IMG/VR virus record: IMGVR_UViG_3300046751_000082
Location: 1 to 34,593 of that record
From: a virus
Direction: 5' to 3' (one strand)
Length of the DNA: 34,593 bases
Position 1 is the first letter of the stretch, and every line of letters begins with the position of its first letter. The position numbers were made by a program, and so were the translations under genes. The notes beneath the pieces are model-generated. The model was given only the letters and a program-made list of their open reading frames with translations, did not search any database and was not told the DNA's origin. This document shows, in pieces, positions 1 to 34,593 of the stretch.

Positions 1-92
1 TAAAGGTAAGTGGTATTTTGAAGCACAAAATATTACATCTACTGGGGCAATGTTCGGCTTCGGTAAACCTAATAATTGGGCAACAGGAAACC
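1..92. repeat. Terminal overlap, copy 1 (circular closure)
   Basis: These 92 bases are identical to bases 34502-34593. The reading frame of the tail gene that runs off the right end continues without a stop through this copy. It is therefore best read as the overlap of a circular assembly, giving a unit length of 34,501 bp, and not as a biological terminal repeat. Confidence 0.95.
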
Positions 93-538
93 CAAATAAT
101 CCTGGCAATGATACAAGTAGCTTTGCAATTGCTAATGATGGAAACGTTTACTACAACAGTAATACAGCAGCAAGTGGTTGGGCTGCATATGCAACTACAG
201 ACAAAGCAATGATTGCTGTAGACCTTGACAATGGATTTTGTTATTTTGGAAAAAATGGAACATGGGGAAACTCTGGTGACCCTACAAGTGGCTCAAGTGG
301 TACAGGTGGGTTTAATTATGTAAGTCTTGTTACAAATATATCGCTGGGCGATGAGTTAGTACCTGCTCTTAGAATCAGTTATACACAAACACATGGTGCT
401 ATGTTTAATTTTGGTGGCTATACAATTATGACAATCTCAAGTGCAGCAAGTGATGCCAACGGCTACGGAACTTTTGAATACGCACCCCCATCAGGCTACT
501 ACGCCTTATGCACTAAAAACTTAGCACTTTACGGATAA
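1..538 (+). CDS. LamG/SPRY-like tail adhesion protein, C-terminal part (gene spans the contig ends)
   Basis: This is the 3' part of the gene that starts at 33606; joined across the circle it encodes 477 residues. The visible part begins in frame at base 2 with KWYFEAQ and continues with a SPRY/concanavalin-like pattern: G-N-V-Y-Y-N, then a strand reading AVDLDNGFCYFGKNGTW, then VPALRIS. That order is typical of SPRY domains in phage tail proteins. The ATG at 50 is an internal methionine and not the start. The gene stops 4 bases before the next tail gene. Role by inference: virion surface protein for host attachment. The domain reading is by pattern only. Confidence 0.8.
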   Translation, partial: KGKWYFEAQNITSTGAMFGFGKPNNWATGNPNNPGNDTSSFAIANDGNVYYNSNTAASGWAAYATTDKAMIAVDLDNGFCYFGKNGTWGNSGDPTSGSSGTGGFNYVSLVTNISLGDELVPALRISYTQTHGAMFNFGGYTIMTISSAASDANGYGTFEYAPPSGYYALCTKNLALYG

Positions 539-542
539 TAAT

Positions 543-1664
543 ATGGCTTATACAAATATAGACGACCCATCTGCATATTTTCATGTACAAACTTATACAG
601 GCACTGGTCCAAACCAAGATGTCGTAAATGATGCACATTCAGGTGATTTTAAACCTGACCTTCTTTGGATAAAAAATAGAACTAATGCTAGTTATGGTGC
701 TGTTTGTTATGACTCAAGCAGAGGTGTAAAAAGACAATTTTATTTTGCCCCTGATCATTATGGTGATGATGCTGAAGCATATAACGCAGATGGACAAAGC
801 TCTGTACAATTATTTAATACCAATGGTTACAGAGGAGGCTCATCTAGTAATATTTATGCAATATTATGGATAAATGGTTTAAATGCTGGGTATGTAGCAT
901 GGCAATGGCAGATTAATGGTGGAACAACAAGTAGCAATAGTGATGGAAATATAAGCTCTACTGTTCAAGTAAATCAAGATGCAGGACTAAGTGTAGTCTT
1001 ATGGACTGGCACTGGTAGCGGAACAGCTAATCCAAAAATTGGTCATGGTCTTGGGGCTACACCAAGTGTAGTTTTTGTAAAAGCTCGTTCACAAGCTCTT
1101 GGTTGGATTGCATATCATTCAGGCATTGATGGTACAAACTCAAGAAATAAATATATATTACCACACGATAATAATGCCGCTGGTACACTTGCAAATTACT
1201 GGGGTACAGCAACATCAGGCGGTGTAACTTCAAGTACTTTTGGAGTTTATGCAGATAATCAAAGTGGTAATAATTATCTAAACTCTACTTATGTAGCCTA
1301 CTGCTTCGCAGAAAAACAGGGTTTTAGTAAGTTCGGCAGTTATGTCGGCAATGGTGCAAATTCAGGACCATACATCTACCTAGGCTTTAAACCTGCTTTT
1401 GTGATGGTAAAAAGAACTGACTCAACAGGAAGTTGGATAACAAATGATCGTAGACGTAATGGCTTTAACCCTGATAATTTAGATATGTATTTAAACTTAA
1501 CTGATGATGATGAAGATAACGATAGATTTGATTTATTGTCTAATGGGTTTAAAGCAAGAAGCAATAGTGCAGTAGGCAATGCATCAGGTGGTTCATACAT
1601 CTACATGGCATTTGCAGAAAATCCATTCACAACATCAACAGGTATACCAACAACAGCAAGATAA
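543..1664 (+). CDS. Tail/receptor-binding protein with three internal repeats (DUF7483-like)
   Basis: A 373-residue protein without signal peptide or membrane segment, rich in Gly, Ser, Asn and Tyr as phage fibre proteins are. Three similar beta motifs stand out: FKPDLLWIKNRT (about residue 36), ATPSVVFVKARS (about 173) and FKPAFVMVKRTD (about 280). Each is followed by an aromatic strand, which suggests a repeated lectin-like or beta-sandwich module. A linker with GTGSGTANPKIGHGLG resembles a domain common in marine phage tail proteins that I associate with DUF7483. It starts 4 bases after the LamG/SPRY gene and lies among tail genes, so a virion adhesin is the likely role; the ligand is unknown. 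Confidence 0.75.
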   Translation: MAYTNIDDPSAYFHVQTYTGTGPNQDVVNDAHSGDFKPDLLWIKNRTNASYGAVCYDSSRGVKRQFYFAPDHYGDDAEAYNADGQSSVQLFNTNGYRGGSSSNIYAILWINGLNAGYVAWQWQINGGTTSSNSDGNISSTVQVNQDAGLSVVLWTGTGSGTANPKIGHGLGATPSVVFVKARSQALGWIAYHSGIDGTNSRNKYILPHDNNAAGTLANYWGTATSGGVTSSTFGVYADNQSGNNYLNSTYVAYCFAEKQGFSKFGSYVGNGANSGPYIYLGFKPAFVMVKRTDSTGSWITNDRRRNGFNPDNLDMYLNLTDDDEDNDRFDLLSNGFKARSNSAVGNASGGSYIYMAFAENPFTTSTGIPTTAR

Positions 1665-1682
1665 TATATAATAGGAATTAAT

Positions 1683-2270
1683 ATGTGGGCATTAGTAGAA
1701 AACAATCAAGTAACTCAGGTTTATACCAGACCTAAAGCAATAACCATTGGGGATGTATCTTATCCACAAAATATCTTTATGCTTTGGTCAAGTGAGGAAC
1801 TTGAAGCAATAGGCATTTATGAAGTGGTTGTAGATAACAGCAACTTTAAAAATCCATCTTATTACATCAACACCAATCAATCTTTTGACTTTGCTAACGA
1901 TGTGGTAACTGCATCTTATGGTACAGCTACACCTAAAGCATTAGACGATCACACTCACACCGATCCAGATACAGGCGAAGAAACTTTAGTTCATGGTCTT
2001 AAATGGAATCACAATCAAGTGATTATCAATCAAGCCTATGGTTTATTACAGCCTAACGACTGGTATGTGGTCAGAGAAAGTGAAGCTGGTACAGCTATTC
2101 CTGCTGATTGGTCTACTTTTAGAACTGATGTCAGAAGCACAGCAGCAGATATGCAAAGCAAAATTGATGCTTGTACCACAGTTGATGAGTTAGCAGCCTT
2201 GTATGAATACAATGATGCTGAACCACCTGTTAGACCATTAGGCGAGTTTCCAACCCCACCAAGTTCATAA
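1683..2270 (+). CDS. Putative tail fibre assembly / tail-associated protein
   Basis: 195 residues. The N-terminal half (MWALVENNQVTQVYTRPKAI) has the short beta pattern of phage tail-fibre assembly proteins. The C-terminal region contains PNDWYVVRESEAGTAIPADW followed by a helix with FRTDVRSTAADMQSKID, like the chaperone tails that end many fibre-assembly proteins (the Trp...IP..W..FR.xVR pattern). The gene at 27938 carries a related WxxxRQxLRDLP ending, so the phage may have two fibre chaperones. It follows the receptor-binding genes and precedes the lysis cassette. ATG start with AGGAATT upstream. No catalytic motif is visible, and a minor structural role is equally possible. Confidence 0.6.
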   Translation: MWALVENNQVTQVYTRPKAITIGDVSYPQNIFMLWSSEELEAIGIYEVVVDNSNFKNPSYYINTNQSFDFANDVVTASYGTATPKALDDHTHTDPDTGEETLVHGLKWNHNQVIINQAYGLLQPNDWYVVRESEAGTAIPADWSTFRTDVRSTAADMQSKIDACTTVDELAALYEYNDAEPPVRPLGEFPTPPSS

Positions 2271-2290
2271 TTATTTATTAGGAGAAAACT

Positions 2291-2539
2291 ATGACTGAAG
2301 AGAGCAAAAAAGAAGAACCAATCATCATCACATTTGATGATGTGCCTTACAGGGCATCTGATCTAAATGAAGAGCAATTGCCTTTGGCTGTTGACTTAAA
2401 TCAAATAGTTCCAGAGCTTAGACAATTAGAGCAAAGGCACTCTAGATTAATGAGAGAAAAAAATCATTTGGTTCAAGACTTTAAACGTAGCTTGGAAGTG
2501 GAAACACCAGAAGATACACAACCAGAGGAATCTAAATAA
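2291..2539 (+). CDS. Small phage protein, DUF6447-like, coiled coil
   Basis: 82 residues, acidic at both ends, no membrane segment. It has the layout of a small family found near phage lysis genes: a beta-hairpin start (IIITFDDVPYRASDLNEEQ), then a long amphipathic helix with PELRQLEQRHSRLMREKNHL that probably forms a coiled coil. I associate this with DUF6447, from memory of the pattern only. A strong Shine-Dalgarno (AGGAG, 2280-2284) precedes the ATG. The next ATG overlaps its stop codon, so it is translationally coupled to the membrane-protein genes. Function unknown; an accessory role in lysis or tail assembly would fit. Confidence 0.6.
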   Translation: MTEESKKEEPIIITFDDVPYRASDLNEEQLPLAVDLNQIVPELRQLEQRHSRLMREKNHLVQDFKRSLEVETPEDTQPEESK

Positions 2540-2625
2540 TGGAACTATTACCAATCCTTAACTCAATTATTATCTGTGTCCTAGTTTGGGTACACAAAGA
2601 AGAAATCAAGAAACTTAAGAAATAA
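2539..2625 (+). CDS. 28-residue single-span membrane miniprotein in the lysis cassette
   Basis: The start ATG overlaps the preceding stop (TAATG) and its own stop overlaps the next ATG in the same way, so it fits exactly between two coupled genes. The peptide has a hydrophobic stretch (LLPILNSIIICVLVWV) followed by a basic tail (KEEIKKLKK), as expected for an N-out, C-in single-span protein. Its position, directly before two further membrane proteins and a lysozyme, suggests a holin accessory or antiholin role. Too small for family assignment; the exact fit between neighbours is the main support. Confidence 0.6.
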   Translation: MELLPILNSIIICVLVWVHKEEIKKLKK

Positions 2626-2831
2626 TGCCTAACTCCAAGCCAACAGTTTCATCTGTACATCATGAGCTTTTGCGACATGAAACTGAGTGCAGTGAGCGTT
2701 GGCGTACCAATTTCAAACAACTAGACAAACTAGAAGCATCTATCACCAGAATGATGTGGTGGATGATTGGTGGTCTTACAACCATAGGTGCTAGTTTGTT
2801 GACCTTAACTCTAAGGACTCTATTTACATAA
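2625..2831 (+). CDS. Small membrane protein, putative holin accessory (XhlA-like)
   Basis: 68 residues. A charged N-terminal helix (SSVHHELLRHETECSERW, then FKQLDKLEASITRMM) precedes one transmembrane segment (MMWWMIGGLTTIGASLLTLTL) near the C terminus. This topology, an amphipathic helix followed by a terminal membrane anchor, is that of small XhlA-type proteins that act with holins. It overlaps both neighbours by one base (TAATG). Known for the family: such proteins help a holin permeabilise the inner membrane. The exact role here is inferred from neighbours; it could also be a pinholin or antiholin. Confidence 0.65.
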   Translation: MPNSKPTVSSVHHELLRHETECSERWRTNFKQLDKLEASITRMMWWMIGGLTTIGASLLTLTLRTLFT

Positions 2832-3307
2832 TGAAATTCAACAAAATTAAAAGCCTGATAGGTGGCTTAGTGCCAACAATTGCTGCTGGCATGGGTTCAC
2901 CTGTTGCTGGCATGGCTGTGAACATGGTGGCTGATGCACTAGGTTGCAAGCCAGAGCCTAGATCAATAGAACAAGCTCTAGGTGATGCAACACCAGAACA
3001 ATTGCTTAGACTTAAAGAAGCAGAACAAAACTTTGAAATCCAAATGAAACAAATGGATATAGATGTTTTTGCTCTTGAGACTCAAGACATTCAAGATGCT
3101 AGAAATAAATTTAGCAATGACTGGACTCCTAAAGTCTTGGGCTTGCTTTCAATGATTGGCTTTATGGGTTACATCTTTTTTATTACTGCTTTTCCAATTG
3201 ATGATAGCTCTGACGATATTGTCATGCTAATCATTGGATCATTAACAGGTATAGCTACAGCAGTTATATCTTTTTATTTTGGAGCTAGTAATAAAAAGGA
3301 GAAATAA
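2831..3307 (+). CDS. Holin (3TM-type)
   Basis: 158 residues. The N-terminal region is hydrophobic and glycine-rich (GGLVPTIAAGMGSPVAGMAV). It is followed by the family-typical segment PEQLLRLKEAEQNFEIQMKQ, an amphipathic helix ending in a DARNKF-like motif, then DWTPKVLG and two C-terminal membrane spans (VLGLLSMIGFMGYIFFITAF and IVMLIIGSLTGIATAVISFY) before a basic tail (ASNKKEK). This arrangement matches the 3TM holin family of phages and gene transfer agents. The product would form inner-membrane lesions releasing the lysozyme encoded one base downstream (TAATG overlap). The assignment is firm at family-pattern level. Confidence 0.8.
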   Translation: MKFNKIKSLIGGLVPTIAAGMGSPVAGMAVNMVADALGCKPEPRSIEQALGDATPEQLLRLKEAEQNFEIQMKQMDIDVFALETQDIQDARNKFSNDWTPKVLGLLSMIGFMGYIFFITAFPIDDSSDDIVMLIIGSLTGIATAVISFYFGASNKKEK

Positions 3308-3756
3308 TGTACGCTTTTATGCATCAAGAAGATAAACATTTCGATAGAGATTTAATTAAAAAAAGGTTGATAGATTTCGAGGGCTTAATTCTAAAAAGCT
3401 ACACTTGCCCTACAGGATATACCAGCGTTGGCGTGGGTAGGAATCTTGAGACCAATGGCATCACAGAAGAAGAAGCCATGTATCTGCTTAATAATGATAT
3501 TACTAACGTCATTAAAGATTTAGATAAGCACTGGATAACTTGGCGTAAGCTTCCTATCACTGCTCAATATGTTTGTATAGACCTAGTATTTAATATGGGC
3601 ATAAATTCATTTATGTCTTTTAGACGTACCAGAAGTTACATGGAACTTAACGAATGGGAAAAAGCTGGTGATGAGTTGCTCAACAGCAAATATGCAGAAC
3701 AAGTAGGCAGACGTGCCATATATAACTCGGAGCAATTAAAAAGCTGTAAGGAATAA
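3307..3756 (+). CDS. Endolysin: phage lysozyme, GH24
   Basis: 149 residues, a normal length for T4/P22-type lysozymes, which cut the beta-1,4 bond between N-acetylmuramic acid and N-acetylglucosamine. The catalytic triad region reads FEGLILKSYTCPTGYTSVG. Glu25, Cys34 and Thr39 have the E-x8-C-x4-T spacing of P1/P21-type endolysins, where Asp is replaced by Cys. The helix with AMYLLNNDI and the later LVFNMG (FN.G) motif are also typical. The N terminus is charged and not hydrophobic, so there is no SAR or signal anchor. Export should depend on the holin encoded immediately upstream (overlapping TAATG, AAGGAG Shine-Dalgarno). Confidence 0.92.
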   Translation: MYAFMHQEDKHFDRDLIKKRLIDFEGLILKSYTCPTGYTSVGVGRNLETNGITEEEAMYLLNNDITNVIKDLDKHWITWRKLPITAQYVCIDLVFNMGINSFMSFRRTRSYMELNEWEKAGDELLNSKYAEQVGRRAIYNSEQLKSCKE

Positions 3757-3759
3757 GCT

Positions 3760-4161
3760 ATGGCTAACCCTAAATCTGTTGGGGATTTTGGCGAATATTT
3801 AGCAGCAGCTTACTTGTCTCTGGTCAATGAGATAACCACAGTTCTAATCGTACCTCACGAAGCATCAGCAGATATTATTTTTGAATACAAATTGAAGCTG
3901 TTTCGCTGCCAAGTCAAAACTGCATCTAAAATAGAAGATAATAGAACAGGCTGGCGTTTTGATTTAAGGCGTGGGGTCAGTGCTAAAGATAGAACCTACA
4001 AAGACAACAGCATTGATCTGTTTGCTTTAGTCTCAGCAGAGCACAAGAACATTATCTTTACTCAACCACCCAATAAAAATCAAATCACATATTCAAATGA
4101 GCATATGAAAAACAACGATGCTCTCAAAAACCTGCAAAATATTATCTCTGAAATTAATTAA
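3760..4161 (+). CDS. PD-(D/E)XK-type endonuclease-like protein
   Basis: 133 residues. Motifs fit the PD-(D/E)XK nuclease fold of the PF11645/DUF4365 type. The helix GDFGEYLAAAYL places Glu12. ADIIF places Asp38. The strand FRCQVKTAS gives Gln51-Val-Lys53, where Gln replaces the usual acidic residue. Such proteins cut or resolve DNA, sometimes as homing or Holliday-junction nucleases. It follows the lysozyme by 3 bases and is the last gene before the promoter at 4170-4199, so it is probably expressed late and might act in genome processing or packaging. Activity is inferred; the Gln variant could also be an inactive member. Confidence 0.6.
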   Translation: MANPKSVGDFGEYLAAAYLSLVNEITTVLIVPHEASADIIFEYKLKLFRCQVKTASKIEDNRTGWRFDLRRGVSAKDRTYKDNSIDLFALVSAEHKNIIFTQPPNKNQITYSNEHMKNNDALKNLQNIISEIN

Positions 4162-4169
4162 AATAATTG

Positions 4170-4199
4170 TTTACATATATATCTAAATATTTGTATAAT
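4170..4199 (+). promoter_or_regulatory. Sigma70-type promoter for the early region
   Basis: TTTACA (4170-4175) and a perfect TATAAT (4194-4199) are separated by 18 bases of AT-rich DNA, about 30 bases before the ATG at 4229. It lies in one of the few real intergenic gaps, at the border between lysis and replication genes, which is where an early promoter recognised by host RNA polymerase is expected. Confidence 0.65.
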
Positions 4200-4228
4200 A
4201 GGTTATTCATTATTAAATAGGAGATAAA

Positions 4229-4432
4229 ATGAAAAACACAACAACAATACAATCAAAAAATAATATTGCAGAAGGTCATCGTGCCTATGTTTGGATTGAT
4301 GATGGGTATGACTACGAGCCCCAATTGGTGGTCAGGGTTTTTAAATTGTTAGAAGATCAGGGGAAAGCAATTTGCACAATGGATGGAGAAAAATATACAT
4401 TTCTTATTGAAGATTTATCACCAATGACTTAA
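4229..4432 (+). CDS. Hypothetical protein, first gene of the early region
   Basis: 67 residues with an acidic core, no membrane segment and no motif I recognise. The segment GHRAYVWIDDGYDYEPQL followed by VVRVFKLLEDQGKAICTM looks like a small beta barrel of SH3 or KOW type, but this is only a pattern impression. It begins 30 bases after the TATAAT promoter with a perfect AGGAG site. The same leader, TAGGAGATAAAATG, recurs at the gene starting at 4508. As the first gene behind the strongest promoter it is a candidate host-takeover or regulatory protein. Confidence 0.6.
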   Translation: MKNTTTIQSKNNIAEGHRAYVWIDDGYDYEPQLVVRVFKLLEDQGKAICTMDGEKYTFLIEDLSPMT

Positions 4433-4440
4433 CCAACCCC

Positions 4441-4477
4441 ACCAGTAACAAGCTCCTTCATTGGGGCTTTTACTGGT
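4441..4477 (+). promoter_or_regulatory. Strong RNA hairpin between two early genes
   Basis: Left arm ACCAGTAA (4441-4448), bulged C (4449), AAGCTCC (4450-4456); loop TTCATT (4457-4462); right arm GGGGCTT (4463-4469) and TTACTGGT (4470-4477). That gives 15 pairs with a single bulge and one G-U. A run of six T follows only at 4490-4495, twelve bases beyond the stem, so it is not a canonical intrinsic terminator. It could be a partial terminator, RNase processing site or mRNA stabiliser. Confidence 0.6.
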
Positions 4478-4507
4478 AGAACTAACACATTTTTTATAGG
4501 AGATAAA

Positions 4508-4765
4508 ATGGAAAAGAAAGATTTAATAAATGCGGTTACTGATTATTTAATTAGTAACAAAAATGATACTGACTCTGTTTGGTTCACTGATAGCGATGTA
4601 ACGATTAGCTGGGATAGTTATGAGGAAGCATTTTGTATTAGTGGTTTTAGGGCGAATAATTTTGTTGATGGTTATTGGGATTATTCATCATCTGCAAATC
4701 TGAAGCATTGGATTGCTGATTTAAAAAAAGATGAGCTTGAAAGATATTTAAGAGAGGTAGCGTAA
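4508..4765 (+). CDS. Hypothetical acidic protein
   Basis: 85 residues, soluble and acidic, with many aromatic residues in the middle (SVWFTDSDVTISWDSYEE and DGYWDYSS) and a C-terminal helix (LKHWIADLKKDELERYLREV). No family recognised. It has a strong AGGAG Shine-Dalgarno in the same leader as the gene at 4229. Its stop overlaps the ATG of the next small gene (TAATG), so it is part of the early operon. Confidence 0.6.
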   Translation: MEKKDLINAVTDYLISNKNDTDSVWFTDSDVTISWDSYEEAFCISGFRANNFVDGYWDYSSSANLKHWIADLKKDELERYLREVA

Positions 4766-4923
4766 TGAGTAAGAAATTAATTACTAAAGTAGGGGGCGTT
4801 AAGATTGTGGCTGACAACCATGAAGAGTTTATCGCTAAAATTAAGCTGGCATTAAAATGCCAGCAGAACCATCGAATCTTCAAGCAAGAAGAATTTAGAT
4901 TAACTAGAGGGGAGCAGAGATGA
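4765..4923 (+). CDS. Small hypothetical basic protein
   Basis: 52 residues: start MSKKLITKVGGVKIVADNH, then a helix ending in a basic tail. The ATG overlaps the previous stop (TAATG) and the gene ends in an ATGA overlap with the following one, so both borders look like real gene junctions. No recognisable domain. Existence is supported by the exact packing and not by homology. Confidence 0.5.
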   Translation: MSKKLITKVGGVKIVADNHEEFIAKIKLALKCQQNHRIFKQEEFRLTRGEQR

Positions 4924-5051
4924 GATTAAGCTATAAAGAAAAATTTTTTATCATGCATATCATGCAAGAGTATTTGAAAGGTTTTGTTGTTGGTAAAAAA
5001 GATAAACTTATTGTAAATAAAATTATCAATAAATTTCAGGGGGAATTGTAA
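4920..5051 (+). CDS. Small hypothetical basic protein
   Basis: 43 residues, lysine-rich (MRLSYKEKFFIMHIMQEYL then VVGKKDKLIVNKIINKF). It starts in an ATGA overlap with the preceding stop, preceded by AGGGGAG, a good Shine-Dalgarno, and its stop overlaps the ATG of the exonuclease gene (TAATG). It therefore fills the space between two genes exactly. Function unknown; possibly needed only for translational coupling. Confidence 0.5.
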   Translation: MRLSYKEKFFIMHIMQEYLKGFVVGKKDKLIVNKIINKFQGEL

Positions 5052-5995
5052 TGGTAGGTAAGCTAACAAAAGACGATGAGCTATCAGCATCAACTGTAGC
5101 TAATGCAATGGGCAAAGGTAAATACAAATCTAAGCAACGTCAGTTGCAAGAGCACATCAAAGCCAAGCATGGTGAGAACATTAGGTTTGACCAAAACACA
5201 GCTATGGAGCTGGGAGACTTTTTTGAAGATGGCATCATAAGATTTGCAACTGAGAAGATGGGTCTCACAGATGTAGAGACTGAATTTCCAGAAGCTTTTA
5301 CCCATCCATTCTTTCCCATTCAATGTTCTTTAGATGGAACTGCAATGGCTAATGATCTAACTATTGAGGAGAATCCACAGTTAGGCATTTATGTTCCAGA
5401 CCATGAGCATATCACCATCAATGGTAAAGGCATCATTGAATGTAAATTAACTAAAGACTATCCAAAAGACTATCCTGAAGATTGGCGTGGCTGGATTCAG
5501 CTTAAGACTCAAGTTGAAATCACTGGCTGCTCTTGGGGTATGCTGGTGATCTTTAGTCATATTGCCAATGAGATCAATTACTTTTTCTATCAACGTGATC
5601 CAGCCTTTAGCGAAGAGTTAAGAATTATTGCTGATGACTGGCAGAAAAGAGTTAAGACAGAAACTTACTTTGATCCTGAAACCTCTGATGATGCTTATGC
5701 AATGTTTGAGGATATCCCAGTGGCAGAAGATGTCTTGGAGATAGATGATTCTTTTTCTGGAATGATTGCAAGGCATGAGAATATTAATGCTGAGATTAAA
5801 GAGCTAGAAGAAGAAAAGGACTGCATACAAACTGCATTAATGGAAAAGATAGCAAACCATGAAAAGGCTGTTTGTGGCTCATATCAGCTTGACTGGGGCT
5901 ACATTAATTACAAAGCTACACCTGAGAAGATAACGCCTGCTAAGGAAGCCAGAAGCGTTAGACGTAAGCAGGTGAGGATTAAGGAAAGGAAATGA
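5051..5995 (+). CDS. YqaJ/lambda-exonuclease-type recombinase exonuclease
   Basis: 314 residues. The core shows the YqaJ viral recombinase pattern of the PD-(D/E)XK superfamily: AMELGDFFE (Glu53), SLDG (Asp95), IIECK (Glu130-Cys-Lys132) and LKTQVEITGCSWGMLVIF, the Gln-containing helix. These residues bind the metals that drive 5'-3' degradation of double-stranded DNA to expose single strands for annealing. A helical C-terminal extension (about 245-275, rich in E and K) looks like a coiled coil. No Beta-, Erf- or RecT-like annealing protein is visible nearby, so the SSB-like protein at 7934 or a host protein may supply the partner. The stop overlaps the next ATG (ATGA). Confidence 0.85.
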   Translation: MVGKLTKDDELSASTVANAMGKGKYKSKQRQLQEHIKAKHGENIRFDQNTAMELGDFFEDGIIRFATEKMGLTDVETEFPEAFTHPFFPIQCSLDGTAMANDLTIEENPQLGIYVPDHEHITINGKGIIECKLTKDYPKDYPEDWRGWIQLKTQVEITGCSWGMLVIFSHIANEINYFFYQRDPAFSEELRIIADDWQKRVKTETYFDPETSDDAYAMFEDIPVAEDVLEIDDSFSGMIARHENINAEIKELEEEKDCIQTALMEKIANHEKAVCGSYQLDWGYINYKATPEKITPAKEARSVRRKQVRIKERK

Positions 5996-6819
5996 ATCCA
6001 TATAAAATACCAGAGCCAGCATTGATTAGTTTTAGTGGTGGTAGAACATCTGGATTCATGCTGTGGAATATTCTTCAAGCATATAATGGGAAATTACCAG
6101 AAGATATTTGGGTTGCCTTTGCTAATACAGGTAAAGAAGCCCCAGAAACTTTAGATTTTATTAATGATGTTTCTGAAAAGTGGGGCGTTCATATTAATTG
6201 GTTAGAGTTATCTATACATGAAGAAAAACCTATTTGGAGAACTAGGCAAGTAAATTATAAAATTGCATCAAGAAATGGCGAGCCTTTTGATATGTTGATA
6301 AAAAAAAGATCATTTTTACCAAATTCAGTTATGAGATTTTGTACTTCAGAGTTAAAGATTAATGTCATGAAAAGAATGATGGAGCTGATGGGGTATAAAC
6401 AATGGTTTAATGTGGTGGGATTAAGGTATGACGAGCCAAGACGAGTAGCCAATATAAGAAACCAAACAGGTAACAAATGGACTAGTATTACTCCTATGGC
6501 AGATGCAAAACACACTATTAAGGATGTTATTGAATTTTGGGATAAGCAAAACTTTGATCTTAATTTAAACGCTTATGGTGGCAAAGCACCAGCAGGCAAT
6601 TGTGATCTTTGTTTTTTAAAGGGCATGGATACTACTATTAAGATACTTAAAGAAAGACCAGAAATGGCTGATTGGTGGATAGCCAAAGAAAAAGAAACTG
6701 GGGCAAAATTTAGAAAAGATAGACCTAGTTACATTGAATTGTTAGACATAAGCAAACAACCTGAAGCTGTTGGTCTGTTTAATGATGATGACCAGATGAC
6801 TTGCTTTTGTCATGATTGA
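5992..6819 (+). CDS. PP-loop ATPase, PAPS reductase/DndC-like
   Basis: 275 residues. The N-terminal nucleotide-binding PP-loop reads SFSGGRTSG (residues 13-21). It is followed by FANTGKEAPETLDF, the conserved NTG-E pattern, and GLRYDEPRR (about 143-151), the R-x3-E-x2-R signature of phage PAPS-reductase-like and DndC-like proteins. Cysteines C117, C204-x2-C207 and C271/C273 could hold an iron-sulfur cluster. Known for the superfamily: the adenine-alpha-hydrolase fold activates a substrate with ATP, in sulfate reduction, RNA thiolation or DNA phosphorothioation. The ECGLH motif of true PAPS reductases is absent, so assimilatory sulfate reduction is unlikely. It sits between exonuclease and small replication genes, pointing to nucleic-acid modification. 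Confidence 0.8.
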   Translation: MNPYKIPEPALISFSGGRTSGFMLWNILQAYNGKLPEDIWVAFANTGKEAPETLDFINDVSEKWGVHINWLELSIHEEKPIWRTRQVNYKIASRNGEPFDMLIKKRSFLPNSVMRFCTSELKINVMKRMMELMGYKQWFNVVGLRYDEPRRVANIRNQTGNKWTSITPMADAKHTIKDVIEFWDKQNFDLNLNAYGGKAPAGNCDLCFLKGMDTTIKILKERPEMADWWIAKEKETGAKFRKDRPSYIELLDISKQPEAVGLFNDDDQMTCFCHD

Positions 6820-6862
6820 AACGAGGGGCAGCAGACTTGAAGGGAGCGTTATAAGGAGAGTT

Positions 6863-6890
6863 TTGCCACTGCCCAAAAATATTATAGAAT
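6863..6890 (+). promoter_or_regulatory. Possible second early promoter
   Basis: In the 75-base gap after the PP-loop gene, TTGCCA (6863-6868) and TAGAAT (6885-6890) are 16 bases apart. The gap also holds a GGGCAG...CTGCCC inverted pair about 38 bases apart, which may be chance. The match is good but not perfect, and nothing else in the gap explains it. Confidence 0.35.
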
Positions 6891-6909
6891 AAACATGGAG
6901 AGTTTAGAT

Positions 6910-7104
6910 ATGAAAACAGGAATAAAAAATAAAAGAAATAAGTTGACAGAACGTACAACTACCCAAGCTATTTGGGTGGACTCAGAGATACATCAGTTGC
7001 TTAAGGAGCATCAGGTAATGTCTAGGAGCTCAAGAAGTCTAGGTGAGTTAGCAGCTCATTACATCAAGCTAGGTATTTGTGATGCTAGGAGTCAGGAGAA
7101 ATGA
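6910..7104 (+). CDS. Putative ribbon-helix-helix DNA-binding protein
   Basis: 64 residues from the ATG at 6910, chosen because GGAG at 6897-6900 stands 9 bases upstream; an in-frame ATG at 6895 has no Shine-Dalgarno. A basic N terminus (GIKNKRNKLTERT) precedes TTQAIWVDSEIHQLLKEHQV and SLGELAAHYIKLGI. This gives one strand followed by two helices, the order of an Arc/MetJ-type fold. A small transcription regulator of the early genes is a reasonable inference. It overlaps the next gene by 4 bases (ATGA). Family assignment is by layout only. Confidence 0.55.
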   Translation: MKTGIKNKRNKLTERTTTQAIWVDSEIHQLLKEHQVMSRSSRSLGELAAHYIKLGICDARSQEK

Positions 7105-7343
7105 CTCAGTATGATCAGGTAGTCAGGTTGCAGGCATTAAAAAATGATGTCTATGAATGGGCTAAAAGAGTGAAGTCTCACTATATGCAGACCAGATATG
7201 GTGATGGCTTTTATGAGATAACCTTTAACGATGATTCCAAAGAGATCATGTACAACGATGGATCAGTTAAAAGGACTGAATCACCCCATGACTTTGAACA
7301 GCTTGTGAGATTGTATGAGCAAGATTATGGTGAGCAGTGGTAA
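7101..7343 (+). CDS. Hypothetical protein
   Basis: 80 residues. An N-terminal helix (MTQYDQVVRLQALKNDVYEW) is followed by a beta segment with alternating polar residues (YEITFNDDSKEIMYNDGSVK) and a short acidic helix. The strand pattern resembles small phage proteins that form a beta-meander, but I cannot name a family. It begins in an ATGA overlap and ends inside the start of the resolvase-like gene, consistent with one operon. Confidence 0.6.
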   Translation: MTQYDQVVRLQALKNDVYEWAKRVKSHYMQTRYGDGFYEITFNDDSKEIMYNDGSVKRTESPHDFEQLVRLYEQDYGEQW

Positions 7344-7753
7344 ATTCTAGAAACAAAGGTGCAGCGTTTGAGCGAACCATCGTCAAGCTGATTAATAACT
7401 TTTGTGAGAAACGTGGATTTGATGAGACTGTTAAAAGGAATCTGGATCAATACCAGAATAAAGGAATGGCTGATATTTACTGGCGTAATTTTGCAATTGA
7501 GTGCAAGTGTTATGCAGGCAAAGGATCAACCTTTGCCCAAGAGAAATGGTGGGCTCAAGCTTGTGAAAGTGCTGGAGAGGATTTAATACCTGTGCTTATT
7601 TATAAATACAATCGCAACAAAGCGAGGTATGTATTACCAGCAGCTTTAATGTTTAAAGGTGTACCATTGAGCAATCAAAGTGTAATTGTGGGCTATGTTG
7701 ATGACTTGTGTAATGACATTGATGTAATATTAGATCATGCACATAATATTTGA
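7337..7753 (+). CDS. Holliday-junction-resolvase-like PD-(D/E)XK nuclease
   Basis: 138 residues from a GTG start; no usable ATG lies upstream in frame. Motifs are in the Hjc-like order: NKGAAFERTIVKLIN (Glu12), KGMADIYW (Asp46), FAIECKCYAGKG (Glu55-Cys-Lys57) and a following helix with EKWWAQACESAG. Known for the family: metal-dependent resolution of branched DNA, or structure-specific cutting. In this context, with exonuclease, SSB and primase-helicase, it likely debranches replication and recombination intermediates before packaging. It overlaps the next small gene by 17 bases. Confidence 0.75.
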   Translation: MVNSRNKGAAFERTIVKLINNFCEKRGFDETVKRNLDQYQNKGMADIYWRNFAIECKCYAGKGSTFAQEKWWAQACESAGEDLIPVLIYKYNRNKARYVLPAALMFKGVPLSNQSVIVGYVDDLCNDIDVILDHAHNI

Positions 7754-7916
7754 TGACGATTTTGAAGAGTTTTGCTTTCGCAAGTATCAGAATTATCTGT
7801 TAGGAGCTGAAGCATTAGGGATCACCGATGTCGGTGATTTTTGGAGCTACAAGACTAGGAACATTGAAAGTCTTGAAGCAGAATATAACGAAGGTGCAGA
7901 CAAAGTTTTGCACTGA
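7737..7916 (+). CDS. Small hypothetical acidic protein
   Basis: 59 residues, found by reading the gap between 7753 and 7934. The product begins MHIIFDDDFEEFCFRKYQNY, continues with LLGAEALGITDVGDFWSYKT and ends in an acidic helix. It fills the gap between the resolvase-like gene (17-base overlap) and the SSB-like gene (17 bases before its ATG). Composition matches its neighbours. No family recognised. Confidence 0.55.
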   Translation: MHIIFDDDFEEFCFRKYQNYLLGAEALGITDVGDFWSYKTRNIESLEAEYNEGADKVLH

Positions 7917-7933
7917 TTTAAAAGGAGCGTGCT

Positions 7934-8506
7934 ATGGATTTTTTTGAAGAAAATTCTGGTGAAGGAAATGGGTCAAATTCTTATCTTAAGTTTTTGGCAA
8001 AAGAAAAGGCGTGGTATATAGGAGAGAATGTCTATGACATGGAATACATCCTACTAGACCCTGATACTATCCAGACTGGTCTGGGCAGATATTCAGGTGG
8101 CTATGAGTTTGAATTCTCTGATATTCCATTTAGTAAAGTCGAAAACAAAGAAGGCTGGAAAAAGGCTTTCAGTGTTTGGGCTTTCACAAGCGATAAGCAA
8201 GTCGTGCAATGGGAACGAGCAGCATGGGGAGAGCTACAAGGCTTTAAATCCATGTGTGAGAAGTTCTGGATGCAAAAAGCAGCTAACGAAGGTCAGTTGC
8301 CTTGCTTTAGATACTTAGGCTCAAGAGGTGTTAAATTCGATTCTGGATTCTCCAGCGAAGTGCCTGAGTTTGAGTTTGTTGCTTGGAAACCAAGACCAGC
8401 AGAGTTTGTTATTCCTGCATGGGCGAATGATGAGGATGTACCAGCACCTGTTGCTGAAAGTCCTGTTGAGAAAACAGTGGTAACTGACGATGACATCCCA
8501 TTTTAA
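7934..8506 (+). CDS. Single-stranded DNA-binding protein (SSB-like)
   Basis: 190 residues with a charged, aromatic-rich body and the ending VTDDDIPF. This matches the acidic DDIPF tip by which bacterial and phage SSBs recruit partner proteins. The N-terminal two thirds (SYLKFLAKEKAWYIGENVYD, later QVVQWERAAWGELQGFKSMC) do not look like the classic E. coli SSB OB fold; I take it as a divergent phage ssDNA-binding protein. A Pro/Ala/Val-rich linker (about 160-180) separates body and tip, as in SSBs. Start ATG behind AAAGGAG. The stop overlaps the primase-helicase start (TAATG), supporting a role at the replication fork. Confidence 0.75.
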   Translation: MDFFEENSGEGNGSNSYLKFLAKEKAWYIGENVYDMEYILLDPDTIQTGLGRYSGGYEFEFSDIPFSKVENKEGWKKAFSVWAFTSDKQVVQWERAAWGELQGFKSMCEKFWMQKAANEGQLPCFRYLGSRGVKFDSGFSSEVPEFEFVAWKPRPAEFVIPAWANDEDVPAPVAESPVEKTVVTDDDIPF

Positions 8507-10443
8507 TGACAAACGAGGACTGGGCATCAATAGCTAAACCTATTGGCTTAGAATTACTTGGCGAACCAAAGTCTGAAACATCGACTGAGGTTCGCTGGGG
8601 AACTCATGGAAGCTTTTGTTTGAATAAGCAAACAGGGGGCTTCTATAGCTTTGAACTTGACGAAGGTGGTGGTACTATGTGGCTACTTAAGCACTTCGAT
8701 CAAGATATAAACGAAACACTTAAACGATTTGGTTTTGGCGATGAGGGAGCAATGTCTGACGACATTCATTTTATCTCCCCAAAAAAAGAAGCACCTTCAT
8801 CGCCATCTTTGACCAGAGATCAATTTGTCGAGCTCTGGTTGCAGGCAAGCATCAAGATTAAATACTCTGATGACTTTGCAGTGCTGAGATTCCCAGAGGG
8901 TCATCCTAGAAGCAAAATTAAATATGCACCTTTTAGCAAGCGTGGTGATCTTTGGTATATGAAACGCCCAGAGGGGCTTATGCCTTTGTATCTATCAGAT
9001 AGAAGCGATGATAAGCCTGTGCTACTTGTCGAAGGTGAGAAGGCAGCCATAGCAGCCGAGCAGATATATGCTGGGCAGGTTGCTTGTCATCATGGGGGCT
9101 GTAAGGGCTGGGATAAAACAGACTGGTCAAGCATCTATGGTAGGCAGGTTTACATATACCCAGATAATGACGAAGCTGGGCTCATGTTTGCAGAGGAAAT
9201 ATCTACTTACTTAAGAACTAATGGCTGTGAGGTAACTATTGCAAAACCTCATGCAGATTTGCCAGAAAAAGGTGATTTACATGAAGCTAAAGAATTGGCT
9301 ATTTACAGCGATTCTGATGCTCTTGAGGACTATATCAAAAACACCCCAGTAGACAGACCCAAAGGAGCTTTATACTTCGAGAGAGCTGATCTGGTGATGT
9401 CTCAGGTGGATAATCCTGATTGGCTTATTAAAACAGTTGCAGAGAGGTCTAGTTTGCTTGGTGTATTTGGTGCACCTAAGTCTGGAAAGTCTTTTGTGGC
9501 TATTGCTATGGCAGCAGCTATAGCTAATGGCTCTGACTTCTATGGGCATAAAGCAAAACGTGCTCCAGTGGTTTATCTATGTGGCGAGGGTAAGCGTGGG
9601 GTTAAACGTAGACTTGCAGCGTGGAATCAATCAAAAGAACCCTTAGATGGTGCTCCTTTATTCTTATCTAACAGAGGAACTCGAATACTTGATCCAGACG
9701 AATATGCAAAGCTAATAGCTGAACTAGATGTGATTGAAGCTCAGGAAGGCGAGTTAAGTTGTATTATATTTGATACGCTTAACAGAAACTTTGGAGCTGG
9801 GTCAGAGAATAGCACTGAGGATATGACGTTGTTTATCAGTAGGATGGATGAGCTTATCCACAAATATGAAGCTGCTGTGATTATCGTCCACCATACAGGA
9901 CACTCATCTAATGGCAGGCAGCGTGGGAGTTCTGTGTTAGGTGCATCAATGGATTATGAGTTTAAGATTGAGCGTAAGGATGACACTAAAACTGGTGATA
10001 CCCATGAAACAATGTTTGTAACTATGGAGCAGACTCTTAACAAGGATGGTATGGGTATGGAGAAGATTAACTTTGAATTTAAAGAGGTTGAGCTTCTTGG
10101 GTTTGAAGATTTGACTTCTGGTTACTTAGAAGTAACAGATCATGTAGTACAAAAAACAGAAAATTTAACAGGAACAGCAAAAGAAGTTAACAGGGGGTTA
10201 AAAAGGTTAGCAGCAGATAAAGCAGCAAAAGATGGTGGCAATGAGGAAGATTACACGTTTACTGTTGGTGATTTAGTTGGAACTTGTAAGACAAAAAGTG
10301 GTACAGATATGGCACGTTCTAATATTGATCAGTACATAAAACAAATGGTTGATAAGGATCAGGTTGTTAAAGTTGATAATAACTATCAATCAATTGAATA
10401 TAAAAAAATTGTTAAATTCGAAGGCAAATTTGATGATAAATAA
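8506..10443 (+). CDS. Primase-helicase: TOPRIM domain fused to RepA-type ATPase
   Basis: 645 residues in three parts. Residues 30-62 (GSFCLNKQTGGFYSFELDEG) resemble the N-terminal primase segment but lack zinc-binding cysteines. The TOPRIM domain shows VLLVEGEKAA (Glu176) and YPDNDEAG (Asp220, Asp222). From about 315 follows a RecA/RepA-type helicase domain: Walker A GAPKSGKSF (322-330), VVYLCGEG, Walker B CIIFDTLNRN (Asp423), and VHHTGHSSNGRQRGSS as sensor and loop. It should prime and unwind DNA at the phage fork. The C-terminal 130 residues are helical and Lys-rich and may bind DNA. It sits after the SSB-like gene and directly before the repeat-rich possible origin. Confidence 0.9.
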   Translation: MTNEDWASIAKPIGLELLGEPKSETSTEVRWGTHGSFCLNKQTGGFYSFELDEGGGTMWLLKHFDQDINETLKRFGFGDEGAMSDDIHFISPKKEAPSSPSLTRDQFVELWLQASIKIKYSDDFAVLRFPEGHPRSKIKYAPFSKRGDLWYMKRPEGLMPLYLSDRSDDKPVLLVEGEKAAIAAEQIYAGQVACHHGGCKGWDKTDWSSIYGRQVYIYPDNDEAGLMFAEEISTYLRTNGCEVTIAKPHADLPEKGDLHEAKELAIYSDSDALEDYIKNTPVDRPKGALYFERADLVMSQVDNPDWLIKTVAERSSLLGVFGAPKSGKSFVAIAMAAAIANGSDFYGHKAKRAPVVYLCGEGKRGVKRRLAAWNQSKEPLDGAPLFLSNRGTRILDPDEYAKLIAELDVIEAQEGELSCIIFDTLNRNFGAGSENSTEDMTLFISRMDELIHKYEAAVIIVHHTGHSSNGRQRGSSVLGASMDYEFKIERKDDTKTGDTHETMFVTMEQTLNKDGMGMEKINFEFKEVELLGFEDLTSGYLEVTDHVVQKTENLTGTAKEVNRGLKRLAADKAAKDGGNEEDYTFTVGDLVGTCKTKSGTDMARSNIDQYIKQMVDKDQVVKVDNNYQSIEYKKIVKFEGKFDDK

Positions 10444-10569
10444 AGTGTATGTAATATATGTATGTTTGTATGTAAATGTATGTAAAATCGTTGAAAATAT
10501 GTATGTATGTGTATGTGTGTCTAGAGACACATACAACATACATTCAAAGCCTTACATACAAACTCACAT
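10444..10569 (+). repeat. Iteron-like repeat region, candidate replication origin or control site
   Basis: The 126-base gap is built of TGTATG-type units. TGTATGTAA occurs exactly at 10446, 10467 and 10477, a near copy TGTATGTTT at 10459, and the inverted copy TTACATACA at 10552-10560. In the middle, GTGTCT-AG-AGACAC forms a palindrome extended by a GTATG...CATAC pair with a two-base bulge. Phage origins often lie next to the replication gene and carry such iterons with AT-rich DNA. A regulatory site for the gene at 10570 is the alternative. Confidence 0.5.
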
Positions 10570-11076
10570 ATGAAAAAACCAGAAAATAAAACATATTCTT
10601 CTGTAACTTTAAAAATGCTGGAAGAATATCAGGCAGAGAAAAAAGAGTTTCACACCACTTGGGGCGATAAACACAGAATAGATCGTTTAGTAGGTGTTGA
10701 TCTCAGGGTTAAGTTTATGAAAGCAGAGCAGCTATTTAAAAAATCTGTTGCTGAAAAGAATGATATTCAAACCCAGAAAATGATTCAGATGATGCGAAGA
10801 GCATATGTGGCTTTGATGAATGAGCTTATGACTCTTGGCTACAAACCACTTGAACCTCACATACGCTGTTTTGATTGGGATGGAGTTATTTGGTATGTTA
10901 CAGACTTAGATTATGAAATACCTAGAGCTATGCAACGTTACAAGCATGAGGGTGAAGCTAATTTTATTAGCATACAAGAACTGCTTAGGTGTGTACCAAA
11001 AGAACTTATGGATATGAGACTGGAGTTAGCAATGATGTTTGAGGGCAGTAAGTTTGTGAGGATAGAAAAGAAATGA
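10570..11076 (+). CDS. Hypothetical protein behind the repeat region
   Basis: 168 residues, mostly helical and charged, with several methionines. Visible segments are SVTLKMLEEYQAEKKEFHTT, QTQKMIQMMRRAYVALMNEL, a short aromatic beta part CFDWDGVIWYVTDLDYEIP, and a helix SIQELLRCVPKELMDMRLEL. No nucleotide-binding or metal motif and no membrane span. The ATG at 10570 is inside CACATATG with no clear Shine-Dalgarno, so translation may depend on the upstream repeats or hairpin. It is the only mid-sized unknown in the replication module; an origin-binding or helicase-accessory role is possible but unproven. Confidence 0.65.
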   Translation: MKKPENKTYSSVTLKMLEEYQAEKKEFHTTWGDKHRIDRLVGVDLRVKFMKAEQLFKKSVAEKNDIQTQKMIQMMRRAYVALMNELMTLGYKPLEPHIRCFDWDGVIWYVTDLDYEIPRAMQRYKHEGEANFISIQELLRCVPKELMDMRLELAMMFEGSKFVRIEKK

Positions 11077-11156
11077 TCACACTATGGCTGATACCTGTAT
11101 TCATTATTCTCTGGGGCTTAACCTTTTACTATATGCAAGAGGATGATGATGAGTAA
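11073..11156 (+). CDS. 27-residue single-span membrane miniprotein
   Basis: Starts in an ATGA overlap with the preceding stop. The peptide is a transmembrane helix (LWLIPVFIILWGLTFYYM) with an acidic tail QEDDDE, and its end overlaps the next gene by 8 bases. Packing and a clean hydrophobic span favour a real gene. An inner-membrane accessory such as a superinfection-exclusion factor is one possibility, not shown. Confidence 0.45.
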   Translation: MITLWLIPVFIILWGLTFYYMQEDDDE

Positions 11157-11259
11157 GGGTAGCAAGCGTAGACCAGAGAAGGGAACACAATACCAAGACA
11201 ATTGGGAAAAGATATTTAACAAAAAGAAAAGGAAGAAGGATGCCAATAAAGATAAGTAA
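11149..11259 (+). CDS. Small basic protein
   Basis: 36 residues, strongly basic: MSKGSKRRPEKGTQYQDNWE then KIFNKKKRKKDANKDK. I recall that short proteins with an SKGSKRRPG...DNWEKIFG pattern recur in phage genomes; their function is unknown. The ATG lies inside the end of the membrane miniprotein and its stop lies 20 bases inside the next gene, continuing the overlapping run. Confidence 0.55.
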   Translation: MSKGSKRRPEKGTQYQDNWEKIFNKKKRKKDANKDK

Positions 11260-11422
11260 ATCGCAAAAGGTTAGAGATAGACAAACAGGCAGAGTAAGCA
11301 CTACTCACTATTATGCTAAGTGCACCAGCACTAAAGAACTAAAGGATATGATTGATAACCCATCAACCAAACCAAAGATCAAACAGAAATGTAGAAATGA
11401 ATTAACAAGGAGAATGAAATGA
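11240..11422 (+). CDS. Small basic phage protein
   Basis: 60 residues, lysine- and arginine-rich: ISKSQKVRDRQTGRVSTTHY, then STKELKDMIDNPSTKPKIKQ and KCRNELTRR. The pattern KVRDR.TGRV...HYY......T.EL...........K.K.K.RNEL.RR resembles small uncharacterised phage proteins next to DUF3310. It has a Shine-Dalgarno AAGGAAGAAGG just before the ATG. It overlaps the upstream gene by 20 bases and the downstream one by 4 (ATGA). Confidence 0.6.
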   Translation: MPIKISKSQKVRDRQTGRVSTTHYYAKCTSTKELKDMIDNPSTKPKIKQKCRNELTRRMK

Positions 11423-11637
11423 GCAAAGATATGGTAAACCATCCAGAGCATTATCAAGGTGGAGTAGAGTGCATTGATTACATACAACAACAGCTTGGAG
11501 CTAACTACCCTAGCTATCTGGAAGGTAGCATCATAAAATATATACACAGGCACAAATACAAGGATGCCAACATACAGGACTTAGAGAAAGCCCAGTGGTA
11601 TCTCAATAAGCTTATAGAGCATTACAAAAACTTATGA
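11419..11637 (+). CDS. DUF3310 protein (SaV-like)
   Basis: 72 residues. It has the full DUF3310 signature: VNHPEHYQGGVECIDYI, a spacer with YLEGSIIKYIHRHKYK, and DLEKAQWYLNKLIEHY at the end. The family is widespread in tailed phages, often near nucleotide-metabolism or replication genes, and is annotated as nucleotide-kinase-like without a shown activity. Start chosen at the ATG in the ATGA overlap with a GGAGAATG-type Shine-Dalgarno. Family assignment is secure, function is not. Confidence 0.88.
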   Translation: MSKDMVNHPEHYQGGVECIDYIQQQLGANYPSYLEGSIIKYIHRHKYKDANIQDLEKAQWYLNKLIEHYKNL

Positions 11638-11792
11638 ACATAGATAAAGAGAAACTAAAACAAAAGATAGAGCAAGGTAAGTCTAGCCATGACATAGCCA
11701 TGCAGTATGACGTACACCCATCAACTGTTAGGCGTAAAGCTAAAGAGTTAGGACTTAAGTTTGAAGCTAAGTCTCACTGGAGAAAGAAATGA
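11634..11792 (+). CDS. Small helix-turn-helix protein
   Basis: 52 residues. The segment KSSHDIAMQYDVHPSTVRRK followed by AKELGLKF is a typical homeodomain-like HTH of the kind found in resolvases and small regulators. Lys-rich flanks favour DNA binding. It begins in an ATGA overlap with DUF3310 and overlaps the next gene by 4 bases. Its position just ahead of the late genes suggests a regulator of the early-to-late switch, or a helper of the terminase. Both are inference. Confidence 0.6.
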   Translation: MNIDKEKLKQKIEQGKSSHDIAMQYDVHPSTVRRKAKELGLKFEAKSHWRKK

Positions 11793-12391
11793 CATTGAAT
11801 GTATCTATTGAATCTAATATTAAAGAAGTAACTAAAAAGCTAAATAGATTCCAGAAGAAGCAAGTGCCATTTGTTGTTGCTGATTCTATTAACGAGGTTA
11901 GTGTTAAGGCTGTTAATGCAATGAGATCACAATTAGCTAAGAAGTTAGATAGACCCACAATGTTTACTAAGAAGGGGGTGCAGCTTAAGTTTAAAGCAAG
12001 ACCTAAAGACTTATCAGCATTGATACAGATACCACCAATCCAATCAAAATATTTAGAGAAGCAGATTGAGGGTGGAATGAAAACAGCAGACAAGCAACAG
12101 ATACCAGTGCCATATGACAAGGGCATACTCAATGCATATGGAAACATAAGAGGAAAAAAGAGTGGTTTGATTCGTAGGAACACTGAGTTCATTGGCAATG
12201 TAAAGGGCATCGATGGTGTATGGCGTAGAACTGGTGGCAAGCGTAACCCATCACTAAAACTGTTGATTGGTTTTGAAAGAACAGTTATGTACACGAAGCG
12301 AATAGAGTTCTACAAAACTGTTAGCAGTGTTGTTAAGAACAACATCAATAAGATCATGGCAAAGAACTTCAGTAAGCTAGGTGGCAAATGA
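11789..12391 (+). CDS. Minor tail protein Z-like (tail completion)
   Basis: 200 residues, basic, no membrane span. The N-terminal helix KQVPFVVADSINEVSVKAVN, then MRSQLAKKL and a run of basic strands (GVQLKFKARPKDLSALIQI), ending with an aromatic helix (EFYKTVSSVVKNNINKIM), follow the layout of lambda gpZ-type proteins: a start in which many Ala/Val precede a conserved Asn in the AdSINEV helix, then a FIG..KG..GVWRRTG loop. GpZ acts at the head-proximal tail end. In lambda Z lies after FII, so placement before the terminase is unusual. Alternative: a DNA-binding packaging accessory. Confidence 0.5.
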   Translation: MTLNVSIESNIKEVTKKLNRFQKKQVPFVVADSINEVSVKAVNAMRSQLAKKLDRPTMFTKKGVQLKFKARPKDLSALIQIPPIQSKYLEKQIEGGMKTADKQQIPVPYDKGILNAYGNIRGKKSGLIRRNTEFIGNVKGIDGVWRRTGGKRNPSLKLLIGFERTVMYTKRIEFYKTVSSVVKNNINKIMAKNFSKLGGK

Positions 12392-12483
12392 TAGGTTCTT
12401 CTACAGCGTACACTGTGGGTTATTCGCGACGTCAGTTTCTTTTTAGCGACAACCAATCTCAAATAGGGTAAATAAGGCACTGT
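12392..12483. other. Possible cos region upstream of the small terminase gene
   Basis: This gap precedes the Nu1-like gene, which is where lambda cos lies. It holds overlapping palindromes TCGCGA (12424-12429) and GACGTC (12428-12433), a repeated GCGAC (12426 and 12446), and is richer in GC around 12420-12435 than its surroundings. No Shine-Dalgarno precedes the ATG at 12484. There is no direct evidence of nicking. Confidence 0.3.
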
Positions 12484-13002
12484 ATGGCTACACAGAGAGA
12501 TATTGCAGAACATTTGGATTTATCGGTCAAAAGGGTCTCAGAGCTCATTAGAGATGGCATATTGCCCTCTAAAAAGGGTAGATCACCACTAAATACCGAT
12601 GTATGCAGAGTTGCATACATTTCTTACTTAAGAAAATTGGGTGGATATAACAAAAGGTCTGGAACTGGAGACATTGCAGAGGAGAAAACGAAATTAACAG
12701 CAGCTCAAGCTAGAAAAGCAGAGCTAGAGGTTGAGGAGCTTGAAGGGCAACTCATACCAGCACAATTGGTTGAAGATACTTGGATAGATTATGTTGCTAA
12801 TGCTAGAGCCAAGCTATTAGGCTTGCCATCAAGAATCGCACATCAAGTAATTACTACTGACAAATATGCTGAAGCAGAAATAATAATAAAAGAACAAGTG
12901 CATGAAGCACTTAATGAGTTGGCACAAAATGGAATACCTCAAAAATATAGAAAAGGTGATTCAGAAGTCGAACCAGACTTGGACTCCACCACCGAATCTT
13001 AA
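12484..13002 (+). CDS. Terminase small subunit, Nu1-like
   Basis: 172 residues. The N terminus carries the winged-HTH pattern of lambda Nu1: TQRDIAEHLDLSVKRVSELI then RDGILP. A helical, charged middle follows (KLTAAQARKAELEVEELEGQ, with LIPAQLVEDTW), which is the K.R..A..A.LA..EL..G.L... pattern of the family. Known role: recognises cos DNA and loads the large subunit. It is directly followed by the GpA-like gene, whose start lies inside its 3' end. Assignment is strong from motif and order. Confidence 0.88.
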   Translation: MATQRDIAEHLDLSVKRVSELIRDGILPSKKGRSPLNTDVCRVAYISYLRKLGGYNKRSGTGDIAEEKTKLTAAQARKAELEVEELEGQLIPAQLVEDTWIDYVANARAKLLGLPSRIAHQVITTDKYAEAEIIIKEQVHEALNELAQNGIPQKYRKGDSEVEPDLDSTTES

Positions 13003-14749
13003 GATCAGCGATTGGGCTGATCACTATAGAAGATTATCACCTGAGTCATCAGCAGAAGCTGGTGCATGGAGAACTGATCGAGCTCCATATCAAAAAGAAA
13101 TTATGGATTCATTTAATGATCCTGATATTCAAAGAATTATATTTATGAAATCTGCTCAAGTTGGTGCTACTGAAATACTTCTCAATGTTATTGGTTACTA
13201 CATAGATCAAGACCCAGCCCCTATGTTAATTATGCAGCCGACACTACAGATGGCTCAGGCTTTTTCAAAAGATAGATTAGCAACCATGATTCGTGATTCT
13301 GAAAAGATTAGACATTGTGTTAAAGATGCAAGAAGTAGAGATAGTGGTAATACAGTTTTATCTAAAAAGTTTGCAGGCGGTAACTTAAACATCGTTGGTT
13401 CTAACTCTGCTGCTGGTTTGGCATCAAGACCAATAAGAATTGTTTTAGCTGATGAGACTGATCGTTATGAAAATTCTGCTGGCAGCGAAGGAGACCCAAT
13501 ATCGTTAGCTACTAAAAGAACCACTACCTTCTGGAACAAAAAGATATATATGTGTTCTACCCCAACGATTAAAGGACTATCAAGAATAGAAACTGCTTTT
13601 GCAGAATCAGACAAGCGTTACTATCATGTACCATGTCCAGAATGTAATGAGAAGCAAGTATTAAAATGGAAGAATGTAGTTTGGGAAGAAGATCAGCCAG
13701 AAACAGCTAATTACGCTTGTGAACATTGTGGCTCAGTTATAGGTGAGTCTAAAAAGCAATGGATGCTTAAGCATGGTGAGTGGATAGCATCAGCACCTAA
13801 ATCAGATACAGCAGGATTTCATATATCAGAGCTTTATTCAGTCTGGTCTACTTGGGCAGACATGGCTAAATCATTTCTTGAAGCTAAAAAGAATCCAGAG
13901 ATGTTAAAAACTTGGATTAATACTGCTCTTGGTGAATCTTGGGAAGAACAAGGCGAAGCAGTTGAGCATGAATCACTATTACAGCGTAGGCTGAACTATG
14001 ACTACACCACGATTCCAGAAGATGTACTCATTCTGACTGCTGGTGTTGATACTCAAAAAGATCGTTTAGAGTTACAGCTAGTTGGTTGGGGTAAAAACTA
14101 TGAAGCTTGGGTTTGTGATTACAAGATATTCTGGGGTGATCCTAATGCACTAAATGTTTGGAATGATCTTGATGCTTATTTGAAGAAGAGATTCAAAACT
14201 GAATCTGAAAGATTAATACCCATATCCTGTTGCACCATTGACTCAGGTGGTCATCATACAAATATGGTTTATCAGTTTACCAAGCCAAGACAAGCCAGAC
14301 GTATATTTGCAATCAAAGGTTTATCGCAAGCAGGCAAGCCTATTGCCAATCGCCCTACCTTCGTAGGTAAAAACAAAGCTGTGCTCTATGGCGTAGGCTC
14401 AGATAGTGCAAAAGAAGCTATCTTCGCTAGATTGTCTGCTGAAGAGGAAAATACAACCCTGCATTTCTGCTCAGACTTAGACGAAGAGTATTTCAAGCAG
14501 CTTACAGCAGAGAAGCGTATTACTAAGTTTGTTAGAGGTAGGAAAACGCTAGTTTGGAAACAAGTTAGACCAAGAAACGAAGCATTAGATACGCTTGTTT
14601 ATAATTTTGCATCTATCTACATTCTTAATCCTAATTTTGATGTAATTGAGGAAAAAATGCTTACACAAGAATCAAAACCCAAAGAACCAAGACAAAATGC
14701 ACCACAAAGAGGAATAAACAGAGGTAATTTTGCTACTTCTTGGAAATAG
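12902..14749 (+). CDS. Terminase large subunit, GpA-like
   Basis: Up to 615 residues. ISDWADHYRRLSPESSAEAG is the GpA N-terminal pattern. The ATPase follows with FMKSAQVGATE (Walker A variant) and VLADETDRYE (Walker B). A zinc ribbon has CPEC...CEHC, and the nuclease half shows AGVDTQKDRLELQLVGWG. It cuts concatemers and drives DNA into the capsid. The start is uncertain. ATG 12902, 12914 and 12929, and GTG 12956, are in frame, none with a clear Shine-Dalgarno, and 12902 makes a 101-base overlap with the small subunit. Comparison with lambda gpA, which has about 30 residues before the matching motif, favours 12902-12929. Confidence 0.93.
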   Translation: MKHLMSWHKMEYLKNIEKVIQKSNQTWTPPPNLKISDWADHYRRLSPESSAEAGAWRTDRAPYQKEIMDSFNDPDIQRIIFMKSAQVGATEILLNVIGYYIDQDPAPMLIMQPTLQMAQAFSKDRLATMIRDSEKIRHCVKDARSRDSGNTVLSKKFAGGNLNIVGSNSAAGLASRPIRIVLADETDRYENSAGSEGDPISLATKRTTTFWNKKIYMCSTPTIKGLSRIETAFAESDKRYYHVPCPECNEKQVLKWKNVVWEEDQPETANYACEHCGSVIGESKKQWMLKHGEWIASAPKSDTAGFHISELYSVWSTWADMAKSFLEAKKNPEMLKTWINTALGESWEEQGEAVEHESLLQRRLNYDYTTIPEDVLILTAGVDTQKDRLELQLVGWGKNYEAWVCDYKIFWGDPNALNVWNDLDAYLKKRFKTESERLIPISCCTIDSGGHHTNMVYQFTKPRQARRIFAIKGLSQAGKPIANRPTFVGKNKAVLYGVGSDSAKEAIFARLSAEEENTTLHFCSDLDEEYFKQLTAEKRITKFVRGRKTLVWKQVRPRNEALDTLVYNFASIYILNPNFDVIEEKMLTQESKPKEPRQNAPQRGINRGNFATSWK

Positions 14750-14768
14750 TCTAATTTAAGCAAAAATA

Positions 14769-14814
14769 TTGACATTATCTCAATGCACCATAGTGTTAGA
14801 TGTAGATATATCTA
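14769..14814 (+). promoter_or_regulatory. Possible late promoter with palindromic operator
   Basis: A perfect TTGACA (14769-14774) lies 16 bases before a weak -10, TAGTGT (14791-14796). Just downstream TAGATATATCTA (14803-14814) is a 12-base perfect palindrome that could bind a dimeric regulator. The gap is 86 bases between terminase and connector genes; this would drive the head and tail operon. Confidence 0.35.
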
Positions 14815-14835
14815 AAACATTTATGAGGTTTTTGC

Positions 14836-15456
14836 TTGAGCAACGCTTTTGATTCAACAAACTATCCAAGCCAAGTTCCAGTTGAGTTACAACTAGGAGA
14901 TTTCTGGGCGTGGAAAAGAGAGGATTTATCACAAGATTATCCTGTGGCTGCTTACTCTTTATCTTATGAATTCAATTTAGTTGATGGTGCTACAGTTGCA
15001 AACTTTACTTTAACAGCATCTGAGTCTGGCGATGATTACATAATCGAAGAATCAAGCACAGCTTCTTACACAAAAGGGAACTATAACTGGGTTTCATACA
15101 TAACCAGAACATCTGATTCTGCAAGAGTAAAATTAGAAGAGGGTTTTGTTGAGATTCAAGATAATTATGCAACCACTTCTGCTTCAGTCAGAAGTCATGC
15201 AAAGATTGTTTTAGATGCAATTGAAGCAGTCATAGAAAACAGAGCCACAATGGATCAAAGTTCTATGTCTATTGCTGGAAGGTCTTTATCAAGACTTTCA
15301 ATAGATGAGTTATTAACTTTTAGAGATAGATACAAAGCTGAATATCTCAAAGAAGTTAAACAATTAAGAATTAAAAATAAAAGAGGTTCAGGAAATACGA
15401 TTAAGGTTAATTTTGGTCGTACAACTGGCTCAACACCTAAGAGCGACATAACATAA
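14836..15456 (+). CDS. Putative head-tail connector in gpW position
   Basis: 206 residues from a TTG start with ATGAGG 9-13 bases upstream; no ATG is usable. The N-terminal half is a beta-rich part (DFWAWKREDL, YSLSYEFNLV, FTLTASES). The C-terminal half is a helical segment, RSLSRLSIDELLTFRDRYKA then EYLKEV, resembling the gpW family signature in which a short helix-turn-helix protein joins head and tail. The position between large terminase and portal is that of lambda W. The extra N-terminal domain is larger than gpW (about 68 residues), so this looks like a gpW-like domain added to an unknown beta domain. The stop overlaps the portal ATG. Confidence 0.6.
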   Translation: MSNAFDSTNYPSQVPVELQLGDFWAWKREDLSQDYPVAAYSLSYEFNLVDGATVANFTLTASESGDDYIIEESSTASYTKGNYNWVSYITRTSDSARVKLEEGFVEIQDNYATTSASVRSHAKIVLDAIEAVIENRATMDQSSMSIAGRSLSRLSIDELLTFRDRYKAEYLKEVKQLRIKNKRGSGNTIKVNFGRTTGSTPKSDIT

Positions 15457-16952
15457 TGGCTTGGTATAACAGAATCATTGGTGGCGATACACCAAAACAA
15501 AAAAAACGAAAGGCTTATAGAAGAAGTTATACTGGTGCTAACACTGGCAGATTATTTGCAGATTTTGTAACCACATCTACAAGTGCCGATGCTGAAATAA
15601 AAGATAACATACGAATCCTAAGAGATAGGGCAAGAGAGTTAGCTAGAAACGATAGCTACATTGCTAGATACCTCAATCTAATGGTATCTAATGTTATCGG
15701 CAAGCATGGCATAAGAGTTAGCTCCAAAGCTAGGAACGATGATGGTTCTTTAGACATTGGAGCTAACCTGCTCATTGAAAGAGCTTGGAAGGAATGGTCT
15801 CATGTTGGCAACTGTACTACCAATGGCAGATTGTCATTTTTAGATTGTCAAAAGATATTTATAGAATCTCTGGCTAGAGATGGTGAAGTTCTAATAAGAA
15901 AAATAAAAAACCCTGACTCACCTTTTGGTTTTCAATTACAGTTTTTAGAATCAGATCATTTAGACGAAAATAAAAATGATGTTTACAAACCAACTGGCAA
16001 CAAAGTTAAGATGGGTGTTGAAGTAGATCAATATGATAAGCCAGTTGCATATCATCTATACAAAGATCACCCATACAATAGAAATTATTTAAGTCAAAAC
16101 CAGCACATAAGAGTTCCTGCTGATGAGATTATTCATGCTTATATGCCACAAAGAGCAGAACAGACCAGAGGAGTTTCCTTGATTGCAACTGCTATGGCTA
16201 ATGTAAAAATGCTCAATGGTTATCTCGAAGCAGAGATAGTTGCAGCAAGAGTTGGTGCATCTAAAATGGGCTTCTTCACTTCACCAGATGGCGATGGTTA
16301 TGTTGGTGATGGTGAATATGAAGATACATTCAACCCAACAATGAACGCTCAAGCAGGAGTATTTGAGCAGCTTCCAGCAGGTATGGACTTCAAAGCATTT
16401 GACCCAAATCATCCAACATCTGCATTTGATTCTTTTACAACCAGCGTACTTAGAAGCATTGCATCAGGTTTAAATATTTCTTATCACTCACTATCTAACG
16501 ATTTAACTTCTGTTAATTATTCTTCTATTAGACAAGGTGCTTTAGAAGATAGAAGTATGTATCAGATATATCAACAATTTGTAATTGAGCATTTTGTAAA
16601 CCCAGTATTCCAATCATGGTTGGAGATGGCTATTTCTAGTGGTTACATTAATTTACCAATGGGCAAATTTGACAAGTTTGCCAGATCGGTAAATTACATT
16701 CCAAGATCATTCGCATGGATTGACCCACTAAAAGAAATGCAAGCCAATGTTATTGGTTTACAAAATGGAACACTTACATACTCAGACATTTCTGCATCTT
16801 ATGGCAGAGATACTGAAGAGCTGTTTGAGCAACATCAAAAAGAAATTGAGTTAGCGAAACAGTATGATATTGAATTAGCTTATCAGCCATTTGGTCAGAA
16901 GTTACCAGTGGAAGCTAAGATACAAGGTGGCGAGGAAGAAGAAGATGGCTAG
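15456..16952 (+). CDS. Portal protein, lambda gpB family
   Basis: 498 residues, usual length for this family. Typical segments appear in order: ILRDRARELARNDSYIARYL, NLMVSNVIGKHGIRV, IERAWKEWSH, FLDCQKIFIESLARDGEVLI, GVSLIATAMA and the helix FVIEHFVNPVFQSWLEMAI. It forms the twelve-fold ring at the capsid vertex through which DNA passes and to which the tail docks. It starts in a TAATG overlap with the gpW-position gene, and its 3' end overlaps the protease-capsid start by 8 bases. Confidence 0.93.
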   Translation: MAWYNRIIGGDTPKQKKRKAYRRSYTGANTGRLFADFVTTSTSADAEIKDNIRILRDRARELARNDSYIARYLNLMVSNVIGKHGIRVSSKARNDDGSLDIGANLLIERAWKEWSHVGNCTTNGRLSFLDCQKIFIESLARDGEVLIRKIKNPDSPFGFQLQFLESDHLDENKNDVYKPTGNKVKMGVEVDQYDKPVAYHLYKDHPYNRNYLSQNQHIRVPADEIIHAYMPQRAEQTRGVSLIATAMANVKMLNGYLEAEIVAARVGASKMGFFTSPDGDGYVGDGEYEDTFNPTMNAQAGVFEQLPAGMDFKAFDPNHPTSAFDSFTTSVLRSIASGLNISYHSLSNDLTSVNYSSIRQGALEDRSMYQIYQQFVIEHFVNPVFQSWLEMAISSGYINLPMGKFDKFARSVNYIPRSFAWIDPLKEMQANVIGLQNGTLTYSDISASYGRDTEELFEQHQKEIELAKQYDIELAYQPFGQKLPVEAKIQGGEEEEDG

Positions 16953-19509
16953 ACCAAATGCAGGCATGAAGTCAGAAGCTCAAAAGGGCTTAGACTGGCG
17001 TGAGGAATTTGGCAGAGGTGGTACTAGGGTTGGTGCTGTAAGAGCAAGACAAATAGTGGCTGGTGAGAACTTATCAGATCAAACCATTAAAAGAATGTAC
17101 AGCTTCTTCTCCAGACATGAGGTAGACAAACAAGCAGAAGGATTTAGTGCTGGTGAAGATGGCTACCCTAGTAATGGCAGAATCGCATGGGCTCTCTGGG
17201 GTGGAGATGCAGGTTATAGTTGGTCAAAAAGATTGGTGGAACAAATGAAAAAAGATGAAGATAGAGCAGCACCAGATGCATTGAAAACTGGTGATTTTGT
17301 AAGCTGGGATAGTGCTGGTGGTAGAGCCAGAGGAAAGATCATCAAGATCGAAAGAGATGGCAAGATTAATATTCCAAATAGCGAGCTAACAATTACTGGT
17401 ACTCCAGATGATCCTGCTGCATTAATACAAATTTATAGAAGTGGTGAACCTACTGATACCGAAGTGGGTCATAAGTTCAGCACATTAACCAAGATTAATC
17501 CCATAAGGGATTTTAACGATTTCAATTCAAATGAATTGGAAGTACATCCAGTAGAAAATACTGAGGAGAAAACTATGTTAAAAGAAGATAGACATATCCT
17601 CAGCGTTTCTGAAACTGATAACTCTGTTATCGTTGAGTTTGAGAAACATGAGGATGTAGAAGAAGGTGAAGAAGTAGAAATGGCTGAGGAAGTTTCTATG
17701 ATGGATCAAGATGAGGAAGAAAGAAAGGTTGTACATATGCCTATGAAATATAGGACTATTGATCTTTCCAGAGCTTCTTATGTTGATGAGGAAAATCGTA
17801 GAGTCAGAGTTGGCGTTTCTTCTGAAGAACCTGTTGAAAGAAGTTTTGGCATGGAAGTGCTAGGACATTCTGAAGGTGATATAAACATGGAGTTTATAGC
17901 ATCTGGGCGAGCACCACTGCTCCTTGATCACGATATGACCAAGCAAATAGGTGTAATTGAAGAATTCAAACTTGACGAGACAGCAAAAAGGACAACTGCT
18001 GTTGTACGCTTTGGAAAAAGCGAACTAGCTCGAGAAGTATATGAAGATGTCAAAGATGGTATTCGTATGAATATCTCTGTAGGCTACAGGATAGATAAAC
18101 TGGAGCGTATTCAACGTGATGGCGAGGATTATTACAAAGCAAATTGGACACCAATGGAAGTTTCTTCTGTTAGCGTTCCTGCTGATCAATCCAGACTTGT
18201 AGGCGTTGGGCGTTCTAAAGATAAACAAACTAAAACTCAAATAAAGGTAACAAAAATGACTGAAGAAGTTAAAAATGAAATTAACCTTGATGAAGTTAGA
18301 GCTCAAAGTGCTGACGAAGCAAAAGCTGAATTCAAAAGAAATTCAAAAGAGATCATTGATCTTGCTGTAAAGCACAATAAAAGAGACCTAGCTGACAAGG
18401 CTATTCAAGAAGGTGTATCTGTTGAAGAGTTCAGAGGAATATTATTGGAAAACATTTCTAATAACACTCCTTTAGAAACTCCTTCAGAAATCGGATTAAC
18501 ACCAAAAGAAGTTAGAAGATTTAGTTTAGTAAAAGCTATTAACGCTCTTGCTAATCCTTCTGACAGAAATGCACAGCGAGCTGCTGAATTCGAATTCGAA
18601 TGTTCAGAGCAAGCTGCTAGAGAACATGGCAAAGTAGCACAAGGAATTATGCTTCCTGCTGACGTTCTTCGTAACTGGACTAGAGACCTGAACACAAGTG
18701 ATGACTCTACTCTTATCGCTGAAGATTACAAAGGTGGTGATTTCATAGATGTTCTAAGAAACTCATCTTCTGTAATGCAAGCTGGTGCAACTATGCTTCG
18801 TGGATTACAAGGCAACGTGGTTATTCCTAAGAAAACTGCTGCTGCTTCTGCTGGCTGGATTGCTACTGAAGGTGGAGACTCTGCTGAGTCTGAATTCACT
18901 TCAGGATCAGTAACCATGTCTCCTAAAGTTATCGGTGCTCACACTGATGCTTCAAGATTAATGCTTCAACAATCTTCATTAGATATTGAAAACTTAATCA
19001 GAGATGACCTAACACAATCTATTGCTCTTGCAATTGATTTAGGTGCTTTGGCTGGTAGTGGTTCAAGTGGTCAACCAACTGGTATTGCTAACACTTCTGG
19101 AATCAATACAACAACATTTGCTGCTGCTAGCCCAACTTTTGCTGAGGTTATAGCTATGGAAAGTGCTGTTGCTGCTGATAATGCATTGTCTGGTTCATTG
19201 TCTTACATTTGTAAGCCAGCAGACTATGGAACATTGAAAACAACTAGCAAGGACACAGGTTCTGGAATGTTTGTTGTTGAGCCTGATGGAAGAATGAATG
19301 GCTACAATGTTATCAGAAGTAATCAAGTAACTTCAGGTGATTTCTACTTTGGAAACTTTGCTGACTTGTTAATTGGAATGTATGGTGGATTAGACATTAC
19401 TGTTGATCCTTATGCACTTTCAAAAGCAGGTGGTGTGAGAATTATTGCTCTACAAACTGTAGACGTAGCAGTTCGTCATGCTGTTAGTTTCTGTAAGTCA
19501 TCTGACTAA
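16945..19509 (+). CDS. Prohead protease-major capsid protein fusion (HK97-type)
   Basis: 854 residues from ATG 16945 with a GAGGAAG Shine-Dalgarno; an upstream ATG at 16891 only reads through portal sequence. Four parts: 1-105, a conserved phage domain (GLDWREEFGRGGTRVG, GRIAWALWGGDAG); 116-184, a tudor-like DUF2945-type barrel starting TGDFVSW; about 270-435, an HK97 protease (peptidase U35) with LLLDHD (His329) and MNISVGY (Ser378); 438-854, major capsid protein, with a helical delta/scaffold region to about 545 then the HK97 coat fold (ASAGWIATEGG, IIALQTVDVAVRH). Internal ATGs at 17575 and 18256 are in frame with good Shine-Dalgarno sites, so separate protease and capsid products are possible. 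Confidence 0.9.
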   Translation: MARPNAGMKSEAQKGLDWREEFGRGGTRVGAVRARQIVAGENLSDQTIKRMYSFFSRHEVDKQAEGFSAGEDGYPSNGRIAWALWGGDAGYSWSKRLVEQMKKDEDRAAPDALKTGDFVSWDSAGGRARGKIIKIERDGKINIPNSELTITGTPDDPAALIQIYRSGEPTDTEVGHKFSTLTKINPIRDFNDFNSNELEVHPVENTEEKTMLKEDRHILSVSETDNSVIVEFEKHEDVEEGEEVEMAEEVSMMDQDEEERKVVHMPMKYRTIDLSRASYVDEENRRVRVGVSSEEPVERSFGMEVLGHSEGDINMEFIASGRAPLLLDHDMTKQIGVIEEFKLDETAKRTTAVVRFGKSELAREVYEDVKDGIRMNISVGYRIDKLERIQRDGEDYYKANWTPMEVSSVSVPADQSRLVGVGRSKDKQTKTQIKVTKMTEEVKNEINLDEVRAQSADEAKAEFKRNSKEIIDLAVKHNKRDLADKAIQEGVSVEEFRGILLENISNNTPLETPSEIGLTPKEVRRFSLVKAINALANPSDRNAQRAAEFEFECSEQAAREHGKVAQGIMLPADVLRNWTRDLNTSDDSTLIAEDYKGGDFIDVLRNSSSVMQAGATMLRGLQGNVVIPKKTAAASAGWIATEGGDSAESEFTSGSVTMSPKVIGAHTDASRLMLQQSSLDIENLIRDDLTQSIALAIDLGALAGSGSSGQPTGIANTSGINTTTFAAASPTFAEVIAMESAVAADNALSGSLSYICKPADYGTLKTTSKDTGSGMFVVEPDGRMNGYNVIRSNQVTSGDFYFGNFADLLIGMYGGLDITVDPYALSKAGGVRIIALQTVDVAVRHAVSFCKSSD
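17564..17577 (+). promoter_or_regulatory. Internal ribosome-binding site before the protease domain
   Basis: GAGGAG (17563-17568) stands 6 bases before an in-frame ATG at 17575, inside the protease-capsid gene (residue 211). This is the spacing of an efficient start. Initiation here would make a protease-capsid product without the two N-terminal domains. Confidence 0.55.
18244..18258 (+). promoter_or_regulatory. Internal ribosome-binding site before the capsid domain
   Basis: AAAGG (18243-18247) is 8 bases before an in-frame ATG at 18256 (residue 438), exactly where the HK97 scaffold/delta region begins (MTEEVKNEIN). Initiation here would give a free 417-residue capsid protein of ordinary HK97 length. 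It is weaker than the site at 17564. Confidence 0.5.
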
Positions 19510-19531
19510 TTAGCTGATGCTTAAATGGAAT

Positions 19532-19549
19532 GGTGGGGGAAACCCCACC
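19532..19549 (+). promoter_or_regulatory. GC-rich hairpin with GNRA loop after the capsid gene
   Basis: GGTGGGG (19532-19538), loop GAAA (19539-19542), CCCCACC (19543-19549): seven perfect pairs closing a GAAA tetraloop. It lies between the capsid stop and the ATG at 19559. There is no T-run, only CCTTAATT, so full termination is unlikely. It could stabilise the capsid message or reduce downstream expression. Confidence 0.6.
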
Positions 19550-19558
19550 ACCTTAATT

Positions 19559-19774
19559 ATGAAAAAATATAAAATTTTACAAGACACAGTTGCCAATGGA
19601 TCAAAGGTTCATGCTGGAGATGTAGTAGAACTAGATCAAGAAACAGGTCATTCATTATGTGGCTATGGCAAGGCAGAAATTCATGTTGAAAAACCAAAAG
19701 CAAAACAAGCTGATAGAAGCGTTGGTTTAGAAACATCAGAGGTTAAAGCTCCAAAGAAAAGAGCTAAAAAATAA
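19559..19774 (+). CDS. Small head-tail module protein (FI position)
   Basis: 71 residues from ATG 19559. An ATG at 19517 is in frame, but its leader would translate the hairpin, so the later start is preferred although it lacks a clear Shine-Dalgarno. The body KYKILQDTVANGSKVHAGDV then VELDQETGHSLCGYGKAE has a small barrel-like pattern with conserved glycines. The tail is lysine-rich (KAPKKRAKK). Its place between major capsid and connector genes is that of lambda FI, a packaging helper. No sequence match to FI is visible; a capsid-decoration or DNA-contacting protein is the main alternative. Confidence 0.5.
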   Translation: MKKYKILQDTVANGSKVHAGDVVELDQETGHSLCGYGKAEIHVEKPKAKQADRSVGLETSEVKAPKKRAKK

Positions 19775-19777
19775 ATC

Positions 19778-20182
19778 ATGCCCATCGAGAGTGCAGCAGA
19801 TTTTAACTCCTATGTAGACATCAACACAGGTCATGGAGTTACTGCTACATTCTTTGAGGTGCAACAATCATTATGGGATCAGAGAAATGGTCTCATAGAC
19901 ACTTGGTTTGATATTGATTCTGGAAATACAACCAATATCAACATCATCATAGACCAAGAATATTTCAACATAGAAGGCGGCACAGTTCCTGTTGCTGGGT
20001 ATCAGCCCAGAGCAATTATTAAAGCAACTGATGCTCCTTATATATCGCATGAAGATAAATTAGTTGTAAATGCTATTACAACTAATAGGGGTAGTGTATT
20101 AAAACCAGAAACAACATTTTTAGTAAAAACAGTTGAGCCTGATAATACAGGCTTAGTTTCACTAGTATTAGAGGAGCAATAA
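19778..20182 (+). CDS. Head-tail joining protein, paralog A
   Basis: 134 residues, beta-rich. It shares a clear frame of conserved residues with its downstream neighbour at 20182: GHGVTA/GHGVSA near the start, QEYF/NEYV, a central A...D.P.I pattern and D.TGL.SLVLEE near the end. This copy has an extra stretch of about 20 residues (near 27-50). Position between capsid and tail terminator fits gpFII-type connectors that seal the head and dock the tail. Start ATG is 3 bases after the previous stop; no catalytic residues. Confidence 0.6.
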   Translation: MPIESAADFNSYVDINTGHGVTATFFEVQQSLWDQRNGLIDTWFDIDSGNTTNINIIIDQEYFNIEGGTVPVAGYQPRAIIKATDAPYISHEDKLVVNAITTNRGSVLKPETTFLVKTVEPDNTGLVSLVLEEQ

Positions 20183-20532
20183 TGTCTCAATATCAAATGG
20201 AAACAGAAGAAGATATGATTGCATATTTAGATATAGAATATGGTCATGGTGTGTCTGCTGTTTACACAAATAATGGATCAGATTCTACTATTAAAATTAT
20301 TCTAAATAATGAATATGTTGAACAAGAAGAAGGTATAGGTGTGGAAGCAGTAAAACCTATAGCCTATTGCAGAACCATAGACGTTCCAAATATATCATTT
20401 GGAAATACTTTAGCTGTTGCAGCTATCAAAGACGTTGATGGTAATACATTAAAAGCAGCACAAAATTATACAGTTGTTAATATACAAGCAGATAGAACTG
20501 GTTTTTCTGCTTTGATGCTTGAGGAAATATAA
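20182..20532 (+). CDS. Head-tail joining protein, paralog B
   Basis: 116 residues, evidently a tandem duplicate of the preceding gene without its N-terminal insertion: YLDIEYGHGVSA matches YVDINTGHGVTA, and TGFSALMLEE matches TGLVSLVLEE. Start in a TAATG overlap, and its stop overlaps the next ATG in the same way. Likely a second ring-forming connector subunit; two different adaptors commonly lie between portal and tail in siphophages. The exact division of work between the two copies is not visible. Confidence 0.6.
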   Translation: MSQYQMETEEDMIAYLDIEYGHGVSAVYTNNGSDSTIKIILNNEYVEQEEGIGVEAVKPIAYCRTIDVPNISFGNTLAVAAIKDVDGNTLKAAQNYTVVNIQADRTGFSALMLEEI

Positions 20533-20978
20533 TGGCAAATCATATTAGACAACAAATCAGAGAGAAACTTGGAACAACCCTAACAGGATTAACAACCACT
20601 GGCTCTAATGTTTATGAGTCCAGAGTTTACCCTTTAGAAAATGCTTCTTTACCAGCATTAATTATTTATACAAAATCAGAAACATCTGAGCCTATAGTTA
20701 TAGGAACACAAAGACTTATGAGCAGAGAGCTCTCAGTTGTAGTAGAAGGTTATGCCAAAGCTACTAGCAACTTTGATGATACTATTGATACAATAAGCAA
20801 AGAAGTTGAAGCAGCAATAGCTGCTGACAGAACTCTTGATGGATTGGCTAAAGATACTTATTTAGAATCCACAGAGATAGAGTTTAACAGCGAGGGAGAA
20901 AAGCCATTGGGCTATGTCTCTCTTACATTTTTAACAAACTACTATGTCAAGGAAAACGCTCCTGACGTAGCAGTTTAA
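20532..20978 (+). CDS. Tail terminator, gpU-like
   Basis: 148 residues. The pattern IRQQIREKLGTTLTGL, then a segment with VYPLENASLPALIIYTKSE, SRELSVVVEGYAKA, a helix with DTISKEVEAAI, and a C-terminal strand (GYVSLTFLTNYYV) follows gpU-family tail terminators, which cap the tail tube and stop its growth. Position between connector genes and the tail tube gene agrees. TAATG overlap with the preceding gene. Confidence 0.75.
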   Translation: MANHIRQQIREKLGTTLTGLTTTGSNVYESRVYPLENASLPALIIYTKSETSEPIVIGTQRLMSRELSVVVEGYAKATSNFDDTIDTISKEVEAAIAADRTLDGLAKDTYLESTEIEFNSEGEKPLGYVSLTFLTNYYVKENAPDVAV

Positions 20979-20988
20979 GGAGATAATT

Positions 20989-21156
20989 ATGAAAATGATT
21001 AGTCCAGACGGAAAAGTTTCTATAGATGCTCACCCTTCTAAGGTTGAGTCATTATTGAATAAGGGTTGGAAAGAAGAAGCAGCCCCATCGAAAGATAAAC
21101 CTAAATCTTCTTCTAAAGAAAAGTCGAAAGACGAGGTAGAAAATGGCAACACATAA
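20989..21156 (+). CDS. Small charged protein between tail terminator and tail tube
   Basis: 55 residues with a strong Shine-Dalgarno (AAGGAG, 7 bases before ATG). After a short ordered start (MKMISPDGKVSIDAHPSKVE and a helix SLLNKGWKE) it becomes low-complexity, rich in Lys, Ser and Glu. It overlaps the tail tube gene by 14 bases. Proteins of this build (a short fold plus charged tail) often sit in head-tail modules; no family can be named. Confidence 0.55.
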   Translation: MKMISPDGKVSIDAHPSKVESLLNKGWKEEAAPSKDKPKSSSKEKSKDEVENGNT

Positions 21157-21532
21157 AGGAAGTGAGGGAACTGTAAAGGTTGGCTCAAATGCTGTAGCTG
21201 AAATAAGGTCTTACTCAATCGAAGAATCTGCTGATACTTTAGAAGATACTTCAATGGGTGATTCTGCTAGAACTTACAAAGCATCATTAACAAACTTCTC
21301 AGGAAGTTTAGATGTGTTTTGGGATGAAACTGATACATCAGGTCAAGGTGCTTTAAGCATTGGGTCAGAGGTAACTTTAAATGTTTATCCTGAGGGCGAT
21401 GCAAGTGGAGATACGTACTATAGCGGTTCAGCTATTGTAACTGGCGTTTCAAGAACTGCATCATTTGATGGTTTGGTTGAAGCTAGTATTTCAGTTCAAG
21501 GCAATGGTGCTTTAACAGCTAGCACTGTATAA
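21143..21532 (+). CDS. Major tail protein (tail tube)
   Basis: 129 residues, short for the family but complete. The order of segments is that of tail tube proteins: KGSEGTVKVGSNAVAEIRSY, then DTSMGDSARTYKASLTNFSG with the following SLDVFWDE, and a C-terminal strand TASFDGLVEASISVQGNGAL. Stacked rings of this protein form the tail tube. It is preceded by GAGG and followed after 2 bases by the tail chaperone gene, whose frameshift and the tape measure come next, as in lambda V-G-T-H. No extra Ig-like domain is present. Confidence 0.82.
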   Translation: MATHKGSEGTVKVGSNAVAEIRSYSIEESADTLEDTSMGDSARTYKASLTNFSGSLDVFWDETDTSGQGALSIGSEVTLNVYPEGDASGDTYYSGSAIVTGVSRTASFDGLVEASISVQGNGALTASTV

Positions 21533-21534
21533 AA

Positions 21535-21870
21535 ATGAGCGTAATAGATAAGGCTAAAGCTCATTTTGATTCTTTGGAAATCAAAGAGATTGAAATACCT
21601 GAGTGGAGTGATGGAGAGAAGGTTCTTAAAATATATGCAAAGCCATTAACATTAGCAGAGATGTCTAAATTGCAGAAACTTGCAAAAGATGATGATGTAG
21701 CGTTGATGGCTTATTGCTTAATATATAAAGCCTTAGATTCTGATGGAGAAAAAGTTTTTGATCTATCAGACAAGCACACTATGATGCATGGTGTGGATAA
21801 AGATGTTCTTGCAAGAGTTGCATTAGAAATTATGTCAACTCCAAGCGTAGAAGAACAGGCAAAAAAGTAA
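21535..21870 (+). CDS. Tail assembly chaperone, short form (gpG-like)
   Basis: 111 residues, acidic and helical: IKEIEIPEWSDGEKVLKIYA, PLTLAEMSKLQKLAKDDDVA, and ending PSVEEQAKK. The fold pattern (short beta start, then helices with M, L and K) and the position between tail tube and tape measure identify a gpG-type chaperone, which keeps the tape measure protein soluble and recruits tube subunits. Its last codons are GCA AAA AAG TAA, containing a perfect A AAA AAG slippery site, so a fraction of ribosomes should continue into the extension that ends at 22022. Confidence 0.82.
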   Translation: MSVIDKAKAHFDSLEIKEIEIPEWSDGEKVLKIYAKPLTLAEMSKLQKLAKDDDVALMAYCLIYKALDSDGEKVFDLSDKHTMMHGVDKDVLARVALEIMSTPSVEEQAKK

Positions 21871-22022
21871 CAGAGGATAAGGACTTATTTGCCAGATACT
21901 ATCTTGCTGAAATGTTGCACTGCACATTACAGGAGTTAGAGGAAAAGATGACCTTATCCGAATTTACAGGATGGATGGCATACTTGGAAGAAAAGAATAG
22001 GCAAATAAAAAATGGCAACTGA
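21535..22022 (+). CDS. Tail assembly chaperone, long form by -1 frameshift (gpGT-like)
   Basis: A -1 slip on A AAA AAG (21861-21867) bypasses the stop at 21868-21870 and adds 51 residues, for a product of about 162. The added part, beginning VTEDKDLFARYYLAEM, contains a helix with LQELEEKMTLSEFTGWMAYL and then EEKNRQ. This is the typical gpT tail, with ms..Ef..W.ay before the stop. The stop (22020-22022) overlaps the tape measure start. In lambda the G and GT forms are needed in a fixed ratio. The gap between 21870 and 22012 would otherwise be empty. Confidence 0.82.
21861..21867 (+). promoter_or_regulatory. Programmed -1 ribosomal frameshift site
   Basis: The heptamer A AAA AAG is in the X XXY YYZ phase of the chaperone frame and directly precedes the stop codon TAA (21868-21870). 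This is the most efficient bacterial slippery sequence, also used in dnaX. No clear stimulatory hairpin downstream was seen by eye. Confidence 0.85.
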
Positions 22023-23451
22023 TTATAAATTAAGAGTTAAAGCATCGGATCAAACTAAGGGTGCATTTAATTCTGTAAATAAAAATATTAACAGTACACA
22101 GTCAGCTATGAAAAAATTAGCTGGTGCTTTTGCTGGTGTTTTTGCTGTTAGGCAGCTTGTTCAATTTGGAAAAGAGTCTTTAGAGGTTGCAGATGCTATT
22201 GCTAAAACTGCTGATTCAATTGGTGTAAGTGTAGAATTTTTGCAAAGATATCAATTTGTTGCACAGCAAGCAGGTCTAAGCACAGAAGAATTTAACAAGT
22301 CTATGACAGTATTTGCCAAAATGACTGGCGAAGCTGCAACTGGAGTGGGCGAAGCAAAAATGGCTTTAGAAGCTCTTGGTGTTTCATTAACTCGATCAGA
22401 TGGAAAAATGAAAACCACTGAAGAGCTATTTTTAGATTTCTTTAGAGCCACAGATAGCGTTGCAGAAGCAAATAAAAAAGCAGCATATTTTTCAGATGTT
22501 TTTGGTAGGGCTGGTGTTAAAAACACAGTTATGGCTAAAGAAGGAACTGCTGCAATGCAAGATATGGCTGAAGCAGCCACTGGTATATTTAGTGAAGAAA
22601 GTATTAGAAATGCTGAGAAGTTTAATGACACCATGAACAAATTGAATAGGCAGGTTCTCAATCCCATAAAAGAAAGCCTTATTACATCTTTAGGTGTTTT
22701 GATGGAAATGGCAGAAAAAGTTGGAGTATTAGATTTTGAAGTAACAACCAAAAACCTAACTGAGCTTCGAGTCAAGATGGGGCAGCTATCAAAGGACATA
22801 GCTGAAATCATGCAACAGATGAGTCAACCAAATGCCAATATTGAGATGTTAAGTACGCAACTTAAAGAACTTATGGATTTAAGCACTAAGGTTGGCAAAA
22901 GAATAAGAGCTTTAATGAATCAGGGTGAAGATGGCGAACAAAATGCAGTTCAAGCAGCTTTAGATGGTTATATAAGCTCTTTAGGAACAATAGAGGAAAG
23001 ATTAGGCAAGGCTGCAACCACATCAATGAAAAAATTTGAAGATTCAATTATAAACACCTTAAAAACAGGAAAGTCTGGCTTTAAGGATTTTGCTGATTAT
23101 GTAGTTGAACAACTTTTAAGAATTGCTATACAAGAAATGATAATCAGCCCACTCAAAGGCACATTCTCATCATTCTTCTCAAAGTTTAGCTTTGATGGTG
23201 GTGGATATACTGGCATGGGTGCTAGAGCTGGTGGTGTAGATGGCAAGGGTGGATTTCCAGCTATATTACATCCAAATGAAACAGTTGTGGATCATAGCAA
23301 AGGTCAAGCGATGGGTGGAACTACAGTCAATTTCAACATATCAACAGTTGATGCTGCTGGCTTTGATCAGTTGCTAGCATCAAGAAAAGGATTGATAACA
23401 TCAATCATAAACAATGCCATGAACAATCAAGGCAAAATGGGGGTTGTATAA
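22012..23451 (+). CDS. Tape measure protein
   Basis: 479 residues, short for this role. The start (MATDYKLRVKASDQTKGAFN) and helix SVNKNINSTQSAMKKLAGAF are the common tape-measure opening. A hydrophobic helix (GAFAGVFAVRQLVQF) follows. The middle is helical with TKNLTELRVKMGQLSKDIAE. The C-terminal part, FADYVVEQLLRIAIQEMIIS, with PLKGTFSSFF and GGFPAILHPNETVVDHSKG, matches the lambda gpH tail end. Tape length sets tail length; using the usual 0.15 nm per residue, the tail would be about 70 nm. Translation starts inside the chaperone extension by coupling, with no strong Shine-Dalgarno. Confidence 0.88.
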   Translation: MATDYKLRVKASDQTKGAFNSVNKNINSTQSAMKKLAGAFAGVFAVRQLVQFGKESLEVADAIAKTADSIGVSVEFLQRYQFVAQQAGLSTEEFNKSMTVFAKMTGEAATGVGEAKMALEALGVSLTRSDGKMKTTEELFLDFFRATDSVAEANKKAAYFSDVFGRAGVKNTVMAKEGTAAMQDMAEAATGIFSEESIRNAEKFNDTMNKLNRQVLNPIKESLITSLGVLMEMAEKVGVLDFEVTTKNLTELRVKMGQLSKDIAEIMQQMSQPNANIEMLSTQLKELMDLSTKVGKRIRALMNQGEDGEQNAVQAALDGYISSLGTIEERLGKAATTSMKKFEDSIINTLKTGKSGFKDFADYVVEQLLRIAIQEMIISPLKGTFSSFFSKFSFDGGGYTGMGARAGGVDGKGGFPAILHPNETVVDHSKGQAMGGTTVNFNISTVDAAGFDQLLASRKGLITSIINNAMNNQGKMGVV

Positions 23452-24051
23452 ATGTCTGGTCAATTTCCAACAGACCCTAATTTTAGAACTTTAAATTTTA
23501 GAGATAACAGACCAACGCTTTTGAACCAGACTTTATCTGGCAAAAAACAAGTAAGACAAATAGGCTCACAATATTTTTCTTTTACAGTGGCAATGCCACC
23601 TTTACAACAAGAAAAAGCACAAGAGATATTTGCATTTTTACAAAAGCAAAAAGGTTCTTTTGAGGACTTTACTATACAAGCACCATTAAACAATTTAGGT
23701 GCAAGCAAATCAGAAACAGATATAGTTGTTAATGGAGCTCATACTGCTGGTGATAACACCATAGCGATTGATGGATTTTCACAAACAACTGGAGCATTAA
23801 AGGCTGGAGATTATATTAAATTTGCAAATCATTCTAAGGTGTACATGGTATCTGAAGATGCTGATGCATCAGGTGGAGCAGCCACAGTAACCATATCTCC
23901 AAATTTAGTAGCATCTCTTGCAGACAATGAAGCTGTTACTGTAAATAAACCTAGCTTTACTGTATATCTTGAAAACAATGAAATCATGTATTCAACTGAT
24001 GCTAGTGGTTTTTACAGTATTTCATTTGATGTTAGAGAGGTTATTACCTAA
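23452..24051 (+). CDS. Distal tail / minor tail protein (gpM position)
   Basis: 199 residues, beta-rich. DPNFRTLNFRDNRPTLLNQT and VAMPPLQQEKAQEIFAFLQK, then QKGSFEDFTIQ, form the pattern of a distal-tail-type N-terminal domain. An inserted barrel follows (about 85-165, with GALKAGDYIKFANHSKVYMV), and the C-terminal strands FYSISFDVREVIT close the fold. It directly follows the tape measure and overlaps the next gene (TAATG), as does lambda M. Likely part of the tip ring; identity with gpM is by position and layout. Confidence 0.65.
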   Translation: MSGQFPTDPNFRTLNFRDNRPTLLNQTLSGKKQVRQIGSQYFSFTVAMPPLQQEKAQEIFAFLQKQKGSFEDFTIQAPLNNLGASKSETDIVVNGAHTAGDNTIAIDGFSQTTGALKAGDYIKFANHSKVYMVSEDADASGGAATVTISPNLVASLADNEAVTVNKPSFTVYLENNEIMYSTDASGFYSISFDVREVIT

Positions 24052-24599
24052 TGCCTAGAAGTCTATCTGCTGCTTTACAAACACAAGTATCATCCACAGC
24101 TACTAAAACAGCTTTTCTAGTTGAGTTAAATCTATCATCAACAATTAGGCTCACTGATTGGTATTCTGATGTAACTTACGATTCTAATAACTATGAAGCT
24201 GGGGGTTCTTTCCTTACAGTTGATTCAACAACTGAAACAGGTCAACTACAAGTAAATGAAATTAATTTAGGATTTTCCAATATTACAGATGATGTAAGGT
24301 CATTGGTTCAAGATGGTGAGTTTACAGATAAAATAGTTGATGTTTACTTGGCTTATTTTAATTCAGATGAAACTATTGTCGGTGCTATCAATTTTTTTAC
24401 AGGTCAAATAAGAAATGTATCTATAAGTGAATCTCTGGATCAATCAATTTTAAATATGACTGTGGCAAGTCATTGGGCAAATTGGAATCTAACTAAAGGC
24501 AGGCACTATTCTGACGAATCCCAGCAGTCATTTAGCTCTGGTGATAAGGGTATGGAGTTTGCTGGTCAGGTCAAAGAAGATGTTAGGTGGGGGTCTTAA
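24051..24599 (+). CDS. Tail tip protein, gpL/DUF2163-like
   Basis: 182 residues. The N terminus RSLSAALQTQVSSTATKTAF runs into a strand, FLVELNLSSTIRLTDWYSDV, followed by VTYDSNNYEAGGSFL. Then come LVQDGEFTDKIVDVYLAYF and the segment INFFTGQIRNVSISE. This is the beta pattern of tail-tip proteins (start ...R.TD....V...G..Y...), seen in DUF2163 and lambda gpL N-terminal parts. It has no cysteines, so the iron-sulfur cluster of lambda gpL is missing. Position between the gpM-like gene and gpJ supports a tip hub role. Confidence 0.7.
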   Translation: MPRSLSAALQTQVSSTATKTAFLVELNLSSTIRLTDWYSDVTYDSNNYEAGGSFLTVDSTTETGQLQVNEINLGFSNITDDVRSLVQDGEFTDKIVDVYLAYFNSDETIVGAINFFTGQIRNVSISESLDQSILNMTVASHWANWNLTKGRHYSDESQQSFSSGDKGMEFAGQVKEDVRWGS

Positions 24600-27500
24600 A
24601 TGGTCTGGGATAAGGTAGTTAAATTTTTTGCTGATGCTTATGCTGCTTACGAAGCAAGCAAAACGCTTCAAGCCATTGCTACAGTATTTCAGGTTGTAAC
24701 GCTTGCAGTAGGTGTTAAAGGATTTCTTCAAGCCAGACAAATGCTCAATAAAGGGCAAGATATATTGGCGAACAAAACCTCTATGGGTGGAAAGATACCA
24801 GTCATCTATGGAACAAGAAGGGTTGGAGCACAAATCATTTATATGGATGTCAATGACAATGATTCTAGGGATATGTATGTGGTTTATGCTTTGTCAGTTG
24901 GTGAGTGTGATGAGATTTTAGGCAGAACAATTGAACTTGATGGCAACCCATTAACTGACTCTGCAAGATTTAGAAATGGTGGCTATATTGGATCAGATAA
25001 AATATCTTCTGGCTCAGGATCATTAAACACAGTCTCTCAAAATGGAACAAATAGCTTAAATCTTGCTGGGGGTACTTTTGGAACTGATCCTACTGCTAAA
25101 TATAGATATGTTTTTAATTTACATCATGGGGCTGCATCACAAACAGCAGACCCCATGCTTGTTGCATCTATGCCCAATTGGACTTCATCACATAGACTAG
25201 ATGGAATTTGCTACATAGCTGCTCACTATGGTTATGATAAAGAAGGAATGTGGAAAGGAGTGCCACAGTTAACAGTACAAGTTAGAGGAAAAAAAGTTTT
25301 TGATCCAAGAGACACAAATCAAACATTTGGAACTGTATCTACCTATGAGCACTCAGATAATCCAGCCTTATGTTTTCTTGATTTTATAACCAATGATGAG
25401 TATGGAAAAGGTTTAACTCAATCACAAATTAATATGTCTACTTTTAGCTCTGCTGCTAATGTTTGTGATACTTTGGTTGATCAGCCCTATTTTAATGGCT
25501 CTGCACAAAGCGTTACATGGGAAGGAACATCTGGAGATGATTTTATTAATATCACTGGAACTGGTGCTAATTCTATTTGGTGGCAGAATAAAATCGGTGA
25601 GTTAATAGATTTAGAGGATGGCTCTGGTAATCTTGTTTTAGATGGTGAAGAAATAAAAGATATACAAAGAACACAATTTTATGATGCCAATGAAGCATAC
25701 TCTGTTTATTTTAATAATACTCTTGGCTCTACTTACTCTTCTCAAAGTGGCACATCTTTACTAAAGGTCAAAAGATTTCATTGCAATGGTTACTTAGATG
25801 CTAATAAGAATGTTATGGATAATGCTAAAGAGTTGCTTGCTAATATGCGAGGTATCTTTCTTTACATAGATGGTAAGTATGAGCTCTCAATAGAAGATAC
25901 AGGTTCATCTAGTTTTAGTATTACCGATGATCACATTATTTCTGATTCTGGTATATCAGTTGATTATGGCAATAAAGACAAGAAGGCAAATAAAGTTATT
26001 GTTGAATTTTTTAACGCCAACAAGAAGTATGAACTAGACACAGCCACAGTTTTACATGATGCATCGCCTAACTACACTTCTGATGATGGTGGCGAGGTCT
26101 TAGAGGTTAAGGCAGAGTTCCCTTATGTTTCTGATCCTTACATTGCCTATAACATGGCAAAGGCTATTTTAACCAGAAGTAGGAATCAGACCACAATGCA
26201 GTTCTTGGGCACTCCTGAGATGTATAAACTGAACGTGGGAGACATCGTTGATCTTACCTATGCAGGACTAGGTTTTAATGGAAAGGTATGCAGGGTGGAA
26301 GCCTTAGAGCTTCAGTCAAATGGTTTAGTTGCAGTTAGTCTAATAGAATACTTTGATGTTTATACATGGGAAGTGCCACCACAAGAGCCAGTAGAAGAGC
26401 TATCTAATTTGCCCTCAGCTTTTGCTGTAAAAGCACCAACAGGATTATCTTTTACAGATAGCAGTTCTAGCTCAACAGATAGACCTTTTTTATCTTGGAA
26501 TGAACCAACAGACTTTCCAGATCATCAATATAGAGTCAATGTAGTAGACAGCTCAAGCAACGAGCTTACAAATAAAATTGTTGATACTGAGTTTTGCGAT
26601 CTAAACTTTTTGCCAGTTGGCTCTAATTATGTTGCTAGTGTTAGCTCAATCAACACCCTAAATGTTGAGTCAGACCCAGCCACATTAACCTTTAGCGTTG
26701 CCACAGCACCTGTAGACACTGCTGATGTTAAAGATGATGCGATTACTTTATCTAAAGCAGGAGCAGACTTAGTAGCTGCTATTAATGCTGGTGGGGCAAG
26801 CTCAACCGAGCTAATAAAAGCAACATCAGCTCCATCTACAAGAGCAAATGGTGATGCTTTGCAGGCTCAAGACTTATGGGCAGACACAAATGACAACAAT
26901 CAAATTTATGTAAGAAATGCATCTAACAATGGTTGGGAAAAAGCTAGAGATTCATCTTTGGTTACTCTATATAACTCACTAAGCTCAACTGTTTCTACAA
27001 ATAGCTCTAACATTTCAACAGCTCAAGGAGATATAGTTACTCTAACAACTGATACCTCAGCCAATGCAAGTGCTATTACAAGTCTTACATCAACAGTTAA
27101 TAGCAACACATCAGCAATAAGCACTGAGCAAACAACCAGAGCAAATGCAGATAGTGCTTTGGCTGCTGATATAACATCTTTGACCTCTACAGTAGGTGGT
27201 AACACATCTTCTATTACAACAAACGCTACAGCTATATCCACAATAGATGGCAATGCTTCTGCTGGCTATGTGTTAAAACTTAATGCAAATGGCAAAGTAG
27301 CTCAGATGGTTCTGGGCAGTAATGCATCTTCTGGCTCAGGAGCAACAAGTATTGTTTCTTTTTTAGCTGATACATTCAAAATTGATAATGATGCAGGATC
27401 AAGCGTATCTCCTTTTATTGTAAGTGGTGGCTCAGTCTTTATTGATAATGCAAGAATCACTAATTTATCTGGAACTAAGATTGATGTTGATACTTTAAAT

Positions 27501-27938
27501 GTAAAACAGTTTGCAAATACTAGTTCAAAAATTATCAGCCATCTAACAGCAGGAACAAAATTTGATCTTGGTCGAGATGGTCAAGCTTATGTACAAAGAA
27601 CAGGAACTTACACAGGAAGCAATGCTTCTTTTGTACCAGTAACAATTACCGATGTTAGAAATAATGCAGGATATGTGGCAATCTTCTCAGGGGTTTTGGG
27701 TGATGTTAGTGGTGGCAGAGTGCAATACTCTTTAGATAATTCCACATGGGTCAATGCAAATGGAAATACCAATATTTATTGGAACGCTGGAACTTATAGG
27801 GGTTATACCTATGTTTACACAGGTCAAATAACAACCTTGAGCACATCACAATCTACTGTTTATTGGCGAGTATATTTCTCAGGTGGCTACAATCATACTC
27901 AATTATCTTTAAACGTAATGATGGATAACACACGATAA
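24600..27938 (+). CDS. Tail tip attachment protein, gpJ-like, with central straight fibre
   Basis: 1112 residues. Early part: a hydrophobic helix (TLQAIATVFQVVTLAVGVKG), then tip-domain sequences NKTSMGGKIPVIYGTRRVGA and CDEILGRTIELDGNPLTD. A second part has LTVQVRGKKVFDPR and CFLDFITNDEYGKGL. A hub domain around 500-590 includes YKLNVGDIVDLTYAGLGF. An FN3-like domain sits at 600-700 (PTGLSFTDSSSSSTDRPFLS), and a coiled fibre at 800-880 of TSLTSTVNSNTSAISTEQTT type. A gpJ central-fibre domain follows (VLKLNANGKVAQMVLGSNA, with DTFKIDNDAG) and a beta-rich end. In lambda gpJ binds the receptor; here extra fibres follow downstream. Confidence 0.88.
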   Translation: MVWDKVVKFFADAYAAYEASKTLQAIATVFQVVTLAVGVKGFLQARQMLNKGQDILANKTSMGGKIPVIYGTRRVGAQIIYMDVNDNDSRDMYVVYALSVGECDEILGRTIELDGNPLTDSARFRNGGYIGSDKISSGSGSLNTVSQNGTNSLNLAGGTFGTDPTAKYRYVFNLHHGAASQTADPMLVASMPNWTSSHRLDGICYIAAHYGYDKEGMWKGVPQLTVQVRGKKVFDPRDTNQTFGTVSTYEHSDNPALCFLDFITNDEYGKGLTQSQINMSTFSSAANVCDTLVDQPYFNGSAQSVTWEGTSGDDFINITGTGANSIWWQNKIGELIDLEDGSGNLVLDGEEIKDIQRTQFYDANEAYSVYFNNTLGSTYSSQSGTSLLKVKRFHCNGYLDANKNVMDNAKELLANMRGIFLYIDGKYELSIEDTGSSSFSITDDHIISDSGISVDYGNKDKKANKVIVEFFNANKKYELDTATVLHDASPNYTSDDGGEVLEVKAEFPYVSDPYIAYNMAKAILTRSRNQTTMQFLGTPEMYKLNVGDIVDLTYAGLGFNGKVCRVEALELQSNGLVAVSLIEYFDVYTWEVPPQEPVEELSNLPSAFAVKAPTGLSFTDSSSSSTDRPFLSWNEPTDFPDHQYRVNVVDSSSNELTNKIVDTEFCDLNFLPVGSNYVASVSSINTLNVESDPATLTFSVATAPVDTADVKDDAITLSKAGADLVAAINAGGASSTELIKATSAPSTRANGDALQAQDLWADTNDNNQIYVRNASNNGWEKARDSSLVTLYNSLSSTVSTNSSNISTAQGDIVTLTTDTSANASAITSLTSTVNSNTSAISTEQTTRANADSALAADITSLTSTVGGNTSSITTNATAISTIDGNASAGYVLKLNANGKVAQMVLGSNASSGSGATSIVSFLADTFKIDNDAGSSVSPFIVSGGSVFIDNARITNLSGTKIDVDTLNVKQFANTSSKIISHLTAGTKFDLGRDGQAYVQRTGTYTGSNASFVPVTITDVRNNAGYVAIFSGVLGDVSGGRVQYSLDNSTWVNANGNTNIYWNAGTYRGYTYVYTGQITTLSTSQSTVYWRVYFSGGYNHTQLSLNVMMDNTR

Positions 27939-28306
27939 TGAATACTTTTACTATTTATGATTTGACAACTGGCGAGATAGATCACTCAACAACAACTGTT
28001 GCAGATATTAATGAAGTTGGTTTGCAAGAAGGTCAAGGAATTATAGAGGGCTCTTATCAAGCAAATGAATATATTGTTGTTGATGGCGAAGCTGTTGTAA
28101 GAACAGATAACATATTAGAAATATTAAGATTAAAAAGAGATGCTTTATTAACTGAATCTGATTGGACTCAAGTTAATGATAGTCCTTTATCAGATACAAA
28201 AAAAGCAGAATGGTCTACATATAGACAAGAATTAAGAGACTTACCATCTTCTTATCAATCAACTACAAATTTTGATGATGTAGTGTTTCCAACTCAACCA
28301 GATTAA
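27938..28306 (+). CDS. Tail fibre assembly chaperone
   Basis: 122 residues. A beta-rich N terminus (NTFTIYDLTTGEIDHSTTTV) precedes a C-terminal helix reading LRLKRDALLTESDWTQVNDS, then PLSDTKKAEWSTYRQELRDL. This K/R.ALL..SDWTQ...pLs..kk..W..YRq.LRdlP signature marks the phage tail assembly chaperone family (PF16778-like). It helps fibre trimers fold or attach. Fits just before the 1617-residue fibre gene. TAATG overlap with the gpJ gene. Confidence 0.8.
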   Translation: MNTFTIYDLTTGEIDHSTTTVADINEVGLQEGQGIIEGSYQANEYIVVDGEAVVRTDNILEILRLKRDALLTESDWTQVNDSPLSDTKKAEWSTYRQELRDLPSSYQSTTNFDDVVFPTQPD

Positions 28307-28332
28307 ATATACAATAGGACAGAGGTAAATTA

Positions 28333-31300
28333 ATGGCACAACACGATTACAACCTAGCCAATCAAAGTGGAGCTGACTTCAGAGCTGATTTAAACAATGC
28401 TCTTGCAGCTATAGCCACAGTCAACTCAGGGGCTACCGAGCCTTCAACTACTTTTGCCCATCAGTTATGGGTAGATACAGCAAACAGCGTATTAAAAATA
28501 AGAAACGCTGCTAATAATGCTTGGATCACTTTTGGCGTAAGCATTAGCTCATCCAATGTATTTACAGGCAACTTAACAGGCGATGTAACAGGCAATGTAA
28601 CTGGCAATGTTACAGGTAATGTTACTGGAGACCTAACAGGCAACGCCGATACAGCAACCACATTAGAAACAGCAAGAACCATATCTCTATCAGGCGATGT
28701 TGTTGGTTCAGTCTCTTTTGATGGTAGTGCTAATGTAGATATATCTACAGTTGTTCAAATTAACTCTATTACTCTTGGAACTGACACCACTGGCGATTAT
28801 GTTGAGAGCATATCTGGTGGCACTGGCGTAACAATTACAGGTGGAACAGGCGAAAGCTCAACACCAGTTGTTGCTATTGGTCAGGCTGTTGCTGTAACAA
28901 GTGATGTTACTTTTAACACCATTACAGCAAGTAATGAGTTTATAGGTGATTTAGAGGGTGGTATTAGGTTTAATGCTAAAGCTGATGGTGCTTTATCTGC
29001 TGGGGATGTGGTTTATATATCTGGAGTTTCTGGAGATGTGCCAACAGTAGCTCAAGCAAAAGCTGATGATGCATCTAAGATGCCTGCTTTTGGATTGGCT
29101 TTATCTGATGCAAATGATAATGCTGCTTTGCAGGTTGTAACTTTTGGAACAATAGAAAATTTAGATACTTCTGGGGTTTCAGAAGGTCAGATTCTATATG
29201 TATCTACAACAGCAGGAGCTTATACAACAACAGTACCAACAGGCGAAAGCTCACAAATACAAAACATAGGTAAGGTTATTAGAAGCCATGCTTCTGCTGG
29301 ATCAATTAAAGTAGGTGGTGCTGGCAGATCAAATGCAACGCCTAACCTAGACAATGGAAAAATATTTATAGGCAATGGCTCTAATCAATCAGCAACATCA
29401 ACATTAGATACTTCTATTGTTCCAGAGAATACTAATCTTTACTGGACTACAGCTAGGGGCGAATCTATGTTTGATACTAGATTGGCTACCAAAGACACTG
29501 GAGATTTAGCAGAGGGCTCTAATCTTTATTACACCACTGCAAGAGTTAATTCAGATTTTGATACTAGACTTGCAACAAAAGACACTGGTGATTTGGCAGA
29601 AGGCTCAAATCTTTACTATACAACTGCAAGGGTTAATTCTGATTTTGACACTAGATTAGCCACAAAAGACACAGATGATTTAACCGAAGGTACTACTAAT
29701 TTATATTACACATCAGGTAGAGCAAATACAGATTTTGATACTAGACTTGCAACCAAGTCTACAACTAATTTAGCAGAAGGAACTAATCTTTATTACACAG
29801 ATGCTAGATTTGATACAAGACTTGCTACTAAAGATACTGATGATTTAACAGAAGGCTCTAACCTTTACTATACACAAGCTAGATTTGATTCTGCTTTTGG
29901 CAATAAAACAACCAACGATTTAACTGAAAACACTAATTTATATTACACAGATGCAAGGGCTAACTCTGCTATTGATTCGAGAGTTACAAAAACATTTGTA
30001 GATAATTTAGGAGTTGTGGCTGGTAGCGTACAAGCTGATAGCGTTGCTTTAGGCACAGATACTACAGGGAATTACATTCAAACTATTACAGGCACTGCTA
30101 ACAAGATTACAGTTACAGGCTCAGGCAGTGAATCTGCTGATGTAACTTTAACCCTGCCAGATGATGTGCAAATAGCAGATAGCTTAACAGTGGCAGGAAA
30201 TTTAACTGTTAATGGAACGCTAACATCATTAGATACTACAAATTTAGATATAGAAGATAACCTGTTCCAGCTTAATGCAGGACTAACAGGCAGCCCAGTA
30301 AATGATTCTGGTATGTTGATTAACAGGGGTAATCAAGATAATGGCATCTTTATGTGGGATGAGTCAGCAGACAAATTTACACTAGGTCTTACTACAGCCG
30401 ATGGCAGTGCAACAGGAAATATTACACTTAACTCACTTGGTACTTTAGTTGCTAACATTGAAGGTAATGTTACAGGCAATGTTACTGGTACAGTTTCAGA
30501 TGTTTCTAATCACGATACTGATGACATTAGCGAAGGCTCAAGCAACCTCTATTACACAGATGCTAGGGCAGATGCGAGAGTTAATTTACAAACTGGGGCA
30601 AATTTAGATTTAAGCTCTAAATCCACATCTGACTTATCAGAAGGCACTAATGAATATTTCACTACAGCCAGAGCAAGAAGTTCTATCTCTGCATCTGGTG
30701 ATTTAAGTTATAACAGCTCAACTGGTGTTATTAGCTTTTCAGCATCAGCAGCACCAGTAACCAGTGTTAATACACAAACTGGAGCTGTGGTATTAGACAG
30801 CGATGATATTGCAGAAGGATCAACCAATCTTTATTTCACAGATGCAAGAGCAAGAGCTGCTATATCAGAAAGCTCAACTCAACTGGCTTACAATTCAACC
30901 ACTGGTGTTCTGACTTATACTCAGGGAGATACAGACACAGTTAGCGAAGGTTCAAGCAATTTATATTATACAAGTGCAAGATTTAATTCTGCCTTTTCTG
31001 GTAAATCAACCAGTGATCTATCAGAGGGAACTAACCTCTATTACACAGATGCAAGAGCAGATGCCAGAGTTAATTTGCAAACTGGTTCTAATTTAGACCT
31101 AAGCTCTAAATCAACCAGCGATTTAACTGAAGGTACTAATCTTTATTACACTGATGCCAGATTCGATACTAGACTAGCAACCAAAGACACAGATGATGTC
31201 TCAGAGGGTGCAAGCAATCTTTATTACACAGATGCTAGAAGCAGAGCTGCTGTTAGCGTATCAGGAGATTTAGCTTACAATTCTGGAACTGGTGTATTTT

Positions 31301-33186
31301 CTTTTACCGAGAGAACTGATGCAGAAGTACAAGCATTAATAACTGCTGGCACTGGTGTTACAGTTAGCAGTGGTCAGGTTTCTATTGGTCAATCAGTAGC
31401 CACATCAGCAAGCCCTACATTTGCAAACATGACATTAAATGGCACTGGCTCTATTAAAGTTCCAAGTGGCACTACAGCACAAAGAGATGGCTCACCTGCA
31501 AATGGGATGTTTAGATACAACTCTGAAGATGCACAATTTGAAGGTTATGCTGATGGTGCTTGGGGTGCTATTGCAGGTTCAGGTGGTGGTGCTTCAGCAA
31601 TGGAGACCAACAACTTTACAGGCGATGGTTCTACAACTGCATTTACATTAAGCTCTAGTGTCTCTGATGAAGATAATTTATTAGCTTTTATAGAAGGTGT
31701 TTACCAAAACAAAGCTGATTTTGTTGCTTCAGGAACTACCATAACTTTTGATACAGCTCCTGCTAATGGCAGAAACATTGTTGTACATCATGTTAAATCT
31801 TCTATTAGTGGCAGCAACGTCATACTTAATTCATTTACAGGCGATGGTTCAGATACTGCCTTTACACTATCAACAGCACCACAATCAGAGAATAACACTC
31901 AGGTGCACTTAAATGGTGTTTATCAAAACAAATCAACTTATACAGTTTCTGGAACAACTTTAACTTTTGATGCAGCCCCTGCTAATGGTGTTGCTATTGA
32001 AGTTATTATGTTTACTCAGACAACAATTAATGAGCCAGCAGCAAATACAGTAGGCGTTACACAGCTTGCTTTAAGCGATGGCTCAAATGGTCAAGTGCTT
32101 ACAACTGATGGAAGTGGCACTTTATCATTCTCAACTGTTAGCGGAACAACTATCAATAATAACGCTGATAACAGAATTATAACTGGTAGTGGTACTGCTA
32201 ATACTTTAGAGGGTGAAGCTAATCTTACTTTTGATGGAACTAATCTAGGAATTGGTGCATCAACAGTAGATGCTAAATTGCATATTGAGGTTTCTTCAGG
32301 TGATGCTAATTTAAAACTTGAAGATGGTTCTGCAACATATATGCTTTTAGATCAAAACTCTATTGGTGGTTCAGATGTTATAAGATTTAAAACAGGTAGT
32401 AATCTTGATGAACGCATGAGGATTGATAGTGCTGGAAATTTATTATTAGGAACTACTTCTCATAGCACTGGAGCATTTGGTGCTGCTACTGGCATAAATA
32501 TAAAGAAACCAAGACCACAAGTTTTATTACAAGATACTACCAATAATACAGATGCGTATTTTGGGCTTTCAACTGGTTCGCTTTTTCTAGCGACCCAAGA
32601 TAATATAAATATACAATTCTATACAAATGATGTAGAACGCATGAGGATTGATAGTTCTGGAAACTTGTTGGTGGGTACTACAAGCACATTGGGGTCTTCG
32701 GCTACTGGAACAACACATATTACAGGTGGTTCAAACTCAGCAAATGAAGCTCCTTTATATCTTAGAAATCCAAACTCCACATCTGGAAGATATTGGAAAA
32801 CAGGACCAACTAATAATGCTGGTTACATTGTTTACAACAATGCAAACACAGGTGTTTATATAACCTATGGTAATAATAGTTGGACTTCTGGTTCTGATGA
32901 GTCTTTAAAAGAAAACATAAGTGATGTTGGTTCAGTTATTGATAAAGTAAAAGATTATCGTTGTGTCAACTACAGCTTAAAAAGTCAGAATGCTGACACA
33001 GCAGATAAAATAGGCTTTATTGCACAAGACTGGGAAAATGACTTTCCTAATGTTGTTGATAAAAACAATGAGGGCATACTTGGCATGAAATACACAGAAA
33101 CAATTCCTGTGTTGCTTAAAGCCATACAAGAACAACAAGCAATAATAGAAGATTTAAAGTCAAGAATAGAAACACTAGAGGAATAA
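28333..33186 (+). CDS. Long tail fibre with repeats and C-terminal S74 chaperone
   Basis: 1617 residues. Residues 1-75 hold a tail-binding start (QHDYNLANQSGADFRADLNN). Then come G-N-V-T repeats (about 76-103) and a trimeric stalk with 14 copies of a 20-30-residue unit ending in NLYYTDAR. A second short G-N-V-T stretch lies near 710. Two tandem beta domains (about 1092-1228) contain FTGDGSTTAFTL / FTGDGSDTAFTL. A region with ERMRIDSAGNLLLGTTS follows. The end is a peptidase S74 intramolecular chaperone from about 1520: Ser1521-Asp1522 with Lys1526, the S-x4-K spacing of endosialidase-type chaperones. The product should be a trimer, cut before or at Ser1521 after folding. Confidence 0.88.
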   Translation: MAQHDYNLANQSGADFRADLNNALAAIATVNSGATEPSTTFAHQLWVDTANSVLKIRNAANNAWITFGVSISSSNVFTGNLTGDVTGNVTGNVTGNVTGDLTGNADTATTLETARTISLSGDVVGSVSFDGSANVDISTVVQINSITLGTDTTGDYVESISGGTGVTITGGTGESSTPVVAIGQAVAVTSDVTFNTITASNEFIGDLEGGIRFNAKADGALSAGDVVYISGVSGDVPTVAQAKADDASKMPAFGLALSDANDNAALQVVTFGTIENLDTSGVSEGQILYVSTTAGAYTTTVPTGESSQIQNIGKVIRSHASAGSIKVGGAGRSNATPNLDNGKIFIGNGSNQSATSTLDTSIVPENTNLYWTTARGESMFDTRLATKDTGDLAEGSNLYYTTARVNSDFDTRLATKDTGDLAEGSNLYYTTARVNSDFDTRLATKDTDDLTEGTTNLYYTSGRANTDFDTRLATKSTTNLAEGTNLYYTDARFDTRLATKDTDDLTEGSNLYYTQARFDSAFGNKTTNDLTENTNLYYTDARANSAIDSRVTKTFVDNLGVVAGSVQADSVALGTDTTGNYIQTITGTANKITVTGSGSESADVTLTLPDDVQIADSLTVAGNLTVNGTLTSLDTTNLDIEDNLFQLNAGLTGSPVNDSGMLINRGNQDNGIFMWDESADKFTLGLTTADGSATGNITLNSLGTLVANIEGNVTGNVTGTVSDVSNHDTDDISEGSSNLYYTDARADARVNLQTGANLDLSSKSTSDLSEGTNEYFTTARARSSISASGDLSYNSSTGVISFSASAAPVTSVNTQTGAVVLDSDDIAEGSTNLYFTDARARAAISESSTQLAYNSTTGVLTYTQGDTDTVSEGSSNLYYTSARFNSAFSGKSTSDLSEGTNLYYTDARADARVNLQTGSNLDLSSKSTSDLTEGTNLYYTDARFDTRLATKDTDDVSEGASNLYYTDARSRAAVSVSGDLAYNSGTGVFSFTERTDAEVQALITAGTGVTVSSGQVSIGQSVATSASPTFANMTLNGTGSIKVPSGTTAQRDGSPANGMFRYNSEDAQFEGYADGAWGAIAGSGGGASAMETNNFTGDGSTTAFTLSSSVSDEDNLLAFIEGVYQNKADFVASGTTITFDTAPANGRNIVVHHVKSSISGSNVILNSFTGDGSDTAFTLSTAPQSENNTQVHLNGVYQNKSTYTVSGTTLTFDAAPANGVAIEVIMFTQTTINEPAANTVGVTQLALSDGSNGQVLTTDGSGTLSFSTVSGTTINNNADNRIITGSGTANTLEGEANLTFDGTNLGIGASTVDAKLHIEVSSGDANLKLEDGSATYMLLDQNSIGGSDVIRFKTGSNLDERMRIDSAGNLLLGTTSHSTGAFGAATGINIKKPRPQVLLQDTTNNTDAYFGLSTGSLFLATQDNINIQFYTNDVERMRIDSSGNLLVGTTSTLGSSATGTTHITGGSNSANEAPLYLRNPNSTSGRYWKTGPTNNAGYIVYNNANTGVYITYGNNSWTSGSDESLKENISDVGSVIDKVKDYRCVNYSLKSQNADTADKIGFIAQDWENDFPNVVDKNNEGILGMKYTETIPVLLKAIQEQQAIIEDLKSRIETLEE
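28558..28641 (+). repeat. Short tandem repeats coding G-[ND]-[VL]-T
   Basis: Seven consecutive 12-base units encode GNLT GDVT GNVT GNVT GNVT GDLT GNAD near the fibre N terminus. The DNA units differ at third positions (ggc/ggt, aca/act), so the repeat has been kept by protein-level selection. A shorter copy (GNVTGNVTG) lies near 30465-30491. Confidence 0.8.
29425..31240 (+). repeat. Fibre stalk repeat array (14 units of the NLYYTDAR type)
   Basis: Two blocks of seven units (about 29425-29965 and 30520-31240) share the core D-L-x-E-G-[ST]-N-L-Y-Y-T-x-A-R, often followed by FDTRLATKDT or ADARVNLQT. In the first block the second and third units are almost identical in protein (29503-29652). Such imperfect repeats lengthen fibres and allow length change by recombination. 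Confidence 0.85.
31606..32016 (+). repeat. Tandem duplication of a 65-70-residue fibre domain
   Basis: Two copies, about 31606-31800 and 31822-32016, share FTGDGS.TAFTLS at the start, GVYQNK in the middle and TFD.APANG...V at the end. The DNA TTACAGGCGATGGTTC occurs in both. Each is likely a beta-sandwich bead of the distal fibre. Confidence 0.8.
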
Positions 33187-33190
33187 AAAA

Positions 33191-33604
33191 ATGGCAAACA
33201 CAAAAGTAACACAAGAACTCATAGCAGATGATGCTATAGGTAGCGATCAGCTTGCTAGCAGCGTATCAGTTGCTGGTTCAGCTAGGATTGCACAAGTAGC
33301 AATCACCTCGAGCTCTAATGCAGTAGCTTGGGATTCTGTGAGTGCTGCAAATGCATATCACGTTACCACAGAAAATACGACTTTCTCAGCACCAAGTAAT
33401 GCTGTAGAAGGTGCAATCATTTCTGTCGAGATAGCACAAGGTGCTACACCTTACACAATAGCTTGGAACACAGTCTTTGAATTTGCAGCTTCAACAGCAC
33501 CCACTGTAACTGCTACAGCTAACAAGACTGATATCTTTAGTTTTAGATACAATGGATCAGTCTGGCAGGAAATTGGCAGAGTTCAAAACATGGCACAAAC
33601 CTAA
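33191..33604 (+). CDS. Small tail fibre / virion accessory protein
   Basis: 137 residues. The start NTKVTQELIADDAIGSDQLA carries the stalk motif (KVT.ELIADDAI) found at the beginning of many marine phage tail fibres. The rest is beta-rich (VAITSSSNAVAWDS, SAPSNAVEGAIISVEIAQG, FSFRYNGSVWQEIGRV), resembling a small collar or tip domain that also occurs fused to fibres. It starts 4 bases after the fibre gene stop and ends 1 base before the LamG/SPRY gene. Likely a short fibre or adaptor for adhesins; receptor unknown. Confidence 0.65.
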   Translation: MANTKVTQELIADDAIGSDQLASSVSVAGSARIAQVAITSSSNAVAWDSVSAANAYHVTTENTTFSAPSNAVEGAIISVEIAQGATPYTIAWNTVFEFAASTAPTVTATANKTDIFSFRYNGSVWQEIGRVQNMAQT

Positions 33605-33605
33605 T

Positions 33606-34593
33606 ATGGAAACGCTACAGCGTACAGCAAACAGAGGAAGCATATCTACTGGGTATGATATTGATAACTCTTTGAAGTTAGAAGAAGATAACAATGAATA
33701 TCTACACTACACACCATCCAGTCAAACTGATTATGAAAGATTAACTTTTAGTTTATGGATAAAAAGAACTGAAATTGGTGCTACTTCTAAATTAGCAGAG
33801 TTTGGTAATGGAACATCTAATACCAGTAATTTAAGAATTGGTTTTGATGATAGCGATAGATTATACATTTATGGTAATTCAATAGTCTGGAGAGAAAGTA
33901 CCCAAGTTTTTAGAGATACAAGTGCTTGGTATCATTTATTTTTTAAGTTTGACACTACTCAAGGAACATCTAATGACAAGATTAGAGTTTGGGTTAATGG
34001 CAACATGATTGCACATACCGACTATAATACTGTTAATAATCCTAGTAGTGGTTCAGCTATGGGGTTCAATGCCACTTTGCCACAAAGCATCGGAACACAA
34101 CAAGAAGGTGGTGTAAATGCTAGTACAAACTTTAATGGTTACATTGCTCAAGTTTGGTATTCAGGTGGAACGCCACCTAATGTAACTGATTTTGGCGAAG
34201 TTGACAGCGACTCAGGTATTTGGAAACCGATAGATATTAGTGAAGTTTCCATCCCAGATGCTAGTGGTTTCTTTTTAGACTTTAGTGATTCTTCAGATTT
34301 AGGTAATGATTCAAGCAGTAATAATAATGATTTTACTTTAGTCAACATCACAGCAGCCGACCAAGCAACTGACACACCTACCAATAATTTTTGTACGCTT
34401 AATGTTATATCTGCTATAGGTAATAACACTTATACAGAAGGAGCAACAAAAGGAATTGCAAACGCCCAAAACGAACAAGCTGAAGGTACTTTTATGATTA
34501 ATAAAGGTAAGTGGTATTTTGAAGCACAAAATATTACATCTACTGGGGCAATGTTCGGCTTCGGTAAACCTAATAATTGGGCAACAGGAAACC
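33606..34593 (+). CDS. LamG/SPRY-like tail adhesion protein, N-terminal part (continues at base 1)
   Basis: ATG 33606 opens a frame with no stop to the window end. Joined to 1-538 (omitting the repeated 34502-34593) it encodes 477 residues. The start METLQRTANRGSISTGYDID then NSLKLEEDNNEYL is common in marine phage adhesins. Residues about 45-215 form a LamG/concanavalin-like jelly roll: RLTFSLWIKRTEIG, AWYHLFFKFDT, IRVWVNGNMIA and FNGYIAQVWYSGG. A SPRY-like domain starts at about 296 (KGKWYFEAQN). Two carbohydrate-binding-type folds in one virion protein suggest sugar-containing receptors. Placement 1 base after the preceding stop indicates coupling. Confidence 0.82.
   Translation, partial: METLQRTANRGSISTGYDIDNSLKLEEDNNEYLHYTPSSQTDYERLTFSLWIKRTEIGATSKLAEFGNGTSNTSNLRIGFDDSDRLYIYGNSIVWRESTQVFRDTSAWYHLFFKFDTTQGTSNDKIRVWVNGNMIAHTDYNTVNNPSSGSAMGFNATLPQSIGTQQEGGVNASTNFNGYIAQVWYSGGTPPNVTDFGEVDSDSGIWKPIDISEVSIPDASGFFLDFSDSSDLGNDSSSNNNDFTLVNITAADQATDTPTNNFCTLNVISAIGNNTYTEGATKGIANAQNEQAEGTFMINKGKWYFEAQNITSTGAMFGFGKPNNWATGN
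34502..34593. repeat. Terminal overlap, copy 2 (circular closure)
   Basis: Exact copy of bases 1-92. Reading through it keeps the LamG/SPRY frame open, so the two ends belong to one locus. See the entry at 1-92. Confidence 0.95.

Follow-up and report, generated by a model that had tools for sequence, protein, structure and literature searches.

A candidate replication origin behind a phage primase-helicase and its predicted C-terminal iteron reader

Comparison of a repeat-filled intergenic gap with the same locus in related phages suggests that this gap quite probably is a replication origin, and that its repeats are read by the C-terminal winged helix predicted for the primase-helicase encoded just upstream. 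The window analyzed covers all 34,593 bp of a virus record from a marine phage. An exact 92-bp direct terminal repeat occupies positions 1-92 and 34502-34593; the record is circular or terminally redundant, and the map is therefore closed at about 34.5 kb. A tail/virion-protein ORF lies at the junction. The genome encodes terminase, portal, major head protein and tail genes; a PAPS-reductase-like gene is located at 5992-6819 in the phage replication/recombination region. GC skew stays positive across all 1-kb windows and does not switch sign at the gap, which is uninformative on the origin because the main genes are all on one strand.

Repeats, palindrome and the upstream primase-helicase

The primase-helicase gene (645 aa; 8506..10443, plus strand) stops at 10443 and the next gene, encoding a 168-aa protein (10570..11076, plus strand), starts at 10570, leaving a non-coding gap of exactly 126 bp (10444..10569, plus strand); the sole frame overlapping it is a spurious 74-aa TTG frame. 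The 9-base repeats, exact inverted copy and central palindrome that the initial annotation had placed in this gap were confirmed by their coordinates, and the gap has the following layout: (i) four direct iterons, TGTATGTAA/TGTATGTTT/TGTATGTAA/TGTATGTAA, start at 10446, 10459, 10467 and 10477 (span 10446..10485, plus strand), the exact copies of TGTATGTAA lying at 10446-10454, 10467-10475 and 10477-10485 and the further copy at 10459 being a near one, (ii) a short A-rich spacer AATCGTTGAAAATA follows (10486..10499, plus strand) and is all that the gap offers as a possible AT-rich unwinding region, (iii) a second, tighter iteron cluster TGTATGTATGTGTATGT (10500..10516, plus strand), with GTATGT 4 and 6 bp apart and the near copy TGTATGTAT at 10500-10508, runs into the palindrome, (iv) the palindrome TGTATGTGTGTCTAGAGACACATACA has a CTAG apex (10510..10535, plus strand), and (v) inverted iterons ACATAC are found on the minus strand at 10529, 10536 and 10554 (10529..10560), with an exact inverted copy, TTACATACA, at 10552-10560. 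The spacing of GTATGT in the direct iterons is 13, 8 and 10 bp, so that the direct repeats stand near helical-turn spacing in non-coding DNA.

The repeat and palindrome cluster is unique within the 34.6-kb genome. The 6-mer TGTATG/CATACA has 10 copies within 150 bp, whereas the next best cluster in the window holds 4 copies of any 6-mer, and the top 6-mer count in 200 same-genome background segments of equal length is at most 4. The palindrome score is above those of all 200 background segments, and the gap as single-stranded DNA has a fold z of -4.85 (4.85 sd below shuffles). A lone exact copy of TGTATGTAA at 11478-11486, inside a DUF3310 ORF, was treated as chance because about 0.3-0.5 exact copies are expected in the window by our own estimate. 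Searches of Rfam for a family, of the gap for a terminator, and of phage records at the DNA level or with the 168-aa protein gave no match.

The upstream protein comprises a Toprim domain, a RepA/RecA-like helicase (AAA_25) and the predicted C-terminal winged helix. In Pfam the helicase matches AAA_25 with an E-value of 6e-32 and the Toprim matches are sub-threshold; the Toprim residues E176/E178 and D220/D222 and the Walker A region 322-329 are conserved across 16 relatives. RSF1010 RepA (1g8y) was the sole PDB sequence match (E-value 4e-10), and Foldseek with the full protein found Twinkle, T7 gp4 and RSF1010 RepA to be similar. The C-terminal ~100 residues are predicted to form a winged helix, the proposed iteron reader (10171..10392, plus strand): the AF2 model of the domain, whose core has a pLDDT of about 90, consists of three helices with a two-stranded wing, and VIA-align comparison with winged-helix proteins gave Z of 8-10, values that indicate a common fold only.

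Arrays and hairpin apices at related loci

Relatives of a first set were collected with the gene product, which gave 43 viral loci, and with a profile, which gave 80 viral and 10 bacterial-genome loci. Nearly every intact copy of the gene has behind it a gap of ~100-150 bp that contains repeats and a palindrome. The repeats asked for by the initial annotation at the same locus of related phages are thus present, with a sequence that differs by lineage: GTATGT, GGGGTAGTT, GGTTGGGT, AAGGTGGAAT, GAGTGTG, GGAAGTTT, AGGGAA, TCTGCCA, GTCTAT and TGGATA. Compared with 200 background segments of the same contig, the top 6-mer count exceeded all of them in 27 of 34 arrays and the palindrome score in 20 of 34; the direct-repeat excess was not clear in L024 and L108. 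Most direct copies are spaced at 9-13 bp; after them come a spacer and then a tight cluster that extends into the palindrome. The same layout was observed in the cultured phages CGphi29, 1N2-2, XX1924, PB15 and Rhizobium 16-3, with the repeats GGGGACA, CGGTACA, TGGTTCA and GCGTGACA, and in the loci from Methylobacterium and Roseomonas genomes, the bacterial-genome homologs being ~30% identical. No clear array was found 3' of the gene in the homologs of Mycobacterium Murdoc, Salmonella Sp4, Vibrio 1271, Microcystis Mae-JY30, Corynebacterium phi673 and the Manatee Spring phage. In Roseobacter phage CRP-406 (L118:3634 onward), GGCTGGAAA is located directly after the primase stop and overlaps the next gene; these repeats may be an array of this type lying within coding sequence.

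Five loci (L025, L027, L061, L088 and L101) seemed to be exceptions having no gap and proved not to be: in each, the array is intact and has been displaced by one unrelated gene inserted behind the primase-helicase. Methyltransferase-like ORFs with DPPW, DPAW or NPPY motifs (L101:6875-7402, L061:5206-5713 and L088:6884-7336) sit exactly at the junction of the primase-helicase gene with the array, and an unrelated ORF of 150-153 aa occupies the same place at L025:3198-3650 and L027:6859-7320. The final 116 residues and the GGATATA iteron are the same in L101 and L099, although L101 carries the insertion.

For a second set, comprising 25 unique loci whose proteins are related to those of PB15 and 16-3, three predictions were written before the sequences were fetched. 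The top 6-mer count was above the background maximum in 18 of the 25 loci and not in the other 7.

The arms of the palindromes vary, and their apices are CTAG, CTATAG, CTTTAG, CTAAAG or CTATAAG. CT-N0-4-AG was found on the dyad in 13 of 24 classes, compared with 6 of 180 other palindromes of the same contigs (p 4e-10, a test made on data on part of which the motif had first been noticed). By a rule fixed before fetching, 11 of the 25 second-set loci had CT(N)AG at the apex of their longest perfect palindrome. A second apex type, YGTAR, was recognized post hoc in 4 classes and in 0 of the 180. Even the homologs of ~30% identity from cultured phages and bacterial genomes share the CT(N)AG apex, and its constancy amid changing iterons suggests that a conserved region of the protein reads it, perhaps the primase.

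Exchange of the C-terminal domain together with the repeats

When the window is aligned with L017, sliding DNA identity stays at 94-100% in most of the upstream gene and in a large share of the 5' region of the primase gene, apart from dips to 70-82%; it is 16-70% over the helicase, C-terminal and gap regions and returns to 93-100% in the 168-aa gene. The comparison of L016-L021 with L024 is narrower: identity is 0.90-0.97 in the N-terminal part, 0.94-0.95 in the helicase and 0.20-0.24 in the C-terminal part, and similarity in the gap is at most 0.10. Thus, a change of repeats involves, at minimum, the gap and the final ~100 residues of the protein. Likewise, L146/L147 compared with L142/L143 have a helicase identity of 0.99 and a C-terminal identity of 0.22-0.23, and their iterons are CTAACA versus GGGGGTC, with no shared iteron k-mers (L146 tested), whereas L146 and L147 have a C-terminal identity of 0.99 and an identical iteron. 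Between L146 and L144, identity is mostly 81-96% until 340 bp before the stop codon, 20-58% between that point and 158 bp past the stop, and then 76-95%. In both L024/L017 and L146/L144, the loss of DNA identity is confined to the final ~340 bp of the gene and the array, with recovery beyond, so that, by these alignments, the putative winged-helix segment and the array are replaced as a block between conserved flanks. The loci L142-L147 except L145 are from one metagenome, and assembly chimeras are therefore possible among them; L017, L024, L151 and L154 are from other samples.

In a partial Mantel test of the second set, which left out the partial sequences L152 and L155 and is not fully independent because it included the already-seen PB15, XX1924, 1N2-2 and CGphi29, iteron sharing was correlated with the C-terminal part (r 0.25, p 0.013) and not with the helicase (0.03, p 0.38) or the N-terminal part (-0.25). 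The corresponding test of the first set favors the helicase (gap versus helicase r 0.41, versus C-terminal part 0.10) and was not used as support; the helicase excess is probably explained by the frequent exchange of larger blocks and by saturation of C-terminal identity. Taken across the loci, the co-variation points to the predicted C-terminal winged helix as the cognate initiator. Two near-isogenic pairs have the iterons CGCAAC/CGTAAC (L134/L135) and GGTAACA/GGTACC (L151/L154). In these pairs the iteron shifts by about one base or register, and the proteins are 97-100% identical in the helicase and 57-84% identical in the C-terminal part.

The array could instead be an operator, through which the winged helix of the primase-helicase would control downstream transcription, including that of the 168-aa gene. 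Co-variation of domain and array would look alike in that case, the array is located between two same-strand genes, and repression through iterons is frequent among plasmid initiators in general. However, promoters are not in excess in 10300-10700 (3 found versus 3.0 expected), the long palindrome with its conserved apex and the iterons spaced at 9-13 bp exceed the needs of an operator, and the form of the array is kept when an unrelated gene parts it from the primase. We consider a function as operator in place of origin unlikely; a dual role as operator and origin is possible.

The initial annotation had proposed as iteron binder either the 168-aa protein or the 52-aa HTH protein (11634..11792, plus strand), and to these a 190-aa protein may be added. 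If one of them were the binder, the C-terminal co-variation would reflect the recombination neighborhood only, and these genes are indeed conserved beside the array. Their conservation extends across a complete change of repeats, however, which argues against all three: the 168-aa protein of the window is 95-97% identical to those of L017, L020 and L021, whose repeats are GGGGTAGTT and not TGTATGTAA, the HTH protein of L006 (GTATGT) is 100% identical to that of L021 (GGGGTAG), and the 190-aa protein is 96-99% identical across different iteron types. In L101, moreover, the array and the C-terminal domain stay paired despite the methyltransferase-like gene between them. Both proposed binders thus lack support, and a binder among these proteins appears very improbable. 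The least credible explanation is a packaging (pac/cos) site or recombination hot spot, for which the start of the terminase small subunit 1.9 kb downstream and the breakpoints flanking the array on both sides could be cited, since the array follows the primase-helicase also where the homologs, in bacterial genomes and cultured phages, are only ~30% identical, and is replaced along with the winged helix rather than kept as a constant boundary sequence.

Origin function and known systems

The origin reading, as it had been put forward for the position behind the primase-helicase, is supported by the comparison because the array occupies the same place across a wide protein family. For such an origin we infer DNA binding, helicase loading and hairpin priming in the following order. 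The winged-helix domains of several subunits would bind the direct iterons about one helical turn apart (~10-bp spacing), and the bound subunits would load the RepA-like helicase ring, with the DNA opening at the adjacent inverted repeat. The exposed palindrome would form a hairpin with the CT(N)AG apex, at which the Toprim primase would start a primer. Extension would fall to the host polymerase, as no phage DNA polymerase was recognized among the ORFs annotated in the window.

A wider generalization is more tentative, and we hold it slightly less probable than its failure. A large family of phage primase-helicases of Toprim and RepA-like type would carry a swappable origin cassette of winged helix and cognate iterons, set around a fixed CT(N)AG hairpin as the sequence-and-structure start signal of the primase. 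One protein would then do the work of RepA, RepB' and RepC of RSF1010, and recombination would re-specify origins by moving the winged helix and the array as one block.

If the origin reading is true, an origin and an initiator can be assigned for many marine and proteobacterial phages without an annotated replication start, and the family would supply naturally matched winged helices and short DNA sites, the near-isogenic pairs L134/L135 and L151/L154 among them, and would thereby make a DNA-recognition code and phage origin incompatibility directly testable. The exchange of reader and sites together suggests a way in which related phages could avoid replication interference, and the conserved apex offers a defined site at which hairpin-directed priming by a Toprim primase could be tested. 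No earlier description of such a phage arrangement was found in the open-access literature.

Several known systems share components with this family. In lambdoid phages, the O proteins and ori, that is, initiator and iterons, co-vary between related phages; there, ori is inside gene O, and O is neither a helicase nor a primase. In SaPI Rep and SCCmec Cch2, the C-terminal domain of an initiator helicase reads short iterons just downstream of its own gene, and inverted repeats are unnecessary for binding by Cch2 (PMC7581432). The phage family likewise combines a putative DNA-binding domain at the C-terminus with iterons immediately 3' of the gene. It differs in the helicase, which is AAA_25, similar to RSF1010 RepA and T7 gp4/Twinkle and not of the SaPI/SCC type, in the Toprim domain of the same chain, and in the palindrome with its shared CT(N)AG apex.

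The oriV of RSF1010 combines iterons with hairpin single-strand initiation sites and is served by binding, helicase and primase functions (PMC4234260). The likeness to RSF1010/IncQ lies in the RepA-family helicase, assigned by the sequence match to 1g8y and by Foldseek at a TMt of about 0.7. The primase RepB' and the iteron binder RepC are separate proteins there, whereas the phages have one fused protein with a predicted C-terminal winged helix and one central palindrome in place of ssiA/ssiB. RSF1010 iterons are about 20 bp long, whereas those described here are ~6-9 bp at 9-13 bp spacing.

P4 alpha is a single chain with a Toprim primase, a helicase and, at the C-terminus, a winged helix that binds iterons, and pRN1 ORF904 is a primase-helicase-winged-helix protein with a structured origin 3' of its gene, conserved in structure and not in sequence (PMC4234260). 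Toprim and the predicted winged helix are also present in the phage protein, whereas the helicase of P4 is of SF3 type and that of the phages is RecA/RepA-like; pRN1 has an archaeo-eukaryotic primase, an SF3 helicase and a 100-nt stem-loop with no iterons. In P4, the crr element is separate and no array is known directly behind the gene. Thus, the family appears by analogy to resemble SaPI Rep/ori, Cch2, P4 alpha, pRN1 and RSF1010, and by the comparisons made here it belongs to none of them, as its RepA/RecA-like helicase is fused to Toprim and a predicted winged helix.
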